A stretch of DNA of 48,618 bases from Bacteroidales bacterium (GTDB lineage: Bacteria > Bacteroidota > Bacteroidia > Bacteroidales > Muribaculaceae). The notes beneath the pieces are model-generated. The model had not been told where the DNA came from, ran no database searches, and saw only the letters and a list, made by a program, of their open reading frames with translations. Made by a program: the position numbers and the translations under genes. The stretch spans positions 1 through 48,618 of the forward strand of contig CAJTEX010000022.1 of the NCBI GenBank assembly GCA_910575615.1, read 5' to 3'. Of the stretch, positions 1 to 48,618 are shown one piece after another (positions within the stretch are counted from its first letter, which is position 1; every line of letters starts with the position of its first letter).

Positions 1-155
1 CCGGCCAGGATAAGTGCTGAAAGCATCTAAGCACGAAGCCCCCCTCAAGATAAGATCTCCACACAAGGGCCGTCAGAGACGATGACGTCGATAGGTCGCA
101 GGTGCAAGCGCGGCGACGCGCTCAGCCGAGCGATACTAATCGCCCAAACCCTTTC
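1..155 (+). rRNA. 23S ribosomal RNA, 3' end (partial)
   Basis: The window opens inside a 23S rRNA gene. The conserved 3' block around 13-48 (GTGCTGAAAGCATCTAAG, then CACGAAGCCCCCCTCAAGA) and the near-terminal GATACTAAT at 132-140 match the last 150 or so bases of bacterial 23S. The exact 3' end is estimated from the end of the terminal helix strand and could be a few bases off. The gene begins outside the window. A 5S gene follows about 160 bases later, as expected in a 16S-23S-5S operon. Confidence 0.93.
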
Positions 156-314
156 CGGGGGAGCGATCCCCCGCCAAGACACAGACACAGCCGACCGGCC
201 TTTTGGGCCGGGGACGGACACAGGCGACAGCGCCGCGTGAGACGTTCTCCAGGGTTCGCAGCCAGTGTTAGACAAGCCCGTCAAAGCTTCCGATGTCGCT
301 CCTTTTTAACGAAA

Positions 315-424
<110 letters not shown>

Positions 425-452
425 GTCCGCCTCCACCCGGAGGCACCCCGTC

Positions 453-482
453 AAGCCCCGACAGCCACCGCTGCCGGGGCTT
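453..482 (+). terminator. rRNA operon terminator hairpin
   Basis: An inverted repeat, AAGCCCCG at 453-460 and CGGGGCTT at 475-482, lies about 30 bases after the 5S gene and is followed by a weakly T-rich tract (GCTGTTTC). Position and shape fit the end of the rRNA operon, although the U tract is poor. Confidence 0.65.
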
Positions 483-579
483 GCTGTTTCCCGCCCCCTC
501 CTCCTCCCGCCACATCCATCATATCCCCCACCACATGCCCTCACACGTGCCCGGCCCATCCCCTTCCCCGGAAAAGATC

Positions 580-617
580 TCACGCAGATACCGCAGACAC
601 GCGGATTTCCGCGGATG
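580..617. repeat. Short ACGCAGA/GCGGAT tandem-like repeat with palindrome
   Basis: Between the 5S terminator and the Crp-type gene lies a run of related short words (CACGCAGATA, CCGCAGACAC, GCGGATTTCC) that ends in the perfect palindrome CGCGGATTTCCGCG at 600-613. No gene is visible between 483 and 702. The word pattern resembles short intergenic repeats seen in many Bacteroidales genomes, but only one copy is present here. Confidence 0.4.
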
Positions 618-702
618 ATTTTCGAGAAAAGATTTAATCGGGATTAGGAGGAATAGCTTACAGATTCCATAGGTTGCGCGGAGGCTTGTGGGTTGAAGGG
701 TG

Positions 703-1281
703 TCAGTATCGGTTGTTGCGGATGCGGTATAGGGTTTCTTTGGTGAGGCCGAGGTATGAGGCGATTTGGGTAGCTGGCGCGGTCTCGAGGATGCGTGGGT
801 GGCGTTTTATTACCCAGTTGTAGCGTTGGGTGGCGTTGAGTGTCTGCATTATGTATATGCGTTCCTCCAGGAGGCTTGTGTAGCGGAGGAGGGCGGCGTT
901 GAGGAAGAGCAGGGAGGATGTGGTCTCAACCGTGGTGGATTCGTTCAGGTTGTCTTTTATCTTGTGGTGGGGAAAGTATATTGTTTCGGTCGGTTCGAGG
1001 AATTGTATGGCTATGGTGTCGGGGTTGTCTTTCAGGGATTGCTGTGTGGCGATGATGAACTCGTCGTCGAAGGAGAAGGAGAGGGTATGTTCTTTGCCTC
1101 CGCTTGTGACGAAAACGCGGGCGGCACCGCGCTTGATGTAGTAGCTGTAATTTATAAGGTTAATTGCTCCGCGTATTATGTCGCCTTTTTTGTAAGATTG
1201 CTCTTTCATCAGGCTGCGGAGGCTGGCCTCTATTTCCGGTGTCATCCGAGCGAAGCTTTTTATGTGGTCTATGGGGTGCAT
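703..1281 (-). CDS. Crp/Fnr family transcriptional regulator
   Basis: The 192-residue protein has the Crp/Fnr layout. Residues about 20-120 form a cyclic-nucleotide-binding-like beta roll (KKGDIIRGA, then a YYIKRGAARVF strand). A dimerisation helix follows (about 125-155), then a short C-terminal helix-turn-helix at about 165-190 with the recognition segment IASYLGLTKETLYRIR. There is no Cys cluster of the Fnr type. The family binds DNA as a dimer and usually senses a small effector, which cannot be named here. The start overlaps the end of the upstream exported-protein gene by 13 bases, so the two are almost certainly co-transcribed and translationally coupled. It is the last gene of a three-gene minus-strand group. 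Confidence 0.85.
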   Translation of the reverse strand: MHPIDHIKSFARMTPEIEASLRSLMKEQSYKKGDIIRGAINLINYSYYIKRGAARVFVTSGGKEHTLSFSFDDEFIIATQQSLKDNPDTIAIQFLEPTETIYFPHHKIKDNLNESTTVETTSSLLFLNAALLRYTSLLEERIYIMQTLNATQRYNWVIKRHPRILETAPATQIASYLGLTKETLYRIRNNRY

Positions 1282-1760
1282 GGCTGGGTCAATATTGTGT
1301 CTGTGGTGATGCGGATGTCGTAAGGTGTGGCAGATTTGTGTGGCTGGTCGCCGTTGGTGTAGTAGTATGTTTTCTGGGTGTCCCAGGATCTGATGTCGTA
1401 GCGGCGTGTTTCGCGTGGGGGGATTGATGTTTTTTGCCTGACTGTGCGGGAGTGGATTTGCCGCTTGTATATGTCGAGGTATTCGATTGTGAAGGTGATT
1501 GATGAGATGGTGGAGTCGGTTGTGTTCTCGATGAATATGGTCTCTTTGTTGGCTCGGAGGGTTTTCTCGTATCCGCAGAATCTGACGGCTCCGACTGGTG
1601 AGACCAGGGTATCGGTCTTGGTGTGGGCCGTAGCGGCTGGTTGTTCCGTGGTCTGGATTGGTTTGAGTTTTTTGCGTGTGGTGACCACCCTGTCGGCTTT
1701 TGTTGCGGCAGAGAGAGTGAGCGCGACGGCGAGTGCTGAAGTGAATTGTCTGGCGTTCAT
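1269..1760 (-). CDS. Exported protein of unknown function, FxLYD-like
   Basis: This 163-residue protein has a signal peptide over about residues 1-22 (MNARQFTSALAVALTLSAAT) with no lipobox Cys. The rest forms one probable beta-sandwich: a core of alternating hydrophobic strands (TIFIENTTDSTISSITFTIE), then a turn with IPPRETRRYDIRSWD and a closing strand. This resembles the FxLYD type of small extracellular domain that describes hydrogen-bonded beta sheets around a persistent YLD motif (here YLDIYKRQI). It should sit in the periplasm or at the cell surface. Function is not known. It lies 22 bases after another exported protein gene and overlaps the following Crp/Fnr gene. Confidence 0.72.
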   Translation of the reverse strand: MNARQFTSALAVALTLSAATKADRVVTTRKKLKPIQTTEQPAATAHTKTDTLVSPVGAVRFCGYEKTLRANKETIFIENTTDSTISSITFTIEYLDIYKRQIHSRTVRQKTSIPPRETRRYDIRSWDTQKTYYYTNGDQPHKSATPYDIRITTDTILTQPCTP

Positions 1761-1782
1761 TTCTGTGGGGTGGGGTATTGGC

Positions 1783-2418
1783 TCAGAGATAACGTGGGTT
1801 CTGGGGATTGTGTGGCACAGGCCATTTCTTCAGGAATCCGTCGAGGTCGCGTGGAGTCTCGTCGCGGTATCTTATGCTGCCTCTTATCATATATGGCAAG
1901 AGTCGCCAGGGATTTATTTCAATGCCTTTGCGGATTCCTTTCATTGTCATATGGCCGTCGTCAATGATATGAAGTATGAATGGACGCGCGGAGGTGAGGG
2001 TAGAGTTGTTCTGGCGGGTGAATATCTGTGCGTTGTAATGGTCGGGTTTTGCTGCCGGCGACAGCCATCCCATAAGTGTGCCAGGCTGCAACCGTGGATC
2101 TGGGCTGTCGAGCAGGATCATCAGCCATTGTTCGGCGAGGGTCTTGCCTTTTTGCGGGGCGGTCATTCCAGTCTTGGCTGTCCATGCTTTAGCGGGGACG
2201 ATTCCGACAGTGGCACCGTCGGTTGTGGCGCTCCATATGCCGCCTATGCGGGCTGTGCCGTGTTCCCGGCATATGGCCATGACGAGGGAGTCGACATCAG
2301 TCCCTTTGAATCGCATCGCCGTTTTTTTCTCTGCGGAGATGTGGCCGGGAGAAGCTGATGTGGCTGTGAACGGCAGGAGGATGGCCAATGTTGCTATGGC
2401 GATGAGCAGTCGTTTCAT
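1783..2418 (-). CDS. Exported protein of unknown function
   Basis: The 211-residue product starts at 2418, where a clear signal peptide begins (MKRLLIAIATLAILLPFTAT, probable cleavage near residue 22). An in-frame start further upstream at 2610 would run through the preceding zinc-ribbon gene and add a low-complexity tail, so I reject it. The mature part is about 190 residues of mixed alpha/beta character with no motif I recognise. It is the first gene of the group leading to the Crp/Fnr regulator. A strong hairpin (2430-2477) just upstream separates it from the zinc-ribbon gene. It is probably periplasmic. Confidence 0.7.
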   Translation of the reverse strand: MKRLLIAIATLAILLPFTATSASPGHISAEKKTAMRFKGTDVDSLVMAICREHGTARIGGIWSATTDGATVGIVPAKAWTAKTGMTAPQKGKTLAEQWLMILLDSPDPRLQPGTLMGWLSPAAKPDHYNAQIFTRQNNSTLTSARPFILHIIDDGHMTMKGIRKGIEINPWRLLPYMIRGSIRYRDETPRDLDGFLKKWPVPHNPQNPRYL

Positions 2419-2429
2419 TGTAAAAGTCA

Positions 2430-2477
2430 GGAGGTGTGGCCTGACACCGGACTGTTCCGGGGAAAGGACACACCTCC
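2430..2477 (-). terminator. Hairpin between zinc-ribbon gene and exported-protein operon
   Basis: Read on the minus strand, GGAGGTGTG (2477-2469) pairs with CACACCTCC (2438-2430), with an inner CCGG/CCGG helix, followed by CTGACTTTTAC. It lies 12 bases before the start codon of the 1783-2418 gene, so it could end the aspS operon or act as an attenuating leader of the next operon. Confidence 0.55.
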
Positions 2478-2521
2478 GTGGATTCTTTTCGGTGTTGATG
2501 GCAGAGAGAAGAGGTGGGGGA

Positions 2522-3283
2522 TTATTCCCCGATGCCGGCGATTGCGGGATCGACGAGGATGCGGCCGCAGTATTCACAGACGATGATTTTTTTGCGCATC
2601 TTGATTTCAAGCTGTTTCTGAGGCGGGATGCGGTTGAAACAGCCGCCGCATGCGTTGCGCTGGATATAGACTACTCCGAGGCCGTTACGGGCGTTCTTGC
2701 GGATGCGCTTGAACGCGTTGAGTGTGCGGGCGTCAATCATCGGCTCGAGGTCTTTGGCCTGCTGGCGGAGGCGTTCTTCATCCTGGCGGGTCTCGCTGAC
2801 GATTTCCTCAAGTTCGGCGCGCTTTTCGGCGAGCACATGCTCGGTGTCGGAGATTTTCTCTTCGGTCACCTCGATGTCGCGTGTGCGGTTGTCGATGTTG
2901 CGGGTGTATTCGCCGATATGTTTTTCGCAGAGCTCGATTTCGAGAGTCTGGAATTCAACCTCTTTTGACAGGAGGTCAAACTCGCGGTTGTTGCGCACAT
3001 TGTCGAGCTGCTCTTTGTAGCGGGCGATTTTGTTTTGCGAGTCGGCGATTTTCTCTTTCTCCTGGGCGAGTTTCTGACGGAGGGTGTCGATGTCGGCATT
3101 GAAGTTGGCGATACGGGTGCGGAGGCCTTCGAGGTTGTCTTCGAGGTCTTTGACTTCAAGGGGAAGTTCGCCGCGTATGGTCTTTATGCGGTCGATTTCG
3201 GTCAGGACCGTCTGGAGCTTGTAGAGGGAGTTGAGACGGCTCTCGACGGAGAGGTTTTCAGATTTGTTCTTATCAGTGGCCAT
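2522..3283 (-). CDS. C4-type zinc-ribbon coiled-coil protein (DUF164/CT398-like)
   Basis: The 253-residue protein has two parts. Residues about 15-185 are an almost uninterrupted charged coiled coil, rich in E, K, R and Q with heptad leucines. The C-terminal 45 residues hold a zinc ribbon with Cys212-x2-Cys215 and Cys236-x2-Cys239 (CGGC and CEYC). This is the architecture of the widespread C4 zinc-ribbon family typified by Chlamydia CT398 and Helicobacter HP0958, which bind RNA or sigma-54 system partners in the few studied cases. Its role in Bacteroidota is not established. It follows the Nif3-like gene by 51 bases, a pairing common in the phylum. Confidence 0.88.
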   Translation of the reverse strand: MATDKNKSENLSVESRLNSLYKLQTVLTEIDRIKTIRGELPLEVKDLEDNLEGLRTRIANFNADIDTLRQKLAQEKEKIADSQNKIARYKEQLDNVRNNREFDLLSKEVEFQTLEIELCEKHIGEYTRNIDNRTRDIEVTEEKISDTEHVLAEKRAELEEIVSETRQDEERLRQQAKDLEPMIDARTLNAFKRIRKNARNGLGVVYIQRNACGGCFNRIPPQKQLEIKMRKKIIVCEYCGRILVDPAIAGIGE

Positions 3284-3334
3284 GCTAAAAGATGGAAAAT
3301 TTTACAAAGATATGAGGAGGAATCCATCGTCTCG

Positions 3335-4105
3335 TCAGAGGTGGACGACCGGATTTCTCTCAACGGTTGATTTCCAGACTGCAAAGTTAGGAAATTTTTC
3401 AGAAATCACGCGACAAAAAAGATCTTTTGTGCATTCTTCTGTCTCAAAATGTCCGGCATCGACCAGCAGTATGTCGTCGGCGTGGTCAATGAACTGGTTT
3501 AGCTTGCAGTCGGCGGTGACATATGCCTGCGCGCCTCTGGCAAGGGCAGCCGGAAGGAATTCCGCGGCGGAGCCTCCACACAGGCCCACCCTGACGACTT
3601 GCCAGTCGTCGGACGGCACCCTGGAGCATCTGACTGCCTCCGCGCCGAATGCTTTTTTGACAAGTTTGACGAACTCCCGCCAGGGCAATGCCGATGGCAG
3701 CTCGCCGATGACTCCCAGACCCGAGGGGTCGAGACCTTCGGTATTTGCCAGGCCGAGCCGGCGGGCCATCTCCCATGAGACTCCGGCTGGCGCGCAGTCA
3801 GTCGCGGTATGTGAGGAATAGATGGATATCCCTTGGCGAAAGGCTTGCCGTATGCATCGCTCCACTCGGTCGCGGCCTGTGATTTGTTTGACTCCACGGA
3901 ATATCAGTGGATGGTGAGAGACAATCAGGTTGCATCCTTTGGAGGCGGCTTCCTCTATGATGTCGGGTGTCACGTCGACACAGACAATCACGCCGGTGCA
4001 TTCGGCTTCAGGCTTGCCAAGCTGCCATCCGGAGTTGTCCCAACTCTCTTGTAGTGAGAGTGGGGCAAACTCCTCTATGGCGTCGGTTATTTCTCTGTTT
4101 GTCAT
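3335..4105 (-). CDS. Nif3-like dinuclear metal centre protein
   Basis: The 256-residue protein belongs to the Nif3/YbgI/DUF34 family. It has the characteristic N-terminal SWDNSGWQLG near residues 20-29, CDVTPDIIEEA, the metal-binding SHHPLIF near residue 63, the YSSHTATD segment, and a C-terminal DAGHFETEE with the other metal ligands. Family members form hexameric toroids with a two-metal site. They have been linked to GTP cyclohydrolase-like or metal-insertion roles, but the reaction is unproven. The length matches the short YbgI form without the inserted PII-like domain. It starts 29 bases after aspS ends and is probably in the same operon. Confidence 0.9.
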   Translation of the reverse strand: MTNREITDAIEEFAPLSLQESWDNSGWQLGKPEAECTGVIVCVDVTPDIIEEAASKGCNLIVSHHPLIFRGVKQITGRDRVERCIRQAFRQGISIYSSHTATDCAPAGVSWEMARRLGLANTEGLDPSGLGVIGELPSALPWREFVKLVKKAFGAEAVRCSRVPSDDWQVVRVGLCGGSAAEFLPAALARGAQAYVTADCKLNQFIDHADDILLVDAGHFETEECTKDLFCRVISEKFPNFAVWKSTVERNPVVHL

Positions 4106-4134
4106 CGGCTGTCGGGTGTTGTTTCCCCAGGGGA

Positions 4135-5895
4135 TTATTTCTCCTTGGGGTCGAGGGCGAGCTGCAGCTCGTCGAGCTGCTTCTGGTCGAGCGCGGAGGG
4201 TGCTTCAAGCATCACGTCGCGTCCGGAGTTGTTCTTGGGGAAAGCCATGCAGTCTCGTATGGAGTCGAGTCCGGCGAACAGGCTTACCCAGCGGTCGAGG
4301 CCGTAAGCGAGGCCGCCATGGGGAGGAGCGCCGTATTTGAAGGCGTTCATGAGGAAGCCGAACTGTTCCTGGGCCTTCTCGGGGGTGAAGCCGAGAATCT
4401 CAAACATCTTTGCCTGCAGGGCGGAGTCGTGGATACGAATCGAGCCGCCTCCGACTTCCACGCCGTTCACCACCATGTCGTAGGCATCAGCGCGTACCTC
4501 TTCGGGCTTGGTGTCGAGCAGGGGGATGTCCTCATCTTTGGGATGGGTGAAAGGATGGTGCATCGCCATGAGGCGCTGTTCCTCTTCTGACCATTCAAAC
4601 ATCGGGAAGTCAACCACCCAGAGGCAGGCGAACTTGTTTTTGTCGCGCAGACCAAGCCGGTTGCCCATCTCAAGACGAAGCTCGCAGAGCTGTTTGCGGG
4701 TCTTCATCGCGTCGTCGCCGGAGAGTATAAGGATGAGGTCGCCGGGCTCGGCCTGGAATGCCTGCTTCATCTGCTGCAGCACCTCCTGGGTGTAGAATTT
4801 GTCAACGGATGATTTCACTGAGCCGTCATCTTCAACGCGGGCGTAGACCATCCCTTTCGCTCCGATCTGCGGGCGCTTCACGAAGTCGGTGAGCTGGTCG
4901 AGCTGCTTGCGGGTATAGCTTGCCGCACCCTTGGCGCAGATTCCGCCGATGTATTCCGCGCTGTCGAATACCCCGAAGCCGTGGCCTTTCATTATGTCCA
5001 TCAGTTCCACAAACTCCATACCGAAGCGAAGGTCGGGTTTGTCTGAACCGTAAAGCCGCATTGCGTCGGCCCATGGCATACGGATGAAAGGCTCGGTTAT
5101 CTCCACTCCGCGGAGCTCCTTGAAGAGGTGCTTGGCCATACCTTCAAACAGGGATATGACATCCTCCTGGCTGACATAGCTCATCTCGCAGTCAATCTGG
5201 GTGAACTCGGGCTGGCGGTCGGCGCGCAGGTCTTCGTCGCGGAAGCACTTGACGATCTGGAAATAACGGTCCATCCCGGAGACCATCAGCAACTGTTTGA
5301 GGGTCTGGGGAGACTGGGGAAGGGCATAGAACTGGCCGGGATTCATGCGCGACGGCACCACGAAGTCGCGGGCGCCTTCCGGAGTGGAGCCTACGAGCAT
5401 CGGGGTCTCTATCTCAAGGAATCCCTTGGAGTCGAGATAGCGGCGCACCTCCATCGTCATCTTGTGGCGCAGCTCGAGATTCTTGCGCACACAGGGGCGG
5501 CGCAGGTCGAGATAGCGGAACTTCATGCGGAGGTCGTCTCCGCCGTCGGTCTCATCCTCGATTGTGAAGGGGGGGACTTCAGATGGGTTCAGCACCTTCA
5601 GGGCGCCTGCGATGATTTCAATGTCGCCGGTGGGGAGCGCGGGGTTCTTCGCGGAGCGCTCGGCTACTGTGCCGGTTACCTGCACCACATATTCGCGTCC
5701 CAGATGATTGGCTTGCTCGCAGAGCTCTGCGTTGTCAGCGTTGTTGAAAACGATCTGGGTCAGGCCGTAGCGGTCACGGAGGTCGATGAAAGTCATTCCT
5801 CCCATCTTGCGAGACCTCTGTACCCATCCGGCGAGGGTGACTTCTTTGCCGGCATCGGCAAGTCGTAACTCGCCGCAGGTGTTAGTCCTGTACAT
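4135..5895 (-). CDS. aspS: Aspartate--tRNA ligase
   Basis: The 586-residue product is a bacterial-type class II aspartyl-tRNA synthetase. It has an N-terminal OB-fold anticodon-binding domain ([20 protein letters not shown]), then motif 1, motif 2 ([19 protein letters not shown]) and the bacterial GAD insertion domain in the middle. Motif 3 near the end is [16 protein letters not shown]. The enzyme charges tRNA-Asp with aspartate using ATP in the cytosol. Length equals the usual 580-600. It is the first gene of a minus-strand operon with the Nif3-like and zinc-ribbon genes. A promoter lies at 5973-5980 and a hairpin sits in the leader. Confidence 0.98.
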
Positions 5896-5929
5896 GGTTC
5901 TATGCTTCGAAATGGAATTTGTTAACTAT

Positions 5930-5971
5930 GTCAAAAAGCCGTCGCCGCGGATGGCGACAGCAAAGCTTGAC
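5930..5971 (-). promoter_or_regulatory. Leader hairpin of aspS, terminator-like
   Basis: On the minus strand GCTGTCGCC (5961-5953) pairs with GGCGACGGC (5946-5938) with one U-G pair. A run of five T (5937-5933) follows. An outer GTCAA/TTGAC helix (5971-5967 with 5934-5930) would extend the stem. It begins at the predicted transcription start, about 40 bases before the aspS start codon. It could be an attenuator or a stabilising 5' hairpin. Confidence 0.5.
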
Positions 5972-5972
5972 G

Positions 5973-5980
5973 CAAAGTTA
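5973..5980 (-). promoter_or_regulatory. aspS promoter -7 box
   Basis: The minus strand reads TAACTTTG (followed by C), an exact Bacteroidota -7 box. No good -33 TTTG is seen at the standard spacing; a TTAG lies about 21 bases upstream. The predicted start of transcription is near 5967, giving a leader of about 70 bases. Confidence 0.65.
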
Positions 5981-6313
5981 CGCAGAAAATCGCAAACTCA
6001 CCTAACTCTTGGTGGAAAAGTTTGCCCCATCTTCAGCCTCATCGCGGCGGAAGGCCGGTTTCTTTTTTTCACCAGCCAACAGAGTATGTAGTTTGGTTTA
6101 ATTTGTAGGGCATATATGGCCCGAACTGAACTAATCCGACCTCCAGTATCCACGACGCCTCCAGTTCTCATAAAGAAACAGGGATTTGGCAATGTGATGT
6201 ATGGGCTTTATAGGAGATGTGGGCTGTAATGACGAGTCAGACGAAAATGGGATGGGGCGGTTTTGTCCTCGTTAACATTCTCGGATAATAATCCTGATTC
6301 CCAACAAAATTCG
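5981..6313. other. Intergenic region without a recognisable gene
   Basis: This divergent gap between aspS and the LuxR-type gene holds only the two promoters at its edges. Short open frames exist (for example about 64 codons on the minus strand at 5998-6192), but they have no signal peptide, no start context and no family resemblance. I see no tRNA and no repeat. Confidence 0.5.
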
Positions 6314-6321
6314 TAACTTTG
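6314..6321 (+). promoter_or_regulatory. Promoter -7 box of the LuxR-type regulator
   Basis: TAACTTTG followed by C lies 50 bases before the start codon at 6372. No clear -33 element is visible at 19-21 bases upstream, so the promoter may be weak or activated. Confidence 0.6.
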
Positions 6322-6371
6322 CAAAATGAAATCCGGGCTGAAAAATACGACATTTTGAGAATTGCAAACAG

Positions 6372-7127
6372 ATGAAAACGACAGACGATTTCTTCATACT
6401 TGATAATGAGGTCAAGCTCCCTGAAGAACTTGATTACAGCCGGGTGGATGAATATATCCGCTCGGCAGAGGCGTTTTCTCGCTCCACATATCAGAGCGTC
6501 TATATCATTGACTATTTCAAGCAGAATTTCCTGTATGTGTCGCCCAATCCCATGTTCCTGTGCGGATTGACACCTGAGCAGGTGATGAAACGAGGCTATC
6601 GTTTCTATTTGGAATATGTGCCTGAGGATGAGCAGCAGTGTTTGATTGATCTGAACGAAGCAGGATTTTCATTTTATCAAACGATTCCGGTTAATGAGCG
6701 TAAGGACTGGTACATCTCTTACGATTTTCATATCCTAAATGACGGGCGAAGGCTACTTGTCAACCACAAGCTGACTCCGCTTACCCTCACATCCGACGGG
6801 CGAATATGGCTCGCCCTCTGCGTGGTGTCAGCATCTACCCGCAACGACGCCGGACATATAGAAATGCACCGCGTCGGCTCGTCCGGTTTCTTTGAGTATA
6901 ATCTGACTACTCACCGCTGGGACAAACGGCAGATGCCGACTCTTACAGACGGTGAGAAATCTGTGCTGACACTCTCTATTCAAGGTCTTACAATGAGTGA
7001 GATTGCTGATAAAATCTGTCTGTCGCCCGATACTATCAAGAAATACCGTCAGCGCATATTCGAGAAACTTGATGTGCGCAATATATCCGAAGCCATAATT
7101 GCCGCTACAAACAACAAGCTACTCTAA
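6372..7127 (+). CDS. PAS-LuxR type transcriptional regulator
   Basis: The 251-residue protein has an N-terminal PAS-like sensor fold, about residues 35-150. It includes VYIIDYFKQNFLYVSPNP, a segment typical of PAS proteins, and FYLEYVPEDEQQ. The C-terminal LuxR-type helix-turn-helix, about residues 190-250, carries LTDGEKSVLTLSIQGLTMSE and a LSPDTIKKYRQRIFEKL recognition segment. There is no receiver domain or kinase. The effector is unknown. It is separated only by a small convergent gene from a divergent promoter pair with a strong inverted repeat, so it is a candidate regulator of that site, but this is inference. The stop overlaps the convergent gene by 9 bases. Confidence 0.85.
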   Translation: MKTTDDFFILDNEVKLPEELDYSRVDEYIRSAEAFSRSTYQSVYIIDYFKQNFLYVSPNPMFLCGLTPEQVMKRGYRFYLEYVPEDEQQCLIDLNEAGFSFYQTIPVNERKDWYISYDFHILNDGRRLLVNHKLTPLTLTSDGRIWLALCVVSASTRNDAGHIEMHRVGSSGFFEYNLTTHRWDKRQMPTLTDGEKSVLTLSIQGLTMSEIADKICLSPDTIKKYRQRIFEKLDVRNISEAIIAATNNKLL

Positions 7128-7655
7128 ATTCTTGCACAAATAAAATCGTGGAAAATGTTTTACTTCACGCTCTACGGCGATGTTGGCTGCTATCCGTGCG
7201 CATATATGCGCTGCTGTGTCCAGTGCCGTACTGTTCGTTACGCCGTTCTTGATGTCGGATAATGAATAGCGCAACCACTCGTACCCATCTATATTCCAGA
7301 AAGCACAATAACCTGCCATATATGTTGCCGCCCATTGCCGGAGATTAGGCTTGCGTAACATATCCCTTTCGTCCTCAGGCATAACAACGATAGCACCGGC
7401 TCCATTTACAAAATCAAATGGCAATATTAAAGGAATAGTCGCATCCTTTGATAAGCAAGAACTGCCATCATTGACATTCTCGGCAATAACATCTGTATTT
7501 ATAATAGGTTCTTCATCAGACGGGGATATTATTTGAATCGCCTCAAAGCCCAACTGTTGAAGTTCGGTTCTGACGCTGCCGATAAACTCAGTAGCTCCTG
7601 CAACTGCGATTCGGCAGTCTGCAATCTGGCGTTTTTCTTCGGTTGTCATATTCAT
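7119..7655 (-). CDS. Unknown protein with Rossmann-like N-terminus
   Basis: The 178-residue protein has no signal peptide. Near residues 14-25 it reads CRIAVAGATEFIGSV, a beta strand and glycine-rich turn like a nucleotide-binding fold. Residues about 75-92 (IPLILPFDFVNGAGAIVV) recall the second half of ThiF/E1-like folds, but the ATP-binding and Cys residues of those enzymes are not evident, so I do not assign it. A C-terminal helix and strand (ARIAANIAVEREVKHFPRFY) close the domain. It is transcribed divergently from the secreted esterase, sharing a symmetric operator, and convergently with the LuxR-type gene. Length and codon use support a real gene. Confidence 0.65.
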   Translation of the reverse strand: MNMTTEEKRQIADCRIAVAGATEFIGSVRTELQQLGFEAIQIISPSDEEPIINTDVIAENVNDGSSCLSKDATIPLILPFDFVNGAGAIVVMPEDERDMLRKPNLRQWAATYMAGYCAFWNIDGYEWLRYSLSDIKNGVTNSTALDTAAHICARIAANIAVEREVKHFPRFYLCKNLE

Positions 7656-7671
7656 AATTGATTTTACACTG

Positions 7672-7679
7672 CAAAAGTA
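7672..7679 (-). promoter_or_regulatory. -7 box of the 7119-7655 gene
   Basis: The minus strand reads TACTTTTG followed by C, a consensus -7 box 17 bases before the start codon at 7655. Its upstream edge is 28 bases from the centre of the left operator arm. Confidence 0.65.
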
Positions 7680-7697
7680 GGATCATCCCTTCTGCTG

Positions 7698-7759
7698 TGC
7701 CATACCCAAAAGTGTATGTTTTCATCTCCAAACTCATTTGTACACTTTTGGGTATGGCA
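7698..7759. promoter_or_regulatory. Perfect 19-bp inverted repeat, divergent operator
   Basis: TGCCATACCCAAAAGTGTA at 7698-7716 is repeated exactly as its reverse complement at 7741-7759, with a 24-base spacer. Arm centres (7707 and 7750) are 43 bp apart, about four helical turns. Each arm centre lies exactly 28 bp from the upstream edge of the -7 box it faces (7679 and 7778), about -42 from each predicted transcription start. This is the usual place for an activator. Each arm also holds a partial dyad, ATACnC...GnGTAT. The likely ligand is a dimeric regulator such as the nearby LuxR-type protein. Confidence 0.8.
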
Positions 7760-7777
7760 GGGAATTTTTAACGGCAG

Positions 7778-7785
7778 TAATTTTG
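7778..7785 (+). promoter_or_regulatory. -7 box of the esterase gene
   Basis: TAATTTTG followed by C lies 25 bases before the start codon at 7810. There is no TTTG at the correct -33 spacing, which fits a promoter that depends on an activator bound at the adjacent operator arm. Confidence 0.65.
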
Positions 7786-7809
7786 CATCGTAAATCAAAA
7801 ATCAAAAAA

Positions 7810-8970
7810 ATGATAAGAATACTCACAATCTTTTTTATGGTGTTGGTCTCCATATCAGGAGCATCGGCACAGGAGACTGCAAGAGTTGAGGTCAAGTATC
7901 TTGACTCAGAAAATTTCCCTTTCAAACGCCCGGTACTTATATTCACACCTGATGAGTATGATGAGGCTACCCAATCGGAATACGATGTGATATATGTATT
8001 CGATTCTCAATGGCGTTCAAGATTTGATCTGGTACATAGCCTTATGCACTATGGTTGTCAACCTGAAAATGAGGATACTCGTCCATTCATTGTCGTGGGT
8101 ATCCCTTCACCATATATACCTGATTACAATTATGAAAGGAACAGGGATTTCTATTCCAAGCCGGTTAATATACCGAAACCGGAAAATATGCCGGATGATT
8201 ATGGATGTGCACCGCTATTCAAAAAATTCATAAAGGAAGAACTGATGCCATATATCAATTCAGAGTATCGCACAACTGGACATACGCTTGCAGTAGGACA
8301 TTCCCTAAGCGCGTCTTTCATTCTTGACTCATTGACTTCCGAGGATATGTTTGACGACTATATCGCCCTGTCTCCCAATCTGGCATGGGATGACCAGCTA
8401 TGGGGAAAAGAACTCGTAAATTATGATTTCAGCAATAATAAGCCCCGTTTCATTTTTATGACGATGGCCAATGAATGCGTGGATACCGGTTGGCCTGACG
8501 AATGGCGGTCGGCATGGGACAAAGTGAAGACTCATTTTGAATCCGCTAACCTCCCCGAATATGTCAAGATGGTTATAAAAGAGTATCCGGAATACTCCCA
8601 CAATTGGAGTTACCAGCCTGTGCTTATCGACGCACTGAAGAGTTATGCAGTCTATCGACTTGCAGATGACTGTCAGCCAACCGATAATATATCCTGTAAG
8701 GCACATGTTGAACTTTCGGGGGCCTCCCTAAATGGAGATGTGTATATAACCGGTAATCAAGAGGCTCTTGCAAACTGGAATCCAAAGGGAATAAAAATGA
8801 CACAAATTAATGATTCGACATACAGTATCGATATCTACCTCAAATTACCTGCGGAATTCAAATTTACACAGGGAGACTGGGACAATCAGATTTGGGTCAA
8901 GAATGCTGTACCCGGCAATCTTCGTATTACGAGTGCAGCAAAAGCCACCAAATACTATGAGACATTCTAA
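7810..8970 (+). CDS. Secreted esterase with CBM20-like C-terminal domain
   Basis: I start the 386-residue protein at 7810, where a signal peptide begins (MIRILTIFFMVLVSISGASA). The upstream in-frame ATG at 7738 lies inside the operator and promoter. Residues 30-285 are an alpha/beta hydrolase of the putative-esterase family (IroE/Fes/esterase D-like). The nucleophile elbow is GHSLSA with Ser165, and a likely catalytic His264 lies in YSHNWSY. Residues about 297-380 look like a CBM20-type starch/glycan-binding beta sandwich (VYITGNQEALANWNPKG). It is exported and may remove acyl groups from a glycan or cleave a siderophore ester. Substrate unknown. Its 3' end overlaps a decayed secreted-protein gene. 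Confidence 0.82.
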   Translation: MIRILTIFFMVLVSISGASAQETARVEVKYLDSENFPFKRPVLIFTPDEYDEATQSEYDVIYVFDSQWRSRFDLVHSLMHYGCQPENEDTRPFIVVGIPSPYIPDYNYERNRDFYSKPVNIPKPENMPDDYGCAPLFKKFIKEELMPYINSEYRTTGHTLAVGHSLSASFILDSLTSEDMFDDYIALSPNLAWDDQLWGKELVNYDFSNNKPRFIFMTMANECVDTGWPDEWRSAWDKVKTHFESANLPEYVKMVIKEYPEYSHNWSYQPVLIDALKSYAVYRLADDCQPTDNISCKAHVELSGASLNGDVYITGNQEALANWNPKGIKMTQINDSTYSIDIYLKLPAEFKFTQGDWDNQIWVKNAVPGNLRITSAAKATKYYETF

Positions 8971-9300
8971 TCTTATGAGGACTCTGATGACTATATTCTT
9001 TCTGGCTATCATGGCTCTGGCGACTAATGCCAAATCATACCAGCCAAAGTCAGCAATTACGATGACAAGGTAACTATCCTCTTTACAGACTACAATGCCG
9101 GATAGCAATATACGGTTTCCGATGTAAAACTCATTCCAACATGGAAAGGACAAGAGTGTCAGGCGACCTCGGTTAAGGCCACCGAAAAGAATGGTGTTGC
9201 CATTGTGACAATCGTCTTTCCCCACATCACCCAATTCTCTAATCTGATAGTCTCACTTCGGATTAACCGAAAGAATGTCAAATTTAAGGTGTGCCAGTAG
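8957..9300 (+). pseudogene. Decayed small secreted-protein gene
   Basis: The frame starting at 8957 (or 8975) encodes an intact signal peptide (MRTLMTIFFLAIMALATNA) but stops at 9071-9073. A second frame picks up at about 9058 and reads YDDKVTILFTDYNAG, a TAG at 9103-9105, then about 64 further sensible codons (QYTVSDVKLIPTWKGQE and on) to a TAG at 9298-9300. One frameshift near 9050-9060 plus one nonsense codon therefore break an ORF of about 113 residues. The start overlaps the esterase stop, so it was the second gene of that operon. A terminator follows at 9356. I do not recognise the family. Confidence 0.65.
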
Positions 9301-9355
9301 CATATCCATATTCAATAAAACAATTATTAGAAAACAACTTAATCATACGAATAAA

Positions 9356-9394
9356 GACAGGCAACCTCGGCAGTGATTGCCGGGGTTGCCTGTC
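9356..9394. terminator. Strong intrinsic terminator, probably bidirectional
   Basis: A 17-bp stem (GACAGGCAACCTCGGCA at 9356-9372 with 9378-9394, one T-G pair) and a 5-base loop are followed by TTTGTG on the plus strand and preceded by A-rich sequence. It sits between the decayed gene on the plus strand and the decayed 3' part of the minus-strand 9753-10124 gene. Confidence 0.85.
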
Positions 9395-9410
9395 TTTGTG
9401 TTATCGCGAG

Positions 9411-9752
9411 TTATTCGCAACCTTCGGGTTGGTTCGGTTTGACGTCTTCGGGGATATGCGGGATTGCCAGCACTTTCCTGATAGCCTCGATTTATCTCCC
9501 GTCCGGTCGATGAGCTAAAGGGCCTCTCGGAGTCAAGCGGGAGCGTTGCCCGTGTGGCAGTGGTTTGGGCTTTGATTCTGCCTTTGGCATTGATTGCTCT
9601 GGTTACTTGACTTTGGGGGTTCTTTTGCCAGCTTTTGCTTCTTGGGAGACAATGGGGGCAACGGTGTCGGTCGGTGGCATTGACGGGGGTGGTCTGTGTG
9701 GCCTGATGTTCCTGGAGCCGTTGTGGAGACGTATGTCTGGACTATGGCGGTG
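9411..9752 (-). pseudogene. Possible decayed 3' extension of the 9753-10124 gene
   Basis: Reading on in the frame of the 9753-10124 gene past its stop gives protein-like stretches interrupted by stops. First comes a Pro/Thr-rich segment (PTDTVAPIVSQEAKAGKRTP), then PEQSMPKAESKPKPLPHG, then EAIRKVLAIPHIPEDVKPNQ and a final TAA at 9411-9413. That last stop is 17 bases from the terminator at 9394. The pattern suggests a once longer protein of about 237 residues. It is weak evidence, because GC-rich DNA gives open frames by chance. Confidence 0.35.
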
Positions 9753-10124
9753 TCAGGTCGGCGAAAGGATGGATTTGACTCTGTCTATGAATGTCGGGCC
9801 GATGTCCTTGAGGTGGACATGCACCGAGCCGTCCTCTTTTGATATGAAAATTATCGATGAATGGAGAACGATGGCCACAGCTTCGTCGAATTCGATTATG
9901 GCGTGGATGTGGCTCACCGGTATGGAGTGGAACGGGGATGAGGACTCGATGGAGTTTATGACCAGATGGTCGCCGTCGATTTCGATGGCGGTCTCAATGG
10001 GAACTTTCTCGAACAACAAGGGTATGTCGAGTTCGTCGGGCGACGCAGGCCGCTTCCTGAATTTCTTGTAAATGGAATCTATGACTTTCTTTTGAATCAT
10101 ACCTTTGATAGATTTAAAGCTCAA
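9753..10124 (-). CDS. Conserved small protein of unknown function
   Basis: The 123-residue protein is cytosolic with no signal peptide. The N-terminus is basic and helical (MSFKSIKGMIQKKVIDSIYK, then KFRKRPASPDELDIPLLFEK). The rest is a series of short hydrophobic strands (FHSIPVSHIHAIIEFDEAVA, VLHSSIIFISKEDG). The codon pattern and ordered hydrophobicity support a real gene, and I believe similar proteins occur in Bacteroidales, but I cannot name a family. It may be the shortened remnant of a longer gene (see 9411-9752). The promoter is at 10229-10236. Confidence 0.6.
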   Translation of the reverse strand: MSFKSIKGMIQKKVIDSIYKKFRKRPASPDELDIPLLFEKVPIETAIEIDGDHLVINSIESSSPFHSIPVSHIHAIIEFDEAVAIVLHSSIIFISKEDGSVHVHLKDIGPTFIDRVKSILSPT

Positions 10125-10228
10125 GATAAAAAGAGGGAAGTCACTCCCCGGTTTTAGTATGTCTCAATCTTGGAGGTCGCCTGATCTCCTTGTCTGATTA
10201 TAAAACCACCAAGAGTCACAAATTGTTG

Positions 10229-10236
10229 CAAAGTTA
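10229..10236 (-). promoter_or_regulatory. -7 box of the 9753-10124 gene
   Basis: The minus strand reads TAACTTTG followed by C, an exact Bacteroidota -7 box about 105 bases before the start codon at 10124. No convincing -33 element is visible at the expected distance. Confidence 0.55.
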
Positions 10237-10612
10237 AGAAAAATATCCGTTTATATAATATATGTGTCGCCCGAAATATGTGTTGGGGCGGACGCGGCCG
10301 TATGCATGGCCGTTTGTGGTTTCGTTTGGCGGAGATGTTTACTCGGCTGAACCTGCGGATTTGGGGGTGTGTATAGGGCAAATCAACATTGAGGTGTCTG
10401 TGTCGAGGTATAGTGTATGGGAAATCAGTTCTTGGTGATGTGTAAACTCTTTGCTGCCAGGCGTTTAGGTTGTGGCGCTGTTAGGCTTGGGGTAATCTGT
10501 TGAATGCCAGTGAGTTGTGGCGATGTTAGAATATTTTGCCGTGTACTGTCAATAATCTGTTGATGGTCAGTTTGTTGTAAAAGAGGCTTGTTAGGTTTTA
10601 TTTGAGCGTTTA
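10237..10612. other. Intergenic region, no gene
   Basis: No frame here has a start, length or composition like a gene. The DNA is T/G-rich. It contains degenerate repeats at 10469-10570 and ends at the promoter of a candidate RNA. Confidence 0.5.
10469..10570. repeat. Degenerate tandem repeats
   Basis: GTTGTGGCGCTGTTAG at 10469-10484 recurs with one change at 10514-10529. TAATCTGTTGA at 10493-10503 recurs at 10553-10563, in both cases followed by TG and CAGT-like bases. Two imperfect units of about 45-60 bases are therefore interleaved just upstream of a strong promoter. Confidence 0.45.
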
Positions 10613-10644
10613 TTTGCCTGAAGATATATGGTTTCGTACTTTTG
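10613..10644 (+). promoter_or_regulatory. Promoter of a candidate structured RNA
   Basis: TTTG at 10613-10616 and TACTTTTG at 10637-10644 are separated by 20 bases. This is one of the best -33/-7 pairs in the window. The transcript would start near 10650. No protein-coding gene of useful length follows on the plus strand. Confidence 0.7.
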
Positions 10645-10649
10645 TGAAG

Positions 10650-10983
10650 TAGAAAGACAACAGAAGATGATAATGGATACTATGATTAGTGTGGCCTCGT
10701 CGAAAGTCACAACGACGAGGAATTGATCCGGTTGTTGAGTTAAAGGATCCGCTCCTTTAGACAGCAGTCAGTAGGGCGCGTTGGAATAGATGTCTGACTT
10801 TGTCAGACGGGTTATCTGGGGTAATTTAGTATAATCCGCCACGCGCCCTTTCTTTATTCACTCTATGGCTCCGTGAGGAGCTGACAGGTTCGACAATCGC
10901 GATTTTAGATAATCGCTATGTCAAGAACCAGCCATATGAAGAATGGCTGCCGCTATGATTTGCATAGGGGCAGCCATTTTAGT
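10650..10983 (+). ncRNA. Candidate structured non-coding RNA(s)
   Basis: After a strong promoter come several clean helices: CCTCGTCG/CGACGAGG (10695-10702 with 10713-10720), TAAAGGA/TCCTTTA (10741-10759), and AGGGCGCGT/ACGCGCCCT (10773-10781 with 10841-10849) enclosing GTCTGAC-TTT-GTCAGAC (10792-10808). The T-rich CTTTCTTTATT follows. A second module (about 10862-10983) has GCTCC/GGAGC, GCGATT/AATCGC and a final strong terminator. The result is either one RNA of about 330 nt or a 200-nt RNA with read-through. The features of tmRNA, RNase P and SRP RNA are absent. A 19-codon ORF (MIMDTMISVASSKVTTTRN) begins in the first 25 bases and could be a leader peptide. Confidence 0.5.
10942..10983 (+). 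terminator. Terminator of the candidate RNA
   Basis: AATGGCTGCC (10942-10951) pairs with GGCAGCCATT (10969-10978), and an inner CTATG/CATAG helix follows after one mismatch. TTTTAGTTT follows on the plus strand. Confidence 0.8.
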
Positions 10984-11014
10984 TTGGTAAAGGCTGGAAA
11001 AGCCGGTATGTTTT

Positions 11015-11045
11015 GCCGCTGGTCATCGTGGTGATGACCAGCGGC
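11015..11045. terminator. Hairpin after the decarboxylase operon
   Basis: GCCGCTGGTCATC (11015-11027) pairs perfectly with 11033-11045 over a 5-base loop, 8 bases after the stop of the beta-subunit gene on the minus strand. There is no U tract on the minus-strand side, so it may be an RNA-stabilising or processing end rather than a classic terminator. Confidence 0.65.
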
Positions 11046-11052
11046 TCAGTCA

Positions 11053-12213
11053 TCAGGCCAGGAATCCGAGGAGGACACCAGCGGCGACTGCCGAACCGAT
11101 CACGCCGGCCACATTCGGGCCCATCGCGTGCATCAGCAGGTAGTTGGACGGGTCATACTCCAGACCGAGGTTGTTGGAGATGCGGCTTGACATGGGCACA
11201 GCCGAAACTCCCGCGTTGCCGATGAGGGGATTGATCTTCTTGTTCTTGGGCAGGAACAGGTTGAAGAACTTCACGAAAATCACACCTGAGGCTGAGGCGA
11301 TGATGAACGCCATGAACCCGAGGGCGAATATGAAGATGGTCTCTTTCGTGAGGAATGTCGATGCCTGGGTTGATGCGCCGACGGTCATTCCGAGAAGGAT
11401 GGTGACAACATCGGTGAGGGCGTTTGACGCGGTCTTGGCAAGACGGGTTGTCACGCCGCACTCACGCAGCAGGTTGCCAAAGAAGAGCATTCCCAACAGG
11501 GGTATGCCGGAAGGCACAACGAAGCAAGTGAGCAGCAATCCGACAATCGGGAAGATGATTTTCTCGCTCTGGGCCACGGCGCGGGCGGGCTTCATCTTGA
11601 TTACACGCTCGTTTTTGGTGGTCAGTAACCGCATGATCGGGGGCTGAATCACAGGCACAAGGGCCATGTAGCTGTATGCCGAAACCGCGATGGCTCCCAT
11701 AAGGTTGGGGGCGAGCTTCGACGACAGGAAGATGGCAGTGGGGCCGTCAGCGCCGCCGATGATGGCGATGGATCCGGCCTGGTCAGGCATGAAGCCCAGC
11801 AGCAGGGCCACCATATAGGCTCCGAAGATACCAAACTGGGCCGATGCGCCTACCAGCATGAGCTTCGGGTTGGCAATAAGGGCTGTAAAGTCGGTCATGG
11901 CACCGATTCCGAGGAAAATCAGAGGGGGGTACCAGCCTGCCGACACTCCGTTGTAAAGGATGTTGAGCACCGAGCCTTCCTCGTATATGCCTATCTCCAG
12001 ACCTGCGTCGGGGTTGAAGGGGATGTTGCCGATAAGCATACCGAAACCGATGGGCACCAGGAGCATCGGCTCGAAATCTTTCTTGATGGCGAGCCAGATG
12101 AAAAAGAGGCCCACGGCGAGCATCACAAGGTGCTGCCAAGTGGCGTTGGCAAAACCGGTCAGTTCCCAGAACTGGCCGATGTTGCCGGCCATAAAGGATC
12201 CAAAATCGTTCAT
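11053..12213 (-). CDS. mmdB: Na+-pumping methylmalonyl-CoA decarboxylase, beta subunit
   Basis: The 386-residue integral membrane protein is the beta subunit of the sodium-transporting decarboxylase family (OadB/MmdB/GcdB). It has about nine hydrophobic segments and the family motif GGADGPTAIF at residues 153-162, whose Asp156 corresponds to the essential Na+-site Asp of OadB. Another conserved polar stretch is GNAGVSAVPMSSR near residue 335. It decarboxylates the carboxybiotin of the carrier subunit and couples this to export of Na+. Length is slightly short of the 430 residues of some relatives. It is the last gene of the mce-mmdA-gamma-carrier-beta operon. Confidence 0.95.
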   Translation of the reverse strand: MNDFGSFMAGNIGQFWELTGFANATWQHLVMLAVGLFFIWLAIKKDFEPMLLVPIGFGMLIGNIPFNPDAGLEIGIYEEGSVLNILYNGVSAGWYPPLIFLGIGAMTDFTALIANPKLMLVGASAQFGIFGAYMVALLLGFMPDQAGSIAIIGGADGPTAIFLSSKLAPNLMGAIAVSAYSYMALVPVIQPPIMRLLTTKNERVIKMKPARAVAQSEKIIFPIVGLLLTCFVVPSGIPLLGMLFFGNLLRECGVTTRLAKTASNALTDVVTILLGMTVGASTQASTFLTKETIFIFALGFMAFIIASASGVIFVKFFNLFLPKNKKINPLIGNAGVSAVPMSSRISNNLGLEYDPSNYLLMHAMGPNVAGVIGSAVAAGVLLGFLA

Positions 12214-12307
12214 TCTTATGGTATTAGGTCGGCCTGGCTGGTTGGCGTCGGCCGACAGAGTTTAATAGCGTTGGAGCGGTTATTCGAACTTCAGAGGATG
12301 GATCCCG

Positions 12308-12742
12308 TCAGGCGATAGTGATAAGCACGGTGCCTTCGAGGACAGAATCCCCCTTGTTGACATCGATAGACTTGACGGTGCCGTCTACTCCGGCGCGGAT
12401 TGAGTTTTCCATCTTCATGGCTTCGAGGACAGCGACCTGATCGGTGGCCTTGACAGCCTGTCCGACGGTCACATTGATGTCGAGGACGACACCGGGCAGG
12501 GGGGCCTTGACGGGAGTGCCGCCGGCCGCGGCCTTGGGGGCGGGTTTGGCGATTACCTTTTCGCCCGAAGATGTGCGGGGCGCTGCCGCGGGTTTCACAG
12601 ACTTAATTGTGGGGGCCTTGGCCTTCTCGATTTCGACCTTGTAGGGGGTGCCGTTGACCTGCACCTCGGCGATGCCGTTGTCGATGTCGCCGATGCCTAC
12701 CTTGTAGACCGTCCCGTTGATTTTGTATTTGTATTCTTTCAT
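12308..12742 (-). CDS. Biotin carboxyl carrier subunit of the decarboxylase
   Basis: The 144-residue protein ends in a biotinyl domain (residues about 75-144) with the signature EAMKMEN, so Lys110 is the biotinylation site. An Ala/Pro/Lys-rich flexible linker (residues about 42-80) and a small N-terminal basic domain precede it. It carries CO2 from the alpha subunit carboxyltransferase site to the membrane beta subunit. This matches the MmdC/gamma-type carrier of methylmalonyl-CoA decarboxylases. It lies between the OadG-like and beta-subunit genes on the minus strand. Confidence 0.93.
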   Translation of the reverse strand: MKEYKYKINGTVYKVGIGDIDNGIAEVQVNGTPYKVEIEKAKAPTIKSVKPAAAPRTSSGEKVIAKPAPKAAAGGTPVKAPLPGVVLDINVTVGQAVKATDQVAVLEAMKMENSIRAGVDGTVKSIDVNKGDSVLEGTVLITIA

Positions 12743-12796
12743 TGCTGGAAGTTCTAATGGGATTTCGTTGTTTTAGGAATTCTGAGTGGTTTCAGG

Positions 12797-13738
12797 TCAG
12801 CGCCTGTTGGGCATCTGACGGAGGGTGTAGATATGCGAGCTCCAGGGTGAGTATGCCTTGCGCACCTTGTTGATGGTAAGCACGGAGCTTTCGCGGTCGT
12901 GGGCGTCGAGGTGGTCATGGAGGGCCATGACGATTGCCGCGATTTCCTCGCCGGAGTCACCCTCGGGCTGTTCGTCGGGATGAAGTTGGGCGTGGTCGAT
13001 ACCCTGGGCTTCCATCTTCTTGCGTTTCGAGCGGGAGGCGTTGAAGCGCGAGATGATGTAGAAACAGATGCTCAGAAGAATCAGGGCCGAGAATACAATG
13101 CCCATGGCTGTGATAGTCATAGCGAAACCGTTTTCGTCTTTTTCTTTGAATTCGTCAATTTTCGGGTTTGTGCCCTTTATTTTGTTGGCGCTCCCGGGGG
13201 TGATGTAGTCTCCCTCGGATTCAGAGCCGTCGCGCACAGACCAGTAATCCTCCTCGGCCTCGCCTTCCTTTGCTCCCACGCCGTCGACCTTGCGGGCGTA
13301 TGACTGGCCGGGCTTCATCACCGGTACTGTCACGCAGTCGATGAGCGTCTTCCCGTCTGCGTCATAGATGGCAATGGTGTTGGGTTTTGACGGGTCGAGG
13401 GTGAAAGTGGTGTGGAATGTGCCGTCGGTGGGGCGGTTGTCGGCCCAGAACACCACATGCTGGCGTTTGGGGATTTTGGTCTTGACATCCCCCAGGGGCA
13501 CGGGGTAGAGGGTCTTGCAGGTTGTGTCGTTGGTCAGGAAGACGCTTGAGATTTCCATCGCCGCGTAGTTGGAGTTGAAAAGCTCAATCCAGGCAGCGTG
13601 GCGTCCATACTCGTCGACGGCGTTGGAGTCGTTGACGACCATGACCTCATTAATCTTCAGTCCTTTGCGGGCCTGGGCGGAGAGAGTGGCGCAGCCTAAG
13701 GCCGTCAGAGCGAAGAGCAACAGAAGTTTGCGTTTCAT
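12797..13738 (-). CDS. OadG-like subunit fused to a lamin-tail domain
   Basis: The 313-residue protein has a signal peptide (residues 1-22). A lamin-tail (LTD) immunoglobulin-like domain follows at about residues 25-150, with INEVMVVNDSNAVDEYGRHA, AAWIELFNSN and VFWADNRPTDGTFHTTFTL. A linker leads to one membrane segment at about 205-231 (MGIVFSALILLSICFYII) and a charged cytosolic tail that includes EIAAIVMALHDHLD, characteristic of the small gamma/OadG subunit of sodium-pump decarboxylases. OadG anchors and assembles the complex. The LTD would sit in the periplasm. The gene lies between the alpha and carrier genes. The domain call is firm for the gamma part and good for the LTD. Confidence 0.85.
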   Translation of the reverse strand: MKRKLLLLFALTALGCATLSAQARKGLKINEVMVVNDSNAVDEYGRHAAWIELFNSNYAAMEISSVFLTNDTTCKTLYPVPLGDVKTKIPKRQHVVFWADNRPTDGTFHTTFTLDPSKPNTIAIYDADGKTLIDCVTVPVMKPGQSYARKVDGVGAKEGEAEEDYWSVRDGSESEGDYITPGSANKIKGTNPKIDEFKEKDENGFAMTITAMGIVFSALILLSICFYIISRFNASRSKRKKMEAQGIDHAQLHPDEQPEGDSGEEIAAIVMALHDHLDAHDRESSVLTINKVRKAYSPWSSHIYTLRQMPNRR

Positions 13739-13838
13739 TTATTATATGGCGTTTTTTATGGTAATTGTTTCAAGGGGGAGGGGGCGATTCCCGGAGGAGT
13801 CGTCCCCTACCTCTCATATGGTGAAACGTCGTGTTCTG

Positions 13839-15392
13839 TTACAGGGGGATGTTGCCGTGTTTCTTCGCGGGGTTTGTCACGCGCTTTGTGGCGAGCTGCT
13901 GCAGGGCGCGGATCACGCGGAAGCGAGTGTTGCGGGGTTCGATGACATCGTCGATGTAGCCATACTTGGCGGCGTTGTAGGGGTTGCAGAAGAGGTCGTT
14001 GTATTCTGCCTCCTTCTCCTTGAGCACCTTGGCGGGATCCTCGGAGGCCTTGGCTTCCTTGGCGTAGAGCACCTCTACGGCTCCTGCGCCACCCATTACG
14101 GCGATTTCAGCCGAGGGCCAAGCGTAGTTCATGTCGCCGCGCAGCTGCTTGCAGCTCATCACGATGTGGCTTCCGCCGTAGCTCTTGCGCAGGGTGACGG
14201 TCACCTTGGGCACGGTGGCTTCGCCGTAGGCGTATAGCAGCTTGGCCCCGTGGAGGATGACACCGTTGTATTCCTGGCCGGTGCCGGGGAGGAATCCGGG
14301 CACGTCGACGAGGGTCACGATGGGGATGTTGAACGCGTCGCAGAAGCGCACGAAGCGGGCGCCCTTGCGGGAGGCGTTGGAGTCGAGCACGCCGGCGAGC
14401 ACCTTGGGCTGGTTGGCCACGATGCCGACCGAACGTCCGTTGAAGCGGGCGAAGCCGATGATTATGTTGCGGGCGTAGTCGCGCTGGATTTCAAGGAATT
14501 CGCCGTTGTCAACGATTGCGCCGATGACCTCATACATGTCGTAGGGACGGTTGGGGCTTTCGGGCACGATTTCGTTGAGCAGGTCCTCGGTGCGGTCGAT
14601 CGGGTCGTTGCATTCGGCGGCGGGGGCATCCTCCAGGTTGTTGCTGGGGATGTAGCCGAAGAGCTTGCGCACAATCTTGATGGCCTCCTCGCCGTCTTCA
14701 GCGGCAAAGTGGGCCACGCCGCTCTTGGTGGCGTGCACGCCTGCGCCTCCGAGGTCTTCCTGGCTGACATCTTCTCCGGTCACGGTCTTCACAACCTTCG
14801 GGCCGGTGAGGAACATGTAGCTGATTCCCTTGGCCATGATGGTGAAGTCGGTGAGGGCCGGCGAGTAGACGGCTCCTCCGGCGCAGGGGCCGAGGATGGC
14901 GGAAATCTGGGGAATCACGCCTGAGGCGAGGATGTTGCGCTGGAAGATTTCAGCGTATCCGGCCAGGGCGTTGATGCCTTCCTGGATACGCGCGCCGCCT
15001 GAGTCGTTGAGGCCGATGACGGGAGCGCCCATCTTCATGGCAAGGTCCATGACCTTGCATATTTTGAGGGCCATGGTCTCGGAGAGTGAACCTCCGAAAA
15101 CGGTGAAGTCCTGGGCGAATACATAGACGAGGCGGCCTTCGATTGTGCCGTAACCGGTGACTACGCCGTCGCCGAGGTATGATTTCTTCTCCTGTCCGAA
15201 ATTGTGGCAGCGATGGGTCACGAACATGTCGAGTTCCTCAAACGAACCCTCGTCGAGGAGTTGGGCGATACGTTCGCGGGCAGTGTATTTGCCACGTTCG
15301 TGCTGCTTGGCGATGGCTTTTTCTCCGCCGCCCAGACGGGCCTGTTCGCGTTTGGCGATCAGTTCCTGTATTTTTTCAAGCTGGGTGCTCAT
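13839..15392 (-). CDS. mmdA: Methylmalonyl-CoA decarboxylase alpha subunit (carboxyltransferase)
   Basis: The 517-residue protein is an acyl-CoA carboxyltransferase of the crotonase superfamily type. It has the N-terminal half with [19 protein letters not shown] and the acyl-CoA oxyanion region [13 protein letters not shown], and the C-terminal half with the carboxybiotin region ([20 protein letters not shown], then [13 protein letters not shown]). In this context it removes CO2 from (S)-methylmalonyl-CoA to give propionyl-CoA and carboxylates the biotin carrier. Length 517 is normal. It follows the epimerase gene and precedes the OadG-LTD gene. A propionyl-CoA carboxylase beta role is less likely, because the operon carries the membrane pump subunits. 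Confidence 0.95.
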
Positions 15393-15437
15393 TTCTTATT
15401 TTGTGATTTGTTGTTTCCTGTGAAATGTATGTTTTTT

Positions 15438-15860
15438 TCACTTTTTGCGGGGATCCTCGCAAAGCTCCACCAGGGTGCCTACGGTCGACTTCGGGTGGAG
15501 GAAGGCGATGTTGAGCCCTTCGGCGCCCTTCCTGGGGGCCTTGTCGATGAGGCGGCAACCTTTCTCCTCAGCTTCAGCCAGGGCGTTGGCTACTCCATCC
15601 TCGATGGCGAAAGCGACGTGCTGGATTCCACCGCGTCCGCCGTTGTTGGCGATGAACTTGGAGATGGCGCTCTCAGGGGCGGTACCCTCGAGGAGCTCGA
15701 TTTTAGTCTGTCCGACCTGGAAAAAGGCGGTCTTTACTTTTTGGTCTTCAACTTCTTCGATGGCAAAACACTTAAGGCCGAGAATGTTCTCGTAGAAGGG
15801 GATTGCTTCCTCCAGGGAGGGGACAGCAATGCCGATGTGTTCAATATGGCTGATATCCAT
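15438..15860 (-). CDS. mce: Methylmalonyl-CoA epimerase
   Basis: The 140-residue protein is a VOC-fold metalloenzyme. Its two beta-alpha-beta repeats show IEHIGIAVPSLEEAIPFYEN at the start and GGIQHVAFAIEDGV in the middle, whose His residues together with Gln and Glu bind the metal. It interconverts (R)- and (S)-methylmalonyl-CoA and thereby feeds the decarboxylase encoded next in the operon. This is the succinate to propionate route. It is the first gene of the operon, with a promoter at 15947-15954. Confidence 0.95.
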   Translation of the reverse strand: MDISHIEHIGIAVPSLEEAIPFYENILGLKCFAIEEVEDQKVKTAFFQVGQTKIELLEGTAPESAISKFIANNGGRGGIQHVAFAIEDGVANALAEAEEKGCRLIDKAPRKGAEGLNIAFLHPKSTVGTLVELCEDPRKK

Positions 15861-15946
15861 AAATAGAAATTATTTAGGTGGTTGCAAAATACATGCTAAG
15901 AAACGGGGCGGTCTTGCGGTGGCGGGACACACTTCCATTCAAGGCA

Positions 15947-15978
15947 CAAATTTAGCAAATTATAAACAATATTCTCAA
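15947..15978 (-). promoter_or_regulatory. Promoter of the mce-mmd operon
   Basis: On the minus strand TAAATTTG spans 15954-15947, and TTG at 15978-15976 lies 21 bases upstream. The spacing is one or two bases longer than ideal. The start of transcription would be near 15941, about 80 bases before mce. Confidence 0.6.
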
Positions 15979-16030
15979 CTTTTCGTGAAAAAATATTTGC
16001 CTGCTCAGCTCCCGGTACGCGGTTAATGAG

Positions 16031-16038
16031 TAACTTTG
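16031..16038 (+). promoter_or_regulatory. -7 box of the DUF4924 gene
   Basis: TAACTTTG followed by C lies 62 bases before the start codon at 16101. No TTG is found at 19-21 bases upstream. Confidence 0.55.
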
Positions 16039-16100
16039 CATCAAAGTGTCGTGGCAAATCCCGTGGCAGTTTGTTGTAATGTAAAAAACTACGGAGAGAA

Positions 16101-16670
16101 ATGTACATAGCATCGAAAAAAAGGAAGGAGAACATCGCCGAATACATATTATATATGTGGCAGGTCGAGGACATGATCAGGGCCAACGGATGTGACATTG
16201 ACCGTATCAAGGCCAACATCATAGACCGCTCGGGCCTCGACGCGGCCCGGCGCGAGGAGATGACCCAGTGGTATGAGTCGCTAATCGATATGATGCGCCG
16301 CGAGGGGGTGACCGAGGCTGGCCATCTCCAGATCAACCGAAATATCCTCAACCAGCTCGTCCAGCTCCACCAGACGTTGCTGGCCGACCCGGCGTTTCCT
16401 GAGTACACTGCCGAATTCTACCGCACGCTGCCTTATATCGTGGAGCTGCGTTCAAAGGCGGGCGACACCAAGACAGGTGAGATAGAGACCTGTTTCACCG
16501 CCCTGTATGGCATGTTGATGATGCGCCTGCAGAAAAAGGAGATAAGCCCTGACACCCGCGACGCGATAGCCCAGATAACCCGCTTCATAGCATTGCTGGC
16601 CAAAGATTTCCATCTCGACGAGGAGGACCGTCTGTTCAAGCATGATGACAAATCCGGGAAAAATTCGTAA
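16101..16670 (+). CDS. DUF4924 family protein
   Basis: The 189-residue, mostly helical, cytosolic protein begins with MYIASKKRKENIAEYILYMW, the conserved opening of the Bacteroidota DUF4924 family. The rest is a chain of amphipathic helices with no catalytic motif. Function is unknown. The start codon is preceded by a promoter at 16031-16038. Its stop codon lies inside the promoter of the next gene (rfbD), which starts 32 bases downstream. The gene order DUF4924-rfbD-prfC seems to recur in the group, from general recollection rather than a search. Confidence 0.8.
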   Translation: MYIASKKRKENIAEYILYMWQVEDMIRANGCDIDRIKANIIDRSGLDAARREEMTQWYESLIDMMRREGVTEAGHLQINRNILNQLVQLHQTLLADPAFPEYTAEFYRTLPYIVELRSKAGDTKTGEIETCFTALYGMLMMRLQKKEISPDTRDAIAQITRFIALLAKDFHLDEEDRLFKHDDKSGKNS

Positions 16671-16675
16671 CTTTG
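16668..16675 (+). promoter_or_regulatory. -7 box of rfbD, overlapping the upstream stop codon
   Basis: TAACTTTG followed by C begins with the TAA stop codon of the DUF4924 gene (16668-16670). It places a transcription start near 16682, about 20 bases before the rfbD start at 16702. Confidence 0.6.
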
Positions 16676-16701
16676 CGGTCAGAAAACAATATATCGGAAT
16701 T

Positions 16702-17565
16702 ATGAAGATTCTCGTAACCGGCGCCAACGGGCAGTTGGGCAATGAGCTGCGCAATGTCCTGGAAGCTGAAATTCCCGGCTGCACGATTTACACAGACCGC
16801 GACGAACTTGACCTCACTGACGCCAAGGCCGTCGAGGCTTTCGTCATTGACAATGAGATCACCCACATTGTCAACTGCGCGGCATACACCGCTGTCGACA
16901 AGGCGGAGGAGGAGAAACGCGAATGCGCCGCGATAAACATCGACGCGGTGAAGAACCTGGCTGTGGCCGCCGATGCCAACGGAGCCAAAATAATCCATAT
17001 CTCCACCGACTATGTCTTTGACGGCACAAACCACCGCCCTTACAAGGAGAGCGACAAGGTGAACCCCATATCGCAGTATGGCACCACCAAGCGCAAAGGG
17101 GAGACTGCCCTGCTCGCCCTCGCCCCTGACAGCATAATAATACGCACGGCATGGCTCTACTCCTCATACGGGCACAACTTCGTCAAGACGATGCTCCGCC
17201 TGGCTGAAAGCCAGAAGGAAATAAGGGTGGTGTCTGACCAGCTCGGCACCCCTACCAATGCCCGCGACCTGGCCCGCGCCATCATGAAGGTGCTGAAGTC
17301 TCACCAGTGGGTGGGCGGCATATACCACTTCACAAACGAAGGGGCCGCCTCATGGTATGACTTCGCCCACGCCATTTTCCGCATAGCGGGCAAGAAAGTC
17401 AAGCTCACCCCCATCCCGACCGAGGATTATCCGACCCCCGCGTCCCGGCCGGCTTACTCAATCCTCGACCGTTCGCGCATAAAGGCGACCTACGGCGTGG
17501 AGATTCCCCATTGGGAGGAGAGCCTTGAAGACTGCATGAAACTCATAAACAGCAACCGCCAATAA
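16702..17565 (+). CDS. rfbD: dTDP-4-dehydrorhamnose reductase
   Basis: I start the 287-residue protein at 16702, where MKILVTGANGQLGNEL gives the N-terminal Rossmann strand. An in-frame ATG 60 bases upstream lies across the promoter. It is an extended short-chain dehydrogenase with the GxxGQLG nucleotide loop (residues 7-13), STDYVFDG near 101-108 and the catalytic Tyr126-x3-Lys130 (YGTTK). It reduces dTDP-4-keto-L-rhamnose with NAD(P)H to dTDP-L-rhamnose, the sugar donor for surface polysaccharides. The other rhamnose genes are not in the window. The prfC gene starts 6 bases after its stop. Confidence 0.95.
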   Translation: MKILVTGANGQLGNELRNVLEAEIPGCTIYTDRDELDLTDAKAVEAFVIDNEITHIVNCAAYTAVDKAEEEKRECAAINIDAVKNLAVAADANGAKIIHISTDYVFDGTNHRPYKESDKVNPISQYGTTKRKGETALLALAPDSIIIRTAWLYSSYGHNFVKTMLRLAESQKEIRVVSDQLGTPTNARDLARAIMKVLKSHQWVGGIYHFTNEGAASWYDFAHAIFRIAGKKVKLTPIPTEDYPTPASRPAYSILDRSRIKATYGVEIPHWEESLEDCMKLINSNRQ

Positions 17566-17571
17566 AAACGA

Positions 17572-19149
17572 ATGGGCCTCCAAGAAGAAATCTCACGTCA
17601 CAGGACGTTCGCCATCATATCACACCCCGACGCCGGCAAGACAACCCTGACCGAGAAGCTGCTGCTTTTCGGAGGCGCCATCCATGTCGCCGGAGCCGTG
17701 AAGTCAAACAAGATAAAGAAGACCGCCACCTCCGACTGGATGGAAATCGAGAAGCAGAGGGGTATCTCCGTGGCGACATCGGTCATGGGATTCAATTACG
17801 GCGACTACAAGATAAACATCCTCGACACCCCGGGCCACCAGGATTTCGCCGAGGACACCTACCGCACCCTGACGGCTGTTGACTCGGTAATCATCGTGGT
17901 CGACGTTGCAAAGGGTGTCGAGCAGCAGACCCGCAAGCTCATGGAGGTCTGCCGCATGCGCAACACCCCGGTCATAATCTTCGTCAACAAGCTCGACCGC
18001 GAGGGACGCGACCCGTTTGACATCCTCGACGAGCTTGAGAATGAGCTGAAAATCGCAGTGCGCCCCCTGTCATGGCCAATCAACATCGGCGCGAAATTCA
18101 AAGGAGTGTACAACATATACGAGCAAGGTCTCGACCTGTTCAAGCCTGACAAGCAGAAGGTGACGGAACGCGTCGAAATCGACGATGTCAACGATCCCGC
18201 GATAGACGAAGCCGTGGGGGCGGCCGACGCCGCCAAGTTCCGCGAAGACCTCGAACTCATCGAAGGGGTTTATCCCGACTTTGATGTGGAGGCGTATCTC
18301 CGCGGAGAGGTGGCCCCGGTGTTCTTCGGCTCGGCGCTCAACACATTCGGCGTGAAGGAGCTTCTCGACTGCTTCGTGAAAATCGCGCCGGCTCCGCGTC
18401 CCACCCAGGCCGAGGAGCGCGTCATAGAGCCGCAAGAGGAGGCGTTCTCCGGGTTCGTGTTCAAGATCCACGCCAACATGGATCCCAACCACCGTTCATG
18501 TATCGCCTTTGTCAAGGTCTGCTCGGGCAAGTTTGAGCGCAACGCCAACTACAAGCATGTGAGGTCGGGCAAGATGATGCGATTCGCCGCGCCCACCGCG
18601 TTCATGGCCCAGAAGAAAAGTGTCGTGGACGAGGCTTATCCCGGCGACATAGTCGGTATTCCCGACACGGGCAACTTCAAGATCGGCGACACCCTGACTT
18701 CTGGCGAGAATCTCCATTTCAAGGGTCTGCCGAGCTTCTCTCCGGAGATGTTCAAATATATCGAGAACACAGACCCGATGAAGTCGAAACAGCTTGAGAA
18801 AGGCATCCAGCAGCTGATGGACGAGGGTGTGGCCCAGCTGTTTGTCAACCAGTTCAACGGCCGCAAAATCATCGGCACCGTGGGGCAGCTCCAGTTTGAG
18901 GTGATACAATACCGTCTGCTGCATGAATATGGGGCGCAATGCCGCTGGGAGCCTATCAGCCTCTACAAGGCCTGCTGGGTTGAGAGCGACGACAAGGCCG
19001 CGCTTGACGCTTTCAAGAAGCGAAAACACCAGTTCATGGCCCTCGACCGCGAGGGGCGCGATGTGTTCCTCGCCGATTCCAACTATGTCCTCCAGATGGC
19101 CCAGGCCGATTTCCCTGCCATACGGTTCCATTTCTCCTCGGAGTTCTGA
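17572..19149 (+). CDS. prfC: Peptide chain release factor 3
   Basis: The 525-residue translational GTPase has all G motifs: ISHPDAGKTTLTEK (G1), DTPGHQDFAEDTYR (G3) and FVNKLDREGRDPFD (G4), as well as the RF3-specific C-terminal domain. RF3 removes RF1 and RF2 from the ribosome after peptide release. The length matches RF3 (about 525-530) and is shorter than EF-G. It directly follows rfbD with a 6-base gap, so the two are likely co-transcribed. Confidence 0.96.
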   Translation: MGLQEEISRHRTFAIISHPDAGKTTLTEKLLLFGGAIHVAGAVKSNKIKKTATSDWMEIEKQRGISVATSVMGFNYGDYKINILDTPGHQDFAEDTYRTLTAVDSVIIVVDVAKGVEQQTRKLMEVCRMRNTPVIIFVNKLDREGRDPFDILDELENELKIAVRPLSWPINIGAKFKGVYNIYEQGLDLFKPDKQKVTERVEIDDVNDPAIDEAVGAADAAKFREDLELIEGVYPDFDVEAYLRGEVAPVFFGSALNTFGVKELLDCFVKIAPAPRPTQAEERVIEPQEEAFSGFVFKIHANMDPNHRSCIAFVKVCSGKFERNANYKHVRSGKMMRFAAPTAFMAQKKSVVDEAYPGDIVGIPDTGNFKIGDTLTSGENLHFKGLPSFSPEMFKYIENTDPMKSKQLEKGIQQLMDEGVAQLFVNQFNGRKIIGTVGQLQFEVIQYRLLHEYGAQCRWEPISLYKACWVESDDKAALDAFKKRKHQFMALDREGRDVFLADSNYVLQMAQADFPAIRFHFSSEF

Positions 19150-19227
19150 GGAAGGCAGGTGGCATGCCGTGTTTCGCTATGTTTCCTTGAACCCGCCGTG
19201 TCTTTTTGGAAAAAGACCCCCGAAAAA

Positions 19228-19259
19228 TTTGGGCGCGCGTGGAGTTTTGACTAAATTTG
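19228..19259 (+). promoter_or_regulatory. thrC promoter
   Basis: TTTG at 19228-19231 and TAAATTTG at 19252-19259 are 20 bases apart, a near-ideal Bacteroidota promoter. Transcription would start near 19265, about 30 bases before thrC. A short palindrome, GTCTTTTT-GG-AAAAAGAC (19200-19217), lies just upstream and may be the end of the prfC transcript or an operator. Confidence 0.75.
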
Positions 19260-19293
19260 TAGCATAAAGAAAAACTTTCAAGGCAAACTGGAT

Positions 19294-20592
19294 ATGTTGT
19301 TTCACAGCACCAACGGCAAGATACGGGGAGTGACGTTCCCCGAGGCCATAGAGAACGGTCTGGCGGAAGACGGCGGTTTGTTCATGCCGGCGGGGATGCC
19401 CTCCCTGCCGTCAGCCTTTTTCAAGAACATCCAGGAGATGTCGCTCCAGGAGATAGGATATGTGGTATGCAACACCCTGTTGGGCGACATCCTGTCATCA
19501 CAGGCGATAAAGTCGATTGTCGACGATGCTCTCGATTTCCCGGTGCCTCTGCGGAAGGCAGAGTCGTCAGAGGGGCTGTACATACTTGAGTTGTTTCACG
19601 GGCCAACATTATCGTTCAAGGATGCCGGAGCCAGGTTCATGGCCCGTCTGCTGCCCGCATTGTTCCCCGGGGGCGAGAGCCGCACCATCATACTGGCTAC
19701 ATCGGGCGACAGTGGCGGCGCGCTGGCCGACAGCTTCAAGGATTCCCCGTCGACAAGGGTCGTCGTGCTGTTTCCGCGCGGAGAGCTTTCACGGCAGCAG
19801 ACAGCGATGTTCTGCAACCGGCCTAATCTGACGGCCATAGAGGTAGGGGGCACGTTTGACGACTGTCAGATGCTTGTGAAGCAGGCCCTTGCCGACAAGG
19901 AGCTTGACAAGGCCCTGTCACTCACCTCAGGCAACTCCATAAACCTCGCACGTCAGTTCCCCTCGATCATATATTATTTCCACGCATATGCCCGTGCCCG
20001 GGAGATGTCGCCCGACTCAGACAAAGTGGTCATCAGTGTCCCCTGCGGAAATCTGGGCAACCTCGCGGCGGCGCTGATGGCCAAGAAAATGGGATTGCCG
20101 GTAAAGCGGTTCATCGGAGCCAACAATGCCAACGACACATTTGTTGAATATCTGCAGACCGGAGGCCTGCGTCCGCGCCGGGCGCTTATGACCCTCGCCA
20201 GGGCTATGGATGTGGGCAATCCCTCAAATCTGGCCCGCATCATCGACCTGTATGACGGTGACCTCGCCAGCCTGCGCAAGGATGTGGAGGGGATAGCCTT
20301 CTCAGACCGGGAGATAGTGCAGACCATCCGGGATGTCTACCAGGCCGAGGGATACCTGCTTGGCCCGCAGTCCGCCACGGCCTATCGGGCGTTGCAGGGC
20401 CGTCTTGCCCCTGACGAGGTAGGAGTGGCGATGGCCACAGGCCATCCCGCCAAGTTCCCGCAGGCGGTTATGGAAGCCATCGGCCACACCGTCCCGCCGC
20501 CCCCGCAGCTTGACGGCCTCAACCTGTTGAGCCAGCCTGCGGTGAAGATACCTCCGGCCAAGAGCGCCCTGGCCCGGGTGCTTCTCAGTTGA
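19294..20592 (+). CDS. thrC: Threonine synthase
   Basis: The 432-residue PLP enzyme shows the threonine synthase signature with the PLP Lys109 in GPTLSFKDAGARF. The phosphate-binding TSGDSGGALADSF lies near residue 135. A typical N-terminal start, MLFHSTNGKIRGVTFPEAI, is also present. It converts O-phospho-L-homoserine and water to L-threonine and phosphate, the last step of threonine synthesis. Length agrees with the family (about 430). It has its own promoter. The small gene at 20630 follows after 37 bases, likely in the same transcript. Confidence 0.96.
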   Translation: MLFHSTNGKIRGVTFPEAIENGLAEDGGLFMPAGMPSLPSAFFKNIQEMSLQEIGYVVCNTLLGDILSSQAIKSIVDDALDFPVPLRKAESSEGLYILELFHGPTLSFKDAGARFMARLLPALFPGGESRTIILATSGDSGGALADSFKDSPSTRVVVLFPRGELSRQQTAMFCNRPNLTAIEVGGTFDDCQMLVKQALADKELDKALSLTSGNSINLARQFPSIIYYFHAYARAREMSPDSDKVVISVPCGNLGNLAAALMAKKMGLPVKRFIGANNANDTFVEYLQTGGLRPRRALMTLARAMDVGNPSNLARIIDLYDGDLASLRKDVEGIAFSDREIVQTIRDVYQAEGYLLGPQSATAYRALQGRLAPDEVGVAMATGHPAKFPQAVMEAIGHTVPPPPQLDGLNLLSQPAVKIPPAKSALARVLLS

Positions 20593-20629
20593 CCCCCAAC
20601 CCGATAAACAACCATAAAAATCAAACGAC

Positions 20630-20983
20630 ATGGCAAACAAAAGAGAACTCAAGAAAGAAATCAAATATGTGTGTGGCGACCTGGCCGCCGAATGCCTCCT
20701 GGCCAAGAACTTTGTCAAAGGTGTGGACGCAAAGGCGATGACCGAGATCATCACCCGTATCGCCGACCTGCAGATCTCTGCTCTCAACAAGGTGACATTC
20801 TCGTTCGACAAGCTTCCTGCTGACTTCGAGACGGGCGCCGCTTACCGCAAGGCCCGCAAGGAGTATTTCAAAAAAGCCTTCGCTTCGCTGAGGGAAAAAT
20901 TCTACGACAAGGTCAACGCAATCGTCAAAGAGATGAACGCCGCGTTGCCCCAGGAGGTGAAAGACAACAACAAGAAGGCCTGA
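20630..20983 (+). CDS. Conserved small helical protein of unknown function
   Basis: The 117-residue protein is cytosolic, charged and helical (MANKRELKKEIKYVCGDLAA opening; a lysine-rich tail). It has no signal peptide and no metal or nucleotide motif. I recognise it as a common Bacteroidales hypothetical, but no function is known. It sits between thrC and a terminator, so it is likely transcribed with thrC. Confidence 0.7.
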   Translation: MANKRELKKEIKYVCGDLAAECLLAKNFVKGVDAKAMTEIITRIADLQISALNKVTFSFDKLPADFETGAAYRKARKEYFKKAFASLREKFYDKVNAIVKEMNAALPQEVKDNNKKA

Positions 20984-21004
20984 GCGGTCTGAGTGACTTA
21001 TCGG

Positions 21005-21063
21005 CGCGGCGTGTCAGCATATCTGGTTGCCAGAGGAATATGTCGGCCCGCCGCGTCCTTTTT
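21005..21063 (+). terminator. Terminator after the thrC unit
   Basis: CGCGGCG (21005-21011) pairs with CGCCGCG (21049-21055), with inner CATAT/ATATG and CTGG/CCAG helices, followed by CCTTTTTAAAA. It ends the thrC unit and separates it from the acyltransferase gene at 21102. Confidence 0.8.
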
Positions 21064-21101
21064 AAAATGCCTGTAATTTCCAACAGAGACATCACAAGAT
21101 T

Positions 21102-21644
21102 ATGAATTTAGCCGCGAGGATACTTAAATGGGCCGGATGGAGGGTGGAGGTGACGGTGCCTGACTACCCGAAGTCGATAATATGCGTTGCGCCCCACACA
21201 TCCAACTGGGACTTCATCGTCGGGGAGCTTGCCATCAGGTCGGTAGGCCGCAAGGCTGGTTTCATGATGAAATCATCATGGTTCTTTTTCCCGATGGGAT
21301 GTCTGTTGAGGGCCATAGGAGGAATCCCGGTGGTGAGGCAGAACAAAAAGCAGTCTCTGGTGGAGGCTATGGTGGCGAGGTTTCGCGATGAGGAACGGCT
21401 CGTCGTGGCGATAGCTCCCGAAGGTACCCGCAAGCCGACCTCGGCCTGGCACACCGGTTTCCTCAGAATCGCCCGGGAGGCCGGAGTCCCTGTGTGTCTC
21501 GCTGTCATCGATTTCAGGATGAAGAAAGCGATGATTAACGATGTCTTCGAGCCGTCGGGCAACCTCGACGCAGACATGCAGGCAATCAAAAAATATTACC
21601 GTCCGTTCATCGGACGTTATCCTGAAAAATTCCTGACAGAATGA
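21102..21644 (+). CDS. PlsC-like 1-acylglycerol-phosphate acyltransferase family protein
   Basis: The 180-residue protein has the acyltransferase signature HTSNWD (H-x4-D) near residues 31-36 and the second motif APEGTRK near residue 107. An N-terminal amphipathic or membrane-associated stretch (NLAARILKWAGW) lies before it. The family transfers acyl chains to glycerophosphate or related alcohols at the inner membrane face. The length (about 180) is that of the short family that also includes ornithine-lipid and unknown acyltransferases, so the acceptor is not certain. The nitrilase gene overlaps its end by 4 bases (ATGA). Confidence 0.85.
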   Translation: MNLAARILKWAGWRVEVTVPDYPKSIICVAPHTSNWDFIVGELAIRSVGRKAGFMMKSSWFFFPMGCLLRAIGGIPVVRQNKKQSLVEAMVARFRDEERLVVAIAPEGTRKPTSAWHTGFLRIAREAGVPVCLAVIDFRMKKAMINDVFEPSGNLDADMQAIKKYYRPFIGRYPEKFLTE

Positions 21645-22540
21645 GCGAGAAACCTAGTGATGTGAGGGCGCAGGAGCATGCCGACAAGCTCCTCACGGTG
21701 GCTGTGATGTCGCTTGACATCGTCGCCGGTGATGTGGAGGAGAATCTGCGCCGTATGGAGATGATGGCCGACGCGCTTCCAGATTCGGTCGACATCGCCG
21801 TGTTGCCGGAGCTTTTCACCACTTCTTTCATGAAAGACACCGAGGCTATGCTGGCGGCGGCTGAAGGTGGTGACGGCCCCACGATGGAGGCTGTGTGCAG
21901 GCTTTCTGCCCGGAAAAACATGATGGTGGCGGGCAGTTTCCTTGCCTGTGAGACCGCCGCTGGCGGGGGTGTGACATATTTCAACCGGGGATTCATGGTG
22001 ATGCCTGACGGCCAGAGGGTCTTTTATGACAAGCACCATCTGTTTTGCCTGTCGAAGGAGGCCCAGCTGCTTGCCCACGGCCACAGTCGTCCGCCACTGG
22101 TGAGATTCAGGGGATGGAATGTGTCGATGCTGATATGCTACGAGCTCCGATTCCCGGTGTGGGGGCGCAATGTCGATATGAAAGCTGATATTGTGCTGGT
22201 GCCTGCCAACTGGCCCGTAAACCGGGGATATGCGTGGCGTCAGCTGGTCATCGCCCGCGCGATAGAGAACCAGGTCGTGGTGGCCGGAGCCGACAGGTCG
22301 GGCCGCGACGATTACGGGGAATATGACGGATTGTCGCTCATCGTCGATGAGCTTGGCCGCCAGATAGCGCCTGAGCCTGATGTCGCTCCGTCGGGATGTC
22401 CTGTGCCTGACAATTACGGCGAAGTGTCTGTGACCCCGTTTGGCCCTCTGCTGGTTGCGGCGTTCTCTTTGGAAAAGGTGAAGAAGCTGCGCGGATGGCT
22501 TCCCACGCATCGAGATGCCGACAGATTCGTTTTCTCCTGA
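21641..22540 (+). CDS. Nitrilase-superfamily amidase (omega-amidase YafV-like)
   Basis: The 299-residue protein has the Glu-Lys-Cys triad of the carbon-nitrogen hydrolase superfamily: Glu57 in VLPELFTTSF, Lys131 in YDKHHLF and Cys166 in LICYELRFPVWGRN. The sequence CYELRFP is shared with the YafV/omega-amidase group, which hydrolyses alpha-keto acid amides such as alpha-ketoglutaramate. It is cytosolic. The start overlaps the acyltransferase stop (ATGA). The first 15 residues are of low confidence, because a later start would also fit. The Nudix gene follows 20 bases after its stop. Confidence 0.9.
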   Translation: MSEKPSDVRAQEHADKLLTVAVMSLDIVAGDVEENLRRMEMMADALPDSVDIAVLPELFTTSFMKDTEAMLAAAEGGDGPTMEAVCRLSARKNMMVAGSFLACETAAGGGVTYFNRGFMVMPDGQRVFYDKHHLFCLSKEAQLLAHGHSRPPLVRFRGWNVSMLICYELRFPVWGRNVDMKADIVLVPANWPVNRGYAWRQLVIARAIENQVVVAGADRSGRDDYGEYDGLSLIVDELGRQIAPEPDVAPSGCPVPDNYGEVSVTPFGPLLVAAFSLEKVKKLRGWLPTHRDADRFVFS

Positions 22541-22560
22541 AAACAGATATAAAAGAAGAT

Positions 22561-23091
22561 ATGAGGTTCAGATATTGCCCCGATTGCGGCGCGTTGCTTT
22601 CAAGCCGAGTGCTCGGCGATGAGGGCGCTGTGCCTTGGTGTGACTCTTGCGACAAGCCTTGGTTTGATGTTTTCCCGGTGGCGGTAATCTCCCTGGTCTA
22701 CAATGAGAGGGGAGAGGTGTTGCTGCTTCGTCAGAACTATATTTCCACTGAGTTTCACAACCTTGTTTCGGGCTATGTCACTCCCGGCGAGGATGCCGAG
22801 AGCTGCGCCGTCAGGGAGATTCTTGAGGAGACGGGCCAGAAAGTGGAGCATCTTGAACTGGTGCTGACCAGCTGGTTTGCCCGCAAGGAGATGATGATGA
22901 TTGGCTTTTTCGCCCGTGTGGAGGCTCGCGAGCTTGCTCTTTCCTCAGAGGTGGACGGCGCCGGATGGCACCGTCCTGAGGAAATATTGTCTTTGGTCTC
23001 GTCGCGCCCCGGCTCCACCTCGCGTGTGCTGTGTGAGCGCTATCTGTCGCGCCTCGGGATGATGTCGGCGACGGCTGATGCCGGCGACTGA
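22561..23091 (+). CDS. Nudix hydrolase with N-terminal zinc ribbon
   Basis: I start the 176-residue protein at 22561, where the zinc ribbon begins (CPDCG at residues 6-10 and CDSCD at 27-31); an earlier in-frame ATG would lie inside the nitrilase gene. Residues 71-93 are the Nudix box GYVTPGEDAESCAVREILEE followed by TGQ, a full G-x5-E-x7-REU-x-EE-x-G-U match. The ribbon plus Nudix layout resembles NADH pyrophosphatase NudC, but the SQPWPFPxS specificity motif of that enzyme is missing, so the substrate is left open. It follows the nitrilase gene and converges on manA with a 2-base gap. Confidence 0.88.
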   Translation: MRFRYCPDCGALLSSRVLGDEGAVPWCDSCDKPWFDVFPVAVISLVYNERGEVLLLRQNYISTEFHNLVSGYVTPGEDAESCAVREILEETGQKVEHLELVLTSWFARKEMMMIGFFARVEARELALSSEVDGAGWHRPEEILSLVSSRPGSTSRVLCERYLSRLGMMSATADAGD

Positions 23092-23093
23092 AA

Positions 23094-24059
23094 TCACAGG
23101 TTCACTGTCAAGACCTGGCCCTCCCCCTGGATTTTCACCGAGGGCTGGCAGGCGGGGACAAGGAGGGTGTGGCCCTGAGGGAGGGATACAGTCTGGCCGT
23201 CGGGGGTGGAGACTGAAAGCTGTCCGCCGATACCGATCAGCACTGTGAATGAGTCAAGCTGCGAGAGGTCGAGCAGCGTCTCCCGGTCAATGTCGTGGAC
23301 GCATGTCGTGAAATACTCGCAGTCGACAAGAGTGGAGCTTTCCCCTTTGGCAGGTATTATGTTTTGTTTTCCGGAGACGACATCGTCGTAGTTGACCGCT
23401 GCCACAGACTGGTCGACATGCAGTTCGCGCGGGTTGCCGTTTGCGTCTCGCCGGTCGTAATCATATATGCGGTATGTGATGTCGCTTGCTTCCTGTATCT
23501 CAACAATGAGGTTGCCGCGTCCGATGGCGTGTACACGTCCGGCCGGCAGGTAGAAGAGGTCGCCTTTCTTGACATCCGCCTTGGCGAGGGCGTCGACTAT
23601 GGTGTTGTCGGCTATCATATGGCGGAAAATGGCCTCGTCCATGGGACGGTTGAATCCGGCATAGAGATATGCTCCGGGCTGGGGGTCGAGCGAATACCAC
23701 ATCTCGGTCTTCCCGAGCGACTGGTGGCGTTGGGCTGCGAGCCGGTCGTCGGGATGCACCTGTATGGATAGGTCATCGTTGGAGTCGATGAATTTGATCA
23801 GGAGCGGAAACCGCCCATGCCATTTTTCGTCCACTTTCTTTCCGAGAAGCTCCTCGGGATAGCGCATGGCGAGCGCGGCCAGTGTCTCCCCTTTGAAGGG
23901 ACCGTCGATGACGGTTGACTCATGGCCGGGCATTGGCGAGAGTTCCCATGACTCTCCGATGTCATGTCCCTGTGAGGGGATTCCTTTGAATCTGGCGATG
24001 CGTTCGCCTCCCCAGATCACAGACTTGAAATAGGTCGAGAATTGTAAGACAGGAATCAT
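23094..24059 (-). CDS. manA: Class I mannose-6-phosphate isomerase
   Basis: The 321-residue protein is a cupin-type type I phosphomannose isomerase of the short (YvyI/ManA) form. It has LIKFIDSNDDLSIQVHPDD, where the Gln-Val-His pair binds Zn, and GKTEMWYSLD with the Glu ligand. FYLPAGRVHAIGRGNLIVEI carries the second His. It interconverts fructose-6-phosphate and mannose-6-phosphate and supplies GDP-mannose and GDP-fucose synthesis for surface glycans. The length is typical of this form. It ends 2 bases from the Nudix stop and has a promoter at 24092-24099. Confidence 0.95.
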   Translation of the reverse strand: MIPVLQFSTYFKSVIWGGERIARFKGIPSQGHDIGESWELSPMPGHESTVIDGPFKGETLAALAMRYPEELLGKKVDEKWHGRFPLLIKFIDSNDDLSIQVHPDDRLAAQRHQSLGKTEMWYSLDPQPGAYLYAGFNRPMDEAIFRHMIADNTIVDALAKADVKKGDLFYLPAGRVHAIGRGNLIVEIQEASDITYRIYDYDRRDANGNPRELHVDQSVAAVNYDDVVSGKQNIIPAKGESSTLVDCEYFTTCVHDIDRETLLDLSQLDSFTVLIGIGGQLSVSTPDGQTVSLPQGHTLLVPACQPSVKIQGEGQVLTVNL

Positions 24060-24091
24060 CTTGTGATAAAATCGGTATTAAGGTTCGTGGG

Positions 24092-24099
24092 CAAAGTTA
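24092..24099 (-). promoter_or_regulatory. -7 box of manA
   Basis: The minus strand reads TAACTTTG followed by C, 32 bases before the manA start. No clear -33 TTG is found. Confidence 0.6.
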
Positions 24100-24194
24100 G
24101 TGATAATGTGTGGCAGAATCAGACACTATTTTTGCATGTTTGTGTATGTTTCCGTCAAAATCCGTTTTCCCTCGATAGGAAGGGGCGGAAATTG

Positions 24195-24236
24195 CAACCC
24201 GCAGGGGCCGGTATGGTCGCCGGCACCTGCGGGTTG
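24195..24236. terminator. Hairpin after the skp genes
   Basis: CAACCCGCAGG (24195-24205) and CCTGCGGGTTG (24226-24236) form an 11-bp stem, with an inner CCGG/CCGG pair. It lies just after the stop of the last gene of the bamA cluster on the minus strand, and before the manA promoter region. The U tract is weak on both sides. Confidence 0.6.
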
Positions 24237-24261
24237 ATGTCTTTCAGTTGTGTGGGGCCGG

Positions 24262-24786
24262 TTATTTTGCGGCAGGGGTGTCTTTCACTCCGAGTTTGGC
24301 CTTTACCAGGGGAGTGATGTCAACCACGTCGTTTGAGGTGTAGGCTGCTGTGCCCAGGGGGAGAATCATAGTGAAACCGCCTTCAGCTCCTACAGCCTTG
24401 ATGGCGTTGATGAGTTTCTCCTGCACGGGGGCCATCAGCTGCTGCTGCTTGCGGGCGAGTTCCTGCTGCGCGGTCTGGGCAAACTGCTCTGACTTCTGGT
24501 TGAGCTCCTGGATTTCCTGGGCGCGGCGGTCTTTGATTGTCTGGGGAGTGGCGGTGTCAGACATCACTTTCTGGAACTCCTCATACTTGGCTTTGAATTC
24601 CTCCTGGATTTTGGCGTATTCGCTTTCGAAGGTCTTTGAAGCCTCGTTGAACTGGTTCTGGGCTTCGATGTATTCCGCCATTCCGGGGATGATTGACTCG
24701 GGGTCTACTACGCCGAATTTGGCGGACTGGGCCCACGCGCACATGGGCAGGGCCACTGCAAGGGCCAGAAGAATTTTCTTGATCAT
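24262..24786 (-). CDS. skp: OmpH/Skp family periplasmic chaperone
   Basis: The 174-residue protein has a signal peptide (MIKKILLALAVALPMCAWAQ) and a long charged helical hairpin, the jellyfish-tentacle coil of Skp. The conserved FGVVDPESIIPGM at the start and TMILPLGTAAYTSNDVVDIT near the end are family features. Skp trimers bind unfolded outer-membrane proteins in the periplasm and hand them to BamA. It lies 36 bases after a paralogous gene, in the cluster with bamA. I apply the gene name by family, not by orthology test. Confidence 0.9.
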   Translation of the reverse strand: MIKKILLALAVALPMCAWAQSAKFGVVDPESIIPGMAEYIEAQNQFNEASKTFESEYAKIQEEFKAKYEEFQKVMSDTATPQTIKDRRAQEIQELNQKSEQFAQTAQQELARKQQQLMAPVQEKLINAIKAVGAEGGFTMILPLGTAAYTSNDVVDITPLVKAKLGVKDTPAAK

Positions 24787-24822
24787 TTTTAAGATGGTCT
24801 ATTATCTGTTATTGTATTGTTT

Positions 24823-25338
24823 TCAGTTGGAATATCCGAGTTTGGCCAGCACCTCGTTGCTGACATCGATACGGGGAGAGGCGTAGACGATGTTGGCCGA
24901 TGACGCGCGGTCGAAGATGCATTGGTAGCCGCGCTCCTCGGAAAGCTTCTTGACGGCGTTGTAGACATCGTCCTGGATGGGCTTCATCAGCGTCTGGCGC
25001 TTTTTGTAAAGCTCACCTTCCGGGCCGAAGTATTTGTAACGCAATTCTGACGCTTCTTTCTCTTTGGCCACAATCTCCTCCTCGCGTTTCTTTACCTGTT
25101 CTTCGGTGAGAAACACTTTGTCGGAGAGGTATTTCTTGTAGAGGGCGTCGGCGTCGCGGCTGACGGCTTCCACCTCCTTCTGCCAGCGGAGGGAGAGTTG
25201 GCGCAGCTGCTCGTTGGCCATCTCGTAGGAGGGCACCTGCTTGAGGATGTACTCCATGTCGACAAGGGCGAACTTCTGGGCTGAGGCCCCGAAGCAGGCT
25301 GCCACAACGATGGCGAGGGTCAGCAATATCTTTTTCAT
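24823..25338 (-). CDS. skp: OmpH/Skp family periplasmic chaperone
   Basis: The 171-residue protein is a paralogue of the next gene. It has a signal peptide (MKKILLTLAIVVAACFGASA, cleavage near 20), ALVDMEYILKQVPSY and a Glu/Lys-rich coiled-coil body (residues about 40-130). A conserved C-terminal DVSNEVLAKLGY closes it. It should act with BamA in outer-membrane protein assembly. It begins 93 bases after the bamA stop, in the same orientation. Tandem skp genes after bamA are common in the phylum. Confidence 0.9.
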   Translation of the reverse strand: MKKILLTLAIVVAACFGASAQKFALVDMEYILKQVPSYEMANEQLRQLSLRWQKEVEAVSRDADALYKKYLSDKVFLTEEQVKKREEEIVAKEKEASELRYKYFGPEGELYKKRQTLMKPIQDDVYNAVKKLSEERGYQCIFDRASSANIVYASPRIDVSNEVLAKLGYSN

Positions 25339-25431
25339 AGGTAAGTCGTTTTTGATTTGTCGTTTACTATTAAGACAATCCGGCGGGGAAAAGGTTTAAG
25401 CCTTTGGGAGCGCCGTGTGGCATGGCCGGAA

Positions 25432-28065
25432 TCAGAACTCCTGGCCGAGGATGAAGTGGAAGTGGCTGCCACCCTTCTGGCCGAAGACGGTGTCGAAACC
25501 GTAGGCCCAGTCGATACCCATCATGCCGACCATCGGGAGGAAGATGCGCAGACCGACACCTGCTGAGCGTTTGAGGTTGAAGGGGGAGAAATCCTTGACA
25601 GAAGTCCAGGCGTTACCACCTTCGGCGAACACGAGGCCGTAGATGGTGGTCGAAGGCTGGAGCATGAAGGGGAAGTGAAGCTCGACTCCCAGGCGGGTGT
25701 AGGCGTAGCCTTCGCGTCCCCACGGGGTCAGCTGGCCGTTCTCGTAGCCTCGCAGGGCGATGGTCTCGGTGGCGTAGGTGTATGAGCCGCTCATGCCGTC
25801 GCCGCCGACATAGAATGTTTCGAACGGCGAGCGCAGCCATTTGTTGTAGCTGCCCAGAAGGCCGACATCGGCGCGTGTCATGAGCACGAGGGTCCATTTG
25901 CCGTCGGGGTCGGTCAGCGGGGTGTAGGTGCGCGATTTGAAGCGCAGCTTCCAGTATTCGATCCAGTGGTAAAGCTCCTTCTTCGACGCGGTGGAGTTCT
26001 CGTTGTAGAGCTTTTCCCAGTTCTTGTTTCCGAACAGTGATGCGGGAGGTGTGATCTGGAGGTTGAGCGAGAATGTCGATCCGCGACGGGTGTAGAGGGG
26101 ATTGTCGATGGAGTTTCGGGCAAGGGTGAGGCCAAGCACGAGGGCGTTCGACGTGCCGTTGTTCATATAATAGAGGTATTCCCAGTTCTTGAGGTAATAC
26201 CAGTTGTAGCTCAGCTCGGTGGTAAAGGTGAAATAGTCGTCGGGCCAGTTGAGACGTTTTCCGAAACCAACGGTCACACCCACCATCTGCAACACCTTGT
26301 TGGGGTCATAGGCGTTTTCGATGGAGTTCTGGTAATAGTCGTTGTAATAGTTGGAGCCGTAGCCGTAACCATAACCGTAGCCATATCCGCCGTAGAGATA
26401 GGGGTTGGCCCAGTTGGAGTTGTAATAAGAGGAGTTGACACCGGTCTGGCGGCTGTAGTAGGCCGACACCTGGAGCGAGTTGGGACGCTTGCCGCCGAAC
26501 CATGGGTCGAGGAACGAGACGGAATACATCTGGTAGTACCTCGCGTTGGTCTGCGCGCTGATGGTGAATGTCTGTCCTTCACCCTGGGGGATGAGTCCCT
26601 TGTATGAGCCGGGATTGAAGAGGTTCTTGATGGAGAAGTTGGTGAACTTCAGGGCCACTTTGCCGATGATGCCGGTCTGTCCCCAGCCGAGTGACAGCTC
26701 AATCTGGTCGTTTGCCTTTGACTCGAGGTTGAAGACCACATCCACGGTGCCGTTCTCTTCGTTGGGCTGGATGTCGGGGTTCATGTTCTCGGGGTTGAAA
26801 TGGCCTGTCTGGGCGATTTCACGCAGGGAGCGCATCACATCGTTCTTTGAGAACAGTTCGCCTGGTTTGACACGCAGGTCGCGGCGCACTACCTTTTCGT
26901 AGAGGCGGTCGTTACCGGTGATGACTACTTTGTTAACACGGGCCTGCGGGCCTTCAAACATTCTGAGTTCGAGGTCGATGGAGTCGCCATTGATGTTCTT
27001 TTCGATGGGTACGAGCTGGTAGAAGAGGTAACCCTTGTCCATATAGGCGTTTGACACGGCGTCGTCGTCCATGGTGAGTCGCTTGTTGAGCAGCTTCTGG
27101 TTGTAGACATCTCCGGGTTTCATGCCGAGGAGGTAGTCGAGCTGGTCGGTGGTGTAGAGGGTGTTCCCGATCCATGAAATGTCGCTGATATAGTATCGCT
27201 TGCCCTCTTCGAGGTTGATGAAGACATCCACCTTGTTTTCGTCATACGGCACTACTGAGTCGCTGAGAATCTTGGCGTCGCGGTAGCCAAGCTCGTTGTA
27301 TTTCTCTATGATGCGGTTGAGGTCGTCATGGTAATCGCTTTCGACGAATTTCTTCTGGCTGAAGAGTTTCCAGATGTTGCTTCCCTCGTTGGTCTTCTTG
27401 ATCACGCGCTTGAGTTTGCTGTCAGACAGCACCTCGTTGCCGTCGATGTAGATTTTGTGGACCTTCACCTTTGAGTGTTTGTCTACATCGATATGGACAA
27501 TCATCTCGTTTTTGTGGCTGAGGTCTTCCTGGAGCCAGATTTTCACTGTCGCGTTGCCGAAGCCTTTGTCAGCGAAGTATTTTTCGGTGATCTGTGTGGC
27601 CCGGTTGACGATGTTCTGGGTGATCTGGTTGCCTTTCATAAGCTGGAGTCGCTTCTGCAGCTCCTCGCGTTCGCTCTTCTTCATGCCGTCATACTGCACT
27701 TCTGAGATTCGGGGCTGGGTGCGCAGGTTGATGACAAGCCATATCTTGTTGCCCGCGATTTTCTCCGCGAGTATCTGGGCCTGGGCGAAAAGGCCCTGGC
27801 GCATAAGCCGCTTCACGGCGGTTGTGATGTCATTTCCCGGAATCTCGACCTCGTCGCCGACTTTCAGGCCGGAATAGCCGATGACGATGTAATCCTCGTA
27901 ATTGTCGGCTCCGGTGACGCGCAGCCCGGCGATTTCGTAACTGGTGGGCAGCCCGGAGTAGACGATGGGGGGATTGTAGATGGTGTCAGTGCGTTCCTGG
28001 GCTGAGAGTCCGGGAAAGACCATTGCGAGGAGGAGCAGGAAAAGGGTGAATGACCTGTATCTCAT
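25432..28065 (-). CDS. bamA: Outer membrane protein assembly factor BamA
   Basis: The 877-residue protein has a signal peptide (residues 1-22), about five POTRA domains (residues about 30-420), and a 16-stranded Omp85 barrel. The POTRA domains include SKVKVHKIYIDGNEVLSDSK and the barrel the family features RGYENGQLTPWG and FAEGGNAW. It ends in a C-terminal aromatic residue. It inserts barrel proteins into the outer membrane. Within the barrel region, near residues 550-575, is a run of alternating Tyr and Gly (YGGYGYGYGYGYG) followed by NYYNDYYQN, probably in a surface loop. The uppS gene precedes it by 24 bases and skp genes follow. Confidence 0.96.
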   Translation of the reverse strand: MRYRSFTLFLLLLAMVFPGLSAQERTDTIYNPPIVYSGLPTSYEIAGLRVTGADNYEDYIVIGYSGLKVGDEVEIPGNDITTAVKRLMRQGLFAQAQILAEKIAGNKIWLVINLRTQPRISEVQYDGMKKSEREELQKRLQLMKGNQITQNIVNRATQITEKYFADKGFGNATVKIWLQEDLSHKNEMIVHIDVDKHSKVKVHKIYIDGNEVLSDSKLKRVIKKTNEGSNIWKLFSQKKFVESDYHDDLNRIIEKYNELGYRDAKILSDSVVPYDENKVDVFINLEEGKRYYISDISWIGNTLYTTDQLDYLLGMKPGDVYNQKLLNKRLTMDDDAVSNAYMDKGYLFYQLVPIEKNINGDSIDLELRMFEGPQARVNKVVITGNDRLYEKVVRRDLRVKPGELFSKNDVMRSLREIAQTGHFNPENMNPDIQPNEENGTVDVVFNLESKANDQIELSLGWGQTGIIGKVALKFTNFSIKNLFNPGSYKGLIPQGEGQTFTISAQTNARYYQMYSVSFLDPWFGGKRPNSLQVSAYYSRQTGVNSSYYNSNWANPYLYGGYGYGYGYGYGSNYYNDYYQNSIENAYDPNKVLQMVGVTVGFGKRLNWPDDYFTFTTELSYNWYYLKNWEYLYYMNNGTSNALVLGLTLARNSIDNPLYTRRGSTFSLNLQITPPASLFGNKNWEKLYNENSTASKKELYHWIEYWKLRFKSRTYTPLTDPDGKWTLVLMTRADVGLLGSYNKWLRSPFETFYVGGDGMSGSYTYATETIALRGYENGQLTPWGREGYAYTRLGVELHFPFMLQPSTTIYGLVFAEGGNAWTSVKDFSPFNLKRSAGVGLRIFLPMVGMMGIDWAYGFDTVFGQKGGSHFHFILGQEF

Positions 28066-28089
28066 ATATGATGGAATGTCAATGTCTGT

Positions 28090-28857
28090 TTATTTGTCGG
28101 TGTCTTCGGCTGCGATTTGCTCGCTTGTCTTGCCGAATCGGCGTTCTCTTTTCTGATAGTTTTTAATTGCAAGCAGGAAGTCTTCTTTGGAGAAGTCGGG
28201 CCAGTATTTGTCTGTCACCTCGATTTCAGAATAGGCGATTTCCCACAGCAGGAAGTTGCTGACTCTGAAATCCCCCCCGGTGCGTATGAGCAGGTCGGGA
28301 TCCTGCTGGGGCAGTGTGGCGGTTGACAGTCTGGCAGAGATTGCGGCCTGGTCTATGTCGGCTGGGTCGAGCCTGCCGGCGGCGACATCTTCGGCAAGAA
28401 GCCTGGCGGCACGCGCTATGTCCCATCGTCCGGAATAGCTCAGGGCGAGGTTGAGCACCAGCCCTGTGCAATGTGATGTGGCGTCGAAACATCCCTGGAG
28501 ACGTCGGCGGGCATCCTCCGGCATACGGTCGAGGTCGCCGATCATCCTCAGCCTGACGTTGTTCTTGATTAGGTCGGGGGTCTCGCGCTGTATGGCTATG
28601 CCTATAAGGTGCATGAGCGCGTCCACCTCGGCCTGCGGACGATTCCAGTTCTCGGTCGAGAAGGCATAGAGAGTCAGGCATCCCACCCCGATCCCGGATG
28701 CGATTTCGGTGATGCGGCGCACGGTGTTGACCCCTTCGACATGGCCTTCGGAGCGGTCGAGGCCACGTTGTTTTGCCCAACGGCCGTTGCCATCCATTAT
28801 GATGGCGACGTGGGCCGGGATTCTGTTGCGGTCTATGCTTTCAAGCAGTTTTTCCAT
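28090..28857 (-). CDS. uppS: Isoprenyl (undecaprenyl) diphosphate synthase
   Basis: I start the 255-residue protein at 28857, which gives MEKLLESIDRNRIPAHVAII followed by MDGNGRWAKQRG. Upstream in-frame starts run through the DUF6089 gene. The signature Asp22 is in MDGNGRW. Other cis-prenyltransferase motifs are present: TLYAFSTENWNRP and, near the end, DLLIRTGGDFRVSNFLLWE. It elongates farnesyl diphosphate with isopentenyl diphosphate to the C55 carrier used for peptidoglycan and O-antigen. It is in the cluster DUF6089-uppS-bamA, typical of Bacteroidota. Confidence 0.96.
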   Translation of the reverse strand: MEKLLESIDRNRIPAHVAIIMDGNGRWAKQRGLDRSEGHVEGVNTVRRITEIASGIGVGCLTLYAFSTENWNRPQAEVDALMHLIGIAIQRETPDLIKNNVRLRMIGDLDRMPEDARRRLQGCFDATSHCTGLVLNLALSYSGRWDIARAARLLAEDVAAGRLDPADIDQAAISARLSTATLPQQDPDLLIRTGGDFRVSNFLLWEIAYSEIEVTDKYWPDFSKEDFLLAIKNYQKRERRFGKTSEQIAAEDTDK

Positions 28858-28865
28858 TTCAAGTG

Positions 28866-29546
28866 TCAGTCGACGTAGTGGCAGGTGGCACACCGCTCTC
28901 CAAACTCGTAAGTTATAGAGAAAGAGATGTCGGAGTACCAGTCTGTGTTCCTTGCGAAGGAGCTCTGGATCTGATGGAGGTCGCTCAGCGGGCCGTCCAT
29001 ATGGTCGGAGAACACCTTCGTCATTGAAAATTCGAGGGCGAGGTTGAGGCGTGGCTTCGCTTTGTATTTGATGCCGAACGCCATCGGGATGTTGAACCCG
29101 GCGTTGGTCTGGCCGGAGCATGTCGACACCGACAGGCCGACACCTGCGGCGAGGTATGGGGTCCAGCGGCGCAGGCGTTTGTAGGTCTCACCGATGCCGT
29201 AGGGGAAGAAATTGAACTCGATTCTTTCCTGAAGCTCGATGACTGTGGCCTTGAAGTCGTAGCTCGCGAAGCCGGGGAACACATCATCCATCCCTTTTGT
29301 GTCACCGCTTATGGTCAGCACGTTGGCCACTGTGCGCAGGCTCCATCTCACGTCGGGGAGATAGTGGAATGTGAGCCCTCCGGCTACTCCGGGGTGGGAG
29401 AGAATGCTGGATGACGCGTCGCCGAGGTAGCCTGACACACCAATCTGGCCGCCCATATCGAATTTGTAGGTCGATTCCTGGGCGTGTAGTCTGCCGGCGA
29501 TTGCGCAGCAGAGCAGGATTGGCAGGATGATGGTCAGACGTTTCAT
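28866..29546 (-). CDS. DUF6089 family outer-membrane barrel protein
   Basis: The 226-residue protein has a signal peptide (MKRLTIILPILLCCAIAGRL, cleavage after HAQ) and the strand pattern of a small outer-membrane beta barrel (GGQIGVSGYLGDASSSI, GGLTFHYLPDVRWSL, YLAAGVGLSV). This matches the DUF6089 family that precedes uppS and bamA in many Bacteroidota. Function is unknown, but its place hints at envelope assembly. It overlaps no neighbour and lies 8 bases before uppS. Confidence 0.85.
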   Translation of the reverse strand: MKRLTIILPILLCCAIAGRLHAQESTYKFDMGGQIGVSGYLGDASSSILSHPGVAGGLTFHYLPDVRWSLRTVANVLTISGDTKGMDDVFPGFASYDFKATVIELQERIEFNFFPYGIGETYKRLRRWTPYLAAGVGLSVSTCSGQTNAGFNIPMAFGIKYKAKPRLNLALEFSMTKVFSDHMDGPLSDLHQIQSSFARNTDWYSDISFSITYEFGERCATCHYVD

Positions 29547-29577
29547 CGGTTGTGTTAGTTGGCGGGGGGAGAGGGTG

Positions 29578-31080
29578 TTATTGGAGAGGTTTCATTCTGA
29601 GGTGGTTGACAACGCCGCTCCAGTAGGTCTGGCGCAGTGTGCCTCCTGTGTCATATCCTCCGAAGAGATAGAGGTAGGGACATTCCCAAGATGTTATGGG
29701 GGTGATTGCCAATGGGGTGGCGTCGCTCGCGTCAAGAGTCTTGTCAAAAACCAGCAGCGACGCGCCTGTGGTGAACGGCATATATTCGGGCAACTGCAGG
29801 GTCTCGGACCCTTTCTGCCAGTTGACACCCATGTCGCGGGAAATCCACACGTCGCCGACAGGCTTGAGCCCCATTCCGCCGAAGGCTAACAGCACTTCGC
29901 GCTGGCTTACGCGCCAGCTGATGGTATCGGTCTCAGCCACAGTGTATTTCGCCAGGGTGTAGCCTGACGCAGCCGGCAGGCGGTCGCTAAGCTCGGCCCA
30001 TTGCTTGCCGTCGAAGCCCCAGGTGGAGCCGGTTAATGACCCGGAAGCTGTTTTGCCTCCGGTGATGACAATCTGGGGCAGGGTGGCCCACTTTGTGGTG
30101 AATTGGGCTGCTCCTGATGATGCCTCAACAGGGAATGTCGCTGGCACAGGCTGTCCGGCCTGAGGCCATGCCGATGAGGGATAGGCGGCGAAAGAATGAG
30201 AGCCTGCGTTTTCCTTTATGCCGATGATTGCGTTGTCGTATGCGGCGGTGATGTTTGCCCAGCTGGTGTCGACAATTTTGAATGAGCGGCCTCCATCATT
30301 GCTTTGGTGGAGGTTGCCGTAACTGTCGGTCACATACAGGTCTCCTTGCTCTGTGGCGGTGAAGCTTTCAACGTTGAGGAGGTTGCCGTATGAGGGGGTG
30401 TTGACATCGACGAAGGAGGGGGAGATGACTCCTGGCTCCCAGTTGCCGCCACCGCTTTTGGCGTTGGGAATGAATGTAGAGATGCCGGCGTCGCCGTCGG
30501 GCGCGGTGCTGAGCATTATGGCCTTGTCGCCTGATTTCACCGTCTTGCTGCGGGTCATCCCGGCCACTCCACGGAGGACACCGGCCTGAAGCTCGTCCCA
30601 GTACAGCGAGTCTGCCACGACTGATGACACATTGAGGCGGATTTCATAATCCCTTTCGTGGAGGCCGTCGGCAGACACCAGGTGGAGTGTCACAGGGCCG
30701 TTGGTGAAGTCGATTTTTTCATCGGGAGTGGTGAGGTAATCCACCACGGATGCTTCCTTCTCCTCGTCGCCGTTTATGCGGAGCTCGGCCACGGAGCAAG
30801 CGTCGCTGGAGATGCTCACGGCTATGGCGTCGACATTTGTCCCGTATGGCAGCGGCGAAGCGTTGAAAATCTTTCCGGCCACGAGGTCAATGGAGAAATA
30901 CACGGAGTCGAGGTTGTTCAGTACGGTCTGGTCGGCTTTGAGCGAGAAAGCCGTGACGGCAGTGCCGGAGAGGTCCTGCGGATCCGTGCCCCAGGTCTCG
31001 CTTGAGTTGCAACCCGTGACAAAAGAGCCTAACGCGGCGAGCAACGCAAGCGGGAAATATGAAAGGAAGCCTTTTTTCAT
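29578..31080 (-). CDS. DUF6242 domain surface lipoprotein
   Basis: I start the 500-residue protein at 31080, giving the lipoprotein signal MKKGFLSYFPLALLAALG with lipobox LGSFVTGC and Cys24. An upstream ATG adds 21 implausible residues. Residues about 35-190 are an N-terminal beta-sandwich domain of the DUF6242 family. The rest has repeating blade-like segments (for example DSYGNLHQSNDGGRSFKIVD, and WISRDMGVNWQKGS), like a sialidase or kelch type propeller. It is probably anchored to the outer membrane. No catalytic residues can be named. It heads the DUF6089-uppS-bamA-skp group on the minus strand. Confidence 0.82.
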   Translation of the reverse strand: MKKGFLSYFPLALLAALGSFVTGCNSSETWGTDPQDLSGTAVTAFSLKADQTVLNNLDSVYFSIDLVAGKIFNASPLPYGTNVDAIAVSISSDACSVAELRINGDEEKEASVVDYLTTPDEKIDFTNGPVTLHLVSADGLHERDYEIRLNVSSVVADSLYWDELQAGVLRGVAGMTRSKTVKSGDKAIMLSTAPDGDAGISTFIPNAKSGGGNWEPGVISPSFVDVNTPSYGNLLNVESFTATEQGDLYVTDSYGNLHQSNDGGRSFKIVDTSWANITAAYDNAIIGIKENAGSHSFAAYPSSAWPQAGQPVPATFPVEASSGAAQFTTKWATLPQIVITGGKTASGSLTGSTWGFDGKQWAELSDRLPAASGYTLAKYTVAETDTISWRVSQREVLLAFGGMGLKPVGDVWISRDMGVNWQKGSETLQLPEYMPFTTGASLLVFDKTLDASDATPLAITPITSWECPYLYLFGGYDTGGTLRQTYWSGVVNHLRMKPLQ

Positions 31081-31147
31081 CTTAGTAAATATAACGACGA
31101 TGGGGCAACCGGGAAACGCGCCCGGTAACCCGCAACATTTCAAGCTG

Positions 31148-31155
31148 CAAAGTTA
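31148..31155 (-). promoter_or_regulatory. -7 box of the DUF6242-bamA operon
   Basis: The minus strand reads TAACTTTG followed by C, about 68 bases before the start at 31080. No -33 element is convincing. Confidence 0.6.
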
Positions 31156-31424
31156 GCAACATTTTTGGAAACTCTGGTTGAAACGCACCGCAAAATTAAC
31201 CCATACGTTTAAATAACCCAACACCCCAGGTCGGCTTTAAGTAATTTTTCAAAAACTTTCACCCTTGCTAACATTGCGGCCTTTTATGCTTGATTTTCTG
31301 CCCAGGCGTTGACAGCCAGGGGATAAGCAGAGGATTGACGGCTGCTGTTAATGAATGTTATCAAGGGTTTGCCGCGTCAATTCGGCCATATAAAAATAAG
31401 TCCGGCAAAATGACGCTAACGAAG

Positions 31425-31459
31425 TTTAATCCCGGACAAAAAGATTGTTTAATCCCGGA
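31425..31459. repeat. 12-bp direct repeat TTTAATCCCGGA
   Basis: TTTAATCCCGGA occurs at 31425-31436 and again at 31448-31459, 23 bp apart, about two helical turns. It lies about 100-125 bp upstream of the predicted start of the small transcript at 31555 and could be a regulator site. Confidence 0.45.
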
Positions 31460-31518
31460 AATGCCATCAAAGTGTGTAAAATAAAGTTAAAACAAGGCTA
31501 TTTTGTGGGCCTGAACCA

Positions 31519-31548
31519 TTGCAGTGTTTGAAATAAACCCTACCTTTG
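31519..31548 (+). promoter_or_regulatory. Promoter of a candidate small RNA
   Basis: TTG at 31519-31521 and TACCTTTG at 31541-31548, followed by C, are 19 bases apart, a consensus pair. Transcription would start near 31555. The next features on this strand are a terminator and, on the other strand, the end of the AlkD-like gene. Confidence 0.7.
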
Positions 31549-31554
31549 CAATGT

Positions 31555-31619
31555 GTTTTTCATGGTATTAGATTTAAGGTTAACTAAGATTGGTTGTCGG
31601 GAGACAATCAATTTTTTTT
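31555..31619 (+). ncRNA. Candidate small RNA (about 65 nt)
   Basis: A consensus promoter is followed only about 35 bases later by a strong intrinsic terminator, with no coding frame between them. No gene on the same strand follows for over 2 kb, so this is not a leader of a nearby gene. The result is a short free transcript. The 5' part is A/T-rich and unstructured (TTAGATTTAAGGTTAACTAA), a possible seed for base pairing. I do not recognise the family. Confidence 0.5.
31589..31619 (+). terminator. Strong intrinsic terminator
   Basis: ATTGGTTGTC (31589-31598) pairs with GACAATCAAT (31603-31612), with one G-T pair and the loop GGGA, followed by eight T (31612-31619). Confidence 0.9.
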
Positions 31620-31665
31620 GTCTTTGCCAAATCTGAATAGATTCAAATTGCTGTAAACAAGCTTG

Positions 31666-32382
31666 TTATCTTTGTGATTCCTTCCGCTGTTGTCGCCATA
31701 TGGCGCGTTCTTCTGCCGGAAGTCTCTCAATGGCATAAGACAGGGTGGTGGCTGACAATAGTGAAATATGGGTGGAAAGAAATGTTTTCATTGCATCGAT
31801 CTCTTTCTTGCCGACCTCGCGCAGCACCCAGCCCACAGCCTTGCGCATCAGCGGGTGGGGGTCAGTTACGAGGAGCCTGCATATCTCGAGCGCGAGGACT
31901 ATGTCGCGGTCTCTCATTATCGGTCTCAATGTGGAGACAACCGACGCGCGTCGTTTCCATAGGTTTTCGTCCAGGGCCAGGTGCCTGATTGTGTCGTGAT
32001 GGCGTCCGGCCCGTAACTCCTCGCCGAGTATGTATGGGGCCGAGAGGTCGACGAGATCCCAGTTGTTAGCCCTTGTCAGGTTGTCGAGATAAAAGTTTGT
32101 GGTCTCCTCCGGGTGTTTGTGGTATCTGGCTACCAGCGCGAGAAAACCGCCGAGGCGATATTCGTGGACGGGGTGTTTCACCATCGTCCCTATCGCATCC
32201 AGCGGCGCGAGGGCGTATTTCCTGGAGATGGCCCTGTTGGCCGGCACGGAGAGTCCGATGAACCGGTCTCCGTGGCCGTATTCGCCTTCGCCGGTCTTGA
32301 AGAACCGTGACAATATTTCTGCTTTTTCTGGATTGGCAGCGGCGGCAAGCTGGGCTTGCCAGTTTTCTGTGGTCTGTTGCAT
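31666..32382 (-). CDS. AlkD-like DNA alkylation repair protein
   Basis: I start the 238-residue protein at 32382 (MQQTTENWQAQL); an earlier in-frame ATG would fall upstream of the promoter box at 32436-32443. The protein is all-helical with HEAT-like repeats. The conserved NNWDLVDLSAPYILGEEL near residue 115 and LWKRRASVVSTL identify the AlkD family of DNA glycosylases. These excise bulky or cationic alkylated purines such as N3-methyladenine and N7-methylguanine. It is cytosolic. It is preceded by an MFS transporter gene on the same strand, 105 bases apart, with its own promoter. Confidence 0.88.
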   Translation of the reverse strand: MQQTTENWQAQLAAAANPEKAEILSRFFKTGEGEYGHGDRFIGLSVPANRAISRKYALAPLDAIGTMVKHPVHEYRLGGFLALVARYHKHPEETTNFYLDNLTRANNWDLVDLSAPYILGEELRAGRHHDTIRHLALDENLWKRRASVVSTLRPIMRDRDIVLALEICRLLVTDPHPLMRKAVGWVLREVGKKEIDAMKTFLSTHISLLSATTLSYAIERLPAEERAIWRQQRKESQR

Positions 32383-32435
32383 GGGCGGTGAGGTGATGTG
32401 CCGGCGCGGGAGGTCGCGCTGATGTCTGTCGCCTG

Positions 32436-32443
32436 CAAAGGTA
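32436..32443 (-). promoter_or_regulatory. -7 box of the AlkD-like gene
   Basis: The minus strand reads TACCTTTG followed by C, 53 bases before the start at 32382. Confidence 0.6.
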
Positions 32444-32487
32444 CGGAAAAACCGTCGCATTTCCAATCAGGAGAGCCGAGTCTTGTG

Positions 32488-33750
32488 TCAGACCTCGGAC
32501 GGGTCGGTGTTCCAGATGAAAGATCTGCGCATAATGAGGCCGATGAGGATTGTGGCTGCCATTATGATGCCGTTTAGGAAAAACGGGAAGTCGACGCTCC
32601 GGTCGTGGAAAATGAACTCAAAAAACTCCACCACGAATGGTGCTATCGCGATGGCGATATAGTTGCCTGTCAGGACGATTGAGAGGAATCTGGTGTCTGA
32701 TTTCTGGTCGGGGGCGATGCGTGTGGTCTTGTTGTATATGACCGGCTGCATTATGCCGTAGCCGAAGCCTATTAGCAATACTCCTATTATGTATGAGGCG
32801 TATGTGTGCATGATTCCCAGCATGAATATGCCGATGGCTGATATGCCCAGGGCGACGAACGGGCTTGTACGGCCACAGCGATGGAGAAACCAAGGCAGTA
32901 TGAAGCCTCCGGTCGTGGCTGTGACATAGAACATCGCCGAGGCCACGCCGACATCGCGGGTGCCGAATCCGTAATGCTTCATCGTGAATGGCAGGTAGTA
33001 GGAGAAGACGATCACGCAATAGGTGATTGTCAGGTAGAGGGCCACAAGTCCGGCGAGGGTTTTAAGCGGGAGCTTCCCTTTGGCTTTGGATGAGGCAGAG
33101 TCTGTCGTGTCTGACCTGGGCGCTGTCTGGGGCGGCTTGTTGTCTTGAGGCGTCGCCGCGATGTGGTGGCGGCTTACGAACCGGTTGGTCATGTAAGGCA
33201 TCAAGGCCAGCGGGATAAGCGGGATGAGATAGACGGCGAAGCAGGCATGCCAACCGTAATCAGCCATCCAGCCCACAAACAGTGTGGCGAGGATGACCAT
33301 CCCGTTGGAGACCCCTGACTCCATGCCAAGCGCGCGGAACCTGGCCCTGCCATACAGATGCTCGGCAATTAGCCCGGCGGCAATCGGGATGACCAGTCCG
33401 CATCCCACGCCGAGCAGGCAGCTGATCAGGATAAGCGCCGACATTGATTCGGCGAAGAAATACAGCACGGCCGAGAGGGTGAATATGGCAAGTCCGGCCG
33501 ACAGCACCCAGGTCTGGTTGCGCGTACTGGCAAGCTTGCCCGAGAAGATGATGAACGGAATTATAATAAGGTTGGGCAGCACAGACAGCAGTTGTATCTG
33601 TAGCTGGGTCGTGTCGGGAAACACATCGTCAAGTTTCCCCATTATGGGGGATATCGCCAATCCGGGCAGGTTTACTGTCAACGATACCGACAGGATGGAA
33701 ATCAAAGTAATAAGTGGCAACTTTCCGTCGCCGGAGGAGACATATTTCAT
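32488..33750 (-). CDS. MFS transporter
   Basis: The 420-residue protein has about 12 predicted membrane segments in two six-helix halves. A hydrophilic loop of about 40 residues in the middle (TPQDNKPPQTAPRSDTTDSA) separates them. The GRARFRALGMESG stretch is typical of the loop 2-3/4 signature in major facilitator exporters. The family ranges over drug efflux, sugars and organic ions, so the substrate is open. A perfect 12-bp inverted repeat lies 18 bases upstream of the start codon and may be an operator. It is divergent from the SGNH-hydrolase gene. Confidence 0.9.
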   Translation of the reverse strand: MKYVSSGDGKLPLITLISILSVSLTVNLPGLAISPIMGKLDDVFPDTTQLQIQLLSVLPNLIIIPFIIFSGKLASTRNQTWVLSAGLAIFTLSAVLYFFAESMSALILISCLLGVGCGLVIPIAAGLIAEHLYGRARFRALGMESGVSNGMVILATLFVGWMADYGWHACFAVYLIPLIPLALMPYMTNRFVSRHHIAATPQDNKPPQTAPRSDTTDSASSKAKGKLPLKTLAGLVALYLTITYCVIVFSYYLPFTMKHYGFGTRDVGVASAMFYVTATTGGFILPWFLHRCGRTSPFVALGISAIGIFMLGIMHTYASYIIGVLLIGFGYGIMQPVIYNKTTRIAPDQKSDTRFLSIVLTGNYIAIAIAPFVVEFFEFIFHDRSVDFPFFLNGIIMAATILIGLIMRRSFIWNTDPSEV

Positions 33751-33767
33751 TTCCCGCGTTGTTAAGT

Positions 33768-33803
33768 TTCATATATGTTCACATTAATTTAAACATATAT
33801 GAA
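33768..33803. promoter_or_regulatory. Perfect 12-bp inverted repeat upstream of the MFS gene
   Basis: TTCATATATGTT (33768-33779) recurs inverted as AACATATATGAA (33792-33803) with a 12-base spacer. It is in the promoter or leader of the MFS gene. The AT-rich stem could bind a repressor or form an RNA hairpin. No second copy is seen nearby. Confidence 0.5.
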
Positions 33804-33943
33804 GCAAAATAGGTTCTTGTGTATCTGGAGCTTTGGGGGAGATGCGACGACCATTTTATGCCCTTGCCCGCAAGATGTCCTGTGAAATAGGACGCTGGTT
33901 TCAATCTTTGGCATAAAAATATGTGATTGTCATTGAAATTAGG

Positions 33944-33951
33944 TAATTTTG
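33944..33951 (+). promoter_or_regulatory. -7 box of the SGNH-hydrolase operon
   Basis: TAATTTTG followed by C lies 27 bases before the start codon at 33978. No TTG at the standard -33 spacing. Confidence 0.55.
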
Positions 33952-33977
33952 CAGGCTAATTTATCCTAATCGCGAAA

Positions 33978-34817
33978 ATGATGATACATGAGAGGCTGGT
34001 GCTGTTGTTGCTCCTTGTCTGCGGATGCTTGACACGCGCTTGCGCCGAAGGCGTTCTGGAAGACAAGACGGTTGTGCTGCTCGGTGACTCCAACACCTGG
34101 ATCGGCGGGGAGGACTGCGACAATCCCCGGGGATGGAACTGCTGGTTCGCCAGGGAGATGAAGCCCCGGAGCATACGCAGCTACGCCCGCAGCGGGGCAA
34201 CCTGGAGCCACACCCGGCGCACTGTCAGGAATCCCGGCGAGTACTCCGAGGTGATAACAGATGACAATGTCATATACAACCAGGTGGTCAGGCTTGTTGA
34301 GGCGGTCGACAGCAGCCTGCAGCAAGAGCCAGACCTGATAATGATTTCGGCGGGGACTAATGACGCGTGGTTTCCCCACCTGCGTCCCGAGGAATTCAGC
34401 CTCACTGCCCGGGAGACCCTCGGACGCGATGTGGGAGAGATTCTCTCCCTCCCTCCCGGAAAGGTCCTCTCGCTGGGAGATGCCGTCAGGTATGATCTGC
34501 TTATCCTGCAGGGCCGATTCCCCTCGGCGCGTGTCGTAGTCATGACCCCGTTGCAGTCAATCAGGATTTCCAGTGAGATGCTGGCCGATGTTAGTGGCAT
34601 CATAGATGAAGTGGCCTCAGCCACCGGGGCGGTTGTGATCCGTCAGGATTTGTTGTGTCCCGTCGACAGCGAGCGGGAGATGACCCGCCGCAGGCTCACC
34701 ACCGATGGCACACACACCTCGGAGGAGGGCGCGCGCCGAAACTCATCCGTCATAGCTGACTGCGTTAACGACATATACAACCCGTCGGCGGCTCAGGCCA
34801 CCGACATATTGAAATAG
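33978..34817 (+). CDS. Exported SGNH/GDSL-type hydrolase
   Basis: The 279-residue protein has a signal peptide (residues 1-23, with a possible lipobox LVCGC). Its SGNH-hydrolase blocks are GDSNTW with Ser38 near the N-terminus, SAGTNDAW in the third block, and DGTHTSEEG with the catalytic Asp and His near the end. The family removes acyl groups from carbohydrates or lipids, or moves them. It should act in the periplasm or at the surface. It is the first gene of a three-gene operon with an MBOAT acyltransferase and a DHHW protein, which points to an O-acyl glycan substrate. Confidence 0.85.
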   Translation: MMIHERLVLLLLLVCGCLTRACAEGVLEDKTVVLLGDSNTWIGGEDCDNPRGWNCWFAREMKPRSIRSYARSGATWSHTRRTVRNPGEYSEVITDDNVIYNQVVRLVEAVDSSLQQEPDLIMISAGTNDAWFPHLRPEEFSLTARETLGRDVGEILSLPPGKVLSLGDAVRYDLLILQGRFPSARVVVMTPLQSIRISSEMLADVSGIIDEVASATGAVVIRQDLLCPVDSEREMTRRRLTTDGTHTSEEGARRNSSVIADCVNDIYNPSAAQATDILK

Positions 34818-34829
34818 AAGTAGATAACA

Positions 34830-36275
34830 ATGGTTTTCTCCGACCTGTTTTTCCTTTTTGTTTTTCTCCCGGCTTTCATACTGCTGTACAGGCTGGGCGG
34901 ATGGCTTGACGACAGGCATTCGCCTGACCAGCTCAACCCGTCGCATTGCTGGCGCAACGCCGTTCTGGTGGTGTTCTCGCTCCTGTTCTACGCGTGGGGC
35001 GAGCCTGTCTATGTTTTGCTGATGATAGTCACAGTGCTGCTCAATTACCTGTCGGCTTTGTGGATGGTCAGAAGCGTGTCGACCCGCAAAATCGCCCTTG
35101 TGACGGGGCTGGTGATGAACCTGCTAATACTCGGTTCATTCAAATATCTCGGATTTTTTGCCTGCACCCTTAATAGTCTCGGGCTGGAAGTGCCTGTCCC
35201 TGAGATAAGTCTCCCGATAGGTATCAGCTTCTATATCTTCCAGTCGGTGTCGTATCTGGTGGATGTCTACAGGTCAGACGCGCCTGCCCAGCGCCGTTAC
35301 GCCGACCTGCTGCTGTACATATCCATGTTTCCACAGCTCATCGCTGGGCCGATTGTGCGTTACGACACCATCGCCCGCGAAATCAATTCGCGCAACGCTT
35401 CGGCTGAAGACATATATGACGGGGTGTTCAGGTTTCTCATCGGACTGGGCAAAAAGGTGATACTCGCCAACCAGTTCTCTGAGATTTCCGACCGGTTTCT
35501 TGTCGACGGTCTCGGGTCGCTTTCCACCGGAGGTGCCTGGGTCGGCATCCTGGCCTTCACGTTCCAGATTTATTTCGACTTCTCGGGATATTCCGACATG
35601 GCAATCGGTATCGGACGCTGTCTCGGATTCCATTTCAAGGAGAACTTCAACCATCCGTATTGCTGCGACACGATAACCGACTTCTGGCGCAGGTGGCATA
35701 TGTCGCTCGGGAGCTTCTTCCGCGACTATGTCTACATACCGCTGGGTGGAAACCGCCGCCGCCAGTGGTTCAACATACTCGTGGTATGGTTCCTGACCGG
35801 CATGTGGCACGGGGCAAGCTGGAATTTCATAATCTGGGGACTCTATTTCGGCCTGATAATAATGGTGGAGAAATTCACCATCATCCCTTGGAAAGACCGT
35901 ATCCCCAGGCCATTGCTGCATGTCTACGCACTGTTGATAGTGGTGCTTGGCTGGGGCATCTTCTATTTTGACGACATGGGGGCGCTGGCCACATTCTTCC
36001 AGGCGATATTCGGGGCATCCGACCATCCGACCGACTTCACTGTCGAAGGGGCTTTGTTTGACAACTTCTGGCTGTGGATCACGGCAATCCTTTTCTGCAT
36101 GCCGGTGCGCAGGTGGGTCTCCTCAGTGCCCGAAAGGCTCATGCCGGGCCATATGGGAATCGTCGGCAACATCACGCTGCTTTCACGCCTGGTCGTGGCC
36201 ACGGTGATTCTTGTCATCAGCGTAGCGCTGCTGATCGGGGCCACCAACAATGCTTTCCTTTACACCAGATTCTAA
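34830..36275 (+). CDS. MBOAT-family O-acyltransferase (AlgI/DltB-like)
   Basis: The 481-residue multi-spanning membrane protein has the MBOAT features: RRWHMSLGSFFRDYVYIPLG and the active-site His in MWHGASWNFIIWG. About ten to eleven membrane segments are visible, beginning MVFSDLFFLFVFLPAFILLY. AlgI/DltB proteins pass acyl groups, usually acetyl, across the inner membrane to a partner that O-acylates a surface polymer. It starts 12 bases after the SGNH-hydrolase gene and is followed by the DHHW partner after 21 bases. Acetylation of an exopolysaccharide or capsule is the best guess. Confidence 0.93.
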   Translation: MVFSDLFFLFVFLPAFILLYRLGGWLDDRHSPDQLNPSHCWRNAVLVVFSLLFYAWGEPVYVLLMIVTVLLNYLSALWMVRSVSTRKIALVTGLVMNLLILGSFKYLGFFACTLNSLGLEVPVPEISLPIGISFYIFQSVSYLVDVYRSDAPAQRRYADLLLYISMFPQLIAGPIVRYDTIAREINSRNASAEDIYDGVFRFLIGLGKKVILANQFSEISDRFLVDGLGSLSTGGAWVGILAFTFQIYFDFSGYSDMAIGIGRCLGFHFKENFNHPYCCDTITDFWRRWHMSLGSFFRDYVYIPLGGNRRRQWFNILVVWFLTGMWHGASWNFIIWGLYFGLIIMVEKFTIIPWKDRIPRPLLHVYALLIVVLGWGIFYFDDMGALATFFQAIFGASDHPTDFTVEGALFDNFWLWITAILFCMPVRRWVSSVPERLMPGHMGIVGNITLLSRLVVATVILVISVALLIGATNNAFLYTRF

Positions 36276-36296
36276 CCATCAACAATCCGTCACGCG

Positions 36297-37850
36297 ATGA
36301 AACGCGCCTATATATTCCTCACTTTGATCGGGGGCCTGTTCCTCGGCCTGGCCATCATTTTCATGTTTTTCCCGCGTCCATCATTCTCAGAGGTGGAACG
36401 CCGCGAGTTGAAGGAGTTTCCTGAATTCAGTTTCAGCAGGCTTTTTGACGGTAGCTTCACGTCGGATGTCTCCTCTTGGTTCAGCGACAGTCAGCCATTC
36501 CGAGATGATTTTATGACTCTGAGCATGACCATAAAGAAAGGTATGGCCCTGCAACGCGGAGAGGGCGATGACCAGTTCGTGTTCCATCAGACCGGTGATG
36601 TCGGGGCCGACCTCATGCCCGGCGGTATGGATGAGGCTGACAAGAAAGCCGCCGATGCCCTCAGGGAGCAGGCCGACCGGGAGATTCCCGAGGGGGACAT
36701 ATCGGCTGCCGACGGAGAGGAGTCGAAGATGTCGAAGTCAGGCATACTGATTGTCGGTAGCGGCGACAAAGTGAGGGCGCTGATGAACTTCGGCGGCTCG
36801 CCGGCCTCTGGCAATCCCTATGTGGCGATGGTGAACGCCTACCACCAGGCTCTCGGTCCGAGGGTTAAGGTCTATTCGATGGTGGTCCCCATCGCCATGG
36901 AGTTTTACTGCCCTGAAGAGGCGCGCAAGCGCCCCGGGCTTTACAAATCACAGCTTCCGACCATAAAGCATATATATTCGTCGCTGTCGCCGGAAGTCCA
37001 CGCTGTCAACGCCTACACCGCCCTCTCAGACCATGTGCATGAAGACATATACCTGCGCACCGACCATCATTGGGCTCCCCTCGGGGCATATTACGCCGCA
37101 TGTGAGTTCGCCCGCGTGGCCGGAGTGCATGTCCCGCAGCTGTCTGAGTTCGACGAGAATGTCATCCACCGGTTCATCGGCTCGATGTATGGCTATTCCA
37201 AGGACATCTCGGTGAAAAACGCGCCCGAGGATTTCGTGTACCATACCCCAAAGGACAAGTCATACACCACCACGTTCACGGTGATGGATGTCGACAAGGA
37301 TTTCCGCGTCGTGGGGGAGGGGCGGCCTTTCAAGACCCAGTTCTTCAAGAAATTCAAGGATGGCAGCGGCAATGCCTATCTCACATTCATGGGGAGTGAC
37401 TTCCTGATTGCCAAAGTCGAGACCGGGGTCAAGAACGGGCGGAAGCTCGCCATACTCAAAGACAGCTATGGCAACGCCGTGCCGGGCTATCTGTTCGGGT
37501 CATTCGAGGAGGTGCATGTGCTTGACTTCCGTTACTTCCCCCACAATATCGTCGATTACTGCCGCCGCAACGGCATCACCGACTTCCTCTTTGTCAACAA
37601 CATATTCAACGCCTGCAGTTCGGGTGTCGCAGCCCGGTCAAAGGCCCTGTTGACCCGCAAAGACTCATCATTCTCTCTCCCCGCCAAGAAAAACGAAGCA
37701 CCCGCCGCAACTGAAGCCCCGGTAGAGGATACGCAGGCTGAAGAGGCGGAGGATGGTCAAACTTCTGTGGTAGCCACTGAAGCAGAGGAGGAAGAAGAGG
37801 AGGAAGAAGATGATGACGGAAAGTCTGTTGGAGAGATGGCCAAAAAGTAA
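36297..37850 (+). CDS. DHHW/AlgJ-like protein, partner of the MBOAT
   Basis: The 517-residue protein has an N-terminal membrane anchor (AYIFLTLIGGLFLGLAIIFMFF) and a periplasmic domain of the DHHW family. RTDHHWAPLGAYY near residue 255 is its signature, and the catalytic Ser is probably in LKDSYGNAVPGYLFG near residue 390. The family is related to AlgJ/AlgX-type SGNH O-acetyltransferases that take acetyl from an MBOAT. The last 50 residues form an unusual acidic tail (EAEEEEEEEEDDDG). It ends the operon. Confidence 0.88.
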   Translation: MKRAYIFLTLIGGLFLGLAIIFMFFPRPSFSEVERRELKEFPEFSFSRLFDGSFTSDVSSWFSDSQPFRDDFMTLSMTIKKGMALQRGEGDDQFVFHQTGDVGADLMPGGMDEADKKAADALREQADREIPEGDISAADGEESKMSKSGILIVGSGDKVRALMNFGGSPASGNPYVAMVNAYHQALGPRVKVYSMVVPIAMEFYCPEEARKRPGLYKSQLPTIKHIYSSLSPEVHAVNAYTALSDHVHEDIYLRTDHHWAPLGAYYAACEFARVAGVHVPQLSEFDENVIHRFIGSMYGYSKDISVKNAPEDFVYHTPKDKSYTTTFTVMDVDKDFRVVGEGRPFKTQFFKKFKDGSGNAYLTFMGSDFLIAKVETGVKNGRKLAILKDSYGNAVPGYLFGSFEEVHVLDFRYFPHNIVDYCRRNGITDFLFVNNIFNACSSGVAARSKALLTRKDSSFSLPAKKNEAPAATEAPVEDTQAEEAEDGQTSVVATEAEEEEEEEEDDDGKSVGEMAKK

Positions 37851-37872
37851 TCAGGAGGTGATGCCCGGTTTT

Positions 37873-38358
37873 TTATTTCAGGCGTGAACCGATATGCGAG
37901 CTGACATATGTGATTATGTCATCCGGATTCTCGCAGCCAACCACATACTTGTCTCCGTTTTTCATCCTGACAAGGAAACAATCGGAAGATTTGCCATAAA
38001 AAGCATAATAGCGGCCTATGTCTCCTTCCTTGAATATTCCCCAATACCCCATGAAGCCGCCAGACGCGAATATCCTGATCGCGCCCATCGTGGGCCTGAA
38101 CAACTCAACGCTTTCTACATCCCGCAGCGTAATTTTTTTGCGTCTCAGCAGGCTTCCCAATATGATATTGTCTTTGTCGACCTCAACATATGCAGGGCCA
38201 TACAATAAGCCGCCGACAATCAATGTCAGGTATATGGCCAGCAATATGAAAAAGGCGCGCTCGTCACGGACTGTGGCTATGCAGCCCGCGAAAAGCAGGC
38301 AGTATACCACGACTGTCACCGCCGTCGCGAAGCGGCTGTATCTGATTCTCGATTTCAT
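37873..38358 (-). CDS. Small membrane protein with PH-like domain
   Basis: The 161-residue protein has two N-terminal membrane segments (VTVVVYCLLFAGCIATV and FFILLAIYLTLIVGGLLYG). A strand-rich cytosolic domain follows (DKDNIILGSLLRRKKITL and DVESVELFRPTMGAIRIFAS), like the bacterial PH-type domains that follow a membrane hairpin. Function is unknown. It converges on the DHHW gene with a 22-base gap and diverges from the HTCS gene. Start at 38358 gives MKSRIRYSRFATAVTVVVYC with a promoter at 38385-38392. Confidence 0.7.
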   Translation of the reverse strand: MKSRIRYSRFATAVTVVVYCLLFAGCIATVRDERAFFILLAIYLTLIVGGLLYGPAYVEVDKDNIILGSLLRRKKITLRDVESVELFRPTMGAIRIFASGGFMGYWGIFKEGDIGRYYAFYGKSSDCFLVRMKNGDKYVVGCENPDDIITYVSSHIGSRLK

Positions 38359-38384
38359 AAAGTAACGGTTTGGTTTGCCTTATG

Positions 38385-38392
38385 CAAAGATA
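38385..38392 (-). promoter_or_regulatory. -7 box of the 37873-38358 gene
   Basis: The minus strand reads TATCTTTG followed by C, 27 bases before the start at 38358. Confidence 0.6.
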
Positions 38393-38400
38393 CGAATAAA

Positions 38401-38440
38401 ACCCCTGTTGACGGCATGTCTTCAGGGGTCATTTTTATTT
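38401..38440 (+). terminator. Terminator-like hairpin between divergent genes
   Basis: ACCCCTG (38401-38407) and CAGGGGT (38423-38429) form a stem followed by CATTTTTATTTT. It is on the plus strand, but no plus-strand gene ends here, as the previous plus gene stops at 37850. It may block read-through into the regulator gene. Confidence 0.55.
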
Positions 38441-38596
38441 TGGGCAAAGGGGTTAGTCCTATTTTGGCTTATGGGGTCAAACCAACCTGGCCGCAGGGGG
38501 CATCCGCGCCTGGGTTTTCCAGCTGCGTCTGTCTTTGCTATTATGCTATTAATAAAGTTTCTGAGTTGTAAAGCCTCTAATGTCGAGAAATTTAGC

Positions 38597-38604
38597 TAAC
38601 TTTG
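38597..38604 (+). promoter_or_regulatory. -7 box of the HTCS gene
   Basis: TAACTTTG followed by C ends 7 bases before the start codon at 38612. The transcript would start at about 38608-38612, so it has almost no leader. Confidence 0.65.
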
Positions 38605-38611
38605 CAGTATT

Positions 38612-41600
38612 ATGGGTGATTATACGCCAACCTCGCCAAAGAGCACTAAGAACGGGCTGTTTATTACAGTGGTGGTCATTGTTTTTCTGTTTTTCGCACA
38701 GAAGGGCTATGGGAGTCAACATGCGTTTTCTGAGGTTCTGCGTATTGACAACTCGACGGGGCTCAGTAGTCAGAAGGTGTATTCGCTTGCTGAAGATGCG
38801 TCAGGAGCTATCTGGATAAGTACCAAGTCGGGGGTTGACAGGTATAATGGTAGGATTCTTAAGAATTACTCTCTTGAAGGCGATTCGTTCTATGGCGATA
38901 GAGCCGGTCGCATTATTCGGCTGTATCACAATGAAGGCGATTTGTATGCCTACGAAAGTACGGGCAAAATTCACAAATATTCACCCGTATATGACTCGTT
39001 TATATTGACGAGCAATCTTTCCGACCTAAGTCATAGCGATGTTGTGCTCAACAAAATGCTGGTGAGCAGTGACGACAGTATATTGTATGCAACCAATGAC
39101 GGCCTGTTCAAATACGTGTCAGATAAGGATTATCGCCCCATTCTGCCCGGTTCGGCTGTCAACGACATTATTATTGCAAAGGGCTATTTGTTTGCAGCTA
39201 CTTCATCGGGCTTAAAATTCATGCGCAACGACCATGCGGTCAAAGATGTCGGGCTGCTTAAAGATACCAATATACAGAGTCTGTATTTCGATGAAGCAAG
39301 CGATGCCTTGTATATCGGGGCTTTTAACAAGGGCTTATATATGCTGAATTTGTCGGATTTCAGCGTTGCCCAGATACATACCACAAACAGCCTGTTACAG
39401 AAACCAATCCGCTCGATTGTCAAACTGAGCCCGGAACGGCTTGCCATAGGCATTGACGGTAGCGGTGTTCTGGCTTATAATGCAAAGGACAACTCACTCA
39501 CCACGTTTGTCAACACGGAGCTCGCACCTGAATTTTCATTTACCGGCAACGGCATATATGCCCTATTGAATGACGGCAACGGCAATCTGTGGATCGGCAG
39601 TTATACCGGAGGGGTGACAATGGTGAGTCTGTCACAGTCGCCCGTACAGATAATTACACATATCAAAGACAATCCCAATTCTCTTGTCAACAACAATGTG
39701 AATTATGTCATAGAGTCGTCAGACGGGAACATCTGGTATGCAACTGACCGTGGAATAAGTATTTACAATCCCCGTACCGGAATCTGGAGAAATTCATTAT
39801 CCGGAATAGTCGTTGTGTCGCTGTGTGAGGACGGCAACGGAAATGTACTGGCCGGTTGTTATGGCGACGGCGTATACCGTATGGATTTGTCGGGAAACAT
39901 CAAGGGGCACTGGACACAAAGCGATGGAGCCTTGTCATCGAACTATATCTTCGCAATACAGACTGATTGTCATGGCAAGATATGGGTCGGCTCTCCTCAC
40001 GGCTGCCTCGTAGCCCTTAATAGCGACGGCTCGTTATATCATAGGTTTGAGATAGACGGCGTTATGTCAATCAGTGTCGTTGACGAGAAGCGTATAGGTG
40101 TCGCTACCGGCAACGGATTTTATATCATCGATGCCGACACGAACAGCTATAACTGGTACGCCAATTTTCAAGAGCAGTCAGAGCACGACGTAAGTGCATA
40201 TATAATCCCGATGATGTTCACAAAAGGTACCACAGTATGGCTTGGAACCGAAGGTGGTGGTCTTAACCTGTATGATTATAAGAACAGGAAAATCATACGC
40301 GAGATAAAAATGTCAGACGGATTGCCCTCAAATGATATATACGGCCTTGTGCATGATGACAAGGGACGCCTTTGGGCAAGTACAGGCAACGGCCTCGCAA
40401 TCATAGGCGATTCAACAGTTTCCAGTCTTAACTTTATCAACGGAATTGCCAGAGAATATAACAAGTCCTCTATTTTAAGGACATCTAACGGTGATTTGAT
40501 TTTCGGCAGTACGGCAGGCGCAGTCAGGCTGTCGCCCGACAAAATCAGTGTAGCTGAATACTCCGCACCATTGAGAATATCCCGATTCACTATTGACGGC
40601 ATCAGCGAAAAGGAGTCTGCCAAGATTATACCGGAGCTTTTTGAGATGTTGCAAAATCGGGATATAGTGCTCAGTGCCAGTCATAACTCGTTTGATGTTG
40701 ATTTTGAGGCAATAAACATAGACTATCGCAATGACATCGCTTATCAGTATATCCTTGAAGGGTATGACCACGATTGGAGCGAAATGACCATGGACGGTAC
40801 CGCCCGCTTCCGGAATGTGCCGCCGGGCAATTATACCCTAAAAATAAAAGCGTTGTGTAAAAGCGACGGACGAGTCATAGATGAAACCTCTATTGACATC
40901 ACTGTCGAAGAACCGTGGTGGAATACAATATGGGCCAGAATATGCTATCTGGCTATAATAGCCTTTATTATATATTTTATAATTAGGTATAAATGGTATC
41001 AGTTGCGAAAAGAGCATGACGAAGACAAAATCAGATTTTTCATCAATACAGCCCACGACATCCGCACTCCGTTGTCATTGGTCATGTCGCCCATTGAAGA
41101 GCTGAAGACACAGGACGGCCTTTCCGAAAAGGCTAAATATCTGCTCGATGTGGCGGGCGCAAATATACGAAAGCTTAATGCTGTCACCGCTCAGCTGCTC
41201 GATTTTGAAAAGATTGATTCGAGAAAAGCAAAGGTCAACATCGAGCCGATCAATCTTAATTATCTATTGTCGGAGGAACTGAGTTGTTTCAATAATGTAG
41301 GTGAAAAACGCGGCATCACGCTTCACCTGAATGTCCCTGATGAACAGGTAGTGATTTCAGCCGACAGACACCTACTGGAACTTATGCTTGACAACCTTAT
41401 GTCGAATGCCTGTAAATATACCAATCAAGGTGGCAAAGTAGAAGTATCTCTGACCGCAAACAAATCAAAGGCCATTATCAAGATAGCCGATAACGGAATT
41501 GGCATACCTGAAAAAGAGCAGAAAAACATATTCACCAATGTTTACAGGGCTGAGAATGCGAGAGCATCACAAGAAACGGGCAACGGATTTGGTCTGCTTC

Positions 41601-42616
41601 AAGTTAATCGTATCGTGGAAATGCTCAACGGCAACATTGGCTTTTCATCCAAGGAGAATGCAGGAACCACATTTACAATCTCGTTCAAGCGTATCTACGA
41701 CGAGCCTGTCATTCACTGGAATCCCAATAATCTTAATGAGGCGTTGAATGAAATACGCATACCTTCTCCCGTAATATCCGCAATCACCGAAAATAAAGAC
41801 GAGACATTGCTGATAGTTGAGGACAACGATGATCTCAGGAATTATCTGACGGCAACATTCTCGGCTGAATACAATGTCGTCTCAACCATTTCGGCTGAGG
41901 ATGCCCTTAGGTTTTTGGAAAATCACTATCCGGATATTATCATCTCAGATGTGATGATGCCTGGTATTCAAGGTGACGAACTGTGCAGTATGATCAAGAA
42001 CAATCCTGACACTGCCGGTATTCCGGTCATTCTGCTTACTGCGAAAACCACTCACGACGCGATAGTGAACGGAATTGAGAAAGGTGCCGACGACTATATC
42101 GCCAAGCCGTTCAGCCTTGACATCCTCAAAAGCAAAGTCAGAGGTATGCTCCACAACCGCAAGCGTATCCGCGAGTATCTGATGAGGCTCGCACTGATGA
42201 GAGCCGAGGGTGACGCATCCGAAGTGAAGACAATCACACCGACCGTCGAGGAACCGGCACTGACCGAAGGCAATCGTACAAGTGAAATGCCGGCATCTGA
42301 TAAGGCATTTGTCGATAAGGCAGTTGATATAATTATCGCAAATATGTCAAATCCTGAGTTTGACATCGAACAGTTGTGCCGAGAGATGGCAATGAGCAGA
42401 ACGCTGTTCTTTGGTCGCCTGAAGTCATTAACAGGAAAGGCTCCTCAGGAATTTATCCGTATCCTGAAACTTGAACGAGCCGCTGAACTACTTAAGCAAA
42501 AGACACCTGTAACAGAAGTGGCAGTGGTGACAGGCTTTGCAAATTCCAAGTATTTCAGCACTGTCTTCAAGAAGCATTTCGGGGTATCTCCAAGTAAATT
42601 CTGTGGGCAGAATTGA
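38612..42616 (+). CDS. Hybrid two-component system sensor-regulator (HTCS)
   Basis: The 1334-residue protein has the full HTCS order. A signal anchor (LFITVVVIVFLFF, residues about 17-29) is followed by a periplasmic propeller sensor of repeated blades (residues about 40-690) and a Y_Y_Y domain (about 700-765). A membrane segment follows at about 774-795. The histidine kinase has an H-box with His near 815 (TAHDIRTPLSL), N-box DNLMSNACKYTN and G-box GNGFGLLQVN. The receiver has Asp near 1112 (IIISDVMMPG). A C-terminal AraC-type HTH (about 1230-1334) follows. It senses a glycan fragment in the periplasm and directly activates the adjacent polysaccharide locus. The GH16 gene follows with a direct-repeat site at 42665-42692. 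Confidence 0.96.
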   Translation: MGDYTPTSPKSTKNGLFITVVVIVFLFFAQKGYGSQHAFSEVLRIDNSTGLSSQKVYSLAEDASGAIWISTKSGVDRYNGRILKNYSLEGDSFYGDRAGRIIRLYHNEGDLYAYESTGKIHKYSPVYDSFILTSNLSDLSHSDVVLNKMLVSSDDSILYATNDGLFKYVSDKDYRPILPGSAVNDIIIAKGYLFAATSSGLKFMRNDHAVKDVGLLKDTNIQSLYFDEASDALYIGAFNKGLYMLNLSDFSVAQIHTTNSLLQKPIRSIVKLSPERLAIGIDGSGVLAYNAKDNSLTTFVNTELAPEFSFTGNGIYALLNDGNGNLWIGSYTGGVTMVSLSQSPVQIITHIKDNPNSLVNNNVNYVIESSDGNIWYATDRGISIYNPRTGIWRNSLSGIVVVSLCEDGNGNVLAGCYGDGVYRMDLSGNIKGHWTQSDGALSSNYIFAIQTDCHGKIWVGSPHGCLVALNSDGSLYHRFEIDGVMSISVVDEKRIGVATGNGFYIIDADTNSYNWYANFQEQSEHDVSAYIIPMMFTKGTTVWLGTEGGGLNLYDYKNRKIIREIKMSDGLPSNDIYGLVHDDKGRLWASTGNGLAIIGDSTVSSLNFINGIAREYNKSSILRTSNGDLIFGSTAGAVRLSPDKISVAEYSAPLRISRFTIDGISEKESAKIIPELFEMLQNRDIVLSASHNSFDVDFEAINIDYRNDIAYQYILEGYDHDWSEMTMDGTARFRNVPPGNYTLKIKALCKSDGRVIDETSIDITVEEPWWNTIWARICYLAIIAFIIYFIIRYKWYQLRKEHDEDKIRFFINTAHDIRTPLSLVMSPIEELKTQDGLSEKAKYLLDVAGANIRKLNAVTAQLLDFEKIDSRKAKVNIEPINLNYLLSEELSCFNNVGEKRGITLHLNVPDEQVVISADRHLLELMLDNLMSNACKYTNQGGKVEVSLTANKSKAIIKIADNGIGIPEKEQKNIFTNVYRAENARASQETGNGFGLLQVNRIVEMLNGNIGFSSKENAGTTFTISFKRIYDEPVIHWNPNNLNEALNEIRIPSPVISAITENKDETLLIVEDNDDLRNYLTATFSAEYNVVSTISAEDALRFLENHYPDIIISDVMMPGIQGDELCSMIKNNPDTAGIPVILLTAKTTHDAIVNGIEKGADDYIAKPFSLDILKSKVRGMLHNRKRIREYLMRLALMRAEGDASEVKTITPTVEEPALTEGNRTSEMPASDKAFVDKAVDIIIANMSNPEFDIEQLCREMAMSRTLFFGRLKSLTGKAPQEFIRILKLERAAELLKQKTPVTEVAVVTGFANSKYFSTVFKKHFGVSPSKFCGQN

Positions 42617-42641
42617 ACGAGGTTTGATTTGTTTATACTTG

Positions 42642-42675
42642 ATTTTCTGAACGATATCATAATATGTCAGAAAAT
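42642..42675. promoter_or_regulatory. Inverted repeat between HTCS and GH16
   Basis: ATTTTCTGA (42642-42650) and TCAGAAAAT (42667-42675) form a 9-bp inverted repeat with a 16-base loop, 25 bases after the HTCS stop. It could be a weak terminator or part of the operator, since it overlaps the first TGTCAG copy. Confidence 0.4.
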
Positions 42676-42692
42676 GAACCTCAAAATGTCAG
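42665..42692 (+). promoter_or_regulatory. Probable HTCS operator: TGTCAG direct repeat
   Basis: TGTCAG at 42665-42670 and 42687-42692 is spaced 22 bp, two helical turns. Around both copies the bases AA-ATGTCAG are also shared. The second copy ends 30 bp before the -7 box, about -45 to -50 from the predicted start. Direct repeats at about this spacing fit binding by an AraC-type HTCS dimer. Confidence 0.6.
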
Positions 42693-42722
42693 CAATCAAA
42701 CCCTGATATAAATGAACGGAGG

Positions 42723-42730
42723 TAAATTTG
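42723..42730 (+). promoter_or_regulatory. -7 box of the GH16-SusC-SusD operon
   Basis: TAAATTTG followed by C lies 48 bases before the start codon at 42779. There is no -33 TTG, as expected for an activator-dependent promoter. Confidence 0.65.
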
Positions 42731-42778
42731 CACAACCCGTATAAGTTCTATATGGGGGCAAATAAACCAACCAACATC

Positions 42779-43624
42779 ATGTTCATATCTAATATCAGAC
42801 ATTTGTTCATTTCTGTGTTCGCGGTAGCGGCCTTAACGGGGTGTGGCGGCTCGGAAAATGAACCGACACCAACACCGCCAGTAGTTGAACCTGTCGATGA
42901 TGTGGTGTTCTTTGACGATTTTGATTCATTCAATTCCGCTTACTGGTCAAAAGAGACACACGAAGCCGGATGGACAAATCAAGAGTTACAATCCTATAGT
43001 ACCAGTCAGGTCAAGGTCGGCAAGGACGAAGGTAAGACTGTACTAATTCTTACAGCCAAGCGCACCGGCAACAAGGTGGTGTCCGGTCGCGTGAACACCA
43101 AGAACAAGAAGTATTTCAAGTATGGAAAGGTTGAAGCAAGTATAAAACTGCCTGAGACCGCAAATGGACTATGGCCCGCGTTCTGGATGATGGGCAACAA
43201 TAAGCAGGAGTGGCCTGCCTGTGGTGAAATAGACATAATGGAGATGGGAGATGCCCAAGGTATCGCCGACGGGACAAGTACCACGCGAGTAAATACCGCG
43301 CTCCATTATGGCCCTGATGTTGCCGGACATGAACAGCAATATTTCGCCGGAGATGCCGGTTCAAATTTACAGGACGGCAAATATCACACATATACGCTTA
43401 CTTGGAATGAAAATAAGATTGATGTTTCTGTAGATGATGTCAAATTTCATAGTTTTGATATTACAGGTAATCCGTATTTTCACAATGACTTTTATATTCT
43501 GTTTAACCTTGCTGTTGGCGGATCATTCACCGGTATCTATGACATCGAAGGCTTAACAGCTTTAAAGGATGGCCAGACGACATCAATGTATATCGACTGG
43601 ATAAAGGTAACCACAACAAACTAA
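42779..43624 (+). CDS. GH16 family beta-glucanase lipoprotein
   Basis: I start the 281-residue protein at 42779 (MFISNIRHLFISVFAVAALT), which gives a lipobox LTGC with Cys22 and a following acidic GGSENEP surface-export signal. Upstream starts (a TTG at 42728 and an ATG at 42752) lie in or next to the promoter box. The GH16 catalytic motif is EIDIME, with Glu150 as nucleophile, Asp152, and Glu155 as acid/base, preceded by WPAFWMMG. The overall layout (FDDFDSFNSAYWSKETH opening) is that of laminarinase/beta-1,3(4)-glucanase type GH16. It should cut beta-1,3-glucan on the cell surface. It is first in the operon before SusC. Confidence 0.93.
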   Translation: MFISNIRHLFISVFAVAALTGCGGSENEPTPTPPVVEPVDDVVFFDDFDSFNSAYWSKETHEAGWTNQELQSYSTSQVKVGKDEGKTVLILTAKRTGNKVVSGRVNTKNKKYFKYGKVEASIKLPETANGLWPAFWMMGNNKQEWPACGEIDIMEMGDAQGIADGTSTTRVNTALHYGPDVAGHEQQYFAGDAGSNLQDGKYHTYTLTWNENKIDVSVDDVKFHSFDITGNPYFHNDFYILFNLAVGGSFTGIYDIEGLTALKDGQTTSMYIDWIKVTTTN

Positions 43625-43633
43625 TCAATACAC

Positions 43634-46600
43634 ATGAAACAGAGAACTTTAACAAACAAGCTCCTGTGCGGTTTCCTGCTTGTCGGAGCGGTATCCTTTG
43701 CTATGCCGCTTCAGTCATTTGCAGAACCCAGCGCAGCTGAGGCATCGCCATCTCAGAAGATAAAGGTGACCGGTGTCGTTGAAGATGCCGAAGGTCCCGT
43801 TATCGGCGCCTCAGTAATTGAGAAAGGAACCAGCAATGGAACAGCTACCGATCTTGACGGTAACTTTACGCTGATGGTATCACCAAATGCAACACTGAAA
43901 ATCAGCTATGTCGGCAGTGGCCCGGTTGAAGTCAAGGCGACAGAGACTCCTATGAAAATCACCTTGGAGCAGAGTACGCAGATGCTCAGCGAAGTGGTGG
44001 TCACTGCTCTTGGAATCAAGCGCGACCGAAAGGCACTCGGTTACGGTCTTGACGAAGTAAAAGGTGATGCCTTTGAAAAAGCCAAAGAAACTAACGTCAT
44101 CAACTCTATGGCAGGTCGTGTGGCCGGTCTCGTTGTAAGCCAGACCGCAGGTGGTCCTTCCGGATCAACCCGCGTAATTCTGCGTGGTAGTACTGAAATG
44201 ACCGGTAATAACCAGCCATTATATGTTGTCGATGGTGTGCCTCTTGACAATACAAACTTCGGCAGCGCAGGAACATCAGGCGGATACGACCTTGGTGACG
44301 GTATCTCAAGCATCAATCCAGATGATATAGAAAGCATGTCGGTACTTAAAGGTCCGGCCGCTTCCGCTCTATATGGTAGCCGTGCCAGCCACGGTGTGAT
44401 TCTCATCACAACTAAGAAAGCCGGTAAAGAAAAATATTCGGTAGAGTATAATGGAACACTGACATTTGACAAACAGCTCTCTAAATGGGATAACGTACAG
44501 CAGATCTACGGTATGGGCAGCAACGGCACATACAGTATCGACGCAGTTTCAAATACCAATAAGAGCTGGGGACCGAAAGCAGACGGAAGCAACGTCCTTC
44601 GCTACTTTGACGGCGTGGAGCGTCCATATCTTATAATACCTGACAATACCTCCGGATTCTTCAGAACCGGTCTTACCGCAAACAACACGGTTACAGTCTC
44701 ATCCAATTCAGGCAATACAGGCATTCGCTTCACACTGACCGATATGCGCAACAAGGATATTGTCCCCAAGACTCACATGAGCCGTGACATTTTCAATCTG
44801 CGTGCCAATACATCTATGGGGAAGGTTGACCTTGACTTTACCGTAAACTATACCCACGAAAATGTAAAGAATCGTCCTGCTCTTGGCGACAGTAAGTCTA
44901 ACGTCGGCAAGAACCTAATGACCCTTGCAACCACCTACGACCAGCGTTGGTTGCGCACATATCAGGATGCTAACGGAGAGTATTCCAACTGGAACGGTAT
45001 GGACCCCTATAATGTAAACCCCTATTGGGACGTCTACAAGAATTCCAATGATTCAAAGAAGGACCTGTTTCGTTTACACGCATCTGCTATTTATAATGTA
45101 ACATCACACCTCAAAATCAAAGGAACAGCGGGAGCTGAACTCAACTGGTTTAATTTCAATGATTTCAAGGCTCCGACAACTCCCGGCTATGAGTCAGGTT
45201 ACTTACAGCAGAGCCAGTTCAAAAACCAGATGTATAACTTTGAACTCATAGCGACCTATAACAACCGCTGGGGTGACTTTGACTTCACAGGAACTGCCGG
45301 TGGAAACATCTATAAGGTCGATAACCGTACAAATATAACCACAGCCCAAGAAATGCAGATTAGGGATGTGGTTGCCCTTATGAGCTTCAACGAGACAAGC
45401 CTTCAGGAAAACAGCTACCGCAAGCAGATTAACTCGCTGTTCGCGGCTGTCAATCTCGGATGGAAAAACCTGTTATATCTTGACGCTACTATCCGTGGTG
45501 ATAAATCGTCGACTCTGCCTACTGGAAATAACACCTATATTTACCCCTCGGTGTCGGGTAGCTTTGTGTTCTCTGAACTGATCAAGCGTGGTGACATTCT
45601 GCCATACGGTAAAGTTCGCCTGTCATTCGCACAGGTTGGTAGTGATACAGATCCCTATCAGTTAGGACTGGTATATACAAAATCAAAATTCACATATCCC
45701 GGTTACACCATCGGCTTTATTGACAATACCACTACCCCCAATAAGAACCTCAAACCTACCCGGACCAACTCATTTGAAGTGGGTTTTGAAACAAAGTTCC
45801 TCAACAACCGTATCGGTCTTGACTTCACATATTACAATCAGATAAGTAAAGACCAGATTATGGGCATGGCAAGTAGCTGGGCCACAGGATACCCCTATCG
45901 TCTTATCAATGCCGGTGAAATCCAAAACCAAGGTATCGAAATCGCACTTAACACACGTCCCATTATCATAGGCGATTTCTCTTGGGATTTGGGTATCAAC
46001 TTCTCTAAGAACAACAATAAAGTGCGTAAGCTTGTAGACGGCATGGATATGTTTGAACTTGAAAAGGCTTCATGGCTTGATGTCCAGGTCGCTGCAAAGG
46101 TTGGTGAGAACTTCGGTTCTATCGTGGGCCCCGATTTCCAGAGAAACGAAAACGGAGATATTCTTATTGACCCAGCAACCGGTTTGCCGATGTACGACAA
46201 GAGCAATCACGTTCTTGGAAATGCATCTTGGGACTGGACAGGTGGTCTGAGCACAACATTCCATTACAAGAATTTCGGGCTTACCGCACTTTTTGATGTA
46301 AAGGTTGGAGCTGATCTGTATTCTATGTCGGCACGTGCTGCTCACGAATCAGGCAAAAGCCTTGCAACACTGGCCGGACGAGAAGAATGGTATAAGTCGG
46401 AAGAAGAGCGTCAGGCAGCAGGTATTGCAAAAGGAGCCTCGACATGGACTCCAACCGGCGGTTTTGTCGCACCCGGTGTGATTGACAACGGCGACGGCAC
46501 ATATCGTCCCAATGACATAAAGGTCAACCCCGAAGACTATTGGATGAGTGTTTGCCGCAATGCCCCTTCGATGTTCATCTATGACAATTCTTACATAAAG

Positions 46601-46825
46601 TGTCGTGAAATCACACTTACCTATCAATTCCCGAAGAAATGGCTCGGTAAGGTGGTGCAGGATATGTCCATTTCATTTGTGACACGAAACCCGTTCATCG
46701 TATGGAAGAACATTCCTGACATCGATCCAGACTCCAACTACAACAACACAACCGGTATGGGTCTTGAATATGGTTCGTTGCCTTCACGCAAAAGCTATGG
46801 TTTCAACCTGTATGTTAAATTTTAA
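43634..46825 (+). CDS. susC: SusC/RagA family TonB-dependent outer-membrane transporter
   Basis: The 1063-residue protein has a signal peptide (residues 1-31, ending FAMPLQSFA). A carboxypeptidase-regulatory-like domain follows (VTGVVEDAEGPVIGASVIEK, residues about 44-110). The TonB box region (SEVVVTALG) leads to a plug domain (residues about 140-250, including VDGVPLDNTNF and GPAASALYGSRASHGVILIT). A 22-strand barrel fills the rest, ending in LYVKF with a terminal aromatic. With the SusD partner it imports glycan fragments. The stop is 15 bases before the susD start. Gene names mark the family, not an orthologue of the starch system. Confidence 0.95.
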   Translation: MKQRTLTNKLLCGFLLVGAVSFAMPLQSFAEPSAAEASPSQKIKVTGVVEDAEGPVIGASVIEKGTSNGTATDLDGNFTLMVSPNATLKISYVGSGPVEVKATETPMKITLEQSTQMLSEVVVTALGIKRDRKALGYGLDEVKGDAFEKAKETNVINSMAGRVAGLVVSQTAGGPSGSTRVILRGSTEMTGNNQPLYVVDGVPLDNTNFGSAGTSGGYDLGDGISSINPDDIESMSVLKGPAASALYGSRASHGVILITTKKAGKEKYSVEYNGTLTFDKQLSKWDNVQQIYGMGSNGTYSIDAVSNTNKSWGPKADGSNVLRYFDGVERPYLIIPDNTSGFFRTGLTANNTVTVSSNSGNTGIRFTLTDMRNKDIVPKTHMSRDIFNLRANTSMGKVDLDFTVNYTHENVKNRPALGDSKSNVGKNLMTLATTYDQRWLRTYQDANGEYSNWNGMDPYNVNPYWDVYKNSNDSKKDLFRLHASAIYNVTSHLKIKGTAGAELNWFNFNDFKAPTTPGYESGYLQQSQFKNQMYNFELIATYNNRWGDFDFTGTAGGNIYKVDNRTNITTAQEMQIRDVVALMSFNETSLQENSYRKQINSLFAAVNLGWKNLLYLDATIRGDKSSTLPTGNNTYIYPSVSGSFVFSELIKRGDILPYGKVRLSFAQVGSDTDPYQLGLVYTKSKFTYPGYTIGFIDNTTTPNKNLKPTRTNSFEVGFETKFLNNRIGLDFTYYNQISKDQIMGMASSWATGYPYRLINAGEIQNQGIEIALNTRPIIIGDFSWDLGINFSKNNNKVRKLVDGMDMFELEKASWLDVQVAAKVGENFGSIVGPDFQRNENGDILIDPATGLPMYDKSNHVLGNASWDWTGGLSTTFHYKNFGLTALFDVKVGADLYSMSARAAHESGKSLATLAGREEWYKSEEERQAAGIAKGASTWTPTGGFVAPGVIDNGDGTYRPNDIKVNPEDYWMSVCRNAPSMFIYDNSYIKCREITLTYQFPKKWLGKVVQDMSISFVTRNPFIVWKNIPDIDPDSNYNNTTGMGLEYGSLPSRKSYGFNLYVKF

Positions 46826-46839
46826 ACGTAAGATTACCA

Positions 46840-48504
46840 ATGAAACTACATAAGATATTCACCCCTGTTTTGGCGGCTCTTGCGCTCATTGCAGGTTCAT
46901 GTAGCGACAGCTATATGGAGGATTTGAACACAGACCCTTCAAAAGCCAACAGCATTGATCCCAATGCCCAGCTGACCACAGCCCAGCTCCAGACCTACGG
47001 CGATCTGGGTATGGTGGAAATCTATCGCAACTACCATTATGCTTTCTCTCAGATGCTGATGGGTTGCTGGAATACAACCAACTATGGCGGCCGCCACACA
47101 ATCGACAACAACGAAATGTGCCGCATCTGGACCTCGCTATACCCAAATGCCATAAAGGATCTTACCGATGGCATTCACAACAGTGAGGAAGAGGGCTTGA
47201 CAAACGTAAATGCCGCCCTGCGCATATATCGAGTATATATGATGTCGCTCATTACCGATGTGTATGGCGACGCGCCCTTCAGTGAGGCCGGTCTCGGTTA
47301 TATTGCCGAGAAATTCAACCCCCGATACGACACTCAGGAAGAAATCTACGCAGCTTTCTTCAATGAACTCACCGATGCCTGCGGCGCTCTGTCATTGTCA
47401 GGCGATAAGATTACAGGCGATGTAATCTACAACGGAGATGTCAACAAGTGGAAAAAACTTGCCAACAGTCTCCGCCTCCGATTTGCCATGCGTATATCCG
47501 ACGTAGACCCAGACAAGGCTAAACAGGAATTTGAGGAGGCTCTGATGGCTGACGGCGGTGTCTTTACAAGCGCAGCCGATGACGCTCTCATAAAATATAT
47601 GGAAGTATCGTTCAGCTTTGGTCAGGATACATATTCCGACTATCGTGGCAATGCCCTTTCCAAACTACTGTTCGGTAATGACCCGGCAAACAACCCGAGC
47701 TATCTCTGTTCTACATTCTTCAACCAGATGTATAACAGCGGCGACCCTCGCACATTTATCTTTGCCCGATTCTACTATGACGGTCTGATGAGCCTTACAA
47801 GCCCCGATAACCGCATTGACCTTACTGAGGAAATTCTTTCAAAAGGTATTCCGATGAATCCGAGAGATCCGGGTGCTTACTCATGGGAGCCGTGGCCGGC
47901 AGGCTATGACAGCGATATCATGAAAGAGATTGCTGAGAACAATCCTTCAGTCGAAGTAAGTATGGCGCGCGAAACCGAGCCCAAGCTTGCCAACAACTTC
48001 CTTAAGAGTGATAATCCGGGCGTCGTTATGACCTACGCCGAGGTAAACTTCCTTATGGCTGAGGCCGCCCTTAAAGGCTGGGCAGTCGCCGGCAGTGCTG
48101 ACGGCTACTACAAAACTGGTGTACGCGCGTCAATGGACTTCCTTACTGACAACTACGGCTGCCGTAAGATTACTGATGAGGAATTCTCTACTTTCATTGC
48201 CAACAACGGTATCGGTTACACCAACGAGCAGCGTAAGGCAGCAATCAATACTCAGGCATGGATTCTGCACTTCACCAATCCCTCCGAGGCATGGGCAAAC
48301 GTGCGCCGTTCAGGTTATCCCCGACTTAAATCTCCGGCTGAATACGGTTTCGGCCAGTTCCTCACCGGAGGACAGGAAATCCCCGTTCGCCTTTGCTATC
48401 CGGTTCTTGAATCATCGTATAATAAGACCGGCTATGATGAGGCTTTGGACCGTATGGGCGGAAGCAACAGCTGGTACATCCCCATGTGGTGGGACGTTGA
48501 CTAA
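46840..48504 (+). CDS. susD: SusD/RagB family glycan-binding lipoprotein (SusD-like type 2)
   Basis: The 554-residue protein has a lipoprotein signal (MKLHKIFTPVLAALALIAGS, Cys21) and the acidic SDSYMED surface-export signal. The rest is the alpha-helical TPR-rich SusD fold, including the conserved NTDPSKAN near residue 30. Close to the C-terminus is WILHFTNPSEAWANVRRSGY, typical of the SusD-like nutrient-binding group. It should cap the SusC pore and bind the glycan. It is the last complete gene in the window and the operon may go on. Confidence 0.95.
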   Translation: MKLHKIFTPVLAALALIAGSCSDSYMEDLNTDPSKANSIDPNAQLTTAQLQTYGDLGMVEIYRNYHYAFSQMLMGCWNTTNYGGRHTIDNNEMCRIWTSLYPNAIKDLTDGIHNSEEEGLTNVNAALRIYRVYMMSLITDVYGDAPFSEAGLGYIAEKFNPRYDTQEEIYAAFFNELTDACGALSLSGDKITGDVIYNGDVNKWKKLANSLRLRFAMRISDVDPDKAKQEFEEALMADGGVFTSAADDALIKYMEVSFSFGQDTYSDYRGNALSKLLFGNDPANNPSYLCSTFFNQMYNSGDPRTFIFARFYYDGLMSLTSPDNRIDLTEEILSKGIPMNPRDPGAYSWEPWPAGYDSDIMKEIAENNPSVEVSMARETEPKLANNFLKSDNPGVVMTYAEVNFLMAEAALKGWAVAGSADGYYKTGVRASMDFLTDNYGCRKITDEEFSTFIANNGIGYTNEQRKAAINTQAWILHFTNPSEAWANVRRSGYPRLKSPAEYGFGQFLTGGQEIPVRLCYPVLESSYNKTGYDEALDRMGGSNSWYIPMWWDVD

Positions 48505-48618
48505 TAACAATGATTCGGTAAAATTTGAGGTTGTTCATCCTAGGCTAAGCCGCTAACTGAGCCAACCGATGATTTATTTTCTGAATTATTTTTAGATGCG
48601 GAGATTTTCCGTAGGTCG
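48505..48618. other. Window edge without a recognisable gene
   Basis: The last 114 bases have no convincing coding frame of their own. A short stem (GGCT/AGCC near 48543-48562) is too weak to call a terminator. Another gene of the polysaccharide locus may lie just outside. Confidence 0.4.

Follow-up and report, generated by a model that had tools for sequence, protein, structure and literature searches.

Two divergent promoters in a Muribaculaceae genome (Bacteroidales) are separated by a perfect inverted repeat, which raises the question of which protein binds the repeat and what it does to the genes on either side. The stretch of DNA analysed here, 48,618 nucleotides long, is referred to below as the window. 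The left promoter serves a gene for a 178-aa E1-like protein (7119..7655, minus strand), whose stop overlaps the 3′ end of a gene for a 251-aa regulator (6372..7127, plus strand). The regulator combines a PAS-like N-terminal domain with a GerE/LuxR helix-turn-helix (HTH) and is the proposed binder of the repeat arms. The right promoter serves a gene for a putative esterase (PF00756; 7810..8970, plus strand) that also has a CBM20-like domain.

The inverted repeat and its two-fold cores

Arm 1 of the repeat (7698-7716, minus strand) reads TGCCATACCCAAAAGTGTA, and arm 2 (7741-7759, plus strand) is its exact reverse complement; the 24 bases between them (7717-7740) are a spacer to which no strand is assigned. 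A perfect 19-bp inverted repeat with a 24-base spacer had been noticed from the letters alone, and the sequence confirms it. The claim that it is unlikely to have arisen by chance also held, as 1.9e-5 perfect 19-bp repeats are expected. At spacers of up to 100 bases, it is the longest perfect inverted repeat of the window, the runners-up being 14 and 13 bp long, and the longest inverted repeat in 40 dinucleotide shuffles of the window was 14 bp. A separate perfect 14-bp inverted repeat with a 17-base spacer is located at 9353-9397. When the own genome (3.13 Mb in 89 contigs) was searched for the arm with up to three mismatches, two exact copies, which are the two arms, and two copies with three mismatches were retrieved.

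Each arm is made up of a 14-bp palindrome-like core, TACCCAAAAGTGTA, flanked towards the promoter by a further 5 bp, TGCCA. The cores occupy positions 7703-7716 (dyad centre at 7709.5) and 7741-7754 (dyad centre at 7747.5), and the own genome contains one such inverted pair of cores only. The partial dyad that had been noticed in each arm is real: TACCC faces TACAC, with four of the five letters matching. The core of relatives is TACCCAAAWGKGTA, versus TACCCAAAAGTGTA in the window; their half-sites are often fully matched, as in TACCCAAATGGGTA, where symmetry is broken by the two central letters only, and the core of one locus (L199) is a perfect palindrome, TACCCAATTGGGTA. Thus, each arm looks two-fold, as a site for a dimer. 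The arm centres are 43 bp apart, as had been stated, but the four helical turns deduced from this distance did not stand: because each arm is lengthened by TGCCA at its promoter end, the distance between the dyad centres is 38 bp, or ~3.6 turns.

Sites in relatives, their distance to the -7 box and their spacing

The original prediction was staked on conservation of the motif near homologous gene pairs. The motif proved to be conserved: inverted pairs turned up in 16 of the 397 family genomes searched, while a control search with the reversed pattern retrieved none. Homologs of the PAS-LuxR gene are present on 14 of the 18 stretches that hold those pairs. Searching of named species genomes yielded 424 relatives, of which the best 80 were taken; these are titled Muribaculaceae, Porphyromonadaceae, Prevotella and others, some of the bin titles being doubtful. 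Some loci are one genome present in both collections (e.g., L037/L114), so that numbers of stretches do not equal numbers of species. In a sample of the order (393 genomes, six of them the own genome or genomes of the same genus or same family), the pair was found in the own genome only; outside the family, a narrow pattern matched none of 387 sampled genomes. Since Prevotella-titled loci among the best 80 of the 424 match that same pattern, the pair also occurs beyond the family, and the absence of matches reflects sampling and the narrow pattern.

The regulator was followed in the same way. At E 0.001, PAS-LuxR matches were obtained in 119 of 149 family genomes, most of them weak and at the HTH end, and the family search retrieved a nearly full-length homolog with at least 62% identity in 18 genomes. 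With a profile of the regulator at E 1e-50, seven of 295 genomes of the order were hit, the own genome among them. Of 117 homologs, 101 have a qualifying site no more than 4 kb away, as do 62 of the 72 with at least 60% identity; some genomes are counted twice. The other 16 of the 117, some of them close (L036, 88%; L116, 83%; L119, 81%), have no qualifying site within 4 kb. At L037/L114, one locus from two collections, the contig ends where the site would be. There are also single sites with a good -7 box (e.g., in L044, L047 and L051), and, taken together with the 16 homologs without a nearby site, they indicate that the pair is the common form, not the sole form.

The own genome, when searched with the core at up to one mismatch, contains three more sites, two on contig C2 and one on contig C26, with no TAnnTTTG in the scanned flanks. 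The regulon may therefore be limited here to just two genes. Two core-like sites at G000:C2:20756-20849 (L106) are arranged in direct order, 80 bp apart, without a -7 box, and adjoin an open reading frame that, by eye, resembles a tyrosine recombinase; a similar sequence is found at L038:5204.

TAnnTTTG is given as the -7 consensus of the main σ factor of Bacteroides (excerpt of PMC7366714). The boxes of the left promoter (TACTTTTG; 7679-7672, minus strand) and of the right promoter (TAATTTTG; 7778-7785, plus strand) are both exactly 23 bases from the 14-bp cores that they face, core 1 and core 2, respectively, and both positions are conserved. The symmetric placing of the repeat between divergent promoters, which had been claimed, is thereby borne out. 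A scan of the two flanks of each of 191 distinct sites (131 stretches) counted 114 exact TAnnTTTG boxes that start at offset 23, against 22 at all other offsets between 0 and 37; in a 78-site set, the counts were 57 at offset 23 and two elsewhere. A control of the 191-site scan with half-sites reversed returned 21 sites, with a box at offset 23 in six and at offset 31 in one, and two pairs; we take these hits to come from real CACAC..GTGTG sites, which the control pattern also fits. The other control returned 12 sites without any box and without any pair. Nine sites have an offset of 31 instead of 23, five of them in L055-L059 and four in L168, L171, L175 and L176. They span two separate regulator clades, with the box mostly on the regulator-gene side; in the last four stretches, the site is upstream of the regulator gene. 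With the -7 box centred at -7.5, an offset of 23 puts the dyad centre at about -41.5, which is the class II position. Judged by box distance and with transcription starts that are predicted, the site near -41.5 overlaps the -35/-33 element, the core and its TGGCA flank reaching into the -33 region.

Paired sites were retrieved with a generic core, YACMCN4GKGTR, at distances of 15-120 bp. The centre spacings of the 59 distinct pairs are 28 (one pair), 37 (five), 38 (27), 39 (eight), 49 (six), 50 (two), 55 (one), 59 (six), 60 (one), 61 (one) and 69 bp (one); that is, 58 of the 59 fall on the helical steps 28, 37-39, 49-50, 59-61 or 69 bp. Three base shuffles of all stretches produced no core pairs. 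The pair with the 55-bp spacing, in GC-rich sequence of L052, is probably a chance occurrence and was retained in the statistics; the GC-rich L052 site was excluded from the labels and spacings prepared for the residue-224 comparison described below and retained for the 59-pair, phasing, 191-site and 117-homolog counts. The best period of the pair spacings is 10.6 bp (R 0.91). Randomisation of the eleven distinct spacings, the 55-bp outlier included, gave a p of 0.0013, which is a guide only, kinship being ignored. Judged from the sequences, the spacing appears to change in steps of a helical turn. Eight stretches with PAS-LuxR homologs were later fetched from other families of the order; two of them contain pairs, with spacings of 38 bp (L199) and 49 bp (L201), both directly upstream of the regulator gene, and the other six contain no pair.

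A -7 box (up to one mismatch) at 22-24 bases is present at both ends of 32 of the 61 pairs, at one end of 26 and at neither end of three. The 39-bp pairs, which are mostly of the Prevotella type, have the box on the target side only in 12 of 15 stretches, so that a pair seems to be relevant to a single promoter too. The phase of about 0.6 turn beyond whole turns would put the two dimers on different faces of straight DNA. All 16 distinct spacers of 38-bp pairs that could be oriented by the E1-like gene carry TTTT at positions 3-6, next to the arm on the E1-like side, and a weaker GCA is seen at positions 18-20 (G in 12, C in 14 and A in 15 of the 16), where the window reads TCA. The T-tract may bend the DNA. 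The same phasing would be expected from looping, from direct dimer-dimer contact or from shared contact with RNA polymerase. In L099 (7310-7786), two nearly identical operator pairs are located 425 bp apart, which suggests a local duplication.

The PAS-LuxR protein as the candidate regulator

The HTH of the regulator matches the GerE family (PF00196, E 7e-13, 48.4 bits versus a cut-off of 23.5) as well as the HTH structures of VraR, NarL (1je8) and GerE. The predicted model of the protein has a mean pLDDT of 90, and its best fold matches are 3clo (Bacteroides protein NP_811094.1) and VqmA, with which it shares the two-domain plan; 3clo is also the best match by profile over residues 93-251. 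The PAS fold before the HTH was recognised by fold match alone (3clo, VqmA and isolated PAS domains), there being no PAS family among the Pfam matches of the regulator. The window protein has 14-22% identity to them, with whole-chain TM-scores of 0.27-0.47 and an rmsd of 14.6-18.0, so that the domains match and their arrangement does not. Nor was a counterpart of the VqmA ligand or target seen in the window.

The NarL heptamer is TACYYMT (excerpt of PMC4886647), and inverted heptamers are bound by a dimer (excerpt of PMC4549865). The half-sites of the window, TACCC and TACAC, resemble this heptamer, as the HTH resembles that of NarL. In contrast to the 7-2-7 operators of NarL/FixJ regulators, where heptamers are 2 bp apart, the heptamers of the window abut (7-0-7, 14 bp), and the window regulator carries a PAS-like domain without matching a receiver domain.

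One can ask whether the arms are bound by some other regulator, PAS-LuxR being merely a neighbour in the cluster. This would fit the four pair stretches out of 18 that have no PAS-LuxR gene, of which L097 and L098 carry the E1-like gene only, L096 the esterase only and L104 none of the three, and also the 16 of 117 homologs with no site nearby. However, L096 and L097 are contigs of one genome, G115, which carries the PAS-LuxR gene on another contig; the absence of the gene for L098 (genome G293) and L104 (genome G371) was judged on the stretch alone. Also against another regulator is the likeness of the half-sites to the heptamer of NarL, a protein of the same HTH family, and the type of site follows an HTH residue of the PAS-LuxR homologs. 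In 95 of 96 loci (rows L065 and L068 having been removed beforehand), the outermost core base is C when residue 224 is Ser or Thr, and T when it is Lys, Phe, Val or Ala; L184 is an exception. Residue 224 would correspond to Val189 of NarL, a base-contacting residue. The rule involves two to three changes on the tree, with a p of 0.5 in a paired test, and the covariation is suggestive only, i.e., supportive of the identity of the regulator and not proof of it.

Two paralogs of a single genome, RIAY01, likewise speak against another regulator, as they adjoin different types of sites: a TACCC-type site for L111, and CACAC- and TACAC-type sites for L171. So do sites located upstream of the homologs' own genes, which were seen in L055, L064, L065, L199 and L201. 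Upstream of the PAS-LuxR gene of the window, there is a -7 box and no site-like sequence at up to four mismatches on either strand. Elsewhere in the same genome (G000:C26:4286-4417, L069), a 44-residue N-terminal fragment is 86% identical to PAS-LuxR. On balance, binding of the arms by a protein other than PAS-LuxR appears very unlikely.

Target genes and proposed activation from a shared operator pair

The left target had been labelled "Rossmann-like"; this label should be replaced, as the protein is a degenerate relative of E1/ThiF-type adenylyltransferases. It has no convincing family match of its own and falls into one BLAST cluster together with full-length, ThiF-matching proteins. The nearest solved fold to its predicted model (mean pLDDT 86) is AclA of Tenacibaculum discolor (9egb, E 1.2e-8; also 9egc), which has the ThiF fold and is a close relative of the full-length L171 homolog (307.7 bits). 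Unlike AclA, the window protein lacks both the nucleotide-binding loop GxGxxG and the conserved block DGDxVELSNLNRQ (DxDxVxxxNLxRQ), which are present in the L168 and L171 homologs, and it is therefore probably not an adenylating enzyme.

Of 81 stretches (the window and the best 80 of 424 named loci), 44 carry the E1-like gene, which is usually convergent with the regulator gene and divergent from the second target. In many relatives, outer-membrane receptor-like genes take the place of the esterase: among the same 81 stretches, the families encountered, often as the second target, are outer-membrane β-barrel/TonB-receptor-like proteins (27), an unassigned ~690-aa family (24), a DUF6624 protein (nine) and the esterase (seven, the window counted). 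3′ of the window esterase, at 8977-9200, there is, by eye, an apparent degraded and interrupted relative of a small exported protein (cluster c8), which follows the homologous target in L111, L127, L128 and L129.

We propose, from comparison of sequences, that the repeat is very probably an operator pair for the adjacent PAS-LuxR protein, two dimers of which, cooperating in helical phase, would activate the promoters on both sides. The earlier claims of a single regulator, with a dimer on each arm and serving both divergent promoters, for which PAS-LuxR was a candidate, are supported by this comparison. In the manner of class II activators, one PAS-LuxR dimer would occupy each core, overlapping the -33 region and touching the RNA polymerase of the promoter that it faces. 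The upstream partner dimer, at about -80 here, would assist via dimer-dimer contact or via the alpha C-terminal domain of the polymerase, either of which would fix the helical phase of the two. The same pair would thus drive the E1-like gene leftward and the esterase rightward. The PAS domain probably ties DNA binding or activation to a signal.

At tandem CRP sites, a further upstream dimer acts in synergy with the first, dependent on helical phase. CRP-dependent promoters are divided into classes, of which class II includes those with a dimer near -41.5 (excerpt of PMC10127613). The arrangement predicted here is similar in having a dimer near -41.5 and a phased upstream dimer; it differs in the protein family, in the Bacteroidales -7 box and in that one pair is common to two divergent promoters.

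The overlap of the core and TGGCA flank with the -33 region would also suit repression, in which case the dimers would cover the -33 regions and keep both promoters shut, for instance until a ligand binds. Repressor sites are usually scattered over the promoter. A distance to the box of exactly 23 bp, and one that varies so little, fits class II activators instead, and helically phased upstream partner sites fit synergy better than occlusion, so that we regard repression as very unlikely, much like binding by another regulator. Invertible promoters are common in Bacteroidales, and the repeat, being perfect and preceding genes for exported proteins in a genome of this order, could be thought to flank an invertible promoter switch. 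We consider this highly improbable and rejected it: the 24-bp spacer is too short for a promoter, the -7 boxes are outside the repeat, several relatives (e.g., L045 and L103) have left and right arms that are not identical, and each of the 16 orientable distinct spacers of 38-bp pairs has its T-tract on the E1-like side. Chance, or the ends of a small transposable element, for which there is nothing beyond the repeat itself and the double pair of L099, was dismissed as next to impossible given the 1.9e-5 repeats expected, the one pair in the own genome and the fixed box geometry in relatives. Activation of both promoters by paired PAS-LuxR dimers thus remains our preferred explanation.

A paralogous branch of the regulator is located in radical-SAM peptide clusters. 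In both L053 and L171, the homologous regulator is found alongside a radical-SAM enzyme, a peptide-exporting ABC transporter (by family match in L053 and, in L171, by nothing more than its start sequence), a receptor (PF14905 in L171; by BLAST cluster only in L053), an acyltransferase-like gene with sub-threshold matches and a short peptide without a family match, which we read as a GG-leader precursor. The candidate peptide-modifying cluster at L171:1-7508 comprises the exporter start, the receptor, the radical-SAM enzyme, the Cys-rich short peptide, the acyltransferase-like gene by a phased pair, PAS-LuxR and an AclA-like E1 protein. Candidate LuxI/FeeM-like acyltransferase genes are present in L053, L168, L171, L175 and L181, and in the last four of these the acyltransferase-like protein is beside a LuxR-type gene. 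The FeeM and autoinducer-synthase matches were tested on L181 (5184-5810), where they have E 0.0014 and 0.006, respectively, both below their cut-offs; the FeeM match of the L053 protein (E 0.0044) is likewise sub-threshold.

A joint reading of these clusters and the window is a previously undescribed signalling system of gut Bacteroidales, in which PAS-LuxR responds to a small molecule or modified peptide that the bacteria make themselves and the window holds a listener copy; the sub-threshold acyltransferase matches support it indirectly, and we put it forward as unlikely on present evidence, if less so than repression or another regulator. If it is true, phased operator pairs switch on an AclA-like E1 enzyme and an outer-membrane receptor, to which some branches add a radical-SAM peptide cluster (L053 and L171) and a LuxI/FeeM-like acyltransferase, while the window copy is reduced, with the enzyme activity lost and reception kept.

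Taken by its kind, the system described here is already known, combining LuxR/NarL-type activators, the class II position and phased operators; the regulator family is new, of a known kind. Among the matches listed from open-licence literature, there was no paper on the regulator family, on its 7-0-7 operator or on its link to E1-like and receptor genes, and the common operator TACCCAAATGGGTA was not found in the open-licence literature searched. Muribaculaceae are a dominant family of the mouse gut, and, to our knowledge, regulator-operator pairs have hardly been mapped in them. At this locus, the regulator, the operator, the promoter position and the spacing rule can all be read from the sequence, and the assignment can be transferred to about 100 stretches (101 of 117, with some genomes present twice), peptide-modifying gene clusters among them.
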